NCBI GenBank assembly: GCA_019636215.1 | Contig: JAHBXZ010000007.1 | Span: 124,001 to 188,000, forward strand | From: Planctomycetota bacterium | GTDB taxonomy: Bacteria > Planctomycetota > UBA8742 > UBA2392 | Direction: 5' to 3' | Length of the DNA stretch: 64,000 nt | In this document: in pieces, positions 1-64,000 of the stretch | How the letters are laid out: each line of letters starts with the position of its first letter | Numbering within the stretch: the stretch's first letter is position 1 | The notes under the pieces: generated by a model | What the model saw: only the letters and a program-made list of their open reading frames with translations | Databases searched by the model: none | What the model was told of the DNA's origin: nothing | Made by a program: the position numbers and the translations under genes

Positions 1-420
1 CGGCAGTGCGAGGCCCACCTGCGCCGCGTTGCCAAGGTGCTGGCCGATTCCGGCGAGCTTTACCTGGCCTATGACCCCGACCGCGACATGCCCGCCCCGA
101 TTCCCGACGGCAACAGCGGGGCCGAGGCACCCGTCGCGTTTGCGGCCGTGATCCAGGAGACACTGGGCTGCCTGCTGGGCATTCGCCCGCACGCGCAGCG
201 CAATGAACTTGAGATCTGCCCGCACCTGGATGAAAAAGTCCGCGTCGAAGGCCTGCCCTTTGGACTGGGCACCCTGAACTTTGAGGTTTCCGCAAGACCG
301 GCCACGGGCCGCCGCACGATTGAACTGATGTGCGACCTGCCGATGCGCCTGCGTGTGCGGCAGGGCGACCAGTCACAGGTTCACGAACTGAACCCCGGCC
401 TGCACACCGTGCAGGCGTGA
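1..420 (+). CDS. C-terminal end of a probable glycosidase-type protein (5' truncated)
   Basis: The reading frame is open from the first base of the window and stops at TGA 418-420, so only the last 139 residues are present. The visible part ends in a beta-rich stretch (GLPFGLGTLNFEVS, then RLRVRQGD) that resembles the small C-terminal beta domain closing many six-hairpin (alpha/alpha barrel) glycosidases and glycogen-debranching-type enzymes. An earlier segment, LGIRPHAQRNELEICPHL, looks like the end of a helical barrel. No catalytic residues fall in this piece, so substrate and enzyme class cannot be assigned. The next gene converges on it from the other strand 9 bp downstream. Confidence 0.4.
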   Translation, partial: RQCEAHLRRVAKVLADSGELYLAYDPDRDMPAPIPDGNSGAEAPVAFAAVIQETLGCLLGIRPHAQRNELEICPHLDEKVRVEGLPFGLGTLNFEVSARPATGRRTIELMCDLPMRLRVRQGDQSQVHELNPGLHTVQA

Positions 421-429
421 ACGCGGGGC

Positions 430-996
430 CTACTTCAGCCGCTTGATGATGTGAAAGCCGTAGGGGCTGTTTTCGCCCGATTTTTCAATCACGCCGATTT
501 CGCCCACCTGAAGCCGCCAGGCCGCCATGGAGAACCACAGGGTCATCTCGTCGCGGTAGTACATCGGCTTTTCGGGGTCAAGTTTGGGGCGATCGGGCGG
601 GGGGATCTTCATGTCCTTGGGCCGCACCATGATGTAGACGCCGGGTTCGGTCTCGGACTGGATGTGGTCGTAGGTGTTCTCAAGCACGAGCAGGCGGAAG
701 TCATCGCCGCGCTGGGCACGGATCAGCAACTGCGCGGCCTTTTCTTCGGCCTCCAGATGAGACAGCGAGGGTTTGTCGACAAACGGCCCGCGATTGCGCA
801 CCGCAATCAGGCAATGCTGCACGGTGACTTCTTCAACGTCGATCTCAGGCCGGGCCAGCAGCGCCGCAGCCTGGCGGCGCAGATCCTCCGCCGCGGCCGA
901 TACGCCCATCACCGGCACGCTGGCCGGGGCGTTGCCGCTGGGGCCGCAGGCGCACAGCAGCAGCCCCAGGGCGATAATCGGCAACAGTCGGGTCAC
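430..996 (-). CDS. Parvulin-like (PpiC-type) lipoprotein
   Basis: A 188-residue predicted lipoprotein. It begins VTRLLPIIALGLLLCACG, a short hydrophobic signal followed by a lipobox cysteine (LLCAC). The C-terminal half carries the parvulin-type peptidyl-prolyl isomerase ending SPYGFHIIKRLK, and QHCLIAVRNRG corresponds to the first strand of that fold. The GTG start at 996 is chosen because it overlaps the TGA of the upstream gene in the four bases GTGA and because the signal peptide begins there; the frame is open further upstream, but that part has no signal. The likely role is a periplasmic or outer-membrane-facing folding factor. It forms a coupled pair with a second, cytoplasmic-looking parvulin. 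Confidence 0.72.
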   Translation of the reverse strand: MTRLLPIIALGLLLCACGPSGNAPASVPVMGVSAAAEDLRRQAAALLARPEIDVEEVTVQHCLIAVRNRGPFVDKPSLSHLEAEEKAAQLLIRAQRGDDFRLLVLENTYDHIQSETEPGVYIMVRPKDMKIPPPDRPKLDPEKPMYYRDEMTLWFSMAAWRLQVGEIGVIEKSGENSPYGFHIIKRLK

Positions 997-1403
997 TTGG
1001 TCCGCTTGATGATGTGAAAACCGTAGGGGCTCTTGCCGGGATGGTATGGTGCCACGCCGACTTCGTTGACATCCAGGCGCCAACCCACATCGCCGAATGC
1101 CGCCACCATGCCGCCGCGGGCGTAGATGTTCTTGCTGCGATCGCCGCTGCCCTTCATGGTCATGCCGTAGATGCCGGGGTGCGAATCGTTGGTGTGCTTC
1201 TTGACCAGGGCGTCGAAGTTGCCGCCCTTGAGGATTTCGTCCAGCAGCTTGCCGGTCAGCGCCTCGGCCTCGGCAAGGGTGCGGGTCACGCCGCCGATGC
1301 CGGCGTCCTTGTGCGCGACCAGCAGGTGCTGCACTTCAATCGTGTCTACTTTGCGTTCGGGGCGCTTTTCAAGTTCGGCAATGTGTGTGCGAAGGTCAGC
1401 CAC
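993..1403 (-). CDS. Small parvulin-type peptidyl-prolyl cis-trans isomerase
   Basis: A 136-residue protein that is almost entirely one parvulin (rotamase) domain. It opens with VQHLLVAHKDAG (the family's HILV motif), has the central lobe GGNFDALVKKHTND, and closes with SPYGFHIIKRTK. There is no signal peptide, so it is probably cytoplasmic, unlike its lipoprotein partner. GTG at 1403 is preceded by GGAG about 8 nt upstream. The stop overlaps the start of the lipoprotein gene by four bases, so the two are probably translated together. The shared C-terminal motif suggests a tandem duplication in which one copy gained an export signal. Confidence 0.75.
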   Translation of the reverse strand: MADLRTHIAELEKRPERKVDTIEVQHLLVAHKDAGIGGVTRTLAEAEALTGKLLDEILKGGNFDALVKKHTNDSHPGIYGMTMKGSGDRSKNIYARGGMVAAFGDVGWRLDVNEVGVAPYHPGKSPYGFHIIKRTK

Positions 1404-1476
1404 AGGATGCTCCGTTGGGTTGTCCGGACAGTTTCGAAAGGATTGTGCCGGCGCGCAAGCCCGGCAACGGACAGAT

Positions 1477-2691
1477 TCAGTCGTCGTCGCCCGGCAGCTC
1501 AGCGGAATCCTGCTTGGTGATTTCCTTCAGCACGATCGTCGCGTAGCAGCCCTTGGGCAGAGTGAACGCCAGCTTCAGGCTGCCCTCCAGGTACTCGCAG
1601 GCTGTATCGCGCAGGGCGAACCGGTAAGGCCTGCGGTCGCCCTTCTGGCCCAGGCCGCCGCCGATGTCGAAGCTGTCGAGGGTCAGCCCGGCTTCGGCCA
1701 GCACGGCTGCTTCCAGCTGCTGCGTGGGGCCTGAAGGCTGCTGCATCTTGAAGCCGAAGATCGGGCCGGTGGGGGAGATCTCAAGCGCGTCGGCGCGCGG
1801 TTGTTCGGCGGCCGGGTCGGTCACGGCGAAAAACGCGCCGTTGTCTTTCTGGCACAGGTCGCCCGGCCACACGCGGTCGTACTCATCAAAGCGCCGGTCC
1901 AGGCAGATGTTGAACAGCCGGCTTTGCAGCGCCGACAGGTAGAACTGCTTGTTCTTCTGCGGCAGGCGCTTTGCGGCTTTGTCACTGATGCCGTAATCCT
2001 GCACGGCCTTGAGGGCCGAGCGTTCCAGGTTCTGATTGTGCGGCCACAGTTCCAGGGCATTGGCCAGGTTGCCATCGGCCCAGGCCTGGCGTGCGGCACG
2101 TGTGGCGGCGTTGGGTTCGTGTTCCGGGTTGCCCAGCAGTGTGTTGAAGAAGGCCGGCCAGTCCGACCGCAACAGTGCCAGCCCCAGCGCGTCGTTAGTG
2201 CCCGAGCGCCCAAACCGCTGCTCATCGTACCAGTTCGGCACTCCGCGCCTGGCAAGCACATCCAGCGTGGCGCGGGCGTGGGCGACATCGCCCTGGGCCA
2301 CGTCGCGCAGCGTGATTTCAAACCGGTTGCCCCGCAGGTGCCCGCGCTTGAGCTTGTTGCCATGCCTCGTGGTGGCGACCACGCGCAGCTTGGGAAGCTC
2401 CAGCTTGGCAAAGCGGGCCGGGTCCACGTGCTCAAAACTGAACCACTGGCGCGTGATGCCGCGCGCGTCCTTCAGGCCCGCATAGCCGGCGTCGCGTTCC
2501 GGATAACCGATCTCGCGGCAGATCCGGCGCAACGCCTCAAACGTGGAAATTCCGGTTTTCTCGACCTGTACCATTACGTGCGTGCCCGTGCCCGCGAACT
2601 CATAAGCCGGGATTTCATCCACGCGGAAGTCTTCAAACACCGACTTGATCAGGCCGCGGCAGGGCGGCACGGCGACAGAGGCGTATCTCAT
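1477..2691 (-). CDS. truD: tRNA pseudouridine synthase D
   Basis: A 404-residue member of the TruD family, which isomerises uridine 13 in the D-arm of tRNA(Glu). The family's active-site motif appears as GLKDARGITRQWFS (about residue 85), and its Asp is the expected catalytic residue. NRFEITLRD and the block NWYDEQRFG are further TruD landmarks. ATG 2691 is chosen because family similarity starts shortly after it (VPPCRGLIKSVFEDFRVDEI); the frame is open upstream but the extension lies in a repeat-like stretch. The length is slightly greater than E. coli TruD (349). It is divergent from the LysM gene. Confidence 0.93.
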   Translation of the reverse strand: MRYASVAVPPCRGLIKSVFEDFRVDEIPAYEFAGTGTHVMVQVEKTGISTFEALRRICREIGYPERDAGYAGLKDARGITRQWFSFEHVDPARFAKLELPKLRVVATTRHGNKLKRGHLRGNRFEITLRDVAQGDVAHARATLDVLARRGVPNWYDEQRFGRSGTNDALGLALLRSDWPAFFNTLLGNPEHEPNAATRAARQAWADGNLANALELWPHNQNLERSALKAVQDYGISDKAAKRLPQKNKQFYLSALQSRLFNICLDRRFDEYDRVWPGDLCQKDNGAFFAVTDPAAEQPRADALEISPTGPIFGFKMQQPSGPTQQLEAAVLAEAGLTLDSFDIGGGLGQKGDRRPYRFALRDTACEYLEGSLKLAFTLPKGCYATIVLKEITKQDSAELPGDDD

Positions 2692-2719
2692 GCAACGCTT
2701 GTACCAGCCCGACCGCCGG

Positions 2720-2738
2720 GCGTAAGCAAGAGCCATTG
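2720..2738 (-). repeat. Copy of a dispersed repeat (CAATGGCTCTTGCTTACGC)
   Basis: On the minus strand this 19-mer matches 17 of 19 bases of the sequence at 55085-55103 between fabH and fabD. Both lie in gene-free DNA just upstream of a start codon, which suggests a dispersed non-coding repeat rather than chance. Confidence 0.4.
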
Positions 2739-2811
2739 GGCTCAAGCCAGCACACCGATTGTGCCGACAACACGGATAGCCGCGATTGCCCCCGCGGCCG
2801 GAGAACAAGCC

Positions 2812-3264
2812 ATGGACCGCGGAGTCAAGATCGCCATCTTCGTCGCCAGCATTGTCAGCCTTGGCCTGGGCCTGGTTTGGGACCAGGTCTTGAGCCAGGC
2901 CCGCGTGGTCGTTGAAAAACCGGCCGAGAACCCGATGGGCCCGGAACTGATCAACGCCAACGTCGGTGCCCCGACCATCCCGCGACTGGAGCTCGCCCGC
3001 AAGGTGGACGCAGCCGTAGAGGCCGTTCCGCCCGAACTCGGCGGCCCCGCGGCCCCGGCCCCCGGCCCTGACAAACCGCCCGCCCCGGCTGCGGAGGCTG
3101 TGACGGAGTACGAAGTGCAGGCCGGTGATTCGTGGTGGAAAATCGCCAACCGGGTGTTCCAGGATCGCGGGCTTTCCAGCAAGGACTTTGAGGACGCCAA
3201 CCCCGGCGTGAAGCTGGTGGCGGGCAAGAAGATCAAGGTTCCGCCAGCCAGGAAAGCGAAGTAG
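2812..3264 (+). CDS. Membrane-anchored LysM-domain protein
   Basis: A 150-residue protein. Residues 1-25 form one hydrophobic anchor or uncleaved signal (VKIAIFVASIVSLGLGLVW). A Pro/Ala-rich linker follows (about 65-95), then a single C-terminal LysM domain (about 98-147) running from YEVQAGDSWWKIANRVF to GKKIKVPPA. LysM binds the glycan of peptidoglycan, so it probably sits in the inner membrane facing the wall. ATG 2812 has GGAGA about 8 nt upstream; the longer open frame to the left lies over truD and is a shadow. It ends directly against the convergent kinase-like gene, one base apart. Confidence 0.85.
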   Translation: MDRGVKIAIFVASIVSLGLGLVWDQVLSQARVVVEKPAENPMGPELINANVGAPTIPRLELARKVDAAVEAVPPELGGPAAPAPGPDKPPAPAAEAVTEYEVQAGDSWWKIANRVFQDRGLSSKDFEDANPGVKLVAGKKIKVPPARKAK

Positions 3265-4152
3265 TCAGCGCGGGTCAATCAGTGTCAGGGCGCCGGGCAG
3301 GGTCTCGCAACGTACCGGAAGCTCCCCGGCGAAATCACCATCCACCTGCACCGGCACCGGCCGGTCGCTGTGCGGCGCGTCCATCTGCACCGTCCTGGCT
3401 TCTGCAAACCTGGCGGCCGGGGCGGCGCGCAACGCGCGCAGAAACGCAAACACCAGCATCTTCAGCAGGGCCGGGGGCGTCACGGGCTCATGCACCGTCA
3501 GAACCTCGAACAGGCCGTCGTCTGGCCGGGCGCGCGAAGTCAGCTCAATCGGCCCGCCATAGCAGGGCGTGATGGCGCAAAGTGCGAAGTTGGCGCTGCG
3601 CACGTCGTCGCCGCAGCGCACGCGGATGCCGCGAAAATCGCTGTTCATCACGGCTCGCCACATGATCGGCACGTAGCTGCTCATGCGGATCGCCTTGGTG
3701 CGGGACTTCAGGGCCCTGGTGCATTCACCGTCAAACCCCGCGCCGACAAAACAGGTAAACAGGCGGCCGTTGTCCATGCGGCCGAGGTCGCGGCGCAACA
3801 AGCGCCAGCGACCCAACGCGCGGGCCACGTGGGCCGGGTCGCGCCGTGCGCCGACTTCTTTGGCAAGCACGTTGGCCGTACCCAGCGGCACGATGCCCAG
3901 CGGCAGGTTGTCGGGGCCCAGGCCGTTGATCAGTTCATTCAGCGTGCCGTCGCCGCCAAAGCCCAGCACGCCGTCGTAGCCCCGGACGCGGGCGCCGGCG
4001 GCCATTTCGCGGCCGTGGCCTGCGCGCTCTGTGAACTGCACGTCCACGCTGACGCCGGCGCCCAACGCCATGGCCGCGATTTTCGGCGCGAGCTTCTGCG
4101 CCCGGCCGCGGCCGGAAATGGGGTTGGCGATCGCAAGCACACGTTTGGTCAC
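3265..4152 (-). CDS. Diacylglycerol/lipid kinase family protein (YegS/DagK-like)
   Basis: A 295-residue lipid kinase of the DAGK catalytic superfamily. It starts VTKRVLAIANPISGRG, the nucleotide-side NPxSG motif. The key glycine-rich motif is GFGGDGTLNELINGL (about residue 60), followed by LGIVPLGTANVLAKE. The C-terminal beta-sandwich includes PDDGLFEVLTVH. The family phosphorylates diacylglycerol or related lipids. The lipid substrate is not readable from sequence; sphingolipid or phosphatidylglycerol turnover are alternatives. GTG 4152 is chosen because it overlaps the upstream TGA as GTGA and because similarity begins there. Confidence 0.85.
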   Translation of the reverse strand: MTKRVLAIANPISGRGRAQKLAPKIAAMALGAGVSVDVQFTERAGHGREMAAGARVRGYDGVLGFGGDGTLNELINGLGPDNLPLGIVPLGTANVLAKEVGARRDPAHVARALGRWRLLRRDLGRMDNGRLFTCFVGAGFDGECTRALKSRTKAIRMSSYVPIMWRAVMNSDFRGIRVRCGDDVRSANFALCAITPCYGGPIELTSRARPDDGLFEVLTVHEPVTPPALLKMLVFAFLRALRAAPAARFAEARTVQMDAPHSDRPVPVQVDGDFAGELPVRCETLPGALTLIDPR

Positions 4153-5021
4153 GTAAGGTTTGCGGGGTTGTGCAGCACGTCGTGGTATGCGTTGGCTATG
4201 CGCAAAGTCAGGCGGCCCGGCGTCAGCTTGACGCGGTGATTGCCGATGCGGGCCACGGGCATCACGTCGCGGGTTGTGCTGGTGATGAACACTTCGTCGG
4301 CGGCGTACAGGTCGTCGGGTGTCAGGGCGCATTCCTGCACGGGCAGCTTCAGGTCGCGGCAGACACCAAGGATGAAGCCGCGCGTCACACCTTCCAGCAG
4401 TCCCTGGTCCAGCCCGGGTGTCTTCACCTCGCCGCCCTTGACCAGAAAGATGTTGCTGGTGGTGCATTCGGTCAGGAAGCCCTGGGCGTTGATCATCAGT
4501 GCCTCTGCCGCGTTTTCGCGGCGTGCCTCCATCAGTGCCAGCACGTTGTTCAGGTAGTTGCCCGATTTCACGGCCGGGTCGGTGGCCTGCTTGAGGTTGC
4601 GGCGGATGCCCGCCAGCACAATCTTGCAGCCGTGCGCGTAGTGTTCGTCGGCCCAGGTGGGCAGGGCCTTGGCAATGCCGATCACGTTGGGCTTGGGGCA
4701 GCTTTCGGGGTGCAGGTCCAGCAGCCCCACACCACGCGTCACAATGACCCGCAGATAGCTTTCTGTGCGCGGCTTTTTCTTGTGCATGGCGCGCATGTGG
4801 CGTTCAAACCAGGCGGCACTGTGCGGCAGTTTCAGGCCGATCGCGCCGGCGCTGGCCTGCAGCCGGCGCAGGTGCGGGCCTGCGGCAAACAGGCGGCCGT
4901 TTACGGTGCGCACGACTTCATAGACCGAATCACCAAACAGAAAGCCATGGTCGAACACCGAAACCTGGGCTTTGGCGGCCGTGGTGAAACGACCGTTGAT
5001 GGAAACGACGTAGCCTTTCAT
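4149..5021 (-). CDS. Class IV PLP-dependent aminotransferase (IlvE/Dat/PabC family)
   Basis: A 290-residue fold-type IV aminotransferase. FDHGFLFGDSVYEVVRT near the N-terminus, VKSGNYLNNVLALMEA with the probable PLP Lys (K of VKSGNYL), and LTECTTSNIFLVKGG are the family's landmarks; VFITSTTRDVMPV closes the active site. It could be a branched-chain or D-alanine aminotransferase, or 4-amino-4-deoxychorismate lyase. Sequence alone does not separate these, and the shikimate fusion in the same block is compatible with the lyase role. ATG 5021 overlaps the prepilin peptidase stop as ATGA. Confidence 0.85.
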   Translation of the reverse strand: MKGYVVSINGRFTTAAKAQVSVFDHGFLFGDSVYEVVRTVNGRLFAAGPHLRRLQASAGAIGLKLPHSAAWFERHMRAMHKKKPRTESYLRVIVTRGVGLLDLHPESCPKPNVIGIAKALPTWADEHYAHGCKIVLAGIRRNLKQATDPAVKSGNYLNNVLALMEARRENAAEALMINAQGFLTECTTSNIFLVKGGEVKTPGLDQGLLEGVTRGFILGVCRDLKLPVQECALTPDDLYAADEVFITSTTRDVMPVARIGNHRVKLTPGRLTLRIANAYHDVLHNPANLT

Positions 5022-5974
5022 CCGGCCATCCTTTGCAGCATTGAAAAGTACCACGCCAGGCCGCGCTCGAACTCGGGCGCCAGGAACATCGCCGCCAGGG
5101 CGCCAATGGCCAGAAACGGGCCAAAGGGTACGCCCAGCGCCCCGCGCGTGACGCGCGCGATGACGCCCACGCCCGCGCCCAGCGCAATCGCGATAAAGAA
5201 CCCGGCAATCATCTTGGGCCAGCCCAGCATTACGCCCAGCAGCAGCATGATCTTGACGTCGGCCCAGCCCATGGAATCGCCGCCGATGCGCTCGGCCTGG
5301 CGGCGGAACAGCAGGTTGCCCAGCTTGCCCGCGCCCAGCAGAAACAGCATGGCGCCCAGGCCCGTCAGCATCGCGCTTCCCATGCTGTTCAGCCAGCGGG
5401 GAAGAAAATCCAGCACCAGCGGGTCGTATAGGGCCGTGTTGATGCCCCATTCATAGGTGGCAGCGTTGGCCGACAACGGCACGAACAGCAGCAGCGGCAC
5501 AAACGTCAGGCCGTCGGGAATGTACTGCAGATCAAGGTCAATCAGCGCCCAGGGCACCAGTACCGAGATCATCAGCAGCAGGTGCGCCAGCGTCACCCAG
5601 GCGGGCCAAAGGGTGATCGCGCCGCTGTCGGCAAACAGTACACGCCAGGCCGCGCAGGCAAACAGGATGGCAACCAGCAGTTCAACCAGCGGGTAACGCA
5701 TGCCGTACTTCACGCCGCAGTAACGGCACTTGCCGCGCAGCATCAGCCAGCCCACCACGGGCAGGTTGTCGCGCACGGAAAGCTGCGTCTTGCACGAAGG
5801 GCAGAAGCTGCGGCGTGGGTTGTTGATGGAAAGGCAACTGCGCGGCAGGCGGTAGACCACCACATTAAGAAAGCTGCCCACGAAACTGCCCAGCATGGCA
5901 AAGAACGCAATCCAGAACGCCGGCGGCAGCGTGGTCGCCATCTCTAGCAGCAGCCCTTGGTCGGCGTTAGCCAT
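5018..5974 (-). CDS. Prepilin peptidase (A24 family, PilD/GspO-like)
   Basis: A 318-residue multi-pass membrane aspartyl protease that cleaves and N-methylates type IV pilin or pseudopilin leaders. After the first membrane segment ([14 protein letters not shown]) comes the cytoplasmic zinc loop with two CxxC pairs (FCPSCKTQ and [10 protein letters not shown]). The first catalytic Asp is in DLDLQYIPD and the second in [12 protein letters not shown], where the usual GxGD is changed to GWAD. ATG 5974 overlaps the preceding stop in the 8 bases ATGGCTAA; ATG 5941 is an alternative start. No pilin genes lie nearby. Confidence 0.88.
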
Positions 5975-7880
5975 CGGGATTGAACTGTGCCAGCCGCTGG
6001 GCGATTTCGCCAGCCAACATCTCGGGTGGCCGGTCAGCCCGGATGGTGATGTGGGCCGCGAGTTCATACAAGGGCCGCCGCCGCGCCAATACTTCCTGCA
6101 CTTCTTCGGCCACGGGTTTGCCCGTCAGACTGGGACGGCTTGCGTCACCGGAAAGGCGCTCCAGAAGCACGTGCACGGGCGCATCCAGGTACACAACCAC
6201 GCCGGTGTCGCGCATCAGCTCGATGTTGTCAGCGCGCTCCACGATGCCTCCGCCGGTGGCCAGTACGGCGTCGGGGCTGCCCGCCTCGATCCGGGCAGCT
6301 TCGGCCTCGATGCGCCGGAACTCGGGTTCGCCGTCGCGCGTGAAGATCTCGCCGATGGAAGTGCGGGCGGTGGCCTCAATCTGTTTGTCTAGATCGCGCG
6401 CCTGACGCCCAATCTTCGCTGCAAGCATCGGCGCAAGCGTAGACTTGCCGCTGGCCCGGTAGCCAACCAGCCATACGTGGCTGCGCACCCGCGGGGGCTG
6501 CGCGGCCGAAACCACCATTGTGTAACCGAACAACACCGCCTGCATTGCCGCCTGGCGTTGCAGCATTCCCAGGCCGTTGGCGCAGCGCAGCCCGGCCTTG
6601 CGGGCCATCGCAAGCAGGGGCGTTTCGGGCGGCGCGTAGACAAGATCATAGACCACCGCGTCAAGCGCAAGGTGCGGTGCAAGCTCGACCCATGGCAGGG
6701 CGATGGCGGCTGTCTGCTCGCCGGCCATGCCGCAGGGAGTGGTGTTGATCAGCAGGTCATAGCGGCCGTCGGCCGCGTGAACAGCGCGGGCGCCAAGCGG
6801 CACCAGCGCGGCGGCCTGGCCCCGGCGTCGCGCCCAAACGTCCACCCGCACGCCCGCCGTGGCAAGCGCATGCACCACCGCCCGTGCAGAGCCGCCCGCC
6901 CCCAGGACCAGCGCGCGACGGCCCATCAAGGTGCGCCCGTAGGTCGCGCGCAGGTCGTCCAGAAATGCCGGGGCGTCGGTGTTGCGCGCCTGGGGCTGCG
7001 GCCCAAGCAGCAGCGTGTTGGCCGCGCCAACGATACGGGTAATCGAGTCGGGCGAGGCCCACTGGGCGGCGTCTTCCTTGAAGGGCAGGGTTACGCTGGC
7101 ACCAGCCAGCGGCAGACCGCAGGCGAACTCCGCAAAATCCGCAAAGTTGTGCGCCGGCAGGGGCAGGTACACGGCGTCAATCCCGGCGGCCTGCATGGCG
7201 CGATTGTGCAGCTCGGGGCTTCGGCTGTGCGCAACATGCTGCCCGGTTACCCCAAATACACGTGTGTTTGTTGTGATAGACGCTGCGCGATAAAGCTCGG
7301 CCAATTGCTTCACCGAAGGCATGCCCGGTGCCAGGGCCTCGCCGTCCAGAGAGCCATAGGTAAGGCGCGAGCCCCAGGCTGGCCCAAGCACCCGCGAAGC
7401 CACGCCGAGTTCGCCCATGCAGAAAGCGGCAACGTCGGTTTGACCTTTAAGCAAGTCGCGAACGGCAAGATTGTGGGCCAGGCTCCCGGCCGTGACGGCC
7501 AGCTTGAACAGCGCGCCAGCCTCGGCACGCAGCCGTGACAGCAAGGTGGCCATATCAGCTTTGCCCGTGAAATCATGCAGGCTGCGCAGGGTTTTGGCGG
7601 CTGGCACGGCGCATCGAACGCCGAGTTCCACGTCAACCAGGTCGGCCCATGTTGCGGCGTGCTCCAGCAGTCGCAGGCGATCGGGCTCGGTACCCTGCCA
7701 GCGACCGCCATCGCGAATCAGGCGGCAGGTGGCAATCACCAGTCGCGGGCGAAGTGCCTGCGCCAGTTGAGCTGCCCCGGCTATGTCCGTGGAAAGGTCC
7801 AGCCGCACTTCAATCGCGCCGATGCCGGAAGGCAGCACGGCTGCCCGAAGTTGCTCGACGCTGCCGACGGCCACGATCAT
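5967..7880 (-). CDS. aroD/aroE/aroK: Trifunctional shikimate enzyme: AroD-AroE-AroK fusion
   Basis: A 637-residue protein with three consecutive shikimate-pathway domains. Residues 1-205 are type I 3-dehydroquinate dehydratase, with His in LHDFTG (about 102) and Schiff-base Lys in [10 protein letters not shown] (about 126). Residues 208-455 are shikimate dehydrogenase, with [16 protein letters not shown] (the usual Asn of NVTxPxK is Ser), NTDAP, the Rossmann loop GAGGSARAV and [10 protein letters not shown]. Residues 468-637 are shikimate kinase, with P-loop GYRASGKST (about 473-481), RDLDK, RRIE and ATGGGIV. No internal stop or restart separates them. The fusion would take dehydroquinate to shikimate 3-phosphate. 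AroD-AroE fusions are known; the order D-E-K differs from fungal AROM (K-D-E). Confidence 0.92.
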
Positions 7881-7930
7881 GGTGCGAGTATCGCAGGAAG
7901 TACTGCCCCGTCAAAGCCGGGTTGCATGCA

Positions 7931-7955
7931 AAAGCCCGCCGGTGTCGTGGCGGGC
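7931..7955 (-). terminator. Rho-independent terminator of dnaA
   Basis: On the minus strand GCCCGCC, an 8-nt loop and GGCGGGC are followed by TTTT. It lies 24 bp past the dnaA stop. Confidence 0.75.
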
Positions 7956-7978
7956 GTTGAAGTTGGGTCGAAACCTTG

Positions 7979-9388
7979 TTACGGGCGTGGCTTGCCGTTG
8001 CGGCCCTCGCCCTGCAGGGCCTTGCGCAGGTGTTCAAGCTCGTCGTGCAGGGTGCGGCTTTTGGCCATCTTTTCTTCGATAGCCTGCACGGCAAACACTA
8101 CGGTGGTGTGGTTCTTGCCGCCGAAAAACCGGCCGATCTCTTTCAGTGAATAGCTGGTCATCTTGCGCGCCAGGAACATGCACACCTGCCGTGCCAGCGC
8201 CACCGGGCGCTTGCGCAGGCGCGAGTGCAACTGCTGACTGGTCACGCCGTAGTGGGCAATCACCACATTTTCAATGTCCGGCAGATCCACCAGCCGCGTG
8301 CGCGACGACAGGAAGTCGTGCAGCGCCTGCTGTGCCAGCTCCAGCGTGACTTTCTCGCCAGCCAGGCCGGCCAGTGCCACAAGGCGCGTGACGTAGCCTT
8401 CAATCTCGCGCACGTTGCATTCCAGGTGGTCGGCCAGAAACTCAATCACCGCGCCGGGGAACAGGTGGCGGTGGCCTTCCAGCTTGCTGTTGATGATGGC
8501 CAGGCGCGTTGTGCGCGGAGGCTGGTTGACCTCGGCAATCATGCCCTGCAGAAAGCGCGTGGTCAGGTGCTCCAGGAAGTCTTCCAGTTCGCGCGGGTGC
8601 TGGTCGCTGGCCAGCACAACCTGCCTGCCCTGCTGTTCCAGGGCGTTGAGCGTGTGCAGCAGTTCCTGCTGGCTGGACTCTTTGCCGGCCAGGAAGTGCA
8701 GGTCGTCAATGATCAGCACATCCAGGTTGCGGAAGCGCCGCCGGAAGGGCTCCACGTCATGCTTCTGGATTGCCGCCACGTACTGGTTCACAAAGTACTC
8801 GGCGGGAATGTACAGCGTGTCCTTGCTGGGAAAGCGTTCCAGCACCTCGCGCGCGATACCCTGCAGCAGGTGCGACTTGCCCAGGCCGGTGCGGCCATAG
8901 ATGAACAGCGGGTTGAAACTTTCGCCGGGCTTGCGCGCGATTTCCCAGGCGCAGTTGAAGGCAAGCTGGTTGCTGGGGCCAACAATCAGCCGGTCCAGCG
9001 TGTAACGCTCGTTCAGGTTGAAGATCTGCCGTGGCGCGGGCGTGGGCGCGGGCCGGCCCTTCTGGCCGATCATGGATTCGCCGGCGGCGCGCCGCGCGGT
9101 TTCTTCCTGTTTACGCAGCTGCCGGAACAGGTGCCCGTTGACCGAGTACTTGATCTCGCGCGGCCGGAAGCCGACCACGCGGCTCACGCTTTCCAGTATC
9201 TGGGCGCTGTACTGGCTGCGCAGCCAGTCCGAGACCACCAGGTTCGGCACGCCGACTTCGACAATCGCGGGCTCGAGCCGCACAATCAGGGTGTTGCGCA
9301 ACCAGAGGTTGAAAACTTCTTCGCCGACGTGGCCCTGCAGGTCACCTAAGACCCGGTTCCAGTGTTCTTTGGCAAGAAGTTCCGACAC
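7979..9388 (-). CDS. dnaA: Chromosomal replication initiator DnaA
   Basis: A 469-residue initiator ATPase that binds DnaA boxes and opens the origin. Domain I runs over the first ~90 residues (HWNRVLGDLQGHVGEEVFNLWL) and a linker follows. The AAA+ domain starts at FNLNERYTLDRLIVG, with Walker A GRTGLGKSH (about 160) and Walker B VLIIDDLHFL. The C-terminal DNA-binding domain carries the signature ARQVCMFLARKMT and FGGKNHTTVVFA. GTG 9388 is chosen because AGGAG lies 6 nt upstream and domain I begins immediately; the longer frame runs into the upstream region. dnaN does not follow, so the classic dnaA-dnaN arrangement is absent. A terminator closes the gene. Confidence 0.97.
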   Translation of the reverse strand: MSELLAKEHWNRVLGDLQGHVGEEVFNLWLRNTLIVRLEPAIVEVGVPNLVVSDWLRSQYSAQILESVSRVVGFRPREIKYSVNGHLFRQLRKQEETARRAAGESMIGQKGRPAPTPAPRQIFNLNERYTLDRLIVGPSNQLAFNCAWEIARKPGESFNPLFIYGRTGLGKSHLLQGIAREVLERFPSKDTLYIPAEYFVNQYVAAIQKHDVEPFRRRFRNLDVLIIDDLHFLAGKESSQQELLHTLNALEQQGRQVVLASDQHPRELEDFLEHLTTRFLQGMIAEVNQPPRTTRLAIINSKLEGHRHLFPGAVIEFLADHLECNVREIEGYVTRLVALAGLAGEKVTLELAQQALHDFLSSRTRLVDLPDIENVVIAHYGVTSQQLHSRLRKRPVALARQVCMFLARKMTSYSLKEIGRFFGGKNHTTVVFAVQAIEEKMAKSRTLHDELEHLRKALQGEGRNGKPRP

Positions 9389-9423
9389 GCCTGCTCCTGA
9401 CTGCAAAGTGGTGCGCCAACCGC

Positions 9424-9443
9424 CTTTCGTGTTTGCACGAAAG
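9424..9443 (-). promoter_or_regulatory. Perfect 8-bp inverted repeat in the dnaA leader
   Basis: CTTTCGTG, a 4-nt spacer and CACGAAAG form a perfect inverted repeat 36 bp before the dnaA start and downstream of the predicted promoter. It could be an operator or a 5' UTR hairpin. It has no T tract and is not placed as a terminator. Confidence 0.45.
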
Positions 9444-9498
9444 AAGTTTCTGTCCGCATCGCCTTGTTGAAAGTGCCCCGATAACTGATGGACGGGCG

Positions 9499-9527
9499 AA
9501 AGTAGCACCGCAAACATGCCGCGTCAA
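9499..9527 (-). promoter_or_regulatory. Predicted sigma-70-type promoter of dnaA
   Basis: On the minus strand TTGACG (9527-9522), a 17-nt spacer and TACTTT (9504-9499) match the housekeeping consensus at the -35 and only loosely at the -10. The start site would be near 9492, giving a leader of about 104 nt. Confidence 0.45.
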
Positions 9528-9715
9528 ACCCCTCATGCAATTGCCTGCAAACCCGCATGCAAAGCCATTCCGCGGGCAATGCCAAGTTGGCCGATTCTGC
9601 GGAGAATTTGTGCGCCGCCCCTTGACACAACGACAAGTATCCACGCGTTCACCACCTGATGTCCACCGGTTGTCCGCCCATGGCGCAATGCCGCGCCCGG
9701 TAACAAATTGTGCCC

Positions 9716-10072
9716 ATGCAGCCGCAATCCCTTTACCGTGCCGCCTGGCAGACCGCGCAGGCCCACCGCGACGAAGTTGTTTCCCGCCTGGGCCAGGCCC
9801 ACGGCGAAGCCGCGCGCGCGGAATGGAACCAGCGCCGGTTCTGGTTCTTTGCACTGGACCGCGTAGTGGAACATGTGCAGGGCGAACAGTTCTGGCTGGA
9901 GTGCGGCCGCCGCAACTTCGCCCGCGCGGGGCAGCGCCCGCGGCTGCAGGAAGCAATTGTTGAGCTCAAGCAGCTTCGCGCGCGCCTGGGCGGCGAGACG
10001 CTGCCCGCGTTTCGCGAGAAGGAAGAAGTCGTGGCGCGCATTGCAGAGCTGGCAAACCAGCTTCTGGATTGA
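9716..10072 (+). CDS. Small conserved-looking protein of unknown function
   Basis: A 118-residue, charged, helix-rich protein with no signal peptide or membrane segment. It has a Trp/Phe-rich middle (RRFWFFALDRVVEHVQGEQFW) and two helical stretches rich in Arg, Glu and Ala that could form a coiled coil (about 70-118). I do not recognise the family. ATG 9716 is preferred over GTG 9710, two codons earlier; neither has a strong ribosome site. A minus-strand frame overlaps the region, but its product has less plausible composition. The next gene in the same direction starts 65 bp later. Confidence 0.5.
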   Translation: MQPQSLYRAAWQTAQAHRDEVVSRLGQAHGEAARAEWNQRRFWFFALDRVVEHVQGEQFWLECGRRNFARAGQRPRLQEAIVELKQLRARLGGETLPAFREKEEVVARIAELANQLLD

Positions 10073-10136
10073 ACCTTTGCCGGGGCCGCTCGTTTGCATG
10101 GTCTGCTTCTCCCGGGGCCAATAAACGGAGAAGCCC

Positions 10137-11783
10137 ATGCAGCCGCACCTGGAGCACTTGCAGCAAGTACAGCCTCTTGCCTATACGCAGGACGCTGACG
10201 TCCCGCAGGCCGAAGAACTTCGCCCTGTTGCCTCGATTCCCTGGGTTGCCATTGCCGCAGCCGTGCACGTGATCGTGCTGGTGATTGCGTGGTTCATTAT
10301 CCCGCGCATGCCGCTGATGGAACCCCAGCGCACAATTGAGGCCGCCGTCGAGCAGGACCCTATCCCTCCCACGCCCGAGGAAAAGCTCGAGAAGGAAAAC
10401 CCGTTCGATGACGTGCAGCCCGACGTCACCGACCCCACCGAGGACGTGCAGATCACGCCCGAGGCCCAGGAAGACTTCAACAGTGACCCCAACGAAAAGC
10501 CCTTCCAGGAACTGGCCGAGGCCGACAACGACGACCAGGACCAGTCACCCATGCCGCGCAAGGCGACCAACACAAGCGCCGGCCTGGGCGGCGGTGCCAG
10601 CGGCGGTAGCGGCGGCGGCGAACGCGGCGGGTTGATCCGCGCCCGGGCGCGAGGCCGGGGCAACGGTGTACCCACTGCGCCACGGGTTGGCGCCGCACTG
10701 GACTGGCTGCGCGATCACCAGAACGCAGCGGGGTACTGGAGCGCCACTACATTCAGCCAGGACAGCACACGTACCGGCGCGCAGAAGACCTACAACAAGG
10801 AGTTCCTGCGTGTGGGCGAAGCCGGTGGCGACAAGGGCTGGGAAAGCACAGTGGATGTCGGCCTGACAGGGCTTGCCATGCTGGCCTTCACCGGCGACCT
10901 GCAGACGCACAAAGAAGGCAAGTACCGCGAGAACATGCGCCGCGCGATTCTGTATCTGCGCCAGGTGCAGGGAACCGACGGCTGTTTCGGCGGGCGCGAC
11001 GACGACCACTTTGTCTACAACCACGCGATCGCGACCATGGCGGTGGCGGAGCTTTACATGATCACCCGCGAGCCGATCCTGCGCCCGGTGGTGGAACGCG
11101 CCGTGGAGTTCATTGTGCTGATGCAGAACCCCGGCCTTGGCTGGCGCTACGGTATCAAGCCCGCCAGCAACGACTCTTCCGTAACCGGCTGGATGGTGCT
11201 GACCCTGCACACGGCGCAGCTGGCCGAGATCCCGTTCGACCACACCAAGTGCTACAGCGATGCCGACACCTGGTTCAACATGGTGACGGTCAAGGTCGAT
11301 GGTTATGAGCGCACAGGCTATGACACGCCGGGCAGCCCCAGCGCCCGGCTGCGCAGCGCCAGCAACTACGACAACGTGCCCAGCATGGACGCGATCCACA
11401 TCATGTCCAAGCTGTTCATGAAGAAGGCGGATTTCCAGAACCCGGTGATGCGCAGCCAGGCCGGGGCGATCACCCAGCAGTTGCCCGAATGGAAACTGGA
11501 GAAGATGGACTTCTACTACTGGTACTACGCCAGCCTTGCCCTGTTCCAGATGGGCGGCAGCCACTGGGACCGCTGGGAAAAACCGATGACCCAGGCGCTG
11601 CTGAACAGCCAGCGCGGCCTGCGACCCGACGAGAAAGGCCACACCAAGGAGACGCTGGACGAACACGGCAGCTGGGACCCGCTGGATGCCTGGGGTGCCG
11701 CGGGCGGCCGCGTGTACGCCACGGCAATCAACTGCCTGACCTTGCAGGTGTGGTACCGTTACGAGCGTATGCAGAAGCAGTAG
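10137..11783 (+). CDS. Membrane-anchored prenyltransferase/squalene-cyclase-repeat protein
   Basis: A 548-residue protein. One transmembrane helix lies at about 35-58 (PWVAIAAAVHVIVLVIAWFI). An acidic, Pro/Glu/Asp-rich linker covers about 65-145 and a Gly-rich low-complexity patch (GGGASGGSGGGERGG) about 148-165. The C-terminal domain (about 175-545) has repeats of the alpha6/alpha6 squalene-cyclase fold: ALDWLRDHQNAAGYWSA, GLTGLAMLAFTGD, AILYLRQVQGTDGCFGG, WYYASLALFQMGG. The anchor plus acidic linker resembles TonB-like proteins, though no TonB domain is visible. The DxDD acid motif of true squalene-hopene cyclases is not evident, so sterol or hopanoid cyclisation is not claimed. ATG 10137 has GGAGA 8-10 nt upstream. 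Confidence 0.75.
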   Translation: MQPHLEHLQQVQPLAYTQDADVPQAEELRPVASIPWVAIAAAVHVIVLVIAWFIIPRMPLMEPQRTIEAAVEQDPIPPTPEEKLEKENPFDDVQPDVTDPTEDVQITPEAQEDFNSDPNEKPFQELAEADNDDQDQSPMPRKATNTSAGLGGGASGGSGGGERGGLIRARARGRGNGVPTAPRVGAALDWLRDHQNAAGYWSATTFSQDSTRTGAQKTYNKEFLRVGEAGGDKGWESTVDVGLTGLAMLAFTGDLQTHKEGKYRENMRRAILYLRQVQGTDGCFGGRDDDHFVYNHAIATMAVAELYMITREPILRPVVERAVEFIVLMQNPGLGWRYGIKPASNDSSVTGWMVLTLHTAQLAEIPFDHTKCYSDADTWFNMVTVKVDGYERTGYDTPGSPSARLRSASNYDNVPSMDAIHIMSKLFMKKADFQNPVMRSQAGAITQQLPEWKLEKMDFYYWYYASLALFQMGGSHWDRWEKPMTQALLNSQRGLRPDEKGHTKETLDEHGSWDPLDAWGAAGGRVYATAINCLTLQVWYRYERMQKQ

Positions 11784-11803
11784 CACAGGCAGGAGGCAAA
11801 GGC

Positions 11804-11830
11804 GATCCCCGGCAGATTGTGCCGGGGATC
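11804..11830. terminator. Hairpin between convergent genes
   Basis: GATCCCCGGCA, loop GATTG and TGCCGGGGATC form an 11-bp perfect stem between the ends of two convergent genes. The T tract is weak on both sides. Confidence 0.55.
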
Positions 11831-11837
11831 GGTTCGT

Positions 11838-12305
11838 TCAGGCCTTCTTCCATTCCACCGCGCCGTCGGGCAGCAGGTAGAAGATCAGCATCTTCCCGCC
11901 CTGAACCGAGGGCACATGCTGGCTGCCTGGTTCAAACACCGCCCAGCCGGGGCCGTGGCCGCAGAACCTGGGCTCGCCCTCTATCGGCAACAGGCAATTC
12001 ACTTCGCCCTTGGTGTGCTTGTGCCAGGGGCCTTCGCCCCACAGGTAGACGGCATCAATCGAAAAGCCCTGGGCGGCCTCGGGTTTTGCCACTCGGGAAA
12101 AACGGCTGGGCCCGGCTTCCTTGCCGCACAGCCAGCCCTCGGCCATGCCGGCGCGGCCCAGTTTCAGCAGCGCGTCGTGCAACTCGCCACCGGCCGGGAA
12201 CTCGGCATTAAGGGCGCGCATGGCCGACTGCGGGTCGGCCAGGTCGAGGTTCTTCACGCGCGCCAGCACCGGGGCCAGCGCGTCAATCACGGATTGGTTA
12301 GCCAT
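11838..12305 (-). CDS. DUF4863 protein, 4-hydroxylaminobenzoate lyase-like
   Basis: A 155-residue soluble protein. Its layout matches the DUF4863 family that includes the 4-hydroxylaminobenzoate lyases: GMAEGWLCGKEAG, SRFSRVAKPE, FSIDAVYLWGEGPWHKH, GEVNCLLPIEGEPRF and a final LIFYLLPDGAVEW. The WHKH pair and downstream Glu are placed like metal ligands of a small cupin-type barrel. Nitroaromatic chemistry is only the best-known family member and may not be the role here. ATG 12305 overlaps the upstream stop in the 8 bases ATGGCTAA, so it is translationally coupled to the membrane protein before it. Confidence 0.7.
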   Translation of the reverse strand: MANQSVIDALAPVLARVKNLDLADPQSAMRALNAEFPAGGELHDALLKLGRAGMAEGWLCGKEAGPSRFSRVAKPEAAQGFSIDAVYLWGEGPWHKHTKGEVNCLLPIEGEPRFCGHGPGWAVFEPGSQHVPSVQGGKMLIFYLLPDGAVEWKKA

Positions 12306-13419
12306 CGCCTACGTACCTGTCCTGGTCGGTTGCGCCCATGTCCTGTTCTGCGCCGCCCAAGGGCTTGCCGGGATCACTCAGTCGAATGTTGCCTTCCGTA
12401 TCCAGTCCGGGCCGCCTTCCCAGCCGCGGGGGCGGGTCACGGTCTTCAGGTGCGCCCTGCTCCGGCTGGTCGGCGCTGGCAAAGTTCTGGCCAAGGGCCG
12501 CCAGTGGCAGACCGGGGGCATCGCCCCTGGGGGCCTCGATTCGCTTGGTGACAATCTTGCCGTCGGCGTCGGTCGTGTGCACAACGGGCTTTCCCGCGAG
12601 CTTGCTTTGGGCGGACTCCTTAAACATGCTCTGGCCGACCTTCAGCGCGCGGAATACTTCCTCGCGCGTGGCCTGGTCCGTGACCACGGCCGGGGCAAAC
12701 GGGATCAGCTTGTGATACATAAGGAAGAGATTGGGCTTCAGCAGCGAGAACCAGACGACATCGCCGCGGCGGCACTCGCGCACGGCGTCCCACTCAATGC
12801 CCACGAACTCAGGCCCCATGCCGCGGTCGCAGTGCAGGGCAACAAGTTCCGGCGGGCTGGCCGAGCGCGCGGCGCGGTCATACACGGCACTCAGCAGACC
12901 GCGGCCGGTGCCGCGCGCCAGCGAAGACTGGATAGTGCCCACCCCGGCGGGGCCGGCCACTTTCATGAACTGGTCCTTGGTGCCGTACACCAGCACACCA
13001 GGGATGAAACTGCCGCCACGAAATGCGTTGATGCGATTGAACTCGGCCACCATCACCAGCGCGGCGCCGACGGCCAAAACGCCCGCCAGGCCCGCATAAA
13101 CGTGGCGGATCACCCCTGCCTCGGGGGCCAGCACCACGTACGACAGCACTGCGCCCAGAATCCCCAGGTCCATGGCCGCAAATAGAACAATCAGTGCAGT
13201 CCTGCCCTTGGGGTCAAGTGCCCGAGGTTCCGGTGCGGGCCGGGGGACAGTGGCGCCGCCGTGGGCTAGAAAACCCGCGTCATCGGGCTTGTAGATTTCC
13301 GGCAGCTTGTCGGGCTTGGGCAACTCGTAGGGCTTGAGGATACCAGACCCCGGTTTGGCCGCATCGGCGGGCCGACGCGCGGAACCGGATTCCCAGGGCG
13401 CAAGGTCATCGCCGGCCAT
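12298..13419 (-). CDS. Membrane protein of unknown function with a cytoplasmic C-terminal tail
   Basis: A 373-residue protein. The first ~70 residues are Pro/charge-rich and probably disordered. Two membrane helices follow (TALIVLFAAMDLGILGAVLSY and VYAGLAGVLAVGAALVMVAE, about 73-125), then a soluble domain of about 160 residues with PELVALHCDRG, FVGIEWDAVRECRRGDVVWF and NLFLMYHKLIPFAP. The tail from about 300 on is Pro/Asp-rich. The soluble part may belong to an uncharacterised domain seen in planctomycetes; I cannot name it with confidence. ATG 13419 has AAGGA upstream. It is coupled to the DUF4863 gene by an 8-nt overlap. Confidence 0.6.
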   Translation of the reverse strand: MAGDDLAPWESGSARRPADAAKPGSGILKPYELPKPDKLPEIYKPDDAGFLAHGGATVPRPAPEPRALDPKGRTALIVLFAAMDLGILGAVLSYVVLAPEAGVIRHVYAGLAGVLAVGAALVMVAEFNRINAFRGGSFIPGVLVYGTKDQFMKVAGPAGVGTIQSSLARGTGRGLLSAVYDRAARSASPPELVALHCDRGMGPEFVGIEWDAVRECRRGDVVWFSLLKPNLFLMYHKLIPFAPAVVTDQATREEVFRALKVGQSMFKESAQSKLAGKPVVHTTDADGKIVTKRIEAPRGDAPGLPLAALGQNFASADQPEQGAPEDRDPPPRLGRRPGLDTEGNIRLSDPGKPLGGAEQDMGATDQDRYVGDG

Positions 13420-13463
13420 GTTCAGGTCCTTGTTTGAGGGTCAGCCCAGTATAGCAATTCGGT

Positions 13464-14579
13464 CTAGCCCAGAACCTTTTCCAGGGGCGTGTATTCCATG
13501 CCAAAGGCGTCGGCTACGGCCTTGTACACAATCTTGCCATCTACAATGTTCAGGCCGGTGCGAACCTCGCCGAAAGCCTTGGCGGCGGCCTTCCAGCCGT
13601 GTTTGGCAATCTCTACGGCAAACCGGCTGGTCGCGTTGGTCAGGGCAAACGTGCTGGTGCGGCCCACCGCGCCCGGCATGTTCGCCACACAATAGTGCAC
13701 CACGCCATCGATGATGTAGGTGGGGTTGGCGTGGGTGGTCGGCTTGGCGGTTTCCACGCAGCCGCCCTGGTCAATGGCAACGTCCACAATCACGGCGCCC
13801 TGCTTCATGTGCTGCAGGTCTTCGCGGCGGATCAGCGACGGTGCCTTGGCGCCCGGAATCAGCACCGCGCCGACGACAAGGTCGGCCTGGCGGATGCACT
13901 CGCGGATGTTGTAAGCGTTGCTGTAAAGCTCGGTCACGTTGGGCGGCAGCACGTCGTCGAGGTAGCGCAGCCGATCCAGTGACACGTCCAGGATGGTCAC
14001 ACGCGCGCCGATGCCGGCGGCCATCTTGGCTGCGTTGGTGCCCACTACGCCACCGCCGATGATGACCACGTTGCCGGGTTCCACGCCGGGTACGCCGCCC
14101 AGCAGAATGCCGCGGCCTTCTGTCGGGCGTTCCAGGTACTTGGCCCCTTCCTGGATGCTCATGCGGCCGGCCACTTCGCTCATGGGGGTCAGCAGCGGCA
14201 GGGTGCGCTTGGCGTCCTCCATCGTCTCGTACGCGATGGTGACGGCGCCGGTCTTGATCATGGCCTCGGTCAGTTCGCGCGAGGCCGCGTAGTGGAAGTA
14301 CGTGTAGACGATCTGGCCCTTGCGGATCAGGCTGTACTCTGCGGGCAGGGGTTCCTTCACTTTGACAATCATTTCGGCCTGGCAGTAAACCTCGGCGGCG
14401 GTGGCGGTCAGTGTTGCCCCGGCCTTCTCAAAGTCCTCGTCTATGATGCCCGAGCCCAGCCCGGCACCGGCCTGCACCAGCACCTTGTGGCCAGCCTGGA
14501 CAAGCGAGTAAACGCCGGCCGGAACCATGCCGACACGGTATTCGTGGTTTTTGATTTCGCGGGGTACGCCGACGATCAT
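13464..14579 (-). CDS. ald: Alanine dehydrogenase
   Basis: A 371-residue enzyme, exactly the usual length, catalysing the NAD-dependent interconversion of L-alanine with pyruvate and ammonium. MIVGVPREIKNHEYRVGM starts the family. VKVKEPL carries the substrate-binding Lys, YTYFHYAASRELT the catalytic His, and VVIIGGGVVGTNAAKMAAG the Rossmann loop. DVAIDQGGCVETAKPTTH and NMPGAVGRTSTFAL complete the signature. ATG 14579 has AGGAG 6 nt upstream; the longer open frame is a shadow running into the divergent lipoprotein gene. It is transcribed alone, divergent from the 14722 gene. Confidence 0.96.
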   Translation of the reverse strand: MIVGVPREIKNHEYRVGMVPAGVYSLVQAGHKVLVQAGAGLGSGIIDEDFEKAGATLTATAAEVYCQAEMIVKVKEPLPAEYSLIRKGQIVYTYFHYAASRELTEAMIKTGAVTIAYETMEDAKRTLPLLTPMSEVAGRMSIQEGAKYLERPTEGRGILLGGVPGVEPGNVVIIGGGVVGTNAAKMAAGIGARVTILDVSLDRLRYLDDVLPPNVTELYSNAYNIRECIRQADLVVGAVLIPGAKAPSLIRREDLQHMKQGAVIVDVAIDQGGCVETAKPTTHANPTYIIDGVVHYCVANMPGAVGRTSTFALTNATSRFAVEIAKHGWKAAAKAFGEVRTGLNIVDGKIVYKAVADAFGMEYTPLEKVLG

Positions 14580-14721
14580 GGCTGCTCCTGGAAGGATTGC
14601 GGCGGGGTTTATAGCACTTGTGTTTACGAAGTCATGGGGGACGGTGGTGCGCGGTGCATTGCCGACACACCCGACCCGTGGTTGGATATTGTCCCCGCAG
14701 CAGACCCCGCGAGGCAGCACC

Positions 14722-16008
14722 GTGAAGAAGGCAGTATTGGCGTCGGCCCTGGCACTGCTGGCCGCATGCAGCAACCCGCCACCCGCGAACTCGACGCCCG
14801 ACGAGATCAACGGCGCGTTCAGCAACGCTCCGCGGTCAAATCGGCCGGCGGCAAACAATTCCAACGAGCCCCGTGGCACCTCAATTGTCGTTGACACAAA
14901 CGACGTGGGCGAGTTCCGCGGCACCCGCATGGCCCAACTGCTGCAAAGTCTTGATGGCGAAGACGAAACCCAGTGGCAGTTCGTGCGCCGCCACGTGCAC
15001 CCGCAGCCCACGCCGCCGGTTGTGCTGGACAAACAGGGCAAGGTCGTCAAACGCAACTACCCCTGGCCGCCCGAGGACCCCAAGAAACTTTCCGCGCCGC
15101 AGAAGGCCTGGCGCAGCTACAAGCTGTGGCCGGACTTCGTTGCCGCCATGCTGCACGCCGACAATTGGGCATCGGCCGGTGTGCGCGCACGCCTGGCCGC
15201 TTATGGCCGCATGTATGAATTGACCTGGAAGTTCCAGACCGCCCGTGAGTACCAGTCGCCCACGGCCGAAAGCGAACACTGGCGCGCCTATGCGGAATCC
15301 ATGCTTGCCTACGGCGCCGATGGCGAAGCCATGCTGGTGCGCAACATGATCCTGGCGCTGACCAATCCGTCAGAAGATTCCGTGCGCAACGCGCAGAGTG
15401 TGCTGGTGCAGGTCGGCGAGCCCGCGGTGGAAACCCTGTGCGCGGCACTGTGGATCGGCTTTCGGCAGGCCGCGATGCTGGACGACGGGTCGCTCACCGT
15501 GCAGGGCAACGCCAACTTCAACAAGTATGTGGTAGACACACTGTACCGCATCGGGCCGCGGGCGGGTTCCCAGGCCGTGTTTGAGCTTGAGAACTCGCTG
15601 GACGAACGCGGCCGAGCGCCGGGCACGGCCTGGCGCTTTCGCAAGCATTTTGTGGAGCTGCTGGGAAGGCTGGCGCTGCCGGACTCGTTGCGCACCCTGG
15701 AGGCCGAGATCGAGCGCATCGACATCACCGAGTACGACTCAGAGGCCCTGCGCCAGGGCCGCCAGGTGGTAGACAAGGCCGGCACCGACCACGCCACGTT
15801 TGTGTACCGCGAGTACCTGCTGAAGGCGTTCAGCGGCTTTCGCACCCCCGAGGCCCTGCGCGGCGTGATTCGCATCTGGACGCTGGACGAAGACCACAAC
15901 GAGGGCGCGATTGCCGCCATCCTGAAGATTTCCGGCAAGAGTGTGCGCAGCCTGAAAGAGGCCCGCGCGCTGGCCAGTGCACTGAAGGTTGACCTCAAGG
16001 GCGGGTAA
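14722..16008 (+). CDS. Helical-repeat lipoprotein of unknown function
   Basis: A 428-residue predicted lipoprotein. VKKAVLASALALLAACSN is a typical signal with lipobox LAAC. A low-complexity Asn/Pro/Ser stretch follows, then an alpha-helical body with HEAT-like helix pairs (NAQSVLVQVGEPAVETLCAA and AGSQAVFELENSLDERG), ending in TPEALRGVIRIW and SLKEARALASALKVD. GTG 14722 is chosen for the signal peptide and for GAGG about 8 nt upstream. The stop and the next start share the bases TAATG. I do not recognise a named family. Confidence 0.72.
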   Translation: MKKAVLASALALLAACSNPPPANSTPDEINGAFSNAPRSNRPAANNSNEPRGTSIVVDTNDVGEFRGTRMAQLLQSLDGEDETQWQFVRRHVHPQPTPPVVLDKQGKVVKRNYPWPPEDPKKLSAPQKAWRSYKLWPDFVAAMLHADNWASAGVRARLAAYGRMYELTWKFQTAREYQSPTAESEHWRAYAESMLAYGADGEAMLVRNMILALTNPSEDSVRNAQSVLVQVGEPAVETLCAALWIGFRQAAMLDDGSLTVQGNANFNKYVVDTLYRIGPRAGSQAVFELENSLDERGRAPGTAWRFRKHFVELLGRLALPDSLRTLEAEIERIDITEYDSEALRQGRQVVDKAGTDHATFVYREYLLKAFSGFRTPEALRGVIRIWTLDEDHNEGAIAAILKISGKSVRSLKEARALASALKVDLKGG

Positions 16009-16517
16009 TGGAATTCAAGATCGCGCGCGGCCAGGGCAAGTGCAGCATCACCGGCCGCAAGTTCGAAGACGGTGAAAAGTTCATTGTCGCGCTCAGCGCC
16101 GACCCCGCCGTTGAGGGCACATTCGTGCGCCGTGACATCTGCCAGGAGGCCTGGGATCGCCAGCCGCCCGGCGCGTTCACGGCATGGTGGGCCAGCCAGC
16201 ACAGCGCAGCGCGCAAGCCCGTGCTGCTGGACCCGGACCTGCTGTGGCAGATTTTTCACAACGCCCGGGCCGAGCAAACCGGTGAGGCCAGGTACACCCC
16301 GGTCGAGTTGAACCGCTTTGCCTACGTCGCGGCATTGGGCCTGATGCGCCTGAAGAAGCTGAAGCTCAAGGGCACCCGCCGCCAGGGCAAGCAGGAGTTC
16401 TTGATTTTTGAGACTCCGGGGAAAGCCAAAGAACGCGCGGAGTACGAAGTGAAGAACCCCGAACTCGACGAAGCAGGCGTAGAGGCCGTGCAGGACAAGC
16501 TGGCGGACTTGGCATAG
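16008..16517 (+). CDS. Conserved-looking hypothetical protein with a C-terminal basic helix
   Basis: A 169-residue soluble protein. The start FKIARGQGKCSITGRKFEDGEKFIVAL and the later RRDICQEAWDRQ give an isolated Cys pair that could be a small treble-clef-like fold. The middle has KPVLLDPDLLWQIFHN and a basic helix LMRLKKLKLKGTRRQGKQEF. I do not recognise the family. It starts in the stop codon of the lipoprotein gene (TAATG), so it is probably expressed with it. ATG 16008 is the only reasonable start. Confidence 0.65.
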   Translation: MEFKIARGQGKCSITGRKFEDGEKFIVALSADPAVEGTFVRRDICQEAWDRQPPGAFTAWWASQHSAARKPVLLDPDLLWQIFHNARAEQTGEARYTPVELNRFAYVAALGLMRLKKLKLKGTRRQGKQEFLIFETPGKAKERAEYEVKNPELDEAGVEAVQDKLADLA

Positions 16518-16527
16518 AGCGCAGGTC

Positions 16528-16566
16528 GGCAGTCCGGCGTCAGCAGCGACGGCCGACTGCCTCTTC
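16528..16566 (+). terminator. Stem-loop after the 16008 gene
   Basis: GGCAGTC at 16528 pairs with GACTGCC at 16555, with a partly paired interior, then TCTTCC. Probable but weak terminator. Confidence 0.45.
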
Positions 16567-16608
16567 CACCCCTTCCGCATTCGCGTCGGCATTGGCTAAT
16601 ACGCAGCC

Positions 16609-17607
16609 ATGGCAAGTGTCCTGATCAACGGGTTTGGCCGCGTGGGTCGCGCGCTGTTTCGCCTTCTGCTGGCGCGCCCGGACGTCAACGTACTGCGCAT
16701 CAATGACCCGCTGCCCGCCGGCCAACTGGCCTACCTGCTGAAGTACGACAGCTGCATGGGTCGGCTGGATCTGCCCGTGCGTGCTGAAAACGGGCACCTT
16801 CTGGTGGGGGATACGCGGGTCGCGCTCAGCCACGCAGAGGCGCTGGGCAAGGCCGAAGTCGCCGGCTGCGACCTGGTGGTCAACAGCAGTGGTCGCAACA
16901 ACAGCCCGCGCAACCTGCGCGAGATTCTGGACCTTGGTGTGCGGCGTGTCGTGGTCAGCAAGCCGTTGGCGCGCGGTGATTGCGACCGCACGATCTTGCG
17001 CGGCGTCAATGATGCTGACTTGCAGCAGTCCGACCGCGTGATCAGCGCCGGCAGTTGCACGGCCCACTGTTTCGCGCCGCTGGTACGCGCGGTTCACGCC
17101 CGCTGGCCGGTGCAGGCAGGCTACATGATGACCGTGCACGCCTACACCAGCGCACAGAACCTGGTGGATGGCGGCCACGCCGGCGACCCGCGCCGCGGCC
17201 GTGCGGCGGCAGCCAACATCGTGCCCACTACCACAGAGGCAATGCTGGCCTTTGAGCAGGCCGTACCGGAACTGGCCGGGCGCATCCATGGCATGGCCCA
17301 GCGTGTACCGGTGCTGAACGGCAGCAATGTCGAACTGGTGCTGCAACTGCGTGGCACGGTGGAGGCCACGGACCTGAATGCGGAGATTGCCCGGGTCTCG
17401 CAAGGGCCGTTGCTTGGAGTCGTAGAGTACAGCACAGACCCGCTTGTCAGCAGCGACATTGTCGGCAACCCGCACTCGGCGGTGTTTGACAGCGCCCTGA
17501 CACACTGCATTGCGCAGGGCGAAAACACACTGGCGCGGCTGGTGGCCTGGTACGACAACGAGTGGGGCTACGCCAACCGGCTGGCGGAGTTGTTGTCGCA
17601 ACTGTAG
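16609..17607 (+). CDS. gap: Glyceraldehyde-3-phosphate dehydrogenase, divergent
   Basis: A 332-residue GAPDH that makes 1,3-bisphosphoglycerate in glycolysis or runs in reverse in gluconeogenesis. The NAD loop is VLINGFGRVGRALFR. The active-site region is SAGSCTAHCFAP (Cys about 150), where most family members read SNASCTTNC. The partner His lies in MTVHAYTSAQNLVDG (about 177), and WYDNEWGYANRLAEL closes the enzyme. NSSGR replaces the common ESTGR. The catalytic pair is kept, so activity is likely, but substrate or cofactor could differ. It lies 0.9 kb before pgk. Confidence 0.9.
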   Translation: MASVLINGFGRVGRALFRLLLARPDVNVLRINDPLPAGQLAYLLKYDSCMGRLDLPVRAENGHLLVGDTRVALSHAEALGKAEVAGCDLVVNSSGRNNSPRNLREILDLGVRRVVVSKPLARGDCDRTILRGVNDADLQQSDRVISAGSCTAHCFAPLVRAVHARWPVQAGYMMTVHAYTSAQNLVDGGHAGDPRRGRAAAANIVPTTTEAMLAFEQAVPELAGRIHGMAQRVPVLNGSNVELVLQLRGTVEATDLNAEIARVSQGPLLGVVEYSTDPLVSSDIVGNPHSAVFDSALTHCIAQGENTLARLVAWYDNEWGYANRLAELLSQL

Positions 17608-17738
17608 TGCAGACAGTATGTTACGACGGTGGAAGTTGTTTGCGCGGATGCCGGGGCAAATCTCAGGCACGTCTGGCGCGGGAACTTTGCCAATGTAATA
17701 GTACCGGCCGTTCAGCCGACCAAATCTAAGGGGATACC

Positions 17739-17990
17739 ATGGCCAAGAAGAAGCCCGCCAAGAAGGCGGCCAAAAAAGCAAAGAAGCCCGCAAAGAAAGC
17801 CGCCAAGAAGACAGCAAAGAAGCCGGCAAAGAAAGCCGCCAAGAAGACGGCAAAGAAGCCCGCAAAGAAGCCTGCCCGCAAGCCCGCCAAGAAGGCGGCC
17901 CGCAAGCCGGCCAGGAAGCCTGCCGCCAAGCCCGCGCCGGTTGCCTCAGCGCCCGCCACAGACGTTGAGTCGTCCAGCGACGAGGAATAG
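17739..17990 (+). CDS. Lysine-rich histone H1-like protein
   Basis: An 83-residue protein, almost all Lys/Ala/Pro up to about residue 66 (AKKPAKKAAKKT repeats), then a short acidic tail (DVESSSDEE). The 12-residue unit is also a 36-nt tandem repeat in the DNA. Such proteins resemble the C-terminal domain of eukaryotic histone H1 and bacterial H1-like or AlgP-like proteins. They bind DNA non-specifically and condense the nucleoid. No folded domain is present. ATG 17739 has AGGGGA about 6 nt upstream. A perfect-stem terminator follows within 25 bp. Confidence 0.85.
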   Translation: MAKKKPAKKAAKKAKKPAKKAAKKTAKKPAKKAAKKTAKKPAKKPARKPAKKAARKPARKPAAKPAPVASAPATDVESSSDEE

Positions 17991-18013
17991 CAGGATCAGA
18001 ACCATGCACAGCG

Positions 18014-18036
18014 CCCGGCCCGCAAGGGCCGGGTTT
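18014..18036 (+). terminator. Terminator of the H1-like gene
   Basis: CCCGGCCC, loop GCAA, GGGCCGGG, then TTT. The stem is a perfect 8 bp. Confidence 0.7.
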
Positions 18037-18068
18037 GCATTGGACGGCGGCTTGCCGGCAAAGGTGCG

Positions 18069-18092
18069 CGGGCCCCGCTTGCGCGGGGCCCG
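18069..18092 (-). terminator. Strong hairpin, probable minus-strand terminator
   Basis: On the minus strand CGGGCCCCGC, loop GCAA and GCGGGGCCCG form a perfect 10-bp stem, with CTTT shortly after. It abuts the structured element at 18096-18331, so it would end a minus-strand transcript of that element. The GCAA loop reads in the minus direction, like the terminator facing it. A plus-strand role cannot be excluded. Confidence 0.5.
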
Positions 18093-18095
18093 GCC

Positions 18096-18331
18096 GGAAA
18101 GAGACAGGAGAGGTGGGTGCCTGGAGGGAAGAAGCCGGGGGAGCGGTGGCGCAACGAAGAACAGCGGGATGTCGGCTTCTGTCGTCAGGTGCCAAGCCGG
18201 GTTGCGAGCTTCGGAGTCCTGAGCGGTTGCGGGTGGGAGAGCAGGCGTGGGGTCCTGCTGCTCAAACTCCGTCCACCGTAACTCGGCGCTGTGGCGTTCA
18301 GGTGCCTGGTGTTTAGGCGTGTCTCCTTTCC
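18096..18331 (-). ncRNA. Candidate structured non-coding RNA, family unknown
   Basis: About 236 gene-free bases with nested long-range complementarity, in plus-strand coordinates: 18096-18106 pairs with 18320-18331 (11 bp, one bulge) and closes the element. 18116-18123 pairs with 18186-18193 (8 bp, two GU). 18130-18137 pairs with 18173-18180 (8 perfect bp). 18225-18236 pairs with 18273-18283 (11 bp, one bulge). 18240-18245 pairs with 18254-18259. The result is a closed multibranch fold. The minus strand is favoured by the hairpin at 18069-18092 and a TATGTA word just outside the closing stem. I see no landmarks of tmRNA, RNase P, SRP or 6S RNA. No overlapping frame looks coding. Confidence 0.45.
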
Positions 18332-18485
18332 TGTTACATAGAACGTACAACGCCCGCGCAAGGTTGGCAAAAACCTGGGGCCGAATGCTTCACCAATGCG
18401 GAATGCAACGTTTGCCCTTGCGGCGCCGCGAACATTGCTGGCCCCGCCCAAACGGCGCAATATAGTGCGGGCAGGAGGTGCGAAC
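18332..18485 (+). other. pgk upstream region, promoter not resolved
   Basis: 154 bp between the structured element and pgk. It holds a small hairpin near 18362-18376 (GGTT and AACC) and a TATAGT word at 18461-18466, but no well-spaced -35. AGGAGG lies 6-8 nt before the pgk start. Confidence 0.3.
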
Positions 18486-19685
18486 ATGGATTACAGCAGC
18501 ATCAAAGGCATCGAAGCGCTGGGCGACCTCAAGGGCAAGCGCGTGTTTGTGCGCGCCGACTTCAACGTGCCGCTTGAGGGCACCCGCATCACCAGCGACG
18601 CCCGCATCACCGCCGCACTGCCCACGATCAAGCTGCTGCTGGGCAAGGGCGCACGGGTGATCCTGGCCAGTCACCTGGGCCGCCCCGAGGGCAAGGGCTT
18701 TGAGGCCGAATACTCACTGGCGCCCGTCGCAAAGCGCCTGTCCGAATTGCTGGGCTTTGAGGTAACCCTGCAGCCCGATTGCGTGGGCGAAAACGTGCGC
18801 AAGGGCGCACTGGCAGTAACCGACGGCCATGCAACGCTGCTGGAAAACGTGCGCTTTCACAAGGCCGAGAACAAGGGTGCTGAGGCCTTCGGGCGTGAGC
18901 TGGCGTCTTTGGCCGAGTTCTACGTCAACGATGCGTTCGGCACCTGCCACCGCGCCGACGCCAGCATGACTTGGCCGGCGAAACTGCTTCCCAGCGCTGC
19001 GGGCCTTCTGGTCAAGGCCGAAGTCGACGCCCTGGCCACAGTGCTGACCAACCCCAATCGCCCGTGTCTGGCCGTGCTGGGCGGGGCCAAGGTCAGCGAC
19101 AAGATTCCGCTGGTGAACAACCTGCTGTCGCGCGTGAACGAGATCTGCGTCGGCGGCGGCATGGCCTATACGTTTCTCAAGGCCCAGGGTCACAAGATCG
19201 GCAAAAGTCTTTGCGACGACAGCAAGCTGGACGACTGCAAGAAAATGCTGCTGCGCGCCCGCGAAAACAACGTGGCGATCCACCTGCCCAAAGACCACGT
19301 CATTGCCCACGGCATGGACGACGAAACCGCGCATATTGACCGCGGCGACATCCCCGACGACTTTGCGGCCTTTGACATCGGCGGCAACACCGCCAGGGCT
19401 TTTGCCAACGTGATTGCCCGCGCGAAAACCATCCTGTTTAACGGCCCGATGGGCGTGTTCGAGAAAGAGCGCTTCAGCAACGGCACACAAATCGTGGTCA
19501 ACGCCATTGCCGAAGCAACAAGAAACGGCGCCTTCAGTGTGGTCGGGGGCGGCGACAGCGCCGCGGCGGCGGAACACTTTCACGCTGACAAGCACATGAG
19601 CCACGTGAGTACCGGCGGCGGGGCAAGTCTCACGCTGCTGCAGGGCGAGCCTATGCCCGCCCTGGAGGCGCTGATCAGAAGCTGA
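18486..19685 (+). CDS. pgk: Phosphoglycerate kinase
   Basis: A 399-residue enzyme, the normal bacterial length, that transfers phosphate between 1,3-bisphosphoglycerate and ADP. The N-domain has VFVRADFNVPLE, ASHLGRPEG and LLENVRFHKAE. The C-domain has AVLGGAKVSDKIP, GGGMAYTFLKAQG, FNGPMGVFE and the nucleotide loop VVGGGDSAAAAE, then SHVSTGGGASL. ATG 18486 follows AGGAGG. The 3' end overlaps the stop of the convergent small gene by 11 bp. With gap upstream and rpe downstream it forms a loose central-carbon cluster. Confidence 0.97.
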   Translation: MDYSSIKGIEALGDLKGKRVFVRADFNVPLEGTRITSDARITAALPTIKLLLGKGARVILASHLGRPEGKGFEAEYSLAPVAKRLSELLGFEVTLQPDCVGENVRKGALAVTDGHATLLENVRFHKAENKGAEAFGRELASLAEFYVNDAFGTCHRADASMTWPAKLLPSAAGLLVKAEVDALATVLTNPNRPCLAVLGGAKVSDKIPLVNNLLSRVNEICVGGGMAYTFLKAQGHKIGKSLCDDSKLDDCKKMLLRARENNVAIHLPKDHVIAHGMDDETAHIDRGDIPDDFAAFDIGGNTARAFANVIARAKTILFNGPMGVFEKERFSNGTQIVVNAIAEATRNGAFSVVGGGDSAAAAEHFHADKHMSHVSTGGGASLTLLQGEPMPALEALIRS

Positions 19686-20049
19686 ACGGCAGGTCGTACT
19701 CGCGGATCTCGGGCTTTTCGCGGCTCTTGACCTTGAGTTCCACCCGCGCCTTCAACTTGTCGCCAACGATCACGATGTAGTTCTTCAGCCAGGCGTTGTC
19801 GTAGTGAATCCAGGACCGGTCCTTGATCAGGTACTCGGTCTGGCCGGCCTTGCGGGTGTCGTAGATCCACTTTTCGGCAAGGTAGGGTTCGATCACGCAG
19901 GCCATGCTGCCGGCCGGCACGCTGTAGCGCACACGCAGGCCGGGTTTGCTCTTGTTGCCAAGCTCGTCGCAGGCTTCCACCTGTACGTGGTAATGGAAGT
20001 TGTCTTCCAGGTCGCGGATCTCAAAGGTGTCGATTACCTTGTCGGCCAT
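19675..20049 (-). CDS. Small beta-rich hypothetical protein
   Basis: A 124-residue protein dominated by short beta strands (VIDTFEIRDLEDNFHYHVQVEA, YIVIVGDKLKARVELKVKSR), with no signal peptide or membrane helix. The composition suggests a single beta-sandwich, but I do not recognise the family. ATG 20049 has GGAAGAG about 7 nt upstream; the frame is open further but that part lies over rpe. Its stop lies inside the end of pgk on the other strand, an 11-bp tail-to-tail overlap. Confidence 0.62.
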   Translation of the reverse strand: MADKVIDTFEIRDLEDNFHYHVQVEACDELGNKSKPGLRVRYSVPAGSMACVIEPYLAEKWIYDTRKAGQTEYLIKDRSWIHYDNAWLKNYIVIVGDKLKARVELKVKSREKPEIREYDLPFSF

Positions 20050-20107
20050 GGGCTCTTCCCGTAGGGTGAAAAAGCCAGTGTAAGCCTGCGCGGTTCGGAG
20101 ACAAGAA

Positions 20108-20746
20108 ATGCCCGCGATAAAGATTGCCCCCAGCCTGTTGTCCTGCGACTTCGCCAACATCCAGCGCGAGGTTGAAGCCATTGAGGCCGCGGGCGCGGAC
20201 CTGCTGCACGTGGACGTCATGGACGCCCACTTTGTACCCAACCTGACCATCGGCCCGCCGGTGGTGGCCGCCATCAAGCGCGTGGCCAAAAGGCCACTCG
20301 ATTGCCACCTGATGATGACCGACCCGCAGCGTTACGTGGCCGACTTCGCCAAGGCCGGTGCCGACATCATTACCATCCATGTAGAAAGCAACGCGCCGAT
20401 TACCGAAACGCTCAACGCGATCCGCAAGGCCGGCGCAAAGCCCGGCCTGGTGCTGAACCCCGATACCAGCATTGAGGCCGCCAAGCCCTGGCTGGGGCAG
20501 ATTGACATGCTGCTGATCATGAGTGTCTGGCCCGGGTTCGGCGGCCAGAAGTTCATCGCCAAGGTGCTGGACACCGTGAGATCCGCCCGCGCGCTGGCCC
20601 CGAACCTGGACATCGAAATTGACGGTGGCATCAACGCCGAAACCGTGAAGCAGGCCGTAAGCGCTGGAGCCAACGTGCTGGTGGCGGGCAGCTATGTGTT
20701 TTCAGGCAACTACGCCGAAAGAGTGAAGAGCCTGAGAGTGGCCTGA
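20108..20746 (+). CDS. rpe: Ribulose-phosphate 3-epimerase
   Basis: A 212-residue TIM-barrel epimerase interconverting ribulose 5-phosphate and xylulose 5-phosphate. IAPSLLSCDFANI, LLHVDVMDAHFVPNLTIGP (metal-binding Asp), DCHLMMTDP, LIMSVWPGFGGQKF and DIEIDGGINAETV (second catalytic Asp) are the standard motifs in order. GAGACAAGAA precedes the ATG. It is divergent from the small beta-rich gene with about 58 bp between. Confidence 0.96.
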   Translation: MPAIKIAPSLLSCDFANIQREVEAIEAAGADLLHVDVMDAHFVPNLTIGPPVVAAIKRVAKRPLDCHLMMTDPQRYVADFAKAGADIITIHVESNAPITETLNAIRKAGAKPGLVLNPDTSIEAAKPWLGQIDMLLIMSVWPGFGGQKFIAKVLDTVRSARALAPNLDIEIDGGINAETVKQAVSAGANVLVAGSYVFSGNYAERVKSLRVA

Positions 20747-20750
20747 AGCC

Positions 20751-20797
20751 CACAGGCAAGAGTGCCCGTGTCACCACAAGCAGGCACTCCTGCCTGC
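20751..20797. repeat. Two adjacent REP-like palindromes
   Basis: CACAGGCA-AGAG-TGCCCGTG (20751-20770, one mismatch) and GCAGGCA-CTCC-TGCCTGC (20780-20797, perfect) sit in the rpe/lipoprotein gap. They share the layout of the alaS-region palindromes (GGC core, 3-4 nt spacer) and may also terminate both convergent genes. Confidence 0.45.
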
Positions 20798-20851
20798 ACT
20801 TGATTTGCAGCCGCAGGCGAACGCAGTGTTGAGGCAGTTCGGCCGCTGTAT

Positions 20852-21274
20852 TCAGTCACCGGCGGCGAGCATTGCGTCCATGGTCTTCTGCATATCGACG
20901 TACCACTTGCCATCCTGCCGCACCAGCACATGGGGCATGACCTCGGCGTGCGACTTGAACTTCACGTGCAGGCAGACTTCTGTGCCAGAGCGGTCCTCAC
21001 GGCGCACAATCGTGTAGCCGCGATTGGCCTCGGATACGCCGGTGGCGCCGCTGGCCATCTCGCGATCCTCGGGCCGCAGCACGCGCCTGATGCCCTCCAC
21101 GTCGCCGCGATCGGTGGCATCCGAATACGCGGCAAAGACCGCCTCGGGGCTGCTGAAATCCGTGCCAGCCGCCTGATTGGACTGGCCGGCCGTGCCAGCG
21201 GCGCTGCTTGAGTCGCCTCCGCAGGCGCACAGCAAACACGCGCACAGGGCCAGCGTGATCATGCAACACTTCAT
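20852..21274 (-). CDS. Small lipoprotein with a nuclear-transport-factor-like fold
   Basis: A 140-residue predicted lipoprotein. MKCCMITLALCACLLCACGG is the signal plus lipobox, then a Ser/Ala/Gly linker. The body SPEAVFAAYSDATDRGDVEGIRR with a final YVDMQKTMDAML looks like the small alpha+beta (NTF2/SnoaL-like) lipoproteins common in planctomycetes. That fold call is inference. ATG 21274 has a strong AAGGAGG 5 nt upstream, which fixes the start. The promoter is not clear. The microprotein gene lies just upstream on the same strand. Confidence 0.75.
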   Translation of the reverse strand: MKCCMITLALCACLLCACGGDSSSAAGTAGQSNQAAGTDFSSPEAVFAAYSDATDRGDVEGIRRVLRPEDREMASGATGVSEANRGYTIVRREDRSGTEVCLHVKFKSHAEVMPHVLVRQDGKWYVDMQKTMDAMLAAGD

Positions 21275-21318
21275 GAGTCCTCCTTGGGTTTCACATCCGT
21301 AACTTCGAGTGTTCGGTG

Positions 21319-21390
21319 TCAGGCCATCAGCAGCACGATCAGCGGTACGATCAACAGCAGGAATGCCAGTGCAAGATACTCCCACATCAT
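21319..21390 (-). CDS. 23-residue single-pass membrane microprotein
   Basis: On the minus strand GGGAG lies 7 nt before ATG ATG TGG and a TGA follows after 23 codons. The product MMWEYLALAFLLLIVPLIVL then LMA is one hydrophobic helix with a Trp-Glu-Tyr head, the right length to span a membrane. It is too short for standard gene calling. It lies 44 bp before the lipoprotein gene and could be in its transcript. Very small membrane proteins often regulate a transporter or kinase. No partner is visible, so the role is unknown. Confidence 0.5.
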   Translation of the reverse strand: MMWEYLALAFLLLIVPLIVLLMA

Positions 21391-21453
21391 GGTGATCTCC
21401 CAGGGCCCCATTTCATGGCTCTACACGTACCACAGGCCGTTGCGCCGGGGCAA

Positions 21454-21481
21454 TGGACAACCGCACGCCGGGTTTTATAAA
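21454..21481 (+). promoter_or_regulatory. Promoter of the CI-like regulator, probably leaderless
   Basis: TGGACA (21454-21459), a 16-nt spacer and TATAAA (21476-21481) closely match the sigma-70 consensus. The expected start site is about 21488-21489, which is the ATG itself. Confidence 0.55.
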
Positions 21482-21488
21482 TGAAACG

Positions 21489-22904
21489 ATGGCAAACCCC
21501 GTTACGACTTCACCCACGCTGCGCCAGCGACTGCGCCAGGTGGCCGGGCATTTCTCACAGGCCGAGATCGCACGACGTACCGGCGTGTCCAAGGCCAATG
21601 TCCACCGTTACCTCAGGGCCGGCAAAGTGCCCGGCGACTTTGTGGTAGACCTGACTCGCGAGTTCGGCCTCAGCCCGGCCTGGGTGCTGCAGGGCCACGG
21701 GGCCATGCTGGCCGCGCAGGTCAGCAACGAGGCCGCCGACGAGTCCCGCCGCCTGCTGGAGGTCGTGCTGAAGCTCAATGCCGTGGGCCACGAGAAGCTG
21801 GCCAGCCTGCTGCACAACGACGCCGGCCGCGGTATGCGCGAGCTTGCCGACGCGATTGAACGCCACGAGCAGCTTCGCGCCCGCCTGTCCCAGCGGGCAA
21901 GGCCGCTGGCCACAAAGATGCTGAACGAAACCCGCGACGCCCTTGCCGGTGCCCGCATACCCGAGGCCGAAGCCGCCCTGGCCGCCGTGGTGCGCCTGGA
22001 CCGGATGGTGAACCAGCCGCAATTGACGGCCGCGCGCAACATGCTGGAAGGAACGCTGGCGTCATACCTTGGCGACTTGCCCCGGCAGCGCCGCGCCCAC
22101 CTGGGGGCCCTGGGCGCGCTGATGCAGGCCGACCGGCTGCGCGACCGGCAGTTTCTGCGCACCTGCTACAACTACTGCGCGGGCTTGGTCAACGCGGGGC
22201 GGCTGCACGAATCTGCGCGCACGGCCGACGCCATGCTGCTGCTGGCGGGCACGGACCCGCCCCAGTGGCCCGAGGACAGGCTGCTGCACGTGCCGCGGGC
22301 GATGCTGCTGCTGCACTCGGGCCGGCTGATCGATGCATTGCCGGTGCTGACGCGCGTACTGGCAGGCTGCAGCGACGAGGTTCGCCCGTTTGTGGAAGAC
22401 CTGCTGGCACTGGCGCACTTTCTGGGCGGCGCACCCGCACGGTTGGAATCACTGCTGCCCGGAAACGAGCTTGACGGCCTGCTGATTGCGCTGCTCTGTC
22501 CGCAGCCCGAAACCCTTGCTGCGCTTCATCGCCGCCTGCAACGCCACGGCGCGCAGGTCTCGCGGCAGTACGTTGAGGCAGCCCGTTGTTTGGCAACCGG
22601 CAAGGGTGAAGTGAAATGGGAGAACGCCCCGCAACCGGTAACTGCCTTTGCCAACCTCGTACTGGAAACAGAACTGCGCATGCGCAGGGGCCAGCACACG
22701 GCAGCGACACGGGCTCTCAACCGGGCCAGGCTTCAACTGCAGCAGCTGGACGCCGAAACGACGCCTCACTTCGCGGCCGCTGCCCTGCACCACAGGCAGG
22801 CCGCAAGATTGTGCAAGGGCAAACCCGCCCAGCAGGCCCAGGCATGGCTCAAGGCCCGCATAGACGCCGGGTATCTGTGCCTGCGCGGCCTGACGGAAGA
22901 TTGA
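21489..22904 (+). CDS. CI-repressor-like HTH regulator with a helical-repeat body
   Basis: A 471-residue protein. Residues about 10-60 form a helix-turn-helix (FSQAEIARRTGVSKANVHRY, then FGLSPAWVLQG), close in layout to the phage CI repressor HTH. The remainder is alpha-helical and Leu/Ala/Arg-rich with TPR-like pairs (ATRALNRARLQLQQLDAETT), as in regulators that sense a peptide or partner protein. There is no peptidase domain and no membrane segment. ATG 21489 is chosen because a good promoter ends at it; ATG 21453 is in frame but lies inside that promoter. Confidence 0.7.
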   Translation: MANPVTTSPTLRQRLRQVAGHFSQAEIARRTGVSKANVHRYLRAGKVPGDFVVDLTREFGLSPAWVLQGHGAMLAAQVSNEAADESRRLLEVVLKLNAVGHEKLASLLHNDAGRGMRELADAIERHEQLRARLSQRARPLATKMLNETRDALAGARIPEAEAALAAVVRLDRMVNQPQLTAARNMLEGTLASYLGDLPRQRRAHLGALGALMQADRLRDRQFLRTCYNYCAGLVNAGRLHESARTADAMLLLAGTDPPQWPEDRLLHVPRAMLLLHSGRLIDALPVLTRVLAGCSDEVRPFVEDLLALAHFLGGAPARLESLLPGNELDGLLIALLCPQPETLAALHRRLQRHGAQVSRQYVEAARCLATGKGEVKWENAPQPVTAFANLVLETELRMRRGQHTAATRALNRARLQLQQLDAETTPHFAAAALHHRQAARLCKGKPAQQAQAWLKARIDAGYLCLRGLTED

Positions 22905-22974
22905 TCGCGTTCACGGCTGTATTGGGACAGCTTTCGGGGTAGCCTGTGGGGACACATCTCAGCCGGAGAGTGCC

Positions 22975-25962
22975 ATGAGACTGTGCCTGATGGTGCTGGT
23001 CATTGCTTGTGCGACGGTCTGCAATGCCGAAGACGTGACCTGGTCTTTTGAGATCCAGGGTACAGCCACGGAGCGCGCAGAAGGCAAGACGGAACCGCTC
23101 AAGCAGGTTGAAGTTCGGGCCTATCCTGCCTTGCGATGGGGACAGTACGGAGACACAGAGTTCAAGGAATTCAAACGAACCTATGGTCCGCTGCCGCAGG
23201 TCGTCGTCACCGGTACGGCGACCACCAACGATAGGGGCGAGTTCACCCTGAAGGGCACCGCCAAGCTGACCGGCGACAAAGTCCCGCGCATTCGCTTCGA
23301 AGACGAGTCCGGCGTGCGCCAGGTTCCCGTTTGCTGGGTCACACTCGTGGTCCAGACGGCCACGCACTTCGGTCTTGGTTCCCCCAGCAGAACATACAGC
23401 GACAGCATGAGTTCCAAAATCGGAATAGAATGCAGCGCCTACGGCACCTGCCGGGGCCGCGCCTTCGACACCCTGGGCCAGTCGCTTGCCGACCTGATAG
23501 TGGTCTCGGAGTCCCGACACTACTGGATACCGGAAGGAGTCAGCCTGCCATCAACCAAGACCGGACCCGACGGCCGCTTTGAACTCTCCGTTCCAGCTAT
23601 CTGGAGCATGGATCTGGCCTTTGAAGGTCGGCTGCGCGCCAGCAGCTTCCCGCACGCCGTTGCGACGTCCAGCGACATGCTGAGCATCTCTCCGGGAAAG
23701 ACCGTTGATGTCGGCGATGTCACGCTGGCCTTGCCTTCATCGGTCAAGGCGCGGGTTGTAGATGGCGTAACCGGCAAGGACCTGTCGGACGTGTCATTCA
23801 CTTTTTCACCCGGCAGCTACAAGCATCGGTCATACTATTTGATTGGCAGCGGGGCCTGCCAGTTCACAATCCCGGCCGGCACGTACACGCTGAAGCTCTT
23901 CCACAACAATCTGAAAGTGGGCAAAGAGGTTGAGGTCCGAGCCAAGCCCAACGAAGTGACCGACCTGGGCGATTTGAAGATCTATTCTGCGGTCACACTC
24001 AAAATCCTGGTGGTGGACGACCAAGGCACCCCGTTAGAGCGAGCCAATGTCTTTCTGACCACACCGGACGAGCGCTACGCCGGTGGCACTGCCAAGTGGG
24101 ACGAAAAAGGCTTCTACGCCATCAAGCTTGATCCATCACTCTCCTGGAACATTGAAGTCCTTGCCCATGGCCTCTTGCCGCACAAGGCACCGCTGGTCCT
24201 TGAACCCAAGGACACGGAACTGACGGTGAAGCTGGTGCGAGAAGCATCGGCCGAGATTGAGGTAACGCCAATCGAGGGGAGTCGCGCTTACCTGCGCTTT
24301 GCCATGCTGATCCAGCCCGGCACACCGGCCGAAGAAATGCTGAACAAGGCGGGTGCCAAGGCCGTCGAGGATTCCCTTGACCTCGAAGAGAAAGATCGCC
24401 CCCAGGGAGTCCGTCACATCTGGGAACGCATCTCGACGACACCGGGCAAGTGGATACTGCTGGCGCGCATAGAAGACGAGGCTGAATACTACCGTGTGGA
24501 TCTGGACCTCAAGCCGGGCGAGAACGACCCGGTCGTGATCAAACAGCGCGGCGCAAACATTCGTATCCGCTGTGTCGAGGGCACCAAGGCGCTGGCCAAC
24601 ACGCAGATTTTCCTGTCCTCGCACGACCACTACAAGCCAATCCAGGCAACCACCGATAAGGACGGCTGGCTTGAGCTGAAGGACCGCCTGCCCGGCACCT
24701 GGTACGTTTTCAAGCCCGACGAATCGCTGGACGACAAGCGCGAACTGGAAGCCCGGCGCGTGGAGCTGTCCCTGGGCGCCAACGCCGACGTAACTGTGGA
24801 TCTCACCTACAAGTTCATTACTGTGGTGACGTTCGTTATCAAGGCCACCAACTGCGAGCCTGACCGTCTATACATCTGGGATGAAGCCGAATTTGTGCAG
24901 GCTGACCTGCGCGACCGTTTTCGCGAATTCGACCAGGGCCAGTGCGCATGGGGCGTCATCGAGCCGGGCCGGTACTTCGCCCTGCTTGGCCAAGAGGACG
25001 GGGACTACATCCGGTTTCAGTTTGTGTGTGAGTTCGTTGTCGGCGGGCCCGGGCACCAGGAAATTGAACTCAAGGGCGAGCCCAGGTTCGTGCGGGGCAA
25101 AGTGGATCTGGCCGGCCTGCCACCTGGTGCCGAAGTGTCGGTGCTTGGCAGCCACCTGGCGTTCAGCGAGTACGGCATGGAAGACGGGGCATCGGCTTCT
25201 GATTCCTTTGAAGTTGAGCCCGATGGTTCGTTCAGCATTCGCTCGATCGGCCTGCACGACTTGCGCCTGCAGGCCATGGTGACGTTGCCTGACGGCAACG
25301 TCATGTACTCGCCGGCCGTGCTGGTACCGCAGGGTCGGTTTCCGCACGACCTTGTTCTGAAGCCTGTGGCCGCGGTCGGGGCGCTGGTGCTTGAACTGAA
25401 GCTGCCCGGCGCGATCAACGACAGTGTGGTACGCGTGCACATGCGCGACGCCGTCGGCAACCAGTGGCTGCTGCCGCGCAGCAGCCAGTTTGTCGCCGAA
25501 TCGCATTCGGTGCGGCTGTTTCCATTCATGCCGGTGGGCAAGTGGGACCTTGTCGTTGAAGCAACCGGCGCACAGACACTGACCCTGAAGGACATCGAGA
25601 TCACAAAAGAGGTCACGGCGTTCCACACTGTAAACATGTCCCCGGCTTGCGAACTGCTGATTTCGCACCCGGAACTGTCAAAGGCCGAAGCAGGTGGCGC
25701 GCGCGTCGAGCTGCTGGATGAAAGGGGCAACGTGCTGTCCACCGGCAACCTTTACCATCGCAGCATGTTTGCCGCACTGTCCGAGACCAGCCAGTGGGAC
25801 GATGCCGAAGAAGTCGAGACTTCCGGCCTGCTCATAGTGGTGCGTGACCGGCGCGTGGCCAAGGTGCGCCTGATTGTGCCCGGATACAAACCGTACGAGG
25901 ATTCCGTGAACTGGCAGAAACCCGGCCGCAGCATCTCGGCGCGCAAACTTGAAGCGAAGTAG
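22975..25962 (+). CDS. Very large secreted protein with carboxypeptidase-regulatory-like beta domains
   Basis: A 995-residue protein. MRLCLMVLVIACATVCNA is a signal peptide. The rest is a chain of beta-sandwich modules in which short segments recur as the start of each domain: VVTGTATTNDRGEFTLKGTA, GRAFDTLGQSL, VVDGVTGKDLSDVSFTFSPG, ILVVDDQGTPLERANVFLTT. These resemble CarboxypepD_reg-like (transthyretin-fold) domains. There is no catalytic domain, no C-terminal anchor and no clear adhesion motif, so it is probably a surface or periplasmic binding or structural protein. GGAG lies about 10 nt before ATG 22975. Confidence 0.72.
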   Translation: MRLCLMVLVIACATVCNAEDVTWSFEIQGTATERAEGKTEPLKQVEVRAYPALRWGQYGDTEFKEFKRTYGPLPQVVVTGTATTNDRGEFTLKGTAKLTGDKVPRIRFEDESGVRQVPVCWVTLVVQTATHFGLGSPSRTYSDSMSSKIGIECSAYGTCRGRAFDTLGQSLADLIVVSESRHYWIPEGVSLPSTKTGPDGRFELSVPAIWSMDLAFEGRLRASSFPHAVATSSDMLSISPGKTVDVGDVTLALPSSVKARVVDGVTGKDLSDVSFTFSPGSYKHRSYYLIGSGACQFTIPAGTYTLKLFHNNLKVGKEVEVRAKPNEVTDLGDLKIYSAVTLKILVVDDQGTPLERANVFLTTPDERYAGGTAKWDEKGFYAIKLDPSLSWNIEVLAHGLLPHKAPLVLEPKDTELTVKLVREASAEIEVTPIEGSRAYLRFAMLIQPGTPAEEMLNKAGAKAVEDSLDLEEKDRPQGVRHIWERISTTPGKWILLARIEDEAEYYRVDLDLKPGENDPVVIKQRGANIRIRCVEGTKALANTQIFLSSHDHYKPIQATTDKDGWLELKDRLPGTWYVFKPDESLDDKRELEARRVELSLGANADVTVDLTYKFITVVTFVIKATNCEPDRLYIWDEAEFVQADLRDRFREFDQGQCAWGVIEPGRYFALLGQEDGDYIRFQFVCEFVVGGPGHQEIELKGEPRFVRGKVDLAGLPPGAEVSVLGSHLAFSEYGMEDGASASDSFEVEPDGSFSIRSIGLHDLRLQAMVTLPDGNVMYSPAVLVPQGRFPHDLVLKPVAAVGALVLELKLPGAINDSVVRVHMRDAVGNQWLLPRSSQFVAESHSVRLFPFMPVGKWDLVVEATGAQTLTLKDIEITKEVTAFHTVNMSPACELLISHPELSKAEAGGARVELLDERGNVLSTGNLYHRSMFAALSETSQWDDAEEVETSGLLIVVRDRRVAKVRLIVPGYKPYEDSVNWQKPGRSISARKLEAK

Positions 25963-25986
25963 TCGCACACGCCACTCTCCCAAAAG

Positions 25987-26016
25987 GCAACCACGGCCGA
26001 ATCGGCCGTGGTTTGC
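25987..26016. terminator. Bidirectional terminator between convergent genes
   Basis: AACCACGGCCGA and TCGGCCGTGGTT flank a single A, with short A and T runs on either side. It separates the large secreted-protein gene from the convergent HD-GYP gene. Confidence 0.72.
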
Positions 26017-26038
26017 ATTTGGCAAGCGACTCCGCGGG

Positions 26039-27646
26039 CTAGTAGATCGACTTGCTGATGTCGATGCCTTTGGCGAACAGCTCGTTGCACGGGATGATGC
26101 GGCCGTCGCGCAGCAGCTTGATCATTACTTCGCACACTTCGGGGTCGAACTGGTCGCCGCTGCAGCGGGTGAACTCGCTGATGGCTTCGTCCACATCAAA
26201 GTTTCTGCGATAGCTGCGGTTGCTGGTCATGGCGTCAAAGGCATCCGCCAGGGCGACAATGCGCGCGGTCTGGGGCACCTCTATGCCGTTGAGCCCGTCG
26301 GGGTAACCCAGGCCGTTGAACATCTCGTGGTGGTACTTCACGGCCGCCACCACGCCCGGGATGTTCCGGATGTGGCTGAGAATCTCGGCGCCGCGCACGG
26401 GGTGCTGGCGGATCACCTTCACTTCATCGGGCGTCAGGCGCGAAGGCTTGGTCAGGATCTTCTCCGCCACGCCGATCTTGCCTACGTCATGCAGCAGCGC
26501 GCCCAGGCGCACGTTGTCCAGCATGTCGGCGTCCAGCGTCATTTCTTCGGCCAGTGTCACGGCAAAGGCCGTCACGCGTTCGCTGTGGCCGTGGGTGTAC
26601 TGGTCTTTGGCCTCGATTGAGCTCACCAGTGCGCGAACACAGCTGTAGAACAGGCCTTCCATGTCCTCGAGCATGCGGGCGCGTTCAATCGCGATGCCGG
26701 CCTGGCGGCCAAGCGCGGCCAGAAGTTCAAGCTGGTGGGCGCGGAAAGGCTCGTCGTTGTCCACGCGGTCAAGGTACAGCGCGCCGATGATGTCGGTGTT
26801 GGTGCGCACGGGCACGCACAGGGCGCTCTTGATGTGCTTGCTGTTGGCGTCGCCGGTTTCGGGGTACACGGCGCCGCTGACGACACTCAGGCCCTTCTTG
26901 ACCGAATACAGCACAATCGGGCGGCACAAGGCAAGTTCGTCGTCGGCCGCGCGCAGAATACGCGTGCTGGTGCGTGAACTGCCGGGGGCGCTGTTCTTGC
27001 GGCGGCGCACGACCACGGGTTCCAGCACCTTCTGTTCGGCGTCGTACATCACAAGAAAGCCGCGGTCGGGCTCCAGCACCTCCATGGCGGTGTCCATGAT
27101 GGTGTGGCACACCTTGTCCAGGCTGCTTTGCGTGTAGACCAGGTTGCCCACGTGGTACACGGTCTGCAGCGCGCGGCGCGCGCGGGCCAGAAGCTCGGGC
27201 GCGTCTTCACTGTTGCCGTGGTCTGAAGCCGCCGACGCTGTGTCATCCAGCGCAAAGGTGCCGTCCTCAAAATTGCGTTCCAGCCGGATCGAATGGACCG
27301 CGGGCTCGGCTTCCAGCAGGCCGCTGTGCGCGGCCAGCTTGTTGGTGGGCGTGTCACTGGTCTTGAAACTGAACTCAACACTGCCGGCGACAATGCGGTC
27401 ACCGGCATGCAGGATCTTGCTGGCGACCGTCTTGCCGTTGACGGTGGTGCCGGTCGAAGACTGCAGGTCCGTCAGCAGATAGAAGCTGCCCTTGCCTTCG
27501 ACCTGGAAGTGGGTGCGCGAAAACGATTCTTCCGTGAAGCGCTCATCGCACGACGGCGAGCGCCCGAACGTCACCTTGCCATGGGGCAGCAACGCGATCT
27601 TGTTACCATCGCGCGCGCCGCCGCGGACTGTGAACTCGGCTTTCAC
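26039..27646 (-). CDS. FHA-GAF-HD-GYP signalling protein (c-di-GMP phosphodiesterase-like)
   Basis: About 535 residues. An FHA phosphothreonine-binding domain comes first (VTFGRSPSCDERF, FSRTHFQVEG, SSTGTTVNGK), then a GAF sensor domain (about 165-335, including SALCVPVRTNTDIIGALYLD), then an HD-GYP domain with LLHDVGKIGVAEKIL and YHHEMFNGLGYPDGLNG. These residues match metal-dependent c-di-GMP phosphodiesterases. It should link phosphoprotein recognition and a small-molecule signal to c-di-GMP breakdown. GTG 27646 is preferred because AGGGGC lies about 6 nt upstream and the FHA domain starts there; TTG 27670 and GTG 27664 are alternatives. Confidence 0.85.
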   Translation of the reverse strand: MKAEFTVRGGARDGNKIALLPHGKVTFGRSPSCDERFTEESFSRTHFQVEGKGSFYLLTDLQSSTGTTVNGKTVASKILHAGDRIVAGSVEFSFKTSDTPTNKLAAHSGLLEAEPAVHSIRLERNFEDGTFALDDTASAASDHGNSEDAPELLARARRALQTVYHVGNLVYTQSSLDKVCHTIMDTAMEVLEPDRGFLVMYDAEQKVLEPVVVRRRKNSAPGSSRTSTRILRAADDELALCRPIVLYSVKKGLSVVSGAVYPETGDANSKHIKSALCVPVRTNTDIIGALYLDRVDNDEPFRAHQLELLAALGRQAGIAIERARMLEDMEGLFYSCVRALVSSIEAKDQYTHGHSERVTAFAVTLAEEMTLDADMLDNVRLGALLHDVGKIGVAEKILTKPSRLTPDEVKVIRQHPVRGAEILSHIRNIPGVVAAVKYHHEMFNGLGYPDGLNGIEVPQTARIVALADAFDAMTSNRSYRRNFDVDEAISEFTRCSGDQFDPEVCEVMIKLLRDGRIIPCNELFAKGIDISKSIY

Positions 27647-27885
27647 AACTTGCCCCTGCTGCACGTCCAAACGAGTCCGGCCAGAATGGGTCCGATAACC
27701 ACAGAATGCATCGGCCCTTGGTGCCCTGTTGCCACCGCAAATTTAGGAAAAACTGGCCTGCACATGTTGGCTAAATTCACCGAATCTTCACTGGGCCACT
27801 TAGCTACTTGACCGTTCAGTCAGTTGCTATCTTCTATAACCATTGTCCTTGCGGCAAGTCCCGAATGCAGGTTGAGTTAAGTCTT

Positions 27886-28866
27886 ATGGGCTACGAAGAC
27901 CGCGACTATTTTCAAAGCAAGCCCAAGTTTGAGCTGTCGACTGGAATTGGCCCCGCCACAAAGGGCCTGCTGATTGCCATGGTCGGGCTGTACCTGGGCG
28001 CCCTGATTGCCGGTAATGCAACGAATTTTGCCACCGATGCCTTCCACACTTCCAGCACCGAGGGCGCGGTATGGGTGCGCCGGCTGTTTGTGCTTACTCC
28101 TCTGGACGTAAACACCTGGATGACAGGTTTTCAGCCGGGCTACTGGAAGCTGGCCACGCACTGGCTGGTGCCGATTGACCTTCTGGCAGCCGTGCTGGGC
28201 GGCGTGGCTGTGTTTTTTGCCGGCCGCATGGTCGAGGAGTTGTTCGGCTGGCGGCGTTTTCTGCTGATGTTTGTCGGTGCCTGCGTGATCAGCGGCCTGC
28301 TGGCCACACTGGTGGACCCGCTGGTGCTGCGGGGCCGTCCCAGCATCGTGATGGGGCCGTCCGGCGGGGCCTTTGCGATGTTCACCACCGTGGCGTGGAT
28401 TGCGCCAAACCAGCGCACCTTCATGGGTTGGCGGTTGCGGCCGGTGGTGCTGACAATGGTCGGGGTGTTCGCGGCGCTTTCGCTGGTGACAGGGGCGTTG
28501 TCTGGTGCCCCGCGGGTGCAAAGCCCCACCCAGCTTGCCTGGGCGGTGCTGATTGCCGTGTCCACCATGATGCTGCTGAAATCCAGGGGGCTGTTGCCCG
28601 CACCGGCGCCCGGAAGTTACGAAGAAGCCTGGAATCGCCGGGGCAACCGCGCCGAGGACGTAGACCCCGTGGCGCTGGCGCTGGCCCAGGCCCGCAAAGA
28701 TGAAGAGCGCGACCGCGCCGAGGCCCTGAAGAAAAAAGAGCTGGCTTCCATCGACCAGCAGAAATTGGACGGCATCCTTGAGAAGATCAGTCGTCAGGGC
28801 ATTTCGTCATTGAGCCGCGGGGAACGGACGTTCCTGGACGAACAGTCCAAAAGGCGCAAGCCATGA
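27886..28866 (+). CDS. Rhomboid-family membrane protein with DUF6576-like tail, probably catalytically altered
   Basis: A 326-residue multi-pass membrane protein. The serine motif MGPSGGAFAM matches the rhomboid GxSG nucleophile, and the membrane layout (about 5-6 helices, residues 25-235) fits. The last helix reads QLAWAVLIAVSTMM, where active rhomboids have HxxG; no catalytic His is seen, so it may be a pseudoprotease. The tail LDGILEKISRQGISSLSRGE is the DUF6576-type domain often attached to bacterial rhomboids. ATG 27886 is chosen by similarity (MGYEDRDYF). The stop overlaps the S41 protease start as ATGA. Confidence 0.75.
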   Translation: MGYEDRDYFQSKPKFELSTGIGPATKGLLIAMVGLYLGALIAGNATNFATDAFHTSSTEGAVWVRRLFVLTPLDVNTWMTGFQPGYWKLATHWLVPIDLLAAVLGGVAVFFAGRMVEELFGWRRFLLMFVGACVISGLLATLVDPLVLRGRPSIVMGPSGGAFAMFTTVAWIAPNQRTFMGWRLRPVVLTMVGVFAALSLVTGALSGAPRVQSPTQLAWAVLIAVSTMMLLKSRGLLPAPAPGSYEEAWNRRGNRAEDVDPVALALAQARKDEERDRAEALKKKELASIDQQKLDGILEKISRQGISSLSRGERTFLDEQSKRRKP

Positions 28867-30209
28867 ACAAGTACTTCTTCATCACCTTCGGCTTTCTGCC
28901 TGTGTTTGTTCTGGCGGGGGTGATCCTGCTGTACCTGTTCGGCAGCCGTGAAAAGGCGCCGGCACCCAAGGAGGGGCTGGACAAAGAATTCGCCCTGTAC
29001 CTGGAAGTCCGCCAGAAGCTGCTGGACCACTACGACGGCGATCTTGATGAAAAGACACTTGCCGACCAGGCGCTGGTCGGGCTGGCATCGGCCACCGGCG
29101 ACAAGTACACGCGCGTGAACCCGCCCGTAGAGGCCAAGAGCCAGGAGATCGACCTGCGCGGCACGTTTTACGGCATCAACTGCCTGATTGAAGGCAACGA
29201 AGACGGCAGCATCCGCATCAGCCAGGTACAGGCCGGCGGCGGCGGCGAAAGGGCGGGCCTTCTGACCGACGACGTGATTGTGGCCGTGGACGGTGTGTCG
29301 ATCCTGGGGCAGACGCTGGGCGATTCGCGGCTGCGCATCCAGTCCGAGAAAAAGGGCTCGGTGGTCACACTGACGATCTTGCGCGGCGGCGACCCCAAGC
29401 GCGGCGATGACGCCCGCGCCACCCGGCGCGACGTTGAGGTCACGCGCTCGGAAGTAGTCCAGTACAGCGTGCATGACGTCCACATTGAGGAACGCCAAGG
29501 CCGCAAGTTCGGGCACATGCGCATCAGCGATTTCAACGCCAACACTTTCGACCCGCAGTTCAAGGACGCGCTGCGCGAGCTGATGGAACTGGGGGCGGAG
29601 GGCATCGTGATTGACCTGCGCGGCAACGGTGGGGGTCGTGTGCTGCCGGCTGTCGACATGGCCGACGCGCTGCTGACACAGAAAGACGCGCTGATTGTGT
29701 TCACGCACAGTTCGCGTGAGACTAACCGCAAGGATGATCACGTTTACCGCACCCGCGACGACGTTGCCCTTACGGACCTGCCGGTGGTGCTGCTGGTGGA
29801 CAACAACACGGCCAGTGCATCCGAGATTTTTACCGGCGCGATGCGCGACTACGGCCGCGCGTACATCATTGGCGACCGCACCCACGGCAAGGGGCTGGTG
29901 CAGACGATCTTTTCGTTGCAGACCGACAAGCAGTACAGCATGAACATCACCACCACCCAGTACTTCACGCCGCTGGGCCGCCGCGTACAGAAGGGCGAAA
30001 AAGGCGAACCGGGGGGCATCATGCCCGACCTGCACATTCCCTGGCGCGCCGGCGAGCAGCAGTCCATCCGCAACCGCCAGCTTGCCCGCAGCGCCCGCTT
30101 TAACCGCGACGAGATCGCCCGCACCAGCAAGTGGTGGAACCAGGAAGACCGCATGCTGGACGCGGCACTTGAGGTGCTGTCAGGCCGCCCGGTGAACATC
30201 AAAGACTGA
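28863..30209 (+). CDS. S41 C-terminal processing peptidase (CtpA/Prc-like)
   Basis: A 448-residue protease. An N-terminal membrane segment (VFVLAGVILLYLFG) anchors it, with the bulk facing the periplasm. A PDZ domain follows (about 98-190; AGLLTDDVIVAVDGVSILG), then the S41 core with GIVIDLRGNGGG, the nucleophile Ser in NNTASASEIF and the general-base Lys in THGKGLVQT. The family cleaves unfolded or tagged proteins near their C-termini. It is coupled to the rhomboid-like gene by a four-base overlap, which suggests joint proteolytic control at the membrane. Confidence 0.92.
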   Translation: MNKYFFITFGFLPVFVLAGVILLYLFGSREKAPAPKEGLDKEFALYLEVRQKLLDHYDGDLDEKTLADQALVGLASATGDKYTRVNPPVEAKSQEIDLRGTFYGINCLIEGNEDGSIRISQVQAGGGGERAGLLTDDVIVAVDGVSILGQTLGDSRLRIQSEKKGSVVTLTILRGGDPKRGDDARATRRDVEVTRSEVVQYSVHDVHIEERQGRKFGHMRISDFNANTFDPQFKDALRELMELGAEGIVIDLRGNGGGRVLPAVDMADALLTQKDALIVFTHSSRETNRKDDHVYRTRDDVALTDLPVVLLVDNNTASASEIFTGAMRDYGRAYIIGDRTHGKGLVQTIFSLQTDKQYSMNITTTQYFTPLGRRVQKGEKGEPGGIMPDLHIPWRAGEQQSIRNRQLARSARFNRDEIARTSKWWNQEDRMLDAALEVLSGRPVNIKD

Positions 30210-30258
30210 ACGCACCCCGGCCTGTTGCCCAAGTCGCGCCACCGGCTAAAACCTCGGC

Positions 30259-32298
30259 ATGATGAAAGCTACCCACCAGTGGATCGACAGCTATGTCGGC
30301 AGCGGGCTGGACGCCCCGGAAGTCGCGCGGCGCCTGACACTGGCCGGCACCGAAGTCGAAAAATCCGAACCCGCAGGCACGGACACCTGCTTCACGCTGG
30401 AGGTCACCAGCAACCGCGTGGATTGCCTGGGTGTGCTGGGCCTGGCCCGCGAACTGGCGGCCACGCTGGGCCGTGAGATCGCATTGCCGGATGTCAGCTA
30501 TGCCGTTTCCACCGTTGCGGCCTCGCAGGCGGCCTCGGTGAGTATTGAGCCAGGCGCGCTGTCGGCCTGCCCGTATTACACGGCGCAGGTGATCCGCGGC
30601 GTGAAGGTGGGGCCTTCGCCGGCCTGGCTGCGCCAGCGGCTGGAGGCCATCGGCCTCAAGTCGATCAACAATGTTGTCGACGTGACGAACTTCGTGCTGT
30701 TCGAGACCGGGCAGCCGCTGCATGCCTTTGACCTGGCCAAGCTGGCGGACCGCCGCATTGTGGTGCGTTTTGCGCGCGACAAAGAGGCGTTTCGCCCGAT
30801 AGCCGACCGCAAGGGCCGCGCATCGATCGCGCTGGACACGCAGACGCTGGTGATTGCCGACGGCCGCAACGCCCAGGCCGTAGCCGGCGTGATGGGCGGC
30901 GCCGACAGCGAAGTCCACGCGGGCACGACCGAGATCCTGCTGGAAAGCGCGTACTTTGAACCGCGCGGCAACAAGCAGACGGGCAAGCGGCTGGAACTGG
31001 ACAGCGACAGCCATTACCGCTTCCAGCGCGGTGTCGACATCGGCGGCGTGGTGTTCGCCAGCCGCCGGGCGGCACGCCTGATTACCGAAGTCGCCGGCGG
31101 CGAAGTGCTGGACGGCGTACTGGAAGCCGGCCGGGTTGAATCAACGCCGCGGCCGGTCACCGTGACGCTGCATGAAGTGGCGCGTGTGCTGGGCGTCGGT
31201 GTGACCCTGTCCCCGATGGAAAGCATGTTCCGCGGGCTGGGGCTGGAGATCGCGGGCGCAACGCCGGAGGCAGTGACAGTGGCCGTGCCCAGCTTCCGGC
31301 GCGACCTGGTGACCTCGCGCGACCTGGTTGAAGAAGTAGGTCGCATTCACGGCCTGGAAAAGATACCGGCGCCGCTGCGCATGACTGTGGCGATTGCCAA
31401 GCCCACGCGCCGCCAGCGCGTGCGGGCCGAGATCCGCCGCGCGCTGATGGGCCAGGGGTTCTCCGAGGCACTGACGGACACGTTTGTCAGCGGCCAGGGC
31501 GAGCTTGGCTCGTTCGGGGTGGCCGGTGACTCGCCATTGCGGCTGGCCGCGCGCAACCCAGTAAACGCGGCACTGCCGGCGCTGCGCCGAAACCTGATGG
31601 GCAGCCTGCTGAACGCGCTGTGCACCAACGAGCGCCAGGGCATCAAAGGCCCGCGGCTGTTTGAGGTGGCCAACGTGTTCGCGCCTTCGCCCGACGGCCA
31701 GTCCACGGGCGAACGCGGCGCTGTGGGCCTGCTTGCCCCCGGGTTCCTGGATGCCAAGGGCGCTGTGGAAGCCCTGCTGGAATCGCTGCGCGTCAAGGCG
31801 CCACTGGCCGCTGTGCCCCTTTCGCACCCGGCGTTCCGGGCCGAACGTTCGGCGCGGCTGATGCTGGGCAACCGCAAGCTGGGTGTTGTCGCAGAGCCCT
31901 CGGCAGAAACCCTGAAGCTGGCACAGTGCGACGGCCCCTGCGCCATGGCGGAGCTTGAACTGGACGCACTTGTGGATGCCTGGGTGGACACCCCCCGGCT
32001 GGAAGAACTGGCGCGCTTTCCGGCCGCCGAACGCGACCTGGCGTTCGTACTTGACGCGTCAACGCCCTGGGCGGATGTCGAGGGCGTGGTGCGCGCCGCC
32101 TGCGACGCCACCCTGCGCGGCGTGGAGCTGTTTGACGAGTTCCGTGGCAAGGCCATCGGCGCGGGCAGGAAGAGCCTGGCGTTCCGGCTGCACTTCCGCC
32201 ACGACGACCGGACACTGACCGCCGAAGAGATCACCGGGCAGATGAACGCGGCGATTGAGGCGGTGAAGGGCAAACTCGGGGGAATCCTGCGCGGTTGA
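30259..32298 (+). CDS. pheT: Phenylalanyl-tRNA synthetase beta chain, short form
   Basis: A 679-residue protein. MMKATHQWIDSYVGSGLDA opens the family. The B3/B4 editing region includes YYTAQVIRGVKVGPSPAWL and INNVVDVTNFVLFETGQPLHAFD, followed by the B5 and catalytic-like modules (SDSHYRFQRGVDIG, PRLFEVANVFAP) and a C-terminal anticodon-binding FDX-ACB domain (ARFPAAERDLAFVLD). Most bacterial PheT are near 790-800 residues; here the N-terminal tRNA-binding (EMAP-like) insertion is missing. pheS is not adjacent, although pheST usually form one operon. ATG 30262 is an equal alternative start. Confidence 0.93.
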   Translation: MMKATHQWIDSYVGSGLDAPEVARRLTLAGTEVEKSEPAGTDTCFTLEVTSNRVDCLGVLGLARELAATLGREIALPDVSYAVSTVAASQAASVSIEPGALSACPYYTAQVIRGVKVGPSPAWLRQRLEAIGLKSINNVVDVTNFVLFETGQPLHAFDLAKLADRRIVVRFARDKEAFRPIADRKGRASIALDTQTLVIADGRNAQAVAGVMGGADSEVHAGTTEILLESAYFEPRGNKQTGKRLELDSDSHYRFQRGVDIGGVVFASRRAARLITEVAGGEVLDGVLEAGRVESTPRPVTVTLHEVARVLGVGVTLSPMESMFRGLGLEIAGATPEAVTVAVPSFRRDLVTSRDLVEEVGRIHGLEKIPAPLRMTVAIAKPTRRQRVRAEIRRALMGQGFSEALTDTFVSGQGELGSFGVAGDSPLRLAARNPVNAALPALRRNLMGSLLNALCTNERQGIKGPRLFEVANVFAPSPDGQSTGERGAVGLLAPGFLDAKGAVEALLESLRVKAPLAAVPLSHPAFRAERSARLMLGNRKLGVVAEPSAETLKLAQCDGPCAMAELELDALVDAWVDTPRLEELARFPAAERDLAFVLDASTPWADVEGVVRAACDATLRGVELFDEFRGKAIGAGRKSLAFRLHFRHDDRTLTAEEITGQMNAAIEAVKGKLGGILRG

Positions 32299-32377
32299 CG
32301 GGGTTCGAACAGAGAATGCGCATTGAGCATTGCGCGTTTGCTGTCAAGATTCTGCAGACCCGGAGAACGCCGTCCAC

Positions 32378-33838
32378 ATGCTTTCTGTGCTGCAACATCC
32401 GCGGCTGGCACTTGACTGGTTCTCGACCACGCTGTTGCGGTGGGCCGATGGCGGGCTGGTGATTTATGACCGGTGGCTGATCAACGCCAACGGTTTCAGC
32501 CAGTGGTCAGGCCGCGGCGGCGAGGTGCTGCTGGATGTTTACTACTCGTGCTACCTGATTGCCTTCATCGGCGTGCTGTTCTTCTTCGGGCGCTTCCGCA
32601 AACAGGGCTGGCTGAAGGTGCAGCCCGAAGTGCCCTACGATGCGCTGCTGCTGGCCATGATCGGCGTGCTGGCCGGTGCCAAAACGGCCTACATTTTCAT
32701 TTACAATCCTGAGTTCTACTTCGGGCCGCCGCCCTACGGGCCGGTGAACGCCGCCGACCAGCTGCAGCGCATCTTCCTGAACTGGTCGGGCATGGCCAGC
32801 CATGGCGCTGTCGCGGGCGTGCTGCTGATGGCCCTGCTGTGGTGGCTGAAGTCGCGCCCGCCGATTGCGCAGATCGGCGATGTGGGCTGCATCGCGGGTG
32901 CCTTCGGCGCAATCTGGATCCGCCTGGCCAACTTCCTGAATGCCGAACTGTACGGCCGCGTCGCCCCGGCCGACCTGCCCTGGGCGATGCGTTTTCCCGT
33001 GCGCAGCGGCAAGGGCATGCAGGTGGTGCAGCACCAGGGCGAGCTATTTGAAAAGATGTTCAAGCCCGAGAAAGCCGATCAGGTGGAAGGCTGGATGAAG
33101 GCACTGATGGATGCCAACCCCGGCGGGGTGATCGACCGCGGCTCGTACGTGCTTTACCGCAACCCTGACGCCTACCTGCAGGGCTATGAACTTGCGGTGC
33201 ACGGGCCACAGGGGGTCAGCTATCTGCCCGAAGTGCCGCGCCCGGCCGGCGACGGCAGGACGCTGTTTTTTGATGTCAATGAATACTCGCTGGTGACAAC
33301 GCCGCGCCATCCCAGCCAGCTTTACCAGCTTCTGCTCGAAGGAGTGCTGCTGCTGGCGTTTCTTCTGTGGTTCCGAAAACGCGCCAGGCGCGCGGGCATG
33401 GTTTCGGGCGCGTTCTTTGCCGGGTATGCGCTGGCGCGCTTCATTGGCGAGTTCTGGCGCCAGCCCGATGTGCAGTTCCAGGCCCACGGCAACGAACTGG
33501 GCACCGTGTTTCTGGGATTGAGCATGGGCCAGGTGCTCAGCCTGATCATGGCCTGCTTCGGGCTGGGCCTGATGTTGTGGTTCAGCCTCAAGGGCAAGGT
33601 GATTGCCGACCAGACCATGTGGCCGCCGGATACCAAGAAGCCCGCAACGACCATCACGCCCTTTGAACCCGGCACCGGCGGCAGCAGCGCGGCAGGGGAC
33701 CTTGGCGGAGGTCTGGAACATCTGCGGGCGCAACTTGCTGTCAAAGAGGCACAATGGGACAAGGAACTGGCCGAGGGCAAGAAGTCCCAGTCCGCGCCCG
33801 AAGCAGAGCCCGAAAGAAAACCTGAGGATCCGTCATGA
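32378..33838 (+). CDS. lgt: Prolipoprotein diacylglyceryl transferase with insertion and tail
   Basis: A 486-residue multi-pass membrane enzyme that adds diacylglycerol to the lipobox Cys of prolipoproteins, a fit for the many lipoproteins here. Lgt landmarks: MASHGAVAGVLLM (the HGG-type loop, here HGA), the signature IWIRLANFLNAELYGR, and HPSQLYQLLLEG. The usual length is about 260-300. The excess is an extra soluble segment (about 205-300) between the signature and HPSQ, and a charged Pro/Glu-rich tail (about 425-486). ATG 32378 is chosen by similarity. The DUF169 gene starts in its stop codon. Confidence 0.88.
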   Translation: MLSVLQHPRLALDWFSTTLLRWADGGLVIYDRWLINANGFSQWSGRGGEVLLDVYYSCYLIAFIGVLFFFGRFRKQGWLKVQPEVPYDALLLAMIGVLAGAKTAYIFIYNPEFYFGPPPYGPVNAADQLQRIFLNWSGMASHGAVAGVLLMALLWWLKSRPPIAQIGDVGCIAGAFGAIWIRLANFLNAELYGRVAPADLPWAMRFPVRSGKGMQVVQHQGELFEKMFKPEKADQVEGWMKALMDANPGGVIDRGSYVLYRNPDAYLQGYELAVHGPQGVSYLPEVPRPAGDGRTLFFDVNEYSLVTTPRHPSQLYQLLLEGVLLLAFLLWFRKRARRAGMVSGAFFAGYALARFIGEFWRQPDVQFQAHGNELGTVFLGLSMGQVLSLIMACFGLGLMLWFSLKGKVIADQTMWPPDTKKPATTITPFEPGTGGSSAAGDLGGGLEHLRAQLAVKEAQWDKELAEGKKSQSAPEAEPERKPEDPS

Positions 33839-34632
33839 CCACAACCACGCTGTCCCCGGCCGCGCTGGGCAAGGCGATTGAAGAACACATCCGGCCCAAC
33901 ACGTTTCCGGTGGGCATCAAGATGGTGGCCAGCGCCGCCGAGATTCCTGAAAAGGCCAAGCGGCCCGGCCGCGACCTGAAGATCGACAGCGCCCTGTGCC
34001 AGGGGCTTAGTTTCGCGCGGCACTATGGCTGGACGATCGCCGTAAGCCGCGAGGACATTTCCTGCCCGATCGGCGCGACGCTGTTCGGCTTTCAGCCGCG
34101 TGTGGATCACTTTGACGGCGGCCACTGCTGCGCGGGCATGTACACCAAAGACGCCGCGGCGGGCGCCAAGACAGAGGCCGCGGCCCCTTGCTTCAACTTT
34201 GGCAAGTACTTCGCGATGGTCAGCGGGCCCCTCAGCCGCATTGATTTCGAACCTGATGTAGTGCTGGCGTTTGGCAACCCGGCGCAGGTCATGCGGCTGG
34301 TGACCGGCGCGCTGTGGGAAAGCGGCGGGTATGTTCACTCGCGGTTTTCCGGCCGCACCGATTGCGCCGACGAAGTGATTGAAACCATGCAGACCGGCAA
34401 GCCGCAGGTGATTTTGCCCTGTTACGGCGACCGCATTTTCGGCCAGACCCAGGACCATGAAATGGCATTTTCCATGCCCTGGGCGTTTCGTGATACACTC
34501 GTGCGCGGGCTGGAGGGCACACACAAGGGCGGCATACGCTACCCGATTCCGACCTACCTGAAGTACTCGGCCAGCTTCCCGCCCAGTTATGAGAAGCTGC
34601 GCGAGTTCTGGCCCGGCGAAACGAAGGCCTGA
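33835..34632 (+). CDS. DUF169 family protein
   Basis: A 265-residue soluble protein of the DUF169 family, whose function is not established. Family features: FPVGIKMV near the start, then a Cys-bearing block ALCQGLSFARHYGWTIAVS and SCPIGATLFGF, a FDGGHCCAGMY segment, and DVVLAFGNPAQVMRL, with RTDCADEVIETM. Several Cys (CQG, SCPIG, HCCAG, PCFN, RTDC, PCYGD) are spaced as if they could bind a metal. It overlaps lgt as ATGA, so it is co-expressed with it. Confidence 0.8.
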   Translation: MTTTTLSPAALGKAIEEHIRPNTFPVGIKMVASAAEIPEKAKRPGRDLKIDSALCQGLSFARHYGWTIAVSREDISCPIGATLFGFQPRVDHFDGGHCCAGMYTKDAAAGAKTEAAAPCFNFGKYFAMVSGPLSRIDFEPDVVLAFGNPAQVMRLVTGALWESGGYVHSRFSGRTDCADEVIETMQTGKPQVILPCYGDRIFGQTQDHEMAFSMPWAFRDTLVRGLEGTHKGGIRYPIPTYLKYSASFPPSYEKLREFWPGETKA

Positions 34633-34634
34633 CC

Positions 34635-35636
34635 ATGCAATCGCTGAAATGCGGACAATGTGGTTCGCCCGACATTGAGTTTCTGCCCGGGGGGTTCGGG
34701 CGCTGCCGCAATTGCAAAACCACCTACGCGCCGCAGGCCGCGCACCCCGCGCCGATGCCGCCCGTACCCATGCCGCCGGGGCATGGGCCACAGCCGTTTC
34801 CGCAGTCGCCACAGCCGTCCCCGATGGCATATCCGCCCGCGCGGCCGGCCAATGCTGCGGGCTGTATCATCGGGTTGCTGTTTGTGTTCGGGTTGATGGC
34901 CGCCGGCGCGGCGTACTTTCTGTTTGTCGGTTCGCGGCCCACGTTCATGGGGCCGGAAGATGCACCCACGCCGCGCATATCCCCATCAACCAAACCTGCC
35001 GGCGCGTCGAACCAGCCGGCCACCGTGCAGGTCAAGGACATCCCCGCACCCAAGGCCAAACGCTCAGAAGCCGAACTGCGCGACGTGCGCAGCGCCACGC
35101 CGCACGGCATCCTTGTGTACGTGGCACGCTACATGAACACAGGCGAGACCCCGATTGTGCGTCCCTCCGCGGTACTGAGCCTGTTTGACGCAAGCGGCAA
35201 GCGCGTGGCAGAGCAGGCGGGCTATGCCCATGTCGAGTGGCTGGCACCAGGCCAGTGGTGCGCCGTCAGCTGCACCATCGCCAAGCCCCCTGAACACGCG
35301 CGGGCGGAACTCAAGGTTGCCAAGCCCCGTGCCCCTGAATACGAAACCCAGCCCCTGCCGATGGTGCTGGTTGAGTGGGGGGTCGACAACAACGGCTTCG
35401 GCACGGACCGCGTCACCGGCACCTTGCGCAATGAAACCGGCAAGGCCGTGCGCTTTGCGCGCATCGTGGTGACGGGGCTGGATTCCGCCGGGCTGCCGGT
35501 CAGTGATTCTTACGCCTTTGCCAGTGAAGACGAAATCGCGCCCGGCGCTGAATCCGGCTTTCAAGTGCTGGTGACATCGCTGAAAGTCGGCGAGCCGGTA
35601 CGTTACCAGGTGCAGTCCTGGGCGATGGCAAAGTAA
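34635..35636 (+). CDS. Zinc-ribbon, single-pass membrane protein of unknown function
   Basis: A 333-residue protein. A zinc ribbon of two CxxC pairs (KCGQCGSPD and RCRNCKTTY) lies at residues 5-32. A Pro-rich linker follows, then a membrane helix (CIIGLLFVFGLMAAGAAYFLF, about 75-96), then two beta-sandwich-like repeats facing outside: one from GILVYVARYMNTGETPIV, the other from GVDNNGFGTDRVTGTLRNET. The exterior part resembles small FxLYD-type repeats. The zinc ribbon on the cytoplasmic side with a membrane anchor suggests a sensor or scaffold, but no partner is visible. Confidence 0.68.
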   Translation: MQSLKCGQCGSPDIEFLPGGFGRCRNCKTTYAPQAAHPAPMPPVPMPPGHGPQPFPQSPQPSPMAYPPARPANAAGCIIGLLFVFGLMAAGAAYFLFVGSRPTFMGPEDAPTPRISPSTKPAGASNQPATVQVKDIPAPKAKRSEAELRDVRSATPHGILVYVARYMNTGETPIVRPSAVLSLFDASGKRVAEQAGYAHVEWLAPGQWCAVSCTIAKPPEHARAELKVAKPRAPEYETQPLPMVLVEWGVDNNGFGTDRVTGTLRNETGKAVRFARIVVTGLDSAGLPVSDSYAFASEDEIAPGAESGFQVLVTSLKVGEPVRYQVQSWAMAK

Positions 35637-35638
35637 CG

Positions 35639-37252
35639 CTACTTTTCCGGCAGTTCGCGCAGCACGCGCTTGAGCGGCTTGCCCACGTGGTTCTTAGGAA
35701 TCTCGTGCGTGATGTGAAAGCGCCGTGGCCGCTTGAAACTTGCCAGGTGCGGCTCCACGAAGCCGGGCAGTTCCAGAACATCCAGTGGCGCGCCGGGTTT
35801 CAGCACCACGTACGCAACCGGCACCTCGCCGTCCGTGGGATCGGGCCTGCCCACCACGCAGGCTTCCGCGATGCTGGGGTGGGTCAGCAGGACGCGCTCG
35901 ACTTCACTGGGCGCGACACTGTAGCCGCGAAACTTGATCAGGTCCTTCAGCCGGTCCACGATGCGCAGATAGCCCTCGGCATCGAACATGCCCAGGTCGC
36001 CGGTGCGCAGCCAGCCGCCGGGCAGGATTGCCTGGTAGGTGGCATCAAGTTCGCTCCAGTAACCCAGCATCACCTGCGGGCCGCGAACCTGCACTTCGCC
36101 TTCTTGCCCGGGTTCTACGGGCTGTTCGGGTTGGGTGGGGTCGCAGATTCGCAGGTCTGTGCCCGGCAGTGGTATGCCCACAGTGCCCGGCCGCACGCGC
36201 AAAGGCGGGTTGTTGGTGACCTCGGGCGACGCCTCAGTCAGTCCGTACCCGTTCACCATGGGCACGTTGGGCACGGCAGTCGACCAGCGCTGGTTCAGGG
36301 TGCGGTCGATCAGCATCGCGCCGGCCTTGACGTAACGCAGGCCGCCAAACGCGACGCCGGCCTGGTCGCCCGCAGAATCCAGCAGGCGCATGAACATGGT
36401 GCCGCTGCCGTAGGCCACACTGACGCGATGGCGGCGGATGGCATCCATGCAGGTAACCGGGTTGAATTCGGGCACCAGCACCATGGCCGCGCCGGCCACC
36501 ACGGCGGCGTTCATAACGCAGCACATGCCCCAGGTGTGGTACAGCGGCAGGGCACCCAGGATTACGTCTTCGGGTGTCCAGTCAAACCAGCGGTTGTTCT
36601 GTTCTGCGTTGGCGGCCAGGTTGCGGTGCGACATCATGGCGGCCTTCAGCCCGCCAGTGGTGCCGCTGGTGAATTGCAGCACGGCAACGTCCACCGCCTG
36701 GCGAGTGGCCACCGCCGGGGCTTCGCCCAGGATCGCGGGCAGAATCGCCGGGTCCTGGGGCGGGTTGCGGAAGTCCTGCCCCGGGGCAACGTAGAAAGTC
36801 TTGGGTTCGCGCACCTTGCTGGCCTGGCGCGCGCGCTCGAAGTTGATGGCGGAATCCGGCGTGATAAACGCCGCGCGCGGCTCTATGGCCGCCAGCATGG
36901 GCGTAAGTTCGTCGTGGGTCAGGCGCGGGTTCAGGGCCGAAACAATCATGTCGGCGCGCAGCGCCGCATAGTACTGCACCACGAACTCGGGGCTGTTGGG
37001 CATCAGCAGCAGCACACGGTCACCGCGCTTGCCTTTGGCAAAGCCGCGTGTGCGCAGAGTTGAGGCCGCCACCTGCACCTTGGCCCACAACTGCGCCCAG
37101 GTGATGCGCAGTTCCTCAAAATAGATGGCCACTCGGTCAGGCTGGCGGCGGGCGTGATGTTCAAGATATTGCCACAACAGGCGCGTTGGCGGCTGCCAGG
37201 AACGGTCGACCCCCGGCGGGTAGTGCAACTGCCATTCAAAGGGGTCGTTCAA
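35639..37252 (-). CDS. AMP-forming acyl-CoA synthetase (long-chain-fatty-acid-CoA ligase type)
   Basis: A 537-residue ANL-superfamily enzyme. The ATP/AMP loop is LQFTSGTTGGLKAAMMSHRN, then NGYGLTEASPEVTN, GWLRTGDLGMFDAEGYLRIV, DRLKDLIKFRGYSVAPSEVE and a C-terminal KNHVGKPLKRVLR with the catalytic Lys. It activates a carboxylic acid as acyl-AMP and transfers it to CoA. Chain length cannot be read directly, but an adjacent hotdog thioesterase fits fatty acids. TTG 37252 overlaps the thioesterase TGA as TTGA, and the first residues MNDPFEWQLHYP match family N-termini. Confidence 0.9.
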   Translation of the reverse strand: MNDPFEWQLHYPPGVDRSWQPPTRLLWQYLEHHARRQPDRVAIYFEELRITWAQLWAKVQVAASTLRTRGFAKGKRGDRVLLLMPNSPEFVVQYYAALRADMIVSALNPRLTHDELTPMLAAIEPRAAFITPDSAINFERARQASKVREPKTFYVAPGQDFRNPPQDPAILPAILGEAPAVATRQAVDVAVLQFTSGTTGGLKAAMMSHRNLAANAEQNNRWFDWTPEDVILGALPLYHTWGMCCVMNAAVVAGAAMVLVPEFNPVTCMDAIRRHRVSVAYGSGTMFMRLLDSAGDQAGVAFGGLRYVKAGAMLIDRTLNQRWSTAVPNVPMVNGYGLTEASPEVTNNPPLRVRPGTVGIPLPGTDLRICDPTQPEQPVEPGQEGEVQVRGPQVMLGYWSELDATYQAILPGGWLRTGDLGMFDAEGYLRIVDRLKDLIKFRGYSVAPSEVERVLLTHPSIAEACVVGRPDPTDGEVPVAYVVLKPGAPLDVLELPGFVEPHLASFKRPRRFHITHEIPKNHVGKPLKRVLRELPEK

Positions 37253-37653
37253 GCGTACAGCCTCACGAACTCCGGGGGCACCGGCACCGGTTTGCCGCCG
37301 GCGGCGTCGGTAAACACAATCACTACCTTGGCTTGTGCTGCAACCGACTTCTCAGGCAGGCGGTTGATCTGGTGCGCGATAGTAACGCTGGTGTTGCCGA
37401 CTTTCTCGACCTGTGTGGTGATTTCGGCAAGCTGCCCGAGCTTCAGGGCCTGGCGGTAGTCGATTTCTGTGCGAACGGTCATGAACCGCACACCCCAGAC
37501 CTCGGCAATCTGGGTGTAGTTGAAGCCTTTGTCCTGCAGCAGCCGCGACCGGCCGTGCTCCAGCCAGTTGATGTAAACGGCGTTGTTGACGTGGTCGTAG
37601 ACGTCCAGCTCATAGCTGCGCACTTCTACTTGATAGCTGCTGAGATAGGCCAT
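37249..37653 (-). CDS. Hotdog-fold acyl-CoA thioesterase (YbgC/FadM-like)
   Basis: A 134-residue single hotdog domain. VRSYELDVYDHVNNAVYINWLEHGR contains the 4HBT-type catalytic Asp-His motif (DVYDHVNN). IDYRQALKLGQLAEITTQV and SVTIAHQINRL are the central strands. Family members hydrolyse acyl-CoA or acyl-ACP. It is coupled to an acyl-CoA synthetase by a four-base overlap, so a fatty-acid salvage or remodelling pair is likely. ATG 37653 is chosen at the start of family similarity; the open frame continues 27 codons upstream without homology. Confidence 0.88.
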   Translation of the reverse strand: MAYLSSYQVEVRSYELDVYDHVNNAVYINWLEHGRSRLLQDKGFNYTQIAEVWGVRFMTVRTEIDYRQALKLGQLAEITTQVEKVGNTSVTIAHQINRLPEKSVAAQAKVVIVFTDAAGGKPVPVPPEFVRLYA

Positions 37654-37741
37654 GTGCGCCGTTGCAAGTCCCGATTTGGGGCCGGATTGTAGCAACGGCA
37701 TCGGCCAAAGGCGAAAGTCCGGATTGGCCCGCACAAATGCA

Positions 37742-37771
37742 TGACGGCGACCGGTAAACCGGTCGCCGTCA
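37742..37771. terminator. Long perfect hairpin upstream of the thioesterase gene
   Basis: TGACGGCGACCGG, loop TAAA and CCGGTCGCCGTCA form a perfect 13-bp stem. It lies 88 bp beyond the thioesterase start, in the gap between divergent genes, so a regulatory rather than terminator role is also possible. Confidence 0.5.
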
Positions 37772-38031
37772 CGAGAGTCAAGGCCGATAGAGAAGCCGCC
37801 CCCCCTTATTCAGCGACATCCCCCACAATAGCCTTGCCTCTAAAGTTGTCGTGCTTCTGTGCTACTCAAGATAGCGCATGATCATCATCGGAGTTTCACG
37901 GATCAATAGTATTTCGTGAAGAAGTTTCTGACGTCTTGGTGACCTCGGCCCGGCTTTGGCTTCAGCCGGGCACCTCCTGCTGCCGATGTCCCCCTCGGGA
38001 CCCCGCCCTGCGCGCGGCCCCGGAGACCATT
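37772..38031. other. Gene-free stretch with a less GC-rich patch and one hairpin
   Basis: Together with 37654-37771 this makes about 378 bp without a gene. From about 37840 to 37930 the base composition is clearly less GC-rich than its surroundings. CCCGGCT (37949-37955) and AGCCGGG (37964-37970) form a 7-bp hairpin. GGAG at 38022 serves the next gene. No convincing ORF or tRNA is present. Confidence 0.4.
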
Positions 38032-38328
38032 GTGCGCGGAATCATCAGTTGGATCCTGTTCTTCAGCGCGGGCGTGTTCTGCGCTGGTGCCTGTTTCTAT
38101 CGCCTGCACCCCGAACACCAGCCCGAAACCGACTTGCCTCGCGTGCGCCAGGAAATGGAAGAAGCCATCGATCGGGGCAAGCGCCTCAAGCGCGCATGGG
38201 AAGGGCCTGACCAGGCCCAGTCTGCGCCGGAACCCCAGCCCGAGAAGCTGCCGCCCCAGCAGCCCGCGGAGCCACGCAAGACCCCGCCCGCCAACACGCC
38301 CACACGCCAGGGCCGCGTCAGCAAGTAG
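38032..38328 (+). CDS. Small membrane-anchored protein with a Pro/Gln-rich tail
   Basis: A 98-residue protein. One hydrophobic segment (IISWILFFSAGVFCAGACFY, about 4-23) is followed by a short charged helix (RVRQEMEEAIDRGKRLKRAW) and a Pro/Gln/Glu-rich disordered tail. There is no lipobox in the right place (the Cys are inside the helix), so it is probably anchored by the helix. GTG 38032 is chosen because GGAG lies 7 nt upstream. It precedes the tricorn gene by 74 bp and may be co-transcribed with it. Function unknown. Confidence 0.6.
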   Translation: MRGIISWILFFSAGVFCAGACFYRLHPEHQPETDLPRVRQEMEEAIDRGKRLKRAWEGPDQAQSAPEPQPEKLPPQQPAEPRKTPPANTPTRQGRVSK

Positions 38329-38402
38329 GCCTGCCTGAAAACGACGGTTCTTTGTTCGCGTCCGGCCACGGTCAACGTAGAAACGTGACCGGAGGCCTTA
38401 CC

Positions 38403-41400
38403 ATGAAACGACTGCTTGGCGCCTGTCTGGCGCTGATTGCTGTGTCTGCCTATGTGCCGCAGACGGTTGCCCAGCCCACTGCGCGCGCGCCGCAGCTTGA
38501 ACTTCCGCCCGTGGCCCAGCGCATTCTGCGCCAGCCGGCGCTGAGCCCCGACGGCAAGACCTTGGCCTTTGTGTATGACGGCGACATCTGGTCCGTGCCC
38601 GCCACCGGCGGCGAGGCCAGACGCCTGACCATCACCGTGGACAACGACGGCGACCCGGTGTTTTCGCCCGACGGTCAGTGGATTGCCTTTCGGTCGCGCC
38701 GCTATGGCAACGACGACGTGTTCATCATGCCCGCCGCCGGCGGCCCGGCCACGCGGCTTACGTTCAGTGATGCCGGCGAGATTCCCTGCTGCTGGCTGCC
38801 CGATTCCAGCGGTGTGATTTTCATGGCGGCTCTGCGCGACGGCGGGCGTGACCTGTGGGTCGTGCGCACCGACGCCAGCGAGCCCTGGCCGATCACCGGC
38901 GGCGGCTTTGGCACCCACGAAAGCTGGGCGACCATCAGCCCCAGCGGCAAGCAGATTGCCTATGTGGACCGCGCCAGCGACCCGATGCGCACCCGTGGCT
39001 ATAACGGCACCGCCAACGGCGATATCTGGCTGTGCGACTTTGACGGCCTTACCACCAGCAACCATCGGCAGCTAACCAACAACCGCAGCCATGACTCCTG
39101 GCCCGTGTTTGCCGACAACGACACGATTGTCTATTCCACCTGTGCTGCCGGGCCCAAGACCAGCAGCCGTGTGGCGCGCCTGACGGCCGTGAGCACCCGG
39201 GGCGAAACTCCGCGCGGCTGGGGCGGCGAGGCCAACCTTGACCCGCGTGAGATCAGCATCAACGGGGGCAAGATCGCCTTTGCCACCGGCAACTACGGTG
39301 GCTGGCGCCTGCATGTGGGCAACCTTGGCACACGCCCGCCGGTTTCGCTGTCGACGCCGGACATCCGCATCAGCAGCGACGTGCGAACCGCCGAGGTCAA
39401 GTCCACGCGCCTGGGCACCGCCAGCGAGTACCAGGTGAGCCCTGACGGCAAGAAGATCGCCTTTGTGGCTGGCGGCGACCTGTTTGTCATGCCGACAGAG
39501 GAAGGCGGCGTGCCGCGCCAGTTGACCAACACGCCGGATCGCGAAAAGGACGTGCAGTGGAAGTCTGATTCGCGCACCCTGGTGTTCACCCGCCGCAACC
39601 AGATTGAGTTCTTTGACGTGGCTGAAAACGGGCCGCTGCTGCTGGGCCGGGTTTCGCCATTCACGTCGGCGACGCGGCCGGTGTACCTTCCCGGCGACAA
39701 GCTGCTGTGCGTGATCAACGAGGCCGCGATCCAGGAGTGGACCGAAGTGCCCTCAGTTCGTGTGCCGGGCTACTTCCATGGCGCGAACCTGGGTTCGGGC
39801 AAGGCCTTTGACATTTCGCCCGACGGCAAGTGGATTCTCTACAGCCAGCCCAACGAGATTTATGACTGGCAGCTGTGGGTTGCGCACACCGAAACGGGCG
39901 AACGCCGCCAGTTGGCGAGGCTGTTTGGCGGCTGCACCAGCTTCAGCTTTACCCGCGACGGCAAGCGCGTGGTGTTTGCCAACGACGAAGTTGACGACAA
40001 CCACGACATCTGGGTGATCGACTTGCAGAAGCCGCCGGTCGAGTTCAAGGAAGACAAACTCGACAGGCTGTTCAAGAAAGACGAAAAGCCGGGCAACGCC
40101 GAAAAGGCTTCCGAAGCAGGCGAAGAGAACGACCAGCCCAAGCCCGCGCAGCCCAAGGCCCCGGCCGCAAAAAAGCCGCCCGAGACAAAGATTGATTTCG
40201 ACGACATCCGCCTGCGCACCCGCCGCGTGACCAGCCTGGAGGGCAATGAGTTCTCGCCGGTTTGCCTGGATGACGGCCGCACGTTCTTTTTCATCGGCAG
40301 CGTGCAGGGCCAGAGCAACCTGTGGAAGCTGACCCTGGATCCCGAAAAGGGCCCGGACCTCAAGCAGGTCACCCAGAGCCGCACCCGCAAAAGCGACCTG
40401 CGCCTGAGCCCCGACGAAAAGTCGCTGTGGTACCTGGATGCGGGCGTGATCAGCAGCATGAACATCGCCAGCAGCCGCGTGATCACGTACAGTTTCAGCA
40501 TCGAGCAGCGCCGCAACCGCAACGAGCTTCGCGACGCCGCGTTTGAGGAAGCCGCATGGGTGATGGGTTCGTACTTCTATGATGCCGGCCACCATGGCGT
40601 AGATTGGGCCGCCACCAGCGACCGTTACCGCAGTGCACTGAACGCCACCAGTACTGGGGCCGAGTTCGGCTCGGTGGTGAATGAACTTCTGGGCGAACTG
40701 AGTTCCAGCCACCAGGGCTTCGGTGCCCAGGACGACCGCAGCGACGGCTTCACGGAAAGCACCGGCTGTCTTGGCCTGCGCTTTGACCCGGCAGGCCTGT
40801 CGCGCAGCGAGTACCTGGTTACGGAAGTTCTCAAGGGCGGCCCGCTGGATGTCGCCGAGGCCCCGGCTGCGGGCATCAAGCTGGTGGGCATCAACGGCAT
40901 GGCCCTGGGCCAGGGCCGGACACTGGCGCAGGAACTTTCCGGGACCATCGGCCGCAAGACGATTCTGCACTTCAATGACAAGTTCATTCTTGAGGGCGCG
41001 CGCCAGGTTGCCGTGAAACCCATCAGCCGCGGCGCCGAGAACCGCCTTTTCTACGAGCGCTGGGTAGCCTGGCAGCGCGACATGGTGGGGCGGCTTTCGG
41101 GCGGACGGCTGGGCTATGTTCACATCCGCGGCATGGACACGCCTTCGCTGCAGGAGTTCATTCACCAGTTGGGCGACGACCTTGTCGGCAAGGAAGGCGT
41201 GGTGATTGACGTGCGCTTCAATGGCGGCGGCAGCACGGCCGTGGACGTACTGGAGATACTGATCAAACAGCCCTGGTTGATCCGCCAGAACCGCGGGCTG
41301 CACAAGGTAAGCGAAAACGCCTACCGCAGCATCACGCTGGAGAAGCCGAGCATCCTGATGATCAACCAGGACAGCTTCAGCAACGCAGAGATCCTGGCCG

Positions 41401-41666
41401 AGGGCTTTCGCAAGCTGAAGATCGGCACGATTGTGGGCGTGGATACCGCCGGCGGCGTGATCGGCACCGGTGGCTACACGCTGATTGACGGCAGCAGCCT
41501 GCGCCTGCCGGGCACCGGCGCGTACACGGTGGAAGGCGAGAACCTGGAACAGAACGGGCGCAAGCCCGACATCTTCATCGACAACAACATCAATGACCTC
41601 GAGAAGGGTATCGACAGGCAAACCGAGCTGACGGTCAAAACGCTGCTGGGCCAGCTCAAGAAGTAA
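38403..41666 (+). CDS. Tricorn protease-like protein (secreted, beta-propellers plus S41 core)
   Basis: A 1087-residue protein with signal peptide MKRLLGACLALIAVSAYV. Repeats of the LSPDGKTLAFV, FSPDGQWIAF and VSPDGKKIAFV type (about 45-480) form TolB-like propellers. A charged linker (about 555-600) and a last propeller part follow. The tricorn catalytic half comes last: GELSSSHQGFG (Ser-His of the charge relay), a PDZ region (LKGGPLDVAEAPAAGIKLVG), VVIDVRFNGGG and the nucleophile Ser in NQDSFSNAEIL. The substrate is probably peptides in the periplasm. GGAGG lies 9 nt before the ATG. Tricorn homologues are common in planctomycetes. Confidence 0.9.
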   Translation: MKRLLGACLALIAVSAYVPQTVAQPTARAPQLELPPVAQRILRQPALSPDGKTLAFVYDGDIWSVPATGGEARRLTITVDNDGDPVFSPDGQWIAFRSRRYGNDDVFIMPAAGGPATRLTFSDAGEIPCCWLPDSSGVIFMAALRDGGRDLWVVRTDASEPWPITGGGFGTHESWATISPSGKQIAYVDRASDPMRTRGYNGTANGDIWLCDFDGLTTSNHRQLTNNRSHDSWPVFADNDTIVYSTCAAGPKTSSRVARLTAVSTRGETPRGWGGEANLDPREISINGGKIAFATGNYGGWRLHVGNLGTRPPVSLSTPDIRISSDVRTAEVKSTRLGTASEYQVSPDGKKIAFVAGGDLFVMPTEEGGVPRQLTNTPDREKDVQWKSDSRTLVFTRRNQIEFFDVAENGPLLLGRVSPFTSATRPVYLPGDKLLCVINEAAIQEWTEVPSVRVPGYFHGANLGSGKAFDISPDGKWILYSQPNEIYDWQLWVAHTETGERRQLARLFGGCTSFSFTRDGKRVVFANDEVDDNHDIWVIDLQKPPVEFKEDKLDRLFKKDEKPGNAEKASEAGEENDQPKPAQPKAPAAKKPPETKIDFDDIRLRTRRVTSLEGNEFSPVCLDDGRTFFFIGSVQGQSNLWKLTLDPEKGPDLKQVTQSRTRKSDLRLSPDEKSLWYLDAGVISSMNIASSRVITYSFSIEQRRNRNELRDAAFEEAAWVMGSYFYDAGHHGVDWAATSDRYRSALNATSTGAEFGSVVNELLGELSSSHQGFGAQDDRSDGFTESTGCLGLRFDPAGLSRSEYLVTEVLKGGPLDVAEAPAAGIKLVGINGMALGQGRTLAQELSGTIGRKTILHFNDKFILEGARQVAVKPISRGAENRLFYERWVAWQRDMVGRLSGGRLGYVHIRGMDTPSLQEFIHQLGDDLVGKEGVVIDVRFNGGGSTAVDVLEILIKQPWLIRQNRGLHKVSENAYRSITLEKPSILMINQDSFSNAEILAEGFRKLKIGTIVGVDTAGGVIGTGGYTLIDGSSLRLPGTGAYTVEGENLEQNGRKPDIFIDNNINDLEKGIDRQTELTVKTLLGQLKK

Positions 41667-41697
41667 CCAGTCGCACAGAGACGTGCTCAGGAGCCAA

Positions 41698-42012
41698 ATG
41701 AAAATCAGCGAGTTTCAGCAGGTGATCGACCAGACCTTCGGCGACAAAGACCGCAGGCGCGGCATCGTGAACACGTTTCTGTGGTTCACCGAAGAGGTGG
41801 GGGAACTGGCAAGGGCCGTCAACGGCCGCACCAGCCGCGAGAATTTAAGGCACGAGTTTGCCGACGTGCTGGCCTGGCTGACCACACTGGCCAGCATCGC
41901 CAACGTTGATCTGGAAGAAGTCGCGCGTGAGAGGTACGGCAGCGGCTGCCCACGCTGCAAGAAAATCCCCTGCAAGTGTGACGAGCAACGCACACCCGTG
42001 GCCCACTGCTGA
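41698..42012 (+). CDS. MazG-like nucleotide pyrophosphohydrolase
   Basis: A 104-residue single-domain MazG-family protein. TEEVGELARAVNG and HEFADVLAWLTTLASI provide the ExxE and ExxD metal-ligand pattern of the all-alpha NTP pyrophosphatase fold. Such enzymes hydrolyse nucleoside triphosphates to monophosphates and pyrophosphate. The tail CPRCKKIPCKCDEQ is Cys-rich and may bind zinc. ATG 41698 has AGGAG 5 nt upstream (GTG 41683 is five codons earlier). It opens the mazG-PPOX-regulator-hemerythrin run. Confidence 0.88.
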   Translation: MKISEFQQVIDQTFGDKDRRRGIVNTFLWFTEEVGELARAVNGRTSRENLRHEFADVLAWLTTLASIANVDLEEVARERYGSGCPRCKKIPCKCDEQRTPVAHC

Positions 42013-42063
42013 AATCGCCCTGTGCGCGGCACAAACCGCCTGTAGCATCCGCGCGGGGCTGCC

Positions 42064-42528
42064 ATGGGCCAGGTCGACATTGCCGAGTTTCTCAAGCGCG
42101 GGCTGTGCGTGCTGGTTGGCACCCGCGACGCATCGCTGATGCCGCACTGCGTCACGGGCAGCGCCGTGGTCCTTGCCGGCCCGGGCCGTGGCGTTGTGTT
42201 CCTGCCCTCGTTCGAAAGCGCGCCCGCCCTGGCCAACCTGCTCGCCAACGGCGGGATTGCCGTGCTGGTTGAAGAACCCACCACGCACCGCGGTATCCAG
42301 TTGAAAGGCGAGGCCGCAGCCATGCGCGAGGCCACGCTCGAGGAACTGCGCGTTGTGGCTGAGTTCGTGGCCCGTACCAAGGCCGAGCTTTCGGCCATCG
42401 GCTTTGCGCCCACGGTGCTGGAACGCATGAACTTCACGCCCTGCACGGCCGTCGAGTTCACGTTCGACCGCGTGTTCGAACAAACGCCCGGCCCCGGCGC
42501 GGGCAGGCCCGTGGAGGTCCGGGCATGA
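42064..42528 (+). CDS. Pyridoxamine-5'-phosphate-oxidase-like flavin-binding protein
   Basis: A 154-residue split-barrel protein. LCVLVGTRDASLMPHCVTGSAVV begins the PNPOx-like FMN-binding barrel, continuing with GVVFLPSFESAPALANLLAN and RGIQLKGEAAAM. Family members bind FMN, F420 or heme-related cofactors; enzymatic activity is not certain. It ends in the first codon of the next gene (ATGA), and that gene begins with a second PNPOx-like domain. The pair therefore looks like a sensor set rather than vitamin B6 metabolism. Confidence 0.78.
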   Translation: MGQVDIAEFLKRGLCVLVGTRDASLMPHCVTGSAVVLAGPGRGVVFLPSFESAPALANLLANGGIAVLVEEPTTHRGIQLKGEAAAMREATLEELRVVAEFVARTKAELSAIGFAPTVLERMNFTPCTAVEFTFDRVFEQTPGPGAGRPVEVRA

Positions 42529-43880
42529 AGCTATCGGACTTCATGCACTGCTTTCAAGGCGTGACGCCGGCGGGCATTGCCACCTGCGATGCTGACGGCA
42601 CGCCCAACATGGCGATGCTGAGTCAGGTCTATTACCTCGACGAAAAGCACGTGGCACTGAGCTGCCAGTTCTTCAACAAGACACGCCGCAACGTGGACCA
42701 GAACCCCTTTGCCAGTGTGCGGCTGTGGGATCCTGTCACGCTGCAGCCCTGCCTGCTGCAACTGCGGTTCTTGCGCGCCGAGACCAGCGGGCCGGTATTC
42801 GATGAAATGTCATCGCGCATTGATGCGATTGCCCGCGCCACCGGCATGACGGGCGTATTCAAGCTGATCAGCGCCGATGTGTACGAGGTGCTTTCGCTGA
42901 CGGTGCTGCAGGGCGCGCTGGAGCCCGCGCCCGCCACGCTCTTGCCCTGGAACCCCGAGCCGCGGCAGGCCGGGCGCGAGGAACTTCGCGGCCTGCAGGT
43001 GTTGAGTGACCGGCTGTGCCGCGCCCGCACCCTGGAGGCCCTGTACGCCGAACTACTGGCCAGCATGGCCTCGCTGTTTGGCGCGTCGCACGCCCTGCTG
43101 ATGCTGCATGAGGAAGACTGCGGCAAGCTGATCGCGATTGACAGCCGCGGCTACGACCGCGTCGGCGCCGGCGCCGAAGTGAAGGTGGGCGAGGGCCTGG
43201 TCGGTACCGTCGCCCAGACACGCAGGCCGCTGCGCCTCAGCGGCATGGCAGCGATGCGCCGGTATACTCGCGCGGTGCGTGAGTCTGCACAAAAGCGTGG
43301 CATGGCCCTGGGCGCGGAGATCCCCCTGCCCGGCCTGTCCGACGCGCAGTCGCAGCTTGCTCTGCCGCTGGTCGCGCACGACCGGCTGATCGGCGTGCTG
43401 GCACTGGAATCGCGCGACCCGCTTGCTTTCGAGGAATGGCACGAGGCCTACCTGGCATTGCTGGCCAACCAGGCCGCGCTGGCCATAGCAATGCTGTCTG
43501 ACCGTGAAGACGAAGACGACGACGCGCGGGTGGAGCCCCAACCCGCGCCCCTGCCCTCGCGCAGGCGGCTGTTTACCTGGTTTGCCGGCGACGAAAGTGT
43601 CTTCGTGGATGGCGAATACTTGATCCGCAACGTGCCGGCGCGCATTCTGTGGAAGCTGCTGCGCGAACACGCGCAAGGGCGTCGCGAGTTCAGCAACCGC
43701 GAGCTGCGCATGGACGAAGGCCTTGGCCTGCCGCCGGTGAAAGACAACCTGGAAAGCCGGCTGATTCTGCTGCGCAAGCGGCTGCAGGAACGCTGCCCCG
43801 ATGTGCGGCTGGTCAGCGTCAAGCGCGGCAGGTTTGTGCTGGAACGCGACAGCGAGATCGCCCTGGAAGAGAAGCCGTAG
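42525..43880 (+). CDS. PNPOx-like / GAF / winged-helix sensory regulator
   Basis: A 451-residue protein in three parts. Residues 1-145 are a PNPOx-like split barrel (VTPAGIATCDADGTPNMAML, KHVALSCQFFNKTRRNV). Residues about 160-325 are a GAF domain (YAELLASMASLFGASHALLML, GEGLVGTVAQTRRPLRLSG, LPLVAHDRLIGVLALES). After an acidic hinge (REDEDDDARVE), residues about 355-445 look like a winged-helix output domain (LIRNVPARILWKLLREHAQG, NLESRLILLRKRLQERCPDV). The architecture suggests a flavin- or redox-sensing transcription factor. A hemerythrin gene with repeated boxes upstream follows, its likely target. Confidence 0.75.
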   Translation: MKLSDFMHCFQGVTPAGIATCDADGTPNMAMLSQVYYLDEKHVALSCQFFNKTRRNVDQNPFASVRLWDPVTLQPCLLQLRFLRAETSGPVFDEMSSRIDAIARATGMTGVFKLISADVYEVLSLTVLQGALEPAPATLLPWNPEPRQAGREELRGLQVLSDRLCRARTLEALYAELLASMASLFGASHALLMLHEEDCGKLIAIDSRGYDRVGAGAEVKVGEGLVGTVAQTRRPLRLSGMAAMRRYTRAVRESAQKRGMALGAEIPLPGLSDAQSQLALPLVAHDRLIGVLALESRDPLAFEEWHEAYLALLANQAALAIAMLSDREDEDDDARVEPQPAPLPSRRRLFTWFAGDESVFVDGEYLIRNVPARILWKLLREHAQGRREFSNRELRMDEGLGLPPVKDNLESRLILLRKRLQERCPDVRLVSVKRGRFVLERDSEIALEEKP

Positions 43881-43917
43881 GCGTGGGGCGGGCTTCCAGT
43901 CGGCCTTTAGCATTCAT

Positions 43918-43970
43918 TTAGGAACACCATAGCGAACACTTAGGAACGCGTTGGCGCGTCCATGGCGTAT
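43918..43970 (+). promoter_or_regulatory. Repeated GGAAC boxes, likely promoter/operator of the hemerythrin gene
   Basis: TTAGGAACAC (43918) and TTAGGAACGC (43940) are direct repeats 22 bp apart. A third GAACAC lies between them at 43934, so GAAC words recur about every 10-12 bp, one helical turn. The second GGAAC with CGTAT at 43966 (18-bp spacer) also resembles an ECF-sigma promoter. Either a regulator operator or an ECF promoter fits. Confidence 0.5.
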
Positions 43971-44011
43971 CTTTCCTGTCAGGCAGCACCAACTGAACAG
44001 GAGACCAGGCC

Positions 44012-44641
44012 ATGACGAATGATCGCTACAACCTTTACACCTACATCCACAAGGGTATCCGCTTTGAGTTGTCCGACCTGCTGCGCGCTGCGGGCAATCT
44101 GGACTTTGGCGACAGCGAGGCGGCGCAGTCGCTGGTCAAGCGCTTGCGATTTTCGCTGATGCTGATGAACGAGCACGCCGAGCACGAGGACCAGTTCGTT
44201 GAACCGCTGCTGCAGGCCTGCGCCCCGCACCTGGCCCGCCGGGTGGCAGCCACCCACAAGGTGCTGGAATCGCAGGAGGAAGAGGTGCTGCACCTGTGCG
44301 ATGTCGCACCGGGCAACCCCGCTGCGGGTTACAAGCTGTACCTGGCGCTGACGCGCTATGCGGCCACGCAGTTCGGCCACATGGCCGAAGAAGAAACCGA
44401 GATCATCGCCGCGCTGTGGAAGGACTACACCGACGACGAAATCGTCCGGGCCGAGAACGCGCTGGTAGCCAGCATTGAACCTCCCAAGGCCGCCACATAC
44501 TTCACCTGGATGGTGCCGGGCATGAACGAGCCCGAGCGCGAAGTGTTCCTTGGCGCGCTGCGCAAGGGCGCACCCGCCGAGGCCGTGGCTTTTGTCGAAG
44601 AACTGGCCCGCGCCGCACGCGAAGCGCAACTGGCGGCGTAG
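44012..44641 (+). CDS. Hemerythrin-like (HHE) cation-binding protein
   Basis: A 209-residue helical protein. His residues sit in the HHE pattern: YTYIHKGIRFEL, NEHAEHEDQFVEPLL, AATHKVLESQEEEVL and FGHMAEEETEI. These should bind a non-heme di-iron centre that reacts with O2, NO or peroxide. A C-terminal helix region (VAFVEELARAAREAQLA) follows. CAGGAG lies about 12 nt upstream of the ATG. It stands directly after the PNPOx-GAF-winged-helix gene, separated by the repeated GGAAC boxes, and ends in a strong terminator, so it is a single-gene unit. Confidence 0.82.
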   Translation: MTNDRYNLYTYIHKGIRFELSDLLRAAGNLDFGDSEAAQSLVKRLRFSLMLMNEHAEHEDQFVEPLLQACAPHLARRVAATHKVLESQEEEVLHLCDVAPGNPAAGYKLYLALTRYAATQFGHMAEEETEIIAALWKDYTDDEIVRAENALVASIEPPKAATYFTWMVPGMNEPEREVFLGALRKGAPAEAVAFVEELARAAREAQLAA

Positions 44642-44650
44642 TGTTCACCG

Positions 44651-44681
44651 GCGTGGGGCGGGCATGCGGCCTGCCCCACGC
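44651..44681 (+). terminator. Terminator of the hemerythrin gene
   Basis: GCGTGGGGCGGGC (44651-44663), loop ATGCG and GCCTGCCCCACGC make a 13-bp stem with one GU pair, then AAACTTT. The same 13-mer left arm occurs at 43881-43893 after the regulator gene, but without its partner arm. Confidence 0.65.
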
Positions 44682-44922
44682 AAACTTTATGCGGGCCTCA
44701 CGCGGTTTTTCTTTTCATCGCGTTGCAATGTGATAACTTCATGCCCGTTGCGACCCGGCGCTCTGCGCTGCTGCGGCTCAGCCTGGTGGGGAGATGGCCC
44801 CGACAGGCTCAAACGAAGTAGCTCGCGACATCACGGGGCACTGCCCCAGGCACCAAAGACCGCACTCACGCCCATTCTCGCCTTGCGCGAACCCGCGTGC
44901 TTGCGTGTCAGGAGACACGGAC

Positions 44923-46047
44923 ATGGCAAAGAAGTCGGACTTCCTCAACAAGAAGCAGCTGGTCAAGCACATCGACATCACGAAGTTCAAAGACGTGGAC
45001 AAACTGGTGGCCGCGATGGGCGACACCAGCTTCCAGGCCCGCAACCTGTCACGCGCGGCCGACATCTACGACATGGCCCTGCGTGAGAAGGACGGCATGG
45101 TTTTCCTGTGCCTGGCAGGCTCGCTGGTCAGCGCCGGCCTGAAGAAGGTGATCACCGACCTGGTCGAAAACAACATGGTTGACGCCATTATCAGCACCGG
45201 CGCAATCGTGGTGGACCAGGACTTCTTTGAGGGCCTTGGCTTCAGCCATTACAAGGGCACCCAGTTCGTCAACGACGCCGAGCTGCGCGAACTGGCGATT
45301 GACCGCATTTACGACCATTACATCGACGAAGACGAACTGCGCGTCTGCGACGAAGTAATGACCAAGATCTTCGACGGTCTCGAACCCCGCCCCTACGCCA
45401 GCCGCGAAGTCATCTGGGAAATGGGCCGCTACCTGACCCGGCACGGCAAGAAGCACGACGGTTTCGTCGAAGCCTGCTATCGCAAGAACGTGCCGATCTT
45501 TGTGCCGGCCTTCAGCGACTGCAGCGCGGGCTTTGGCGTGGTGCTGCACCAGCACAAGCGCATCCAGGCCGGCAAGCCGATGGCCAGCATTGATTCCGGC
45601 CGCGACTTTTTGGACCTGACCTACCTGAAGATGTACGGCGGCAAGGAAAGCGGCATTGTCATGATCGGCGGCGGCGTGCCCAAGAACTTCGTGCAGGACA
45701 CCGTGGTGTCAGCCGAAGTGCTGGGTATGCACGATTGCCCGATGCACAAGTACGCCGTGCAGCTGACCGTGGCCGACGAACGCGATGGTGCGCTGAGCGG
45801 CAGCACACTCAAGGAAGCCTCCAGCTGGGGCAAGGTGGACCTGGCGTTCGAACAGATGGTGTTCGGCGAAGCCACGGTCACCTTTCCGCTGCTGGCGGGC
45901 GCGGTGTACGCCCGCGGCGCGCACAAGGCCCGCAAGGGTCGCGAGCTGGCAAGCTGGTTTGACGGCCCGAACTTCATCAAGGGCGGCAAGAGCCCCAAGC
46001 GCGAGCGCGGCGCCAAGGCCGGCAAGAAGCAGCCCGTCACGGTCTAA
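44923..46047 (+). CDS. Deoxyhypusine-synthase-like protein
   Basis: A 374-residue homologue of eukaryotic deoxyhypusine synthase. NAD-fold landmarks include FLCLAGSLVSAGLKKVI, DAIISTGAIVVDQD, VPIFVPAFSDCSAGFG and IVMIGGGVPKNFVQDT. The segment ASSWGKVDLAF keeps the Lys equivalent to human Lys329, the residue that forms the covalent intermediate with the spermidine butylamine group, followed by VTFPLLAGAVYA. Bacteria lack eIF5A, so the natural acceptor is unknown; polyamine transfer (for example homospermidine formation) is the plausible role. ATG 44923 is chosen by similarity, with GGAG about 9-12 nt before it. A strong terminator follows. Confidence 0.86.
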   Translation: MAKKSDFLNKKQLVKHIDITKFKDVDKLVAAMGDTSFQARNLSRAADIYDMALREKDGMVFLCLAGSLVSAGLKKVITDLVENNMVDAIISTGAIVVDQDFFEGLGFSHYKGTQFVNDAELRELAIDRIYDHYIDEDELRVCDEVMTKIFDGLEPRPYASREVIWEMGRYLTRHGKKHDGFVEACYRKNVPIFVPAFSDCSAGFGVVLHQHKRIQAGKPMASIDSGRDFLDLTYLKMYGGKESGIVMIGGGVPKNFVQDTVVSAEVLGMHDCPMHKYAVQLTVADERDGALSGSTLKEASSWGKVDLAFEQMVFGEATVTFPLLAGAVYARGAHKARKGRELASWFDGPNFIKGGKSPKRERGAKAGKKQPVTV

Positions 46048-46060
46048 GCCACAGCCACAC

Positions 46061-46094
46061 GCAAGGCAGCCCGCCGGGTCACCGGCGGGCTTTT
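46061..46094 (+). terminator. Terminator of the deoxyhypusine-synthase-like gene
   Basis: GCCCGCCGG (46069-46077), loop GTCA, CCGGCGGGC, then TTTT. A flanking GCAA/TTGC pair extends the base of the stem. Confidence 0.85.
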
Positions 46095-46187
46095 GCGTTA
46101 ACTTGCGGGGGCTGTCTGTTGCGGCGGTGTCGTGCCGCCGCGTGAACCGCTTGCCGATTGCCCGTCACGTTGCCATCCTCTGCGCCC

Positions 46188-47147
46188 ATGGCCTTGCCGA
46201 ACAAGAATGCTTTCTGGCGTGTGCTGGTTACCGGCGGCGCGGGGTTCATCGGGTCGAACCTGGTGCGGCGCATTGAAACCGAGTGGCCCAATGCAATGGT
46301 CACCGTGATTGACGACTTCCGCAGCGGAGACTTCCGCAACCTGCAGGGCTTCCGCGGCGACCTTGTGGCGCAAGATGTTGCGCAACTGGACCTGCGCGGC
46401 AGGTTTGCGCCCAAGGATTTCGACGCCATTTTTCACCTGGCCAGCATCACCGACACGCGCGAGCAGGACCAGCGCAAGATGAACTGGGACAATATTGAGG
46501 GCTTCCGCAACGTCCTTCAGTTTGCCGAACCGGCGCGCACACCCGTCACCTACGCCAGCAGCGCGGCGACATACGGCATTGACGCCCGCGTGAACGTGGA
46601 AACCGACCCGCGCAAGCCCGCCAACGTGTATGGCTTCAGCAAGGTGCAACTGGAAAATCTGGCCCAGAAGTACCTGGAGAAACCCGACAACGCCGGCTGG
46701 GCCGTCAACGCCGTGCGGTACTTCAATGTGTACGGGCCCCACGAGCAGCACAAGGGCGCCATGGCCAGCATGGTCTACCAGCTTTACCTGCAGATGAAGG
46801 CTGGCAAGCAGCCCCGCGTGTTCAAACACGGCGAGCACAAACGCGATTTTGTCCACGTGGCCGATGCCGTGCACTGCACCCTGCTGGCCATGAACAGCAG
46901 CAAGGCCGGGGTGTTCAACACCGGCAGCGGCGTGGCCCAGACCTTCAACGACGTGATAGCCGAGCTGAACACCGCGCTTGGCACCAAACTGCAACCCGAC
47001 TACATCGACAACCCGTTTCCGTTCTTTCAGCCGTTCACGCAGGCGGACCTTGCTCGCTCGCGTTCGGAACTTGGCTATGATCCGAAGTTCAAGCTGGCCG
47101 CCGGCATTGCCGATTACGTGGCCTGGCTCAAGCAGACAGGACGCTAG
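46188..47147 (+). CDS. hldD: ADP-L-glycero-D-manno-heptose 6-epimerase
   Basis: A 319-residue extended short-chain dehydrogenase. The nucleotide loop VLVTGGAGFIGSNLV, FHLASITDTREQD, TYASSAATYG and the catalytic YGFSK (Tyr-Lys pair) are present, then AVRYFNVYGPHEQHKGAMAS and HGEHKRDFVHVADAV, all fitting HldD. It makes the heptose nucleotide of the LPS inner core, evidence for an LPS-containing outer membrane. Other sugar-nucleotide epimerases share the fold, but the FNVYGP plus KRDFVHV set favours HldD. ATG 46188 is chosen at the start of similarity. Confidence 0.85.
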   Translation: MALPNKNAFWRVLVTGGAGFIGSNLVRRIETEWPNAMVTVIDDFRSGDFRNLQGFRGDLVAQDVAQLDLRGRFAPKDFDAIFHLASITDTREQDQRKMNWDNIEGFRNVLQFAEPARTPVTYASSAATYGIDARVNVETDPRKPANVYGFSKVQLENLAQKYLEKPDNAGWAVNAVRYFNVYGPHEQHKGAMASMVYQLYLQMKAGKQPRVFKHGEHKRDFVHVADAVHCTLLAMNSSKAGVFNTGSGVAQTFNDVIAELNTALGTKLQPDYIDNPFPFFQPFTQADLARSRSELGYDPKFKLAAGIADYVAWLKQTGR

Positions 47148-47150
47148 ACC

Positions 47151-47933
47151 ATGGTCGCACCCTCGGATCCCAACGGCATCATCAAGGCCCACGCGCCGAC
47201 AAGCCACGAACACACCATCGACAATTGGGGGTTCGTGTTCGGGGGCATGGTTAATCGTCGCGTGCTGCTGTTTGTGGCGCTGGTTGGTGGCGCATTTTTT
47301 GCCGTGCTGGTGGGGGCGTTTCTTCTGGTTCGCTTTGGCGGCCACAATGTGCACGCCGACAACAGCGCAGGTTTTGTGCGCGCGGCAGAAATGGACGGCC
47401 CGGCACTTACGGCCGCCATCCGCCGCAACGATGTACGCAGCGTACTTCGGCTTGTGGGCACCGACGGCCCGGACGCCGAAAGCTATGCCGAAGAACGCGC
47501 CACCTGCGAACGACTGGGCGTGCCGCACTTTGTGGCCAAGATGGCGGCCACCCGCGCGCCATACCGCAGTGAAATGGCACGGGTGTTTGAAGTACTGGAC
47601 ATGATTGACGCCGACCGGAACCTTCAGCCGGTGCTGATCCACTGCAGCGCCGGGTCGGACCGCACCGGCCTGGTCAGCGTGATCTGGATGCACGACTACC
47701 GCGGCCAGCCGCTGGCCGAGGCCCGCAAACAACTGGCCTGGGCGCCGTACATGCATGTGAGCTTTGGCGAGGCCCGGCACATGGGCGAGTTCCTGGACAG
47801 GTACGAGGCGTTTCTTGCCGCCAACCCCGGCAAGTGGATGAACATCCAGCAGTGGACCAAGTTGCATTACTTTGAAGAAAAGCCGGGCCGTGAAGCCGGG
47901 CCCTGGCACGACGGGCGCGTGTACCGGCCATAG
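47151..47933 (+). CDS. Membrane-anchored tyrosine/dual-specificity phosphatase-like protein
   Basis: A 260-residue protein. One membrane helix lies at about 38-61 (LLFVALVGGAFFAVLVGAFLLV). The rest is a Cys-based phosphatase domain: LRLVGTDGPDAESYAEERAT, then the P-loop LIHCSAGSDRTGLVSV with catalytic Cys and Arg (CxxGxxR: C-S-A-G-S-D-R). The domain faces the periplasm or cytoplasm depending on helix orientation, which is not clear. The substrate could be a phosphoprotein or a lipid/LPS phosphate, given hldD three bases upstream; LPS modification is inference only. Confidence 0.75.
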   Translation: MVAPSDPNGIIKAHAPTSHEHTIDNWGFVFGGMVNRRVLLFVALVGGAFFAVLVGAFLLVRFGGHNVHADNSAGFVRAAEMDGPALTAAIRRNDVRSVLRLVGTDGPDAESYAEERATCERLGVPHFVAKMAATRAPYRSEMARVFEVLDMIDADRNLQPVLIHCSAGSDRTGLVSVIWMHDYRGQPLAEARKQLAWAPYMHVSFGEARHMGEFLDRYEAFLAANPGKWMNIQQWTKLHYFEEKPGREAGPWHDGRVYRP

Positions 47934-47950
47934 TTGTGCATTTCGCGGCC

Positions 47951-47979
47951 TTGCCGCAGGCGGCCTGCGCCACTACGAT
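47951..47979 (+). promoter_or_regulatory. Predicted recA promoter
   Basis: TTGCCG (47951-47956), a 17-nt spacer and TACGAT (47974-47979) resemble a sigma-70 promoter. The predicted start is about 47986, at the beginning of the hairpin. No LexA-type operator is recognised. Confidence 0.45.
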
Positions 47980-47983
47980 TCCG

Positions 47984-48010
47984 CCCCGCAGAAGCGGGGT
48001 CTTTCTTTTC
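47984..48010 (+). promoter_or_regulatory. Terminator-like hairpin in the recA leader
   Basis: CCCCGC, AGAA, GCGGGG, then TCTTTCTTTT, only about 4 nt before the recA Shine-Dalgarno. It may end the phosphatase transcript, or form the 5' hairpin of recA mRNA if the promoter above is used. Confidence 0.6.
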
Positions 48011-48023
48011 CAGCGAGGTAGCC

Positions 48024-49055
48024 ATGGCGGCCAAACAGGCAGTGCAGGACAAGCGCAACGAGGCCGTCGAAATGGCACTTGCGCAGATCGAGAAAAGCCA
48101 CGGCAAGGGCGCGCTGATGCGCCTTGGCGACGCGCCGCCGGTGGACACCGCCTGCATCACGACGGGCAGCCTGAGCTTTGACCTGGCCCTGGGCGGCAAG
48201 GGCATCCCGCGCGGGCGCATTGTCGAAATCTACGGCCCTGAAAGCAGCGGCAAGACCACCATCACGCTGCAGATCATCGCCGAGGCCCAGAAGCGCGGCG
48301 GCATCGCCGCGTTCATTGATGCCGAGCACGCCATGGACCCGGTGTACGCCGAACGCATCGGCGTGGACGTGAAGAACCTGTACGTCAGCCAGCCCGACAG
48401 CGGCGAACAGGCGCTGGACATCGCTGAAACGCTGGTGCGCAGCAACGCCTTTGACATCATCGTGATTGACTCTGTTGCCGCGCTGGTGCCCCGCGCTGAG
48501 CTGGAAGGCGACATGGGCGACGCCCAGATGGGCAGCCAGGCGCGGCTGATGAGCCAGGCCATGCGCAAGCTGACAGCAGCCGTCAGCCGCGCCAAGACCA
48601 GCCTGATTTTCATCAACCAGATCCGCATGAAGATCGGCATTGTTTTCGGCAACCCGGAAACAACCACCGGCGGCAACGCGTTGAAGTTTGCGGCAAGCCA
48701 GCGCATTGAAGTGCGCAAGGGCAAGCCGATCACCGTCAACGAAGAGATGGTGGGGCACGAAGTGAACGTCAAGATCGTCAAGAACAAGATGGCCCCGCCG
48801 TTCAAGAAGACGACGCTGGAGATCATCTTCAATGAAGGCGTCAGCAAGATCGGCGACCTGCTTGAACTTGGCGCCCAGACCGGCACCGTAAAGCGCAGCG
48901 GCGCCTGGTGGACCTACGGGTCGGAGAAGCTGGGCCAGGGCAAGGAAAACGCCAAGCAGTTCCTGAAGGAACACGAGGACATCCGCGCCAAAATCGACCG
49001 CGAAACCCGCGAAGCCCTTGGCATGCCCGCGGAGCAGGAAAGGAAAATCGAGTAG
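48024..49055 (+). CDS. recA: Recombinase RecA
   Basis: A 343-residue RecA, the standard length, which polymerises on single-stranded DNA for homologous recombination and SOS signalling. Walker A is [46 protein letters not shown] (Walker B) and [22 protein letters not shown] (L2 region) are canonical. ATG 48024 has GAGG about 6 nt upstream and follows the leader hairpin. The frame is open upstream, but that lies in the phosphatase-recA gap. A string of palindromes follows the stop, and recX is absent; alaS is next. Confidence 0.98.
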
Positions 49056-49163
49056 CATGGGCAGCTTGCCCATGTTGAACGCTTCGGGGCCGTTCCAGCC
49101 CCGACTGGGGGCAGGAGCGAGACGCTCCTGCCACCTTGCACACGGGCGGGACGCCCGTGCCAC
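49056..49163. repeat. Array of four REP-like palindromes between recA and alaS
   Basis: P1 CATGGGCA-GCT-TGCCCATG (49056-49074); P2 TCGGGGC-7 nt-GCCCCGA (49085-49105); P3 GGCAGGAGCG-AGA-CGCTCCTGCC (49111-49133); P4 CACGGGCG-GGA-CGCCCGTG (49141-49159). P3 and P4 are followed by GCCAC-type tails, and P4 ends CGCCCGTGCCAC, the same 12-mer that ends the insertion inside alaS. P1/P2 may also terminate recA. Confidence 0.75.
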
Positions 49164-49177
49164 GGCTCAAGGCACCC

Positions 49178-52100
49178 ATGAAAGTTGACCCGAACCAGCT
49201 GCGTAAACGCTTTCTCGATTTCTTTGACGCGAGAATGAAGGACCACGCCAAGGCCAAGGGCCACGGGGTGAAGCCCGGGGTCAGCCTTGCCTTGCCTAGC
49301 AGCAGCCTGCAACCGCCCGATGCCAGCACACTGTTCACCAGCGCCGGCATGCACCAGTTCAAGGACGACTTTACCGGCAATCTGGTGCACGGCACCCGCG
49401 CCGCGGCCACGGTGCAGAAGTGCATGCGCACGCCGGACCTTGAGAACGTCGGCAAGACCGCGCGTCACCACACGTTCTTTGAAATGCTGGGGTTCTTCAG
49501 CTTCGGCGACGGTTTAAGCGGCCCCAACGGCAGCGTCGGCTTCTTCAAGAAGGAAGCGATCCGCTGGATCTGGGATTTCTACACGTTGCCATGGGATCAA
49601 GGCGGCTGCGGCTTGGACACCGGCAAGCTGTACGTGTCGGTCTATAAGGGCGACGAAAACGGCAAAGACCGCGACACCGAGGCCATAGAACTGTGGACTG
49701 CGATCTTGCAGCCCCTGCACCCCGGTGTGAGCCTGCTGGGCAAGCGCATTTTTGAGCTGGGCGAGCACGACAACTTCTGGCCCGCGGGCGCGCCAAGCCA
49801 GGGGCCCAACGGCGTGTGCGGCCCCTGCAGCGAAATTTTCTATGACCTTGGCGACGAATACGGCCAGGGCGACGTTGCCAGCAATGGCAACCGCTTCATG
49901 GAAATCGGCAACATCGTTTTCACGCAGTACGAACGCAGCGGCCCCACGCCCGGCAAGGGCACACTGACGCCCCTGCCCGCCAAGAACATTGACTTCGGTG
50001 GGGGATTCGAGCGTCTGGTGATGGTGCTCGACGGCGCCAAGACGACGCTGGATTCCGGGTTGTTTACGGCTGTGCGGAAAGCTCTCAGTGTTCACGCGGC
50101 AACATCGCCGCGTGACCCAGCTCCTTCGGCCGGGGCTCATGGCGAGAACCTTGTGCGCGAAAAACGCATTGCGGACCACATTCGCGCCGCCACCTTTGCC
50201 ATGGCCGACGGCATCCTTCCGTCGAATGAAGGCGCTGGCTATGTCATCCGCCGCATCATCCGCCGCGCCTTCCGCGACGGGTCCGCCTTGGGCTTCGACG
50301 GCCCGTTTCTGCACAAGCTGGTGCCGGTGATTGTTGAGGGCTACGGCGAGGCCTACCCTGAACTCAAGCGCAACACCTCGGCCATCGCTGCCACCATCCA
50401 GCAGGAAGAGCAGCAGTTCTCCACCACGCTTGAGCGCGGCCTGCAACTGTTGGCCGGCCTGATCCGCGAACACAAGAAGCGCGACGACAAGACACTCGAC
50501 GGCAAGGCCGCCTTCGACCTGTACCAGTCCCAGGGCCTGCCGCGCGAAGTGGTGCAGGACGAAGCCGCCGCCGAAGGCATGCTGTTGGACCAACTCGGCT
50601 ACGACGCCGCCGAGGAAGCCCACCGTCAGGCCAGCAAGGGCGGCAAGCAGGTCGTGGTCTTCGAGAAAGGCTGGTTCCAGGATCTAAAAGCCAAAGCCAA
50701 GCCCACGGAGTTTCTGGGCTACGAAACCTGCGACTCCACGGCCCGCGTGATCGCGCTGGTGCGCGACGGCCAGAACTTCGACATTGTCGAACAGGGCGAC
50801 AGCGTGATCGTGGTTCTCGACCGTACGCCGTTCTACGCCGAAAGCGGCGGCCAGGTCGGCGACCGCGGCAGTTTGCACGTGGATGCCGGCCTGTTCGAAG
50901 TCATCGACACCAAAAAACGCGACGATTACTGGCTGCATGAAGGCAAGCTCAAGCACGGCAAGTTGCGCGTGGGCGACACCGTTGAAGCCCTCGTAGACCA
51001 GACCCGCCGCGACAGCATTCGCCGCAACCACAGCGCCACCCACCTGATGCACGCGGCCCTGCGCAAGGTGCTGGGCGAACACGTCGTTCAGCGCGGCAGT
51101 GAAGTGCGGCCTGACGGGTTGCGGTTCGATTTCAGCCACCCCAAGGCCGTGACGTTCGAGGAACGCCAGCAGATTGAGACGCTGGTGAACGAACAGATCC
51201 GGGTGAATGCCCAGGTTGGTACGGCGATCATGAGCCCCGAGGAAGCCCAGAAGGCCGGGGCCATGGCCCTGTTCGGCGAAAAGTACGGCGACAAGGTGCG
51301 CGTGCTGACCATGGGCAGTGGCACGGGCGTCCCGCCCGTGAAAAAGGTGGAAAGGGGCGTCTCGCCCCTTTCAAGTGCAACCTTCCGGTTCCGCCCGGGC
51401 ACAGGCGAAGTCAGGCGCCGCCAGGGCGCAAACTTGCCGCATTGGGAGCAATCCGGAGCAACGTATTTCGTTACGTTCCGTCTGGCGGACGCACTCCCTG
51501 CAGCGGTGATCGAACAGATTCGCGCCGAGAGAGACGACATCGTAAACACGGCCGCCAGGCTCGGACGCGACCTGAGCGACGACGAACTGCATCGTCTGCA
51601 GGAACTGCAGACGGTCAAAATGGACCAGTTTCTGAACGCAGGGCATGGCGCATGCTGGCTGCGGCGCGACGATTGCGCGAAAGTTTTGGCAGACGCGCTG
51701 AATCACTTCGATCGCGAGCGCTACGACCTTGCGGCCTGGTGCGTCATGCCAAATCACGTCCACGTGCTGGTGCGCCCGTTGTTTGCCCACACATTGCAGG
51801 AGATTCTGCACTCGTGGAAGTCATTCACCGCCAAGAAGTGCCTTGAGCTGGTTGGCAGGACGGGGGCGTTCTGGCAAGAGGAATACTTCGATCGCATCGT
51901 GCGCGACGAAGCTGAGTTTGAGAGATTCGTCGGTTACATTGCGGCCAACCCCGTTGACGCCGGATTGAAGGACTGGGCTTGGGTTAACACACCCGCCACG
52001 GGCGAGGACGCCCGTGAAACCTTCAACACGGGCGAGACGCCCGTGCCACAAGCATTTTCCATGGAACTCTGCGGCGGCACCCACGTTTCGCGTACGGGCG

Positions 52101-52708
52101 ACATCGGGTTTTTCCGCATCACCAGCGAGGGCAGTAGCAGCGCCGGTGTGCGCCGCATCGAGGCCGTGACCGGCGCCGATGCCGTGGAGATCGCAGCCGC
52201 CGAAGCCCGTCTGCTGGCCCAGTTGCACGCCGTCACCAAGGCCCAGCCCGGTAAGGTGCTGGAAAAAGTTGAGGGCCTGATCAAAGAGGTCAAAGACCTC
52301 AAAGGCAAGGCCAGGCAGGGCGGCGGGGTGGGCGGCAACGTGCTGGAGACCATCCGCAAAGAGAGCGAAACCGTAGGTGACGCAAGTCTTTATGTCGGTG
52401 ATGCCGGGGCGGCGGAAGCCACCGATCTGTTGACAATCAAGGAGTCCTTGGGGCAGGATGCAAAATCGTTCGCGATCTTGCTCGGCAGCCGAGGGGAAGA
52501 TCGCGTTTCGTTACTTTTGGCCTTTTCGAAAGACCTGGTCGGCCGGGGGCTTCACGCCGGGAAAATCGTTGGCGAAATAGCCCGCCTTGTAGACGGCAAG
52601 GGCGGGGGCAAACCTGAAGTAGCCCAGGCCGGTGGCAAAAAGCCCGAGGCATTGGCCGAGGCACTGGCGCAGGGGCGCAATCGCCTGCGCGAGATGTTGA
52701 AGAACTGA
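49178..52708 (+). CDS. alaS: Alanyl-tRNA synthetase interrupted in frame by a RAYT unit
   Basis: The continuous frame encodes 1176 residues. The class II catalytic domain has TFFEMLGFFSFGDG and NIVFTQYERSG, then RIADHIRAATFAMADGILPS, VIRRIIRRA and the editing-domain zinc ligands HSATHLMHAALR. The fourth ligand motif, ELCGGTHVSRTGDIGFF, lies after residue 960 because residues about 714-957 are a transposase-like insert. Excising 51318-52049 gives VLTMGKAFSMELCGGTH, normal AlaS spacing, and a 932-residue enzyme (most are about 870-900). The C-terminal part fits oligomerisation/C-Ala (LAEALAQGRNRLREML). ATG 49178 follows the palindrome array; no clear ribosome site. Whether the fused chain is active, processed or split is unknown. 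Confidence 0.9.
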   Translation: MKVDPNQLRKRFLDFFDARMKDHAKAKGHGVKPGVSLALPSSSLQPPDASTLFTSAGMHQFKDDFTGNLVHGTRAAATVQKCMRTPDLENVGKTARHHTFFEMLGFFSFGDGLSGPNGSVGFFKKEAIRWIWDFYTLPWDQGGCGLDTGKLYVSVYKGDENGKDRDTEAIELWTAILQPLHPGVSLLGKRIFELGEHDNFWPAGAPSQGPNGVCGPCSEIFYDLGDEYGQGDVASNGNRFMEIGNIVFTQYERSGPTPGKGTLTPLPAKNIDFGGGFERLVMVLDGAKTTLDSGLFTAVRKALSVHAATSPRDPAPSAGAHGENLVREKRIADHIRAATFAMADGILPSNEGAGYVIRRIIRRAFRDGSALGFDGPFLHKLVPVIVEGYGEAYPELKRNTSAIAATIQQEEQQFSTTLERGLQLLAGLIREHKKRDDKTLDGKAAFDLYQSQGLPREVVQDEAAAEGMLLDQLGYDAAEEAHRQASKGGKQVVVFEKGWFQDLKAKAKPTEFLGYETCDSTARVIALVRDGQNFDIVEQGDSVIVVLDRTPFYAESGGQVGDRGSLHVDAGLFEVIDTKKRDDYWLHEGKLKHGKLRVGDTVEALVDQTRRDSIRRNHSATHLMHAALRKVLGEHVVQRGSEVRPDGLRFDFSHPKAVTFEERQQIETLVNEQIRVNAQVGTAIMSPEEAQKAGAMALFGEKYGDKVRVLTMGSGTGVPPVKKVERGVSPLSSATFRFRPGTGEVRRRQGANLPHWEQSGATYFVTFRLADALPAAVIEQIRAERDDIVNTAARLGRDLSDDELHRLQELQTVKMDQFLNAGHGACWLRRDDCAKVLADALNHFDRERYDLAAWCVMPNHVHVLVRPLFAHTLQEILHSWKSFTAKKCLELVGRTGAFWQEEYFDRIVRDEAEFERFVGYIAANPVDAGLKDWAWVNTPATGEDARETFNTGETPVPQAFSMELCGGTHVSRTGDIGFFRITSEGSSSAGVRRIEAVTGADAVEIAAAEARLLAQLHAVTKAQPGKVLEKVEGLIKEVKDLKGKARQGGGVGGNVLETIRKESETVGDASLYVGDAGAAEATDLLTIKESLGQDAKSFAILLGSRGEDRVSLLLAFSKDLVGRGLHAGKIVGEIARLVDGKGGGKPEVAQAGGKKPEALAEALAQGRNRLREMLKN
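50092..50115 (+). repeat. Perfect palindrome inside alaS, possible repeat-derived insertion
   Basis: TCACGCGGC, loop AACATC and GCCGCGTGA form a perfect 9-bp inverted repeat in the coding sequence. It translates to roughly VHAATSPRDP within SVHAATSPRDPAPSAG, a stretch not typical of AlaS between the aminoacylation helices. Confidence 0.45.
51318..52049 (+). mobile_element. REP-associated tyrosine transposase (RAYT) unit inserted in alaS
   Basis: 732 bp, exactly 244 codons, with outer ends GTGGCACGGGCG and CGCCCGTGCCAC (12-bp inverted repeat). Inside lie palindromes at 51322-51340, 51350-51372, 51997-52016 and 52027-52045. The frame encodes a Y1/IS200-type domain: HWEQSGATYFVTFRLADALP, CVMPNHVHVLVRP (HxH metal motif), HSWKSFTAKKC, FWQEEYFDRIVRDEAEFERF and GYIAANPVDAGLKDW (RAYT C-terminal signature, likely catalytic Tyr). 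There is no own ATG before the core (first Met is in TVKMDQF), so it may be made only as the fusion or from a GTG. No target duplication is seen. Confidence 0.85.
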
Positions 52709-52752
52709 GGCGTCGTGAGGCGCCGTAATGCAGCACGGAAGCGGAGCAGACC

Positions 52753-52941
52753 ATGCCAGTACCGAAAAAGCGTTCTTCCCGCGCGGCGCGCAACCAGCGC
52801 CGCTCGCATGACGCCCTGACAACCCCGAAACTCAGCAAGTGCGCCAAGACCGGCCTGCCGAAGCTTTCGCACCGCGTGTGCGAAGACAGCGGCTTTTACG
52901 GCAAGTCCAAGCGCGTGTTTGAGGTCGAGGAACGGCTGTAA
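52753..52941 (+). CDS. rpmF: 50S ribosomal protein L32
   Basis: A 62-residue L32. MPVPKKRSSRAARNQRRSHD is the typical basic N-terminus. The usual zinc ribbon has two CxxC pairs; here KCAKTGLPKLSHRVCEDSG keeps only the first Cys of each, so zinc binding is probably weak or absent (a C-minus-like variant). The spacing of the two remaining Cys (13 residues apart) fits a degenerate ribbon. It stands before plsX, the usual rpmF-plsX-fabH order, and 44 bp after alaS. Confidence 0.9.
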   Translation: MPVPKKRSSRAARNQRRSHDALTTPKLSKCAKTGLPKLSHRVCEDSGFYGKSKRVFEVEERL

Positions 52942-52996
52942 GGGTTAGTCCCGCGCAACGCCCGTAGTACAGCATGCCAAGCGGAGAGGACGGCCA

Positions 52997-54022
52997 ATGA
53001 CCCGTATCGCGATAGATGCCATGGGCGGCGATTTTGCGCCCGGGGTTGTCGTGCGCGGCGCATACCGCGTTGCCCAGGAACACAAAGACTGGGTCATGAT
53101 CCTTGTCGGCGACGAAACCGCCGTGCGCAAGGAACTTGACGCCTGCGGCGCGGCCCTGCCCAACATTGCCGTTGTCCATGCCCCCGAAACCATCGGCATG
53201 GACGAACACCCCGTGGAAGCACTCAAGGCCAAACGCAACGCCGGCCTGCCGATGTGCGTGGGCATGGTGCACCAGGGCAAGGCCGATGCCGTGATTTCGG
53301 CGGGCAACACCGGCGCGCTGGTGGCCGGCGCCACGCTGATGCTGCGCAACCTTCCTGGCGTACGCCGTGCGGGCATCTGCACAAGCCTGCCCAGCATCAA
53401 GGGCCGTGTTGCGATCATGGATGTCGGTGCCAACGTGCAGGCCAAGCCCCAGCACCTGGTGCAGTACGGCATCATGGGCGAGATTTTTTACCGCAACGTG
53501 CTGGCTGCTCCCGAACAGGCAGTCAAGGTCGGCCTGCTGTCGGTCGGCGGCGAAGAAGGCAAAGGCAACGCGGTGGTGCGCGAAACGCACACGCTGCTGA
53601 CCCAGAGCCCCGTGGATTTCATCGGCAACGTCGAAGGCCACGAGATTTTTGAAGGCCGCGTGGAGGTTGTGGTGTGCGACGGCCTGGTCGGCAACGTGGT
53701 GCTGAAAACCGCCGAGGGCCTGTCCGACATCCTGATGAAGATGTTCGTCAACAATGCCGGCCGCGCCGAGCTGTCCAAGGACCCGCGTTTTGACGCGGCC
53801 TGGAAGTCCTTCAACGAGGAGATTGACTGGCGCGAAGTAGGTGGCGCCGCGTTGCTGGGCGTCAACGGCGTGGTAGTCATCAGCCATGGCCGCAGCGATG
53901 AACGCGCGATTTCGTCGGGCATTCGCATTGCCGCAGGCTGCGCCAAGGCCCGCATCAACGACAAGATTGTCGCCGCCCTAAGCAAGGAAGAGGCCAAGGC
54001 CGGCGCCGGCCCGCAGGCCTGA
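52997..54022 (+). CDS. plsX: Phosphate acyltransferase PlsX
   Basis: A 341-residue enzyme that transfers the acyl group of acyl-ACP to phosphate, making acyl-phosphate for phospholipid synthesis. MTRIAIDAMGGDFAPGVVVRG starts the family. VISAGNTGALVAGATLML, SVGGEEGKGNAVVRETHTLL and VEGHEIFEGRVEVVVCDG are conserved blocks. A GGAGAGG run lies about 10 nt upstream. Between rpmF and fabH as in many bacteria. Confidence 0.96.
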   Translation: MTRIAIDAMGGDFAPGVVVRGAYRVAQEHKDWVMILVGDETAVRKELDACGAALPNIAVVHAPETIGMDEHPVEALKAKRNAGLPMCVGMVHQGKADAVISAGNTGALVAGATLMLRNLPGVRRAGICTSLPSIKGRVAIMDVGANVQAKPQHLVQYGIMGEIFYRNVLAAPEQAVKVGLLSVGGEEGKGNAVVRETHTLLTQSPVDFIGNVEGHEIFEGRVEVVVCDGLVGNVVLKTAEGLSDILMKMFVNNAGRAELSKDPRFDAAWKSFNEEIDWREVGGAALLGVNGVVVISHGRSDERAISSGIRIAAGCAKARINDKIVAALSKEEAKAGAGPQA

Positions 54023-54041
54023 AGACACCCGGGGAACCGCA

Positions 54042-55028
54042 GTGACCCAGCAGCCCAGCGCAGGCATTCTCAGCATCGGCTCCTATACGCCCGCGCGCGT
54101 GGTCACTAACGACGACCTTTCCAAGATCGTCGACACCAACGACGAATGGATCTTCCAGCGCACGGGCATCCGCCAGCGGCGCTATGCCCGGCCTGACGAA
54201 TTCACCAGCGACATGGCCATTGAGGCCACCAAGGTCGCACTGGAACGCGCCGAAATGACGCCGGCGCAGATTGATTACATCCTGGTCGCCACGGCCAGCC
54301 CGGACAACACGTTTCCCAACACCGCCTGCTGGGTGCAGAAGGGCCTGGGCATGGGCGATGTGCCGGCGCTGGATATCAGCACCGCGTGCTCGGGCTTTGT
54401 GTACGGGCTGGAACTTGCGGCCAGCCTGGTGAACTCAGATGCCTACAAAACGGTGCTGTGCATCGGCGCCGAGAAGCTGTCGGCGATCACCAACTGGACG
54501 GACCGCGGAAGCTGCATCCTGTTTGCCGACGGCGCCGGGGCTGCGGTGGTTACCCGCACCGACGGCCGCGGGCAGATTGTGTGCTCGCGCAACGGTGCGC
54601 GCTATGATTACGACGCCCTGAATGTGGCCGCCGGTGGCTCGCGCCAGCCCGCCAGCCACGAAACGGTGGAAAAGAACCTGCACACCATCGCGCTCAAGGG
54701 CCGCACCGTCTACAAGTTCGCCGTCCAGAAGTTCGAGGAAATGGCCCGCGAGGCCTGCCAGCGCGCGGGCATTTCGCCCGGCGATGTGGCCATGGTGGTG
54801 CCGCACCAGGCCAACGTGAACATCATTGAAAGCGCCATGGAGCGCGTGGGTATTCCCATGAGCCGCGTGCTGATCAACATGGATCGCTTTGGCAACACCA
54901 GTTCCGCCAGTATCCCGATCGCGTTTGATGAGGCGCTGAAGGATGGCCGCATCAAGCGCGGGGATTACGTGCTGCTGGAGGCCTTTGGCGGCGGCCTGAG
55001 CTGGGGCTACAACCTGATCAAGTGGTAG
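54042..55028 (+). CDS. fabH: 3-oxoacyl-ACP synthase III
   Basis: A 328-residue condensing enzyme that starts fatty-acid synthesis from acetyl-CoA and malonyl-ACP. The catalytic Cys is in ISTACSGFVYGLE, the His in VVPHQANVNIIESA, and the Asn in FGNTSSASIPIA. SIGSYTPARVVTNDDLSKIVDT and RTGIRQRRYA are typical N-terminal motifs, and EAFGGGLSWGY closes the active site. GTG 54042 is the only sensible start. The gene follows plsX by 19 bp. Confidence 0.96.
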   Translation: MTQQPSAGILSIGSYTPARVVTNDDLSKIVDTNDEWIFQRTGIRQRRYARPDEFTSDMAIEATKVALERAEMTPAQIDYILVATASPDNTFPNTACWVQKGLGMGDVPALDISTACSGFVYGLELAASLVNSDAYKTVLCIGAEKLSAITNWTDRGSCILFADGAGAAVVTRTDGRGQIVCSRNGARYDYDALNVAAGGSRQPASHETVEKNLHTIALKGRTVYKFAVQKFEEMAREACQRAGISPGDVAMVVPHQANVNIIESAMERVGIPMSRVLINMDRFGNTSSASIPIAFDEALKDGRIKRGDYVLLEAFGGGLSWGYNLIKW

Positions 55029-55040
55029 GGAACTGGGCGC

Positions 55041-55104
55041 TGCGTTAGCTCGCGCCTTGACCCGTGAGGGCTCGCCTTTTCGTGCAATGGCGCTAGCTTA
55101 CGCG
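55041..55104. repeat. Imperfect inverted repeat of a dispersed element between fabH and fabD
   Basis: TGCGTTAGCTCGCGCC (55041-55056) pairs with GGCGCTAGCTTACGCG (55089-55104) at 13 of 16 positions. The right arm extends to CAATGGCGCTAGCTTACGC (55085-55103), which matches the copy near truD at 17 of 19 bases. Confidence 0.45.
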
Positions 55105-55127
55105 TCGCGTTCAGACAGGACCAATGC

Positions 55128-56069
55128 ATGCCGAAAACCGCACTGCTGTTTCCCGGACAGGGCGCCCAGTACGTGGGCATGGGCAAAGACCTGGCAGAAA
55201 AATTTCCGCAGGCCCGCGCGGTGTTTGCGCAGGCCGACAGCCTGCTGGGTTTTGGCCTGAGCAAGGTCTGCTTTGAAGGCCCCGAGCCCGAACTCAATCG
55301 CACCGATGTAAGCCAGCCCGCAATCCTGGCCCATTCCTGGGCGGTGGTGGAAGTGCTTCAGTCCACGGAAAAAGGTCGCGCGCTGCTCGAGAAGGGCGGC
55401 GTGGCGGCCGGCCTGAGCCTGGGCGAGTATTCCGCGCTGGCGGCATCGGGCGCCATGGCCTGGGGTGACGCGCTGAAGCTGGTGCGCGCCCGGGGCCAGT
55501 TCATGCAGCAGGCCTGCGATGCAAAACCAAGCACCATGGCCAGTATTGTCGGCCTGGACGACGCGGCGCTGGAGGCCGCGATTGCCCCGGCCCGGGCGCT
55601 GGGCGTGGTGGTGCTGGCGAACTTCAACGCGCCGGGGCAGGTGGCGATCAGCGGCGACAAGCCCGCCGTGGAAGAAGCCATGAAGCTGGCCAAGGCCGCA
55701 GGCGCCAAGCTGACTGTCGCGCTTGCGGTGGCCGGGGCCTTTCACAGCCCATTGATGGAACCGGCGCGCGAAAGGCTGGCCGCGCAGATTGAGATGACCA
55801 ACTTTGCTTCGCCGCGCATCGGCGTGATCGCCAACGTCGACGCAACCGAACAGCATGACCCGGCCATGCTCAAGGCCAACCTGGTGCAGCAGTTGACCGC
55901 GCCGGTGCTGTGGGCCAGGTCGATGCAGAAGCTTGTCGATCAGGGATTTGACGAGTTCATCGAACTCGGGCCGGGCACGGTGCTGGCGGGGCTGCTCAAG
56001 CGCGTGGCCAAGTCCGCCACCCGCATCAGCATCGGCAAGGCCGAAGAAGTGGCGGCGGCCACGGCATGA
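55128..56069 (+). CDS. fabD: Malonyl-CoA:ACP transacylase
   Basis: A 313-residue acyltransferase that loads malonate onto ACP. ALLFPGQGAQYVGMG is the N-terminal signature. The nucleophile Ser is in AAGLSLGEYSALAASG, where the common GHSLGE reads GLSLGE, a change seen in some planctomycetes and plastid-type enzymes. VANVDATEQHDPAML and FIELGPGTVLAGLLKR close the family, and the catalytic His is in AVAGAFHSPLME. It continues the fab cluster, but the next gene on this strand (fabG) is almost 1 kb away. Confidence 0.94.
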   Translation: MPKTALLFPGQGAQYVGMGKDLAEKFPQARAVFAQADSLLGFGLSKVCFEGPEPELNRTDVSQPAILAHSWAVVEVLQSTEKGRALLEKGGVAAGLSLGEYSALAASGAMAWGDALKLVRARGQFMQQACDAKPSTMASIVGLDDAALEAAIAPARALGVVVLANFNAPGQVAISGDKPAVEEAMKLAKAAGAKLTVALAVAGAFHSPLMEPARERLAAQIEMTNFASPRIGVIANVDATEQHDPAMLKANLVQQLTAPVLWARSMQKLVDQGFDEFIELGPGTVLAGLLKRVAKSATRISIGKAEEVAAATA

Positions 56070-56085
56070 ACACCGTGTGCGTTAA

Positions 56086-56988
56086 CTACGCCTTCGCGGC
56101 GTTTCGCAGGCCTTTGTAGAAGGTTGGTGCGTCTAGACCAGGTGGAAGTCCTGCTACCTGGCCGTCGCCTAGTTCCATCACAATCCACGCACCGTCCACT
56201 GTTTTGGCTACGTCAACCGTAAAAAAGTTGCTGTCGATCCGCGGAACCGTGTCCTTCAGAATTGCGAGTTCTTCGTCTGCAGGAATCTCACCCGCTTGGT
56301 CCCAATATGCGTTGAGAAACAAGCGCTTTCCACGGTAGTAGAACAGTCGAGCTTCCACGGGTCGCGGGAGGCCGGGTTCCGTTGCGCCACGTGTCGCCAA
56401 AGTAACAAAGCGGCGAACTACGATTCCCTTGTTGAGTGCCGGCCCTCGCAGCTCGATGAGTCGACGTACAACCTTCTCCGCGGCTTCAAAGTCCAGCGCG
56501 CAAGGGATGTAGCAGGCCTCGCGCCAGTAGTGCTTCTCGGACTTTACATAGTCTTTGACGATGACGGGGTCGTCGCCAAAGGTGGTCAGTGCAGCGCGCA
56601 AGTTGTGCACGTTCAACTCGCCGCTCAATTCAAACCACACAGATTCCGGCGAGATCAAACGAATTAGTTCGAAGTAGTTTGGCAGGTAATGACAAAGGGC
56701 GTATTGGTCGGCGTTGTTGATCAGTTGAACATTGCGGGCCAGAAGGGACTCGTAAAGGCGCGTGTATTGGTCTTCTGTCAGCATAAAGCCGCGATAGATG
56801 GCGGGTCTCGGCGTTGGCTGCGGCTCAATCCACCGAGTAGCACGAACTGGACTGTCTTCCTCGAACAGGCTCTCTGCACTGAAGACGTGAACGTTCAGGC
56901 CGGCGCCAACTGCGGCCCGGAACTCGTCAGCGTATGCGGGATCCGGCTGCCGGGGCTCAAGCGGATGGGATCCGAAAACGACGTCCAT
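56086..56988 (-). CDS. ATP-grasp domain protein (DUF4343/R2K-like), inserted in the fab cluster
   Basis: A 300-residue ATP-grasp protein. IYRGFMLTEDQYTRLYESL, WFELSGELNVHNLRAALTTF, DPVIVKDYVKSEKHYWREAC (ATP-grasp Lys region) and VPRIDSNFFTVDVAKTVDGAWIVMELGDGQVAG (C-terminal nucleotide-site block) fit the family that ligates or modifies small molecules or peptides; no substrate can be assigned. It is on the opposite strand between fabD and fabG and visibly less GC-rich than its neighbours, which suggests a later arrival. ATG 56988 has GGAG 7 nt upstream and keeps it clear of fabG. Confidence 0.7.
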   Translation of the reverse strand: MDVVFGSHPLEPRQPDPAYADEFRAAVGAGLNVHVFSAESLFEEDSPVRATRWIEPQPTPRPAIYRGFMLTEDQYTRLYESLLARNVQLINNADQYALCHYLPNYFELIRLISPESVWFELSGELNVHNLRAALTTFGDDPVIVKDYVKSEKHYWREACYIPCALDFEAAEKVVRRLIELRGPALNKGIVVRRFVTLATRGATEPGLPRPVEARLFYYRGKRLFLNAYWDQAGEIPADEELAILKDTVPRIDSNFFTVDVAKTVDGAWIVMELGDGQVAGLPPGLDAPTFYKGLRNAAKA

Positions 56989-57056
56989 GGGGCGCTCCGT
57001 TGCGCATAGGCCGACAAAGGTTATAGACCTACTTGAAACGCGAAAGGGATTCACTC

Positions 57057-57806
57057 ATGGCTTCACTCACAGGCCGTAAAGCACTGATCACCGGCGCGTC
57101 GCGCGGCATTGGACGCGCCATTGCCGAGGCATTTGCCCGCGAGGGCTGCCGCCTGGCGCTGGTTGCCACCGCGCCCGACCGGCTGGTTCAGACCGCCGCG
57201 CGCTGCCAGGAACTTTCCGGCGGTCTGGATGTCGACATGTTCGGCTTGGACGTGCGCGACCCCAAGGCCTGCGACGAGGTGGTCAAGAAAGTCACCGAGA
57301 AGCTCGGCGGCCTGGACATCATTGTTAACAACGCCGGGGTCACCAAAGACAATTTGCTGATGCGCCTGAGCGACGAAGACTACAACGCTGTCATGGACAC
57401 CAACATGCGCGGGGCGTTCAACATCACCCGCGCGGCCTCGCGCGCATTGATGAAATCCAAGTCCGGCAGGCTGATCAACATCGCCAGTGTGGTGGGCATC
57501 ACCGGCAACGCGGGCCAGGCCAACTACGCCGCCAGCAAGGGAGCGTTGATCGCGTTTACCAAGAGTGTGGCCAAGGAACTCTCCGGTCGCGGGGTCACGG
57601 CCAACGTGATCGCGCCGGGGTTCATTGAAACGGACATGACTGCGGGCCTGGACCCCAAGGTGAAGGAAGGCGCGTTGGCCGGCATTCGCCTGGGGCGCTT
57701 TGGCAAGCCAGAAGACATCGCCAACGCGGCCCTGTTTCTGGCCGCCGACAGCGGCGCGTACATCACGGCCCAGGTGCTGGTGGTAGACGGCGGGCTGACG
57801 GCGTAG
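57057..57806 (+). CDS. fabG: 3-oxoacyl-ACP reductase
   Basis: A 249-residue short-chain dehydrogenase reducing 3-oxoacyl-ACP with NADPH. The cofactor loop is ALITGASRGIGRAIAEAF, DIIVNNAGVTKDNLLMR follows, and the catalytic triad is in INIASVVGITGNAGQANYAASKG (Ser, Tyr, Lys). NVIAPGFIETDMTAGLD and the final ITAQVLVVDGGLT complete it. ATG 57057 has AAAGGG about 8 nt before it. Normally acpP follows; here a toxin-antitoxin remnant follows instead, and no acpP is in the window. Confidence 0.95.
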   Translation: MASLTGRKALITGASRGIGRAIAEAFAREGCRLALVATAPDRLVQTAARCQELSGGLDVDMFGLDVRDPKACDEVVKKVTEKLGGLDIIVNNAGVTKDNLLMRLSDEDYNAVMDTNMRGAFNITRAASRALMKSKSGRLINIASVVGITGNAGQANYAASKGALIAFTKSVAKELSGRGVTANVIAPGFIETDMTAGLDPKVKEGALAGIRLGRFGKPEDIANAALFLAADSGAYITAQVLVVDGGLTA

Positions 57807-57830
57807 AGCGGCGATGGGTATACTGACGGT

Positions 57831-58055
57831 ATGAATCGTCTCGACCGCATCTCTGTCAATCCAGCTGTCATGCGCGGCATGGCGCGCATCAAGGGAACCC
57901 GGGCTCCGGTAGCGACGATTCCAGGCATGCTGGCAAAGGGCCATTGCTGCGAGAGCATGCTCGATGGCTATCCGGACTTGAAGCGCCAAGACATTGACGC
58001 TGCGCCGCAGAACGCAAACTGGCGCATGTCAGAATACACTCGCCAGATCGCCTGA
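57831..58055 (+). CDS. DUF433 antitoxin-like protein, degenerate C-terminus
   Basis: A 74-residue DUF433 protein. RISVNPAVMRGMARIKGTRAPVATI and GMLAKGHCCESMLDGYPDLKRQDI match the family's small DNA-binding fold (usual pattern NPevmgGkPvIrGTRipV). After that the expected AALAYA helix reads AAPQNANWRMSEYTRQ, which looks weakened. DUF433 proteins are antitoxins usually encoded just before a DUF5615 toxin; a decayed copy of that toxin follows here. It is 25 bp after fabG. Confidence 0.72.
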   Translation: MNRLDRISVNPAVMRGMARIKGTRAPVATIPGMLAKGHCCESMLDGYPDLKRQDIDAAPQNANWRMSEYTRQIA

Positions 58056-58082
58056 TCCTTCGCAACTGCACGAGGTTGCTGC

Positions 58083-58300
58083 ATACGGATTGTTGCCGAT
58101 TGCTGCCGGCCTCGCGAGTGGAAGCCGTTCCTGAAGGCTTCGACCCACATTGCGTCGCTGTGGACTGAAATTTGCGCGCCTGAAGATGTCGGAAAAAAGT
58201 GCTCGCAGTCTTTGCGGAGTATGTCGCGGAACAAGGGGCCAGTGCAGTCGCCACGATCCATGCCGGAAGATCCAGACTCTCGCTACTACCCCTAACCTGA
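58083..58300 (+). pseudogene. Decayed DUF5615 (PIN-like) toxin
   Basis: Two frames carry the remains. From 58083, ATA (a lost ATG?) begins IRIVADCCRPREWKPFLKAS, then THIASLWTEICAPED, matching the start of DUF5615 proteins (MRILVDxxLSPRWxxFLxxxGHxAxHWxEV). After a frameshift near 58190 a second piece reads VLAVFAEYVAEQGASAVATI then HAGRSRLSLLPLT and stops at 58298, matching the family's C-terminal end. The middle of the domain, including the expected catalytic Asp block, is gone. The toxin is therefore inactive. Confidence 0.6.
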
Positions 58301-58317
58301 AAGAGCCCGCTAGCAAC

Positions 58318-58920
58318 ATGACCGTGATCGCAAGTTTTCTGCGCGAGCATTCTACAGCCCACATGCCTGCTGTGGCCCGTGCCGCGTTCCACTTGCCTGC
58401 AGACGTGCTTACCGGCCTCGAAGAGGCCGCCATGCGTGCCACTCCGCACGGGGCCAACTCTGTTGTTTGGCTGCTTTGGCACATTGCGCGGGTAGAAGAC
58501 GCGTGCATTGCGGCGGGCTTGCTGGGGCAGCCGCAGATACTGGATGATCCGGCCGCAGACTGGCCCCGCAGCATGGGCATATCTCGCCGCGACCAGGGCG
58601 AGGGCATGAGTCGTGACGCAGTGGCCGTCCTCAGCACGACCTGCTCGCTGCAGGCCGTGCTTGAGTACCGCGATGCCGTAGGGCGTCATACTCGCGAGCT
58701 TGTGGAAGGGCTGAAACCCGAGGCATTCTCGCGGGTTCTCACGCGAGAGGATGTATCGAAGGCGATCGAAGTCGGCGTATTCAGCCAGGACGACAGTCAC
58801 CTGGTGGGGCTGCCCCTTGAGAATCTGCTCTGGTGGTGGGGGGTGCAGCACTCGGTGTATCACATCGGCCAGATCGCGCTGGTGCGCAGTATGTTCGCCA
58901 GGTCAGGGCCTTTGGCTTGA
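58318..58920 (+). CDS. DinB-family metal-dependent protein
   Basis: A 200-residue DinB-like four-helix protein. The three metal-binding His are in VWLLWHIARVEDACI, and in QHSVYHIGQIALVR (HxxxH). ATG 58318 is the first Met after the decayed toxin; the open frame extends upstream, but that part runs through the pseudogene. DinB homologues include thiol transferases with bacillithiol-type cofactors and stress-induced proteins, so the reaction is not predictable. The last base lies 58 bp before the carboxylase beta subunit. Confidence 0.78.
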   Translation: MTVIASFLREHSTAHMPAVARAAFHLPADVLTGLEEAAMRATPHGANSVVWLLWHIARVEDACIAAGLLGQPQILDDPAADWPRSMGISRRDQGEGMSRDAVAVLSTTCSLQAVLEYRDAVGRHTRELVEGLKPEAFSRVLTREDVSKAIEVGVFSQDDSHLVGLPLENLLWWWGVQHSVYHIGQIALVRSMFARSGPLA

Positions 58921-58978
58921 GCGCGGGCGGCGCGCTCGGCTGTGTTCAACCGTGTTCATCTGTGGTTTCATACGCACC

Positions 58979-60589
58979 ATGAGCGACACTAAAGCCAAGC
59001 GCAAGACCTCACGCATCCGCCCTGACCTGCCGGAGGGTGTGCTTTCCCAGCGTGAGGCGCTGGAAAAACTTGACCGCCTGACAGAGCAGGCCCGTGCCGG
59101 CGGCGGCGCCGACCGTGTCGAGAAGCAGCACCAGTCCGGCAAGCTGACGGCCCGCGAGCGCATTGACCTACTTTGCGACGACGGCAGCTTCGAGGAAATC
59201 GACGCTTTTGTGCAGCACAACGTCCACGAGTACGGCCTGCAGGACAAGAAGTACCTCGGCGACGGAGTGGTCACCGGTGTGGGCAAGGTCTATGGCCGCC
59301 CGGTGTATGTGTTTGCCCAGGACTTCACAGTGTTCGGCGGGTCGCTGGGCGAACGCTATGGCCAGAAGATCGTCAAGATCATGGACCAGGCCGCCAAGAA
59401 CGGCTGCCCGATCATCGGCTTTAACGACAGCGGCGGCGCCCGCATCCAGGAGGGCGTTGCCAGCCTTGGCGCTTACGCGGACATCTTTCTGCGCAACACG
59501 CTCAGCAGCGGCGTGATTCCGCAGATCAGCGCCATCATGGGCCCCTGCGCCGGCGGTGCGGTGTACAGCCCTGCGATTACGGATTTCGTGTTCATGGTCG
59601 AAGGCTCCAGCCACATGTTCGTGACCGGGCCGCAGGTGATCAAAAGCGTCACTCACGAAGAAATCAGCATGGACGGCCTGGGCGGCGCGGCCGTTCATGG
59701 CGAAACCAGCGGGGTCAGCCACTTCACGCATGAGTCCGAGCCCGAAAGCATCGCGGCGATCAAGAAGCTGCTCAGCTTCCTGCCCCAGAACAATCTCGAG
59801 CCGCCGCCGTTCATCGAGCCCGACGACGACCCCAACCGCGAAGACGAGCGGCTGGATCGCATCATCCCCGACCATCCCGAGAAGCCGTACAACATGCTTG
59901 ATGTGATCGAGACCATCGTTGACGACGGCGATTTCTTTGAAGTCCACAAGAACTACGCCCAGAACCTGATTGTCGGCTTTGCCCGCCTGGGCGGCCACAG
60001 CGTCGGCATTGTGGCCCAGCAACCCGCCGTGCTGGCGGGCTGCCTGGACATCAACTCCAGCCTCAAGGGCGCCCGTTTCGTGCGTTTCTGCGATGCCTTC
60101 AACATCCCGCTGGTTACCTTTGAGGACGTGCCCGGCTTTCTGCCCGGCGTGAACCAGGAACACGGCGGCATCATCAAGCACGGGGCCAAACTTCTTTACG
60201 CCTATTGCGAGGCCACGGTGCCCAAGCTCTGCGTGATCACCCGCAAGGCCTACGGCGGGGCCTATTGCGTGATGAGCAGCAAGCACATCCGCAGCGACGT
60301 GAATTACGCCTGGCCCACGGCCGAGATCGCCGTGATGGGTGCCGAAGGCGCGGTGAACATCCTGCACAGCAAAGAAATCGCCGCATCCAAAGACCCCGAG
60401 GCCCGCAAACAGCTGGTGGCCGAGTATCGCGACCGTTTCAGCAACCCCTATGACGCGGCGGCGCGGGGGTACATTGACGCCGTGATCCGGCCTCGCGAGA
60501 CTCGCAAAAGGCTGATCCGCGCGCTGGAGACCACGCGCCACAAGCGCGACACCAACCCGCCCAAAAAGCACGGGAACATTCCGCTATGA
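58979..60589 (+). CDS. Acyl-CoA carboxylase beta (carboxyltransferase) subunit
   Basis: A 536-residue carboxyltransferase of the propionyl/acetyl-CoA carboxylase type (PccB-like). QHQSGKLTARERIDLLCDDG, VYVFAQDFTVFGGSLGE, IIGFNDSGGARIQEGVASL, MGPCAGGAVYSPAITDFVFM, GLGGAAVHGETSGV, QEHGGIIKHGAKLLYAY and VMGAEGAVNIL are the standard signatures. It takes carboxybiotin from the partner subunit onto acyl-CoA. ATG 58979 is chosen by similarity. The lipoprotein gene starts in its stop codon (ATGA). The biotin carboxylase is 1.3 kb downstream on the same strand. Confidence 0.93.
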   Translation: MSDTKAKRKTSRIRPDLPEGVLSQREALEKLDRLTEQARAGGGADRVEKQHQSGKLTARERIDLLCDDGSFEEIDAFVQHNVHEYGLQDKKYLGDGVVTGVGKVYGRPVYVFAQDFTVFGGSLGERYGQKIVKIMDQAAKNGCPIIGFNDSGGARIQEGVASLGAYADIFLRNTLSSGVIPQISAIMGPCAGGAVYSPAITDFVFMVEGSSHMFVTGPQVIKSVTHEEISMDGLGGAAVHGETSGVSHFTHESEPESIAAIKKLLSFLPQNNLEPPPFIEPDDDPNREDERLDRIIPDHPEKPYNMLDVIETIVDDGDFFEVHKNYAQNLIVGFARLGGHSVGIVAQQPAVLAGCLDINSSLKGARFVRFCDAFNIPLVTFEDVPGFLPGVNQEHGGIIKHGAKLLYAYCEATVPKLCVITRKAYGGAYCVMSSKHIRSDVNYAWPTAEIAVMGAEGAVNILHSKEIAASKDPEARKQLVAEYRDRFSNPYDAAARGYIDAVIRPRETRKRLIRALETTRHKRDTNPPKKHGNIPL

Positions 60590-61173
60590 GGACTCGATGG
60601 CTGATTGTGCTGTTGCTGGCCGTGGCCGCCTGCACGGCTGACCCAGCTGCGGATTGGGACACCGACCAGCGGGCCGTACACGCCGCCATGGCGGCATGGG
60701 CTGGTGCCGCCAGCAAGGGCGACCTGGATGCCATGTGGGATATGCTTACGCCGGACGCGCAGGAGGTCTACCAGCGCGAGCTGACGGGCAAGAACGGTGT
60801 GCGCGAATCGGTCGTCCTGCTGAAGGCCAGCCTGGCACCGGATTCAGAGGCCCCGCCCGAGGAAAAGCAGCGGGTGGAAAAGGTGCTGAAGACCCTGCCG
60901 CCGGAACCCGAGAAGATGACGGCCAAGGACTACTACAAGTGGCGAGTCGAGCCCGACCTTACCCCGAAGAAGACCGCCAACACCGCCCAGCTGTTCGCAA
61001 AGGCCAACATCAAGGGCATCACCATCACCGGCGACACGGCGACTGTGCTGCTGGCCAATGGCGACCCGGACAGATACACGTGGAAGAAATCGGCTGGGGA
61101 CTGGAAATTTGACCTTCCACCTAGCATCCTGCGCGCCCTCGAAACGGTTCGTCGGCGGGAAGCCGGCGAGTAA
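60586..61173 (+). CDS. Lipoprotein with an NTF2-like fold
   Basis: A 195-residue predicted lipoprotein. LIVLLLAVAACTA is the signal with lipobox AAC. HAAMAAWAGAASKGDLDAMW begins a nuclear-transport-factor-like alpha+beta domain, with GITITGDTATVLLANGD and YTWKKSAGDWKFDLP as the sheet. No catalytic residues are evident. It is coupled to the carboxylase beta gene by ATGA, so it is probably co-expressed with it, although a functional link is not obvious. Confidence 0.68.
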   Translation: MRTRWLIVLLLAVAACTADPAADWDTDQRAVHAAMAAWAGAASKGDLDAMWDMLTPDAQEVYQRELTGKNGVRESVVLLKASLAPDSEAPPEEKQRVEKVLKTLPPEPEKMTAKDYYKWRVEPDLTPKKTANTAQLFAKANIKGITITGDTATVLLANGDPDRYTWKKSAGDWKFDLPPSILRALETVRRREAGE

Positions 61174-61223
61174 ACAGTAGTCGCTCACGACATTGGGCAA
61201 TTCGGACAACGAAAGGCGGAAAA

Positions 61224-61817
61224 GTGAAGACCCTCTTGAAGACTGTGCCATTGCTGGCACTGATCCTGGCACTCTCGAGCTGCGGCGGTGGCAGCGGCGG
61301 CACGGCAGACCCCAAGGAAATCGGCGATGCCGCGGTGAAGAAGATCACCAGCATGGATTTCGACAGCCTGGATTCGCTGATGGAACAGGACGTTGATGTC
61401 GACGGCGCCAAAGAAATTCGCGCTTGGCGTATCAAGGAAGGCTACGACCGCTGGAAGGACTACAAGAAGCGCCTTGAGGGCGACAGCGGCATGGACCCCA
61501 AGAGCAAGTCCGGCATCGACGGCGAAGACAAGTGGAAGGACATGACCTGGGGCAAGCGTACCGGCCTCGAGTTCGGCCTGTACCAGCTTTACGTCAACGA
61601 CGACCTCGAAAAGCGCCTGAAGGAAATGAAGTGGGCCCGCGTCGGCAGCGAACAGAAGCTGGCCGTTGAAGGCCAGGGAAGCGCGACGATCGCCTACATG
61701 AACGGCTATCAGGACATGATCGAAGTGCGCTGCACCCGCAAGAACGGCCTGTGGTACCTCGCCAGCGTTGAAGTGAAGATGAGCAAGGAACTGCCCAAGA
61801 AGCCGAAGGACGACTAG
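61224..61817 (+). CDS. Lipoprotein of unknown function
   Basis: A 197-residue predicted lipoprotein. VPLLALILALSSCGGG gives the signal and lipobox SSC. The domain is alpha+beta (AVKKITSMDFDSLDSLMEQD, then a Lys/Trp/Gly-rich middle and GLWYLASVEVKMS) and may again be an NTF2-like fold. GTG 61224 has GGCGGA about 5 nt upstream. A perfect terminator follows 17 bp past the stop, ending the transcript before the biotin carboxylase. Confidence 0.68.
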   Translation: MKTLLKTVPLLALILALSSCGGGSGGTADPKEIGDAAVKKITSMDFDSLDSLMEQDVDVDGAKEIRAWRIKEGYDRWKDYKKRLEGDSGMDPKSKSGIDGEDKWKDMTWGKRTGLEFGLYQLYVNDDLEKRLKEMKWARVGSEQKLAVEGQGSATIAYMNGYQDMIEVRCTRKNGLWYLASVEVKMSKELPKKPKDD

Positions 61818-61833
61818 TTCAACCAGTCACAAC

Positions 61834-61860
61834 AAGGGCGCACCTGCGGGTGCGCCCTTT
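61834..61860 (+). terminator. Terminator after the 61224 lipoprotein gene
   Basis: AAGGGCGCACC, loop TGCG, GGTGCGCCCTTT. The stem is perfect, with AA/TT ends on both sides. Confidence 0.8.
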
Positions 61861-61892
61861 GCATTTTGCGCCCGCACCCATAAAGTCCCGCC

Positions 61893-63386
61893 ATGCTCAA
61901 GAAAGTCCTGGTCGCCAACCGTGGCGAAATCGCCCTGCGCGTGATCCGCGCCTGCAAGGCCCTGGGCATCGCCAGCATGGCTGTTTACAGCGACGCAGAC
62001 GCGCACCTGCCATTTGTGCGCGCCGCCGACGAAAGCCACTACTTGGGGCCATCCGTGGCCGCCGAAAGCTATCTGAACATGGCGCGCATCATTGAGCTTG
62101 CCCGGCGCCACGGCTGCGACGCGATCCACCCGGGCTATGGATTTCTCAGTGAAAACGCCGCGTTCGCCAAGGCCTGCGAAGACGCCGGGATCGTGTTTGT
62201 CGGCCCCGACAGTGGTGCTATCGACCGCCTGGGCGACAAACGCCACGCCAAGGCAGTAGCCGAAAAAGCAGGCGTTGCCGTAACGCCATGGATCCAGTGT
62301 GCAGGCACCGCCGATGCCGCCACGGTGGCGGCGATCAGCAAGATCGGCTTTCCCGTGATCATCAAGCCTGCCGCCGGTGGCGGCGGCAAAGGCATGCACA
62401 AGGTAACCGCGGCCGACCAGTTGGCCGAACTGCTGCCCAAGGCCGCGCGCGAAGCCAAGGCGAGTTTCGGTGACGACTCGCTGCTGGTCGAGAAATTCCT
62501 CGAAGGCCCGCGCCACATCGAAGTTCAGATACTGGCCGACAAGCACGGCACTGTGCTGCACCTGTTTGAGCGCGAATGCAGCCTGCAGCGCCGGCACCAG
62601 AAGCTGCTGGAAGAAACGCCAAGCCCAAGCCTGACGCCGCAACAGCGCGCGGATATCTGCGCCGACGCCGTGCGCATTGCCAGGACGGCAAACTACAGCA
62701 ACGCGGGCACCTGCGAGTTTCTGTTCGATGAAGCGGCGGGCAAGTGGTACTTCTGTGAAGTCAACACGCGCCTGCAGGTGGAGCACCCCGTGACCGAACA
62801 GGTCGTGGGCGTGGACCTGGTGCAGTGGCAGTTGCGCATTGCAGGCGGCGAGGCCTTGACGCTGAGGCAGGACGACCTGCGGCAGACCGGCCACGCGATT
62901 GAACTGCGCATCAACAGTGAGGACCCCTTTGCGGGGTTTATGCCCAGCCTGGGCTACATTGAGGCCTTCGAGCCGCCATCGGGCGAGGGCATCCGTGTGG
63001 ATGCGGGCTATGCGGCGGGCGACAGCGTGACGCAGTACTACGACTCGCTGATGGCCAAACTGATTGTGCACGCGGTGGACCGCAATGCCGCGGCCAACCA
63101 GGCGATTACGGCACTTCGCGAGTTCATGGTCGTGGGCGTGGCGACGACGATTCCATTTCACATTGCGCTGCTGCAGCACCCGGACGTGCGCGCGGGCAAG
63201 TTCAACATCCGCTGGGTGGAAGAACACATGGCCGAACTGGCGCGCCGTGGCGATGCACAGAACGCGGCGGTGCTGGCCGCGCTGATGGAGTACAGGCATC
63301 TGCTAAAGGTCCGCAACGCCCAAAGCCGTGCGGGCGAACTGCACTTTGACCCCTGGAGCTCGAGTTCTCTGCCAAGGCTGCGTTAG
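61893..63386 (+). CDS. Biotin carboxylase subunit of an acyl-CoA carboxylase
   Basis: A 497-residue ATP-grasp enzyme that carboxylates biotin. MLKKVLVANRGEIALRVIRA, DAIHPGYGFLSENA, the ATP loop KPAAGGGGKGMH, FLEGPRHIEVQILADKHG, CEVNTRLQVEHPVTE (catalytic Glu/Asn/Arg) and ELRINSEDPFAGFMPSLG are all present. It matches AccC and the N-terminal half of PccA. With the beta subunit at 58979 and the probable biotin carrier at 63720 it makes a split three-part carboxylase. The start is ATG 61893; no strong ribosome site, but similarity begins at once. Confidence 0.94.
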   Translation: MLKKVLVANRGEIALRVIRACKALGIASMAVYSDADAHLPFVRAADESHYLGPSVAAESYLNMARIIELARRHGCDAIHPGYGFLSENAAFAKACEDAGIVFVGPDSGAIDRLGDKRHAKAVAEKAGVAVTPWIQCAGTADAATVAAISKIGFPVIIKPAAGGGGKGMHKVTAADQLAELLPKAAREAKASFGDDSLLVEKFLEGPRHIEVQILADKHGTVLHLFERECSLQRRHQKLLEETPSPSLTPQQRADICADAVRIARTANYSNAGTCEFLFDEAAGKWYFCEVNTRLQVEHPVTEQVVGVDLVQWQLRIAGGEALTLRQDDLRQTGHAIELRINSEDPFAGFMPSLGYIEAFEPPSGEGIRVDAGYAAGDSVTQYYDSLMAKLIVHAVDRNAAANQAITALREFMVVGVATTIPFHIALLQHPDVRAGKFNIRWVEEHMAELARRGDAQNAAVLAALMEYRHLLKVRNAQSRAGELHFDPWSSSSLPRLR

Positions 63387-63425
63387 GGGGACCTGCCAGA
63401 CTCAAGCAAGTGATTGGGAGCTTTG

Positions 63426-63692
63426 ATGGATGTTGTCTTCCGACTAGAAGTACGGGGCCCGTCGCCTCTGAGACTTACAGTAGAACTGGATGCATTTCAG
63501 TTGTTGCTGCCAGTGGGGAAGAAGCTTGAGGTTAGCCGAGATGACGGTGACTCCGACGTTTGGATCTGGAGTCACAGTGACGAACGTGGTTCGTTTCTGA
63601 CTCTCATCAACCACGACGCCATGGAAGTGCGTATCGACGGCAAGCTCCTCTACGATTGTTACCAGGACTACTGGGAAAATTCGAATCCCTGA
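63426..63692 (+). CDS. Small hypothetical protein between carboxylase subunits
   Basis: An 88-residue protein with GGGAG 6 nt before ATG 63426 (TTG 63414 is four codons earlier). It looks like a small beta-rich domain (VVFRLEVRGPSPLRLTVELD, GSFLTLINHDAMEVRIDGK) with an aromatic end (YDCYQDYWENSNP). I do not recognise a family. Its DNA is less GC-rich than the carboxylase genes around it, which suggests a late insertion. It sits 39 bp after the biotin carboxylase and 27 bp before the next gene. Confidence 0.55.
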   Translation: MDVVFRLEVRGPSPLRLTVELDAFQLLLPVGKKLEVSRDDGDSDVWIWSHSDERGSFLTLINHDAMEVRIDGKLLYDCYQDYWENSNP

Positions 63693-63719
63693 TCTACTCG
63701 GGAGTGGCGTCCGGCAACC

Positions 63720-64000
63720 ATGGAATACGAAGTCACAGTCGATGGCCGCAAGTTTCGGGTGCGCTTCTTTGAGCTCGCCGGGGAGCTGTTTGTAGAGCAC
63801 GAGGGCGGCACATTTCCTGTCAAAGCCGACACGCCCCTGCGCAGCAAGGTGCAGAAGGCCCAGGTCAATGGCGGCACCCGGCGCTTTGGTTATCACCGCA
63901 CCAAGGAAGGCGTTCAGATCGTCCTGGAGGGCGCGATCTACGAAGCCGCCGTGGCCGAACTGCAGCACGTGCGGCTGGCTGCGCTATCCGGCCGCAAACG
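63720..64000 (+). CDS. Probable biotin carrier subunit, N-terminal part only (runs off the window)
   Basis: An open frame starting ATG 63720 and continuing to the end of the window, at least 93 residues. EYEVTVDGRKFRVRFFELAG is like the N-terminal beta domain before the biotinyl domain of split acyl-CoA carboxylases. The biotin-Lys (MKM) motif would lie beyond the window end, so the call rests on this start and on the neighbouring carboxylase subunits. Confidence 0.5.
   Translation, partial: MEYEVTVDGRKFRVRFFELAGELFVEHEGGTFPVKADTPLRSKVQKAQVNGGTRRFGYHRTKEGVQIVLEGAIYEAAVAELQHVRLAALSGRK

Follow-up and report, generated by a model that had tools for sequence, protein, structure and literature searches.

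Between the gene for an H1-like lysine-rich protein and pgk, the window (the whole stretch of 64,000 nucleotides analysed here) carries an element that is, as predicted from sequence comparison, a structured noncoding RNA gene on the minus strand, restricted to one Planctomycetota family and absent from Rfam. Comparison of relatives established its homology, strand, fold and terminator hairpin, as well as its restriction to part of that family. From the same sequences we infer that it is transcribed, and where transcription starts and ends. The RNA family is well supported, and judged by titles and the beginnings of abstracts, little small-RNA literature was found for the phylum. Nothing in those titles and abstract beginnings on Planctomycetota structured or small RNAs, which cannot be searched by sequence, matched the element. 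The compact structure, the strand and the probable ends of the RNA are defined, making it directly testable. Hfq was not found in the roughly 91%-complete genome, and the conserved unpaired C-rich segments of the RNA make it a usable starting point for studying post-transcriptional control in this uncultivated group.

Position and fold of the element

The initial annotation had described an 11-bp closing stem enclosing 236 gene-free bases, which was located exactly at 18096-18331, with one bulged G in the stem, and a 10-bp GC hairpin with a GCAA loop on the minus strand, which was found at 18069-18092. The reading frames across 18069-18331 are mechanical, and no conserved ones were found. The features of the locus are as follows.

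16609-17607, plus strand: gap gene, neighbour of the RNA element
17739-17990, plus strand: H1-like lysine-rich gene, neighbour of the RNA element
18069-18092, minus strand: GC hairpin CGGGCCCCGC-GCAA-GCGGGGCCCG, 10 bp, probable intrinsic terminator, its position kept in aligned relatives
18096-18331, minus strand: body of the predicted noncoding RNA, 236 nt from P1 start to P1 end, with homologues, compensatory changes and no Rfam match
18342-18370, minus strand: promoter-like site TTGCCA-17-TACGTT upstream of the RNA, weak and below the strict-scan threshold
18486-19685, plus strand: pgk, neighbour, divergent from the RNA

The H1-like protein has 83 aa, mostly AKK/PAKK repeats, and G005 has a similar gene, convergent to the RNA (locus L034). 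A plus-strand GC hairpin at window positions 18014-18037 (about CCCGGCCCGCAAGGGCCGGGTTT) probably terminates transcription of the H1-like gene.

In the fold, P1 closes the molecule, P2-P3-P4 form one arm and P6 forms the other. Its parts, all on the minus strand, are:

18320-18331, minus strand: 5′ strand of P1, GGAAAGGAGACA, with one bulged G, pairing with 18096-18106
18280-18287, minus strand: 5′ strand of P2, GCCGAGTT, covarying
18261-18271, minus strand: 5′ strand of P3, CGGAGTTTGAG, covarying
18241-18258, minus strand: P4 hairpin GCAGG-ACCCCACG-CCTGC, its 8-nt loop identical in 10 aligned sequences
18224-18240, minus strand: unpaired C-rich strand TCTCCCACCCGCAACCG between P4 and P3, conserved
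18212-18223, minus strand: 3′ strand of P3, CTCAGGACTCCG, covarying
18196-18203, minus strand: 3′ strand of P2, AACCCGGC, covarying
18173-18179, minus strand: 5′ strand of P6, GAAGCCG, covarying
18131-18137, minus strand: 3′ strand of P6, CGGCTTC, covarying
18096-18106, minus strand: 3′ strand of P1, TGTCTCTTTCC, its pairing kept through changes in relatives

The 11 bp of P1 are GGAAAG(G)AGACA / TGTCTCTTTCC, and the pairing was kept despite changes to GGATAAGGAGACG/CGTCTCCTTATT in L006 and GACTCAAGGAGACG/CGTCTCCTGAGTC in L011. P2 changed from GCCG/CGGC in the window to CCAG/CTGG in genus g4 and CCGGGTTCC/GGAACCCGG in G005, and P3 from CGGAGT/ACTCCG in the window to CGGATTC/GAATCCG in g2 and CGGACTCT/AGACTCCG in G005. 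For P6, GAAGCCG/CGGCTTC in the window is replaced in relatives by GAATGCC/GGCATTC, AAGGCC/GGCCTT or GGCCGG/CCGGCC. The P4 stem also covaries (alignment A1), while its loop ACCCCACG is invariant in 10 of the 11 known sequences, G005 differing in both stem and loop. Within the C-rich strand, all 10 aligned sequences share CNCCCACCC unchanged, and G005 has the related ACCCATCCCACC. By eye, a GGA/AAG internal loop between P2 and P3 is common to g1, g4 and G005. Pairing of the G-rich strand of this loop with the C-rich strand was considered and not adopted, its register varying by genus and the pairing being absent in g2. The shortened G005 version retains P2, P3, the C-rich strand and the terminator and has neither P6 nor the usual P1. 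The P2-P4 arm is therefore the likely core of the RNA, as the only arm that G005 keeps besides the terminator.

Covariation, strand and transcription signals

Covariation was measured on a MAFFT alignment of ten sequences, built without fitting it to a structure. In it, the six-helix fold paired 89.4% of the cells, against 85.0 ± 0.6 in shuffled alignments, and both partners had changed in 11 pairs, where the shuffles gave 3.8 ± 1.4 (0/500). When one side was slid by 1-3 columns, 30-49% of the cells were paired, a comparison in which the structure has an advantage because it was derived from the same sequences, and the pairs changed on both sides numbered at most 4. A hand alignment, which included G005 for P2 and P3 and leans towards the structure, gave 16 pairs with compensatory changes. 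Moreover, unconstrained folding of individual homologues mostly yielded the same helices. The known sequences number only 11, from one family. The initial annotation had proposed an unassigned structured RNA and had named compensatory changes in aligned relatives as a check; such changes are present and, together with the lack of any Rfam family in the window or the relatives, they support that proposal.

The body had, on the other hand, been read on the plus strand. In the both-strand fold prediction that had also been suggested, each strand of 18069-18331 was better than dinucleotide shuffles: the plus strand gave −130.9 kcal/mol (z −2.47) and the minus strand −102.9 kcal/mol (z −3.01; 0/200 shuffles equally good). 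A helix on one strand implies one on its complement, which largely explains the helices on the plus strand; an extra long plus-strand stem (GGGTGCCTGG / TCAGGTGCC) depends on G-U pairing and corresponds to nothing in the supported structure. Across the ten homologues, folding z-scores were −1.8 to −6.0 for the RNA strand versus +0.3 to −2.7 for the opposite strand, which folded more weakly in nearly all of them; in this comparison the window's own sequence gave about equal scores for its strands (−1.83 and −1.95). The plus-strand reading folds, yet it was rejected for its weaker z-scores across relatives and its lack of promoter and terminator logic. The homologue z-scores, with the promoter-like and terminator features, place the RNA on the minus strand. 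In relatives it also lies on the same strand, directed away from pgk and with the GC hairpin after the fold. Given that the RNA strand is minus in the window, the hairpin, previously listed as a separate minus-strand feature, is reread as the probable 3′ terminator of the RNA.

A U-run follows this hairpin in most relatives (CTTTTT, CTTCTTTT; for example GCGGGGTCCGCGCCTTTTT in L002 and GGGCCCGCTTCTTTT in L003), and the window's own tail is weak (CGCACCTTTGC, CCTTTGC). Because the gene upstream, pgk, is on the other strand in both the window and G005, transcription of the RNA would have to begin within the intergenic gap or antisense to pgk. A weak −35/−10 pair with 17-bp spacing is present there in L001, in L002 (at the same position and spacing as in the window) and in L006, L007, L008, L010 and L011 (TTGTTT/TTGTTG-17-TATCTT/TATCGT), and with 18-bp spacing in L004 and L005 (TTGGTT-18-TATCTT). 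Strict promoter and terminator scans of the window's minus strand reported neither.

A direct repeat of about GCCGTTTTGCGA / GCCGTTTGGCGA with 28-bp spacing was seen about 110-65 bases upstream of the RNA start in L003 and L006, and also in L004, L005, L008 and L010. In most g2 and g4 sequences the best or equal-best upstream direct repeat had this spacing, L007 being the exception. The repeat sits upstream of the putative RNA promoter, was not found in the window's own genus, and perhaps represents putative regulator binding sites.

Distribution among relatives and comparison with Rfam

Homologues were sought by blastn in a set of 60 genomes made up of the window's genome and its relatives. 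The element was matched in the window's genome and in ten others of the same family, one of which (L009) was rejected as a chance match inside a long coding frame. A covariance model of the P2-P4 arm recovered the blastn homologues and a divergent copy in G005 (52 bits). The RNA is thus known from 11 genomes, the window's and 10 others, in genera g1, g2, g4 and g5 of one Planctomycetota family. Genomes of g3 and g6 carry another sequence beside pgk, and the covariance model found no credible copy in them; the G010 assembly is without pgk. Outside the family, no credible copy was found by the model, under stricter filters, among 392 genomes drawn from the phylum. Each genome had one copy in the model search, except for one repeat-type match in G007.

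Weak covariance-model matches in other Planctomycetota and in G007/G012 (L027-L033) were rejected as inverted arrays of GGAGTCC-like heptads that match on both strands. Such inverted 7-base arrays (like GGAGTCC or GGGTTCC) make long hairpins in several Planctomycetota genomes, at four places in G184, and mimic the RNA model; they were seen at 1501-1602 in L027, 1501-1582 in L028 and about 1500-1630 in L029-L033. Two of the ten pattern matches in genome contigs, on contigs titled Edaphobacter and Paenarthrobacter (L047, L048), had no covariance-model match and were rejected as chance.

The gene downstream of the RNA varies among genomes, being the H1-like gene, gap, or another gene in L002/L051, and it usually lies on the opposite strand, convergent to the RNA. 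Among the genomes looked at, the H1-like gene adjoins the RNA only in G000 and G005. In genus g4, two genes on the RNA strand lie between pgk and the RNA (L044, 3187-4624), encoding proteins with an FPxPxPxFPxPxRP-like start, and a protein with a similar start was seen at 3339-4064 of L045.

No family of Rfam 15 reached its cut-off anywhere in the window, a search at E up to 10 returned only noise over the element, and the relatives had no Rfam match above noise, so that the covariance-model search suggested in the initial annotation gave no known family. The weak matches (naRNA4, BjrC68, CC0196 and others; E at least 0.1) were rejected, being below gathering scores and mostly on the GC hairpin.

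Proposed mode of action and alternatives

With somewhat more confidence than doubt, we predict that the element is a stand-alone trans-acting regulatory RNA working through its C-rich unpaired segments. A structured RNA of about 260-275 nt would be transcribed on the minus strand from 18331 to about 18069, starting at its own promoter in the intergenic gap, divergent from pgk, and ending at the intrinsic terminator. It would fold into the closing stem P1, the P2-P3-P4 arm and the second arm P6, and these helices would display C- and A-rich, G-poor unpaired segments, namely the P4 loop ACCCCACG, the strand CUCCCACCC and further copies of CCCAC. Their partners would most likely be G-rich stretches of mRNA; a protein with affinity for C-rich single strands is a less likely partner.

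C makes up about 35-53% of the unpaired bases in the ten homologues, and G about 6-12%. CCCAC occurs 34 times, against 11.4 ± 3.2 in shuffles, in sequences that are related, so that the counts are not independent, and CUCCC is enriched along with it. The anti-Shine-Dalgarno core CCUCC, with 8 occurrences against 10.3 ± 2.8, is not enriched in these homologues. In the literature surveyed, the alpha-r14 / NfeR1-type sRNAs of Alphaproteobacteria are the nearest concept. They are C-rich, with three hairpins that carry CCUCCUCCC in anti-Shine-Dalgarno loops (PMC10746234). Like them, the planctomycete element is predicted to be a stand-alone RNA, with helices that display conserved C-rich unpaired segments while the stem sequences vary. 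The planctomycete RNA, however, is larger and multibranched with a closing stem, repeats CCCAC instead of CCUCCUCCC and has no Rfam match; the repeated CCUCC(UCCC) in unpaired loops that marks the alpha-r14 type was not found in it. An exact 11-mer complement, GYGGGTGGGAG, was no commoner than its reversed control in these genomes and did not recur at gene starts in them, and for this reason no mRNA target is supported.

The lack of a recurrent extended complement, together with Hfq not being found, counts against the main reading and fits a possible but less probable role, in which the stand-alone RNA serves as a protein scaffold or decoy in a small RNP without base pairing. The protein site would be the GGA/AAG internal loop between P2 and P3 with the C-rich strand, both conserved even in the shortened G005 version. 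Bacterial Y RNAs have a closing stem formed from the two ends and a stand-alone gene, features predicted here too, and their partner is the TROVE/Ro protein. Against this role, TROVE/Ro gave no match in the roughly 91%-complete genome, and no conserved protein gene accompanies the RNA (the limited occurrence of the H1-like neighbour is given above). The element differs from the Y RNAs in having no Rfam match. More speculatively, and with a rather low probability, the element may be a new RNA class in which a three-way-junction scaffold with the ACCCCACG loop and the CCCACCC strand has a function of a kind unknown in other bacteria, for instance as a C-rich decoy for a Planctomycetota translation or transcription factor, with its location at gap-pgk linking it to central carbon metabolism.

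Its compact conserved fold followed by a terminator-like GC hairpin resembles transcription-terminating riboswitches, so a cis-acting leader (riboswitch or attenuator) controlling a same-strand downstream gene was considered. However, such a leader is improbable because the downstream gene is usually convergent or differs among genomes, with no conserved gene on the same strand; moreover, the terminator hairpin stands apart from the rest of the structure and no alternative antiterminator pairing was seen. We regard as slightly more improbable still a conserved DNA element that makes no RNA, such as a bidirectional terminator, a repeat or a protein-binding region. The GC-rich, intergenic position and the equal folding z-scores of the window's own strands would fit such an element, but the compensatory changes lie in long-range helices, folding is strand-biased across relatives, unpaired bases are better conserved than many stems, and the copy is single per genome apart from the G007 match.

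Of the regulatory or housekeeping RNA named in the initial annotation, the housekeeping part is unlikely because the searches detected the RNA in a single family, and in two genera of that family it was not found. A divergent 6S, SRP, RNase P or tmRNA, which the length of about 260 nt and the long closing stem might suggest, is effectively refuted and has a negligible probability: 6S RNA shares the length class and the long closing stem but differs in architecture, none of the four covariance models matches at the element and, as the annotation had held that the fold resembles none of these RNAs, all four scored above cut-off at other places in this genome, with 6S RNA (RF00013) on contig C31, RNase P RNA (RF00010) at C1:426157-426589 (279 bits), tmRNA (RF00023) at C31:181660-182013 (155.7 bits) and SRP RNA (RF00169) at C34:95990-96075 (59.9 bits).
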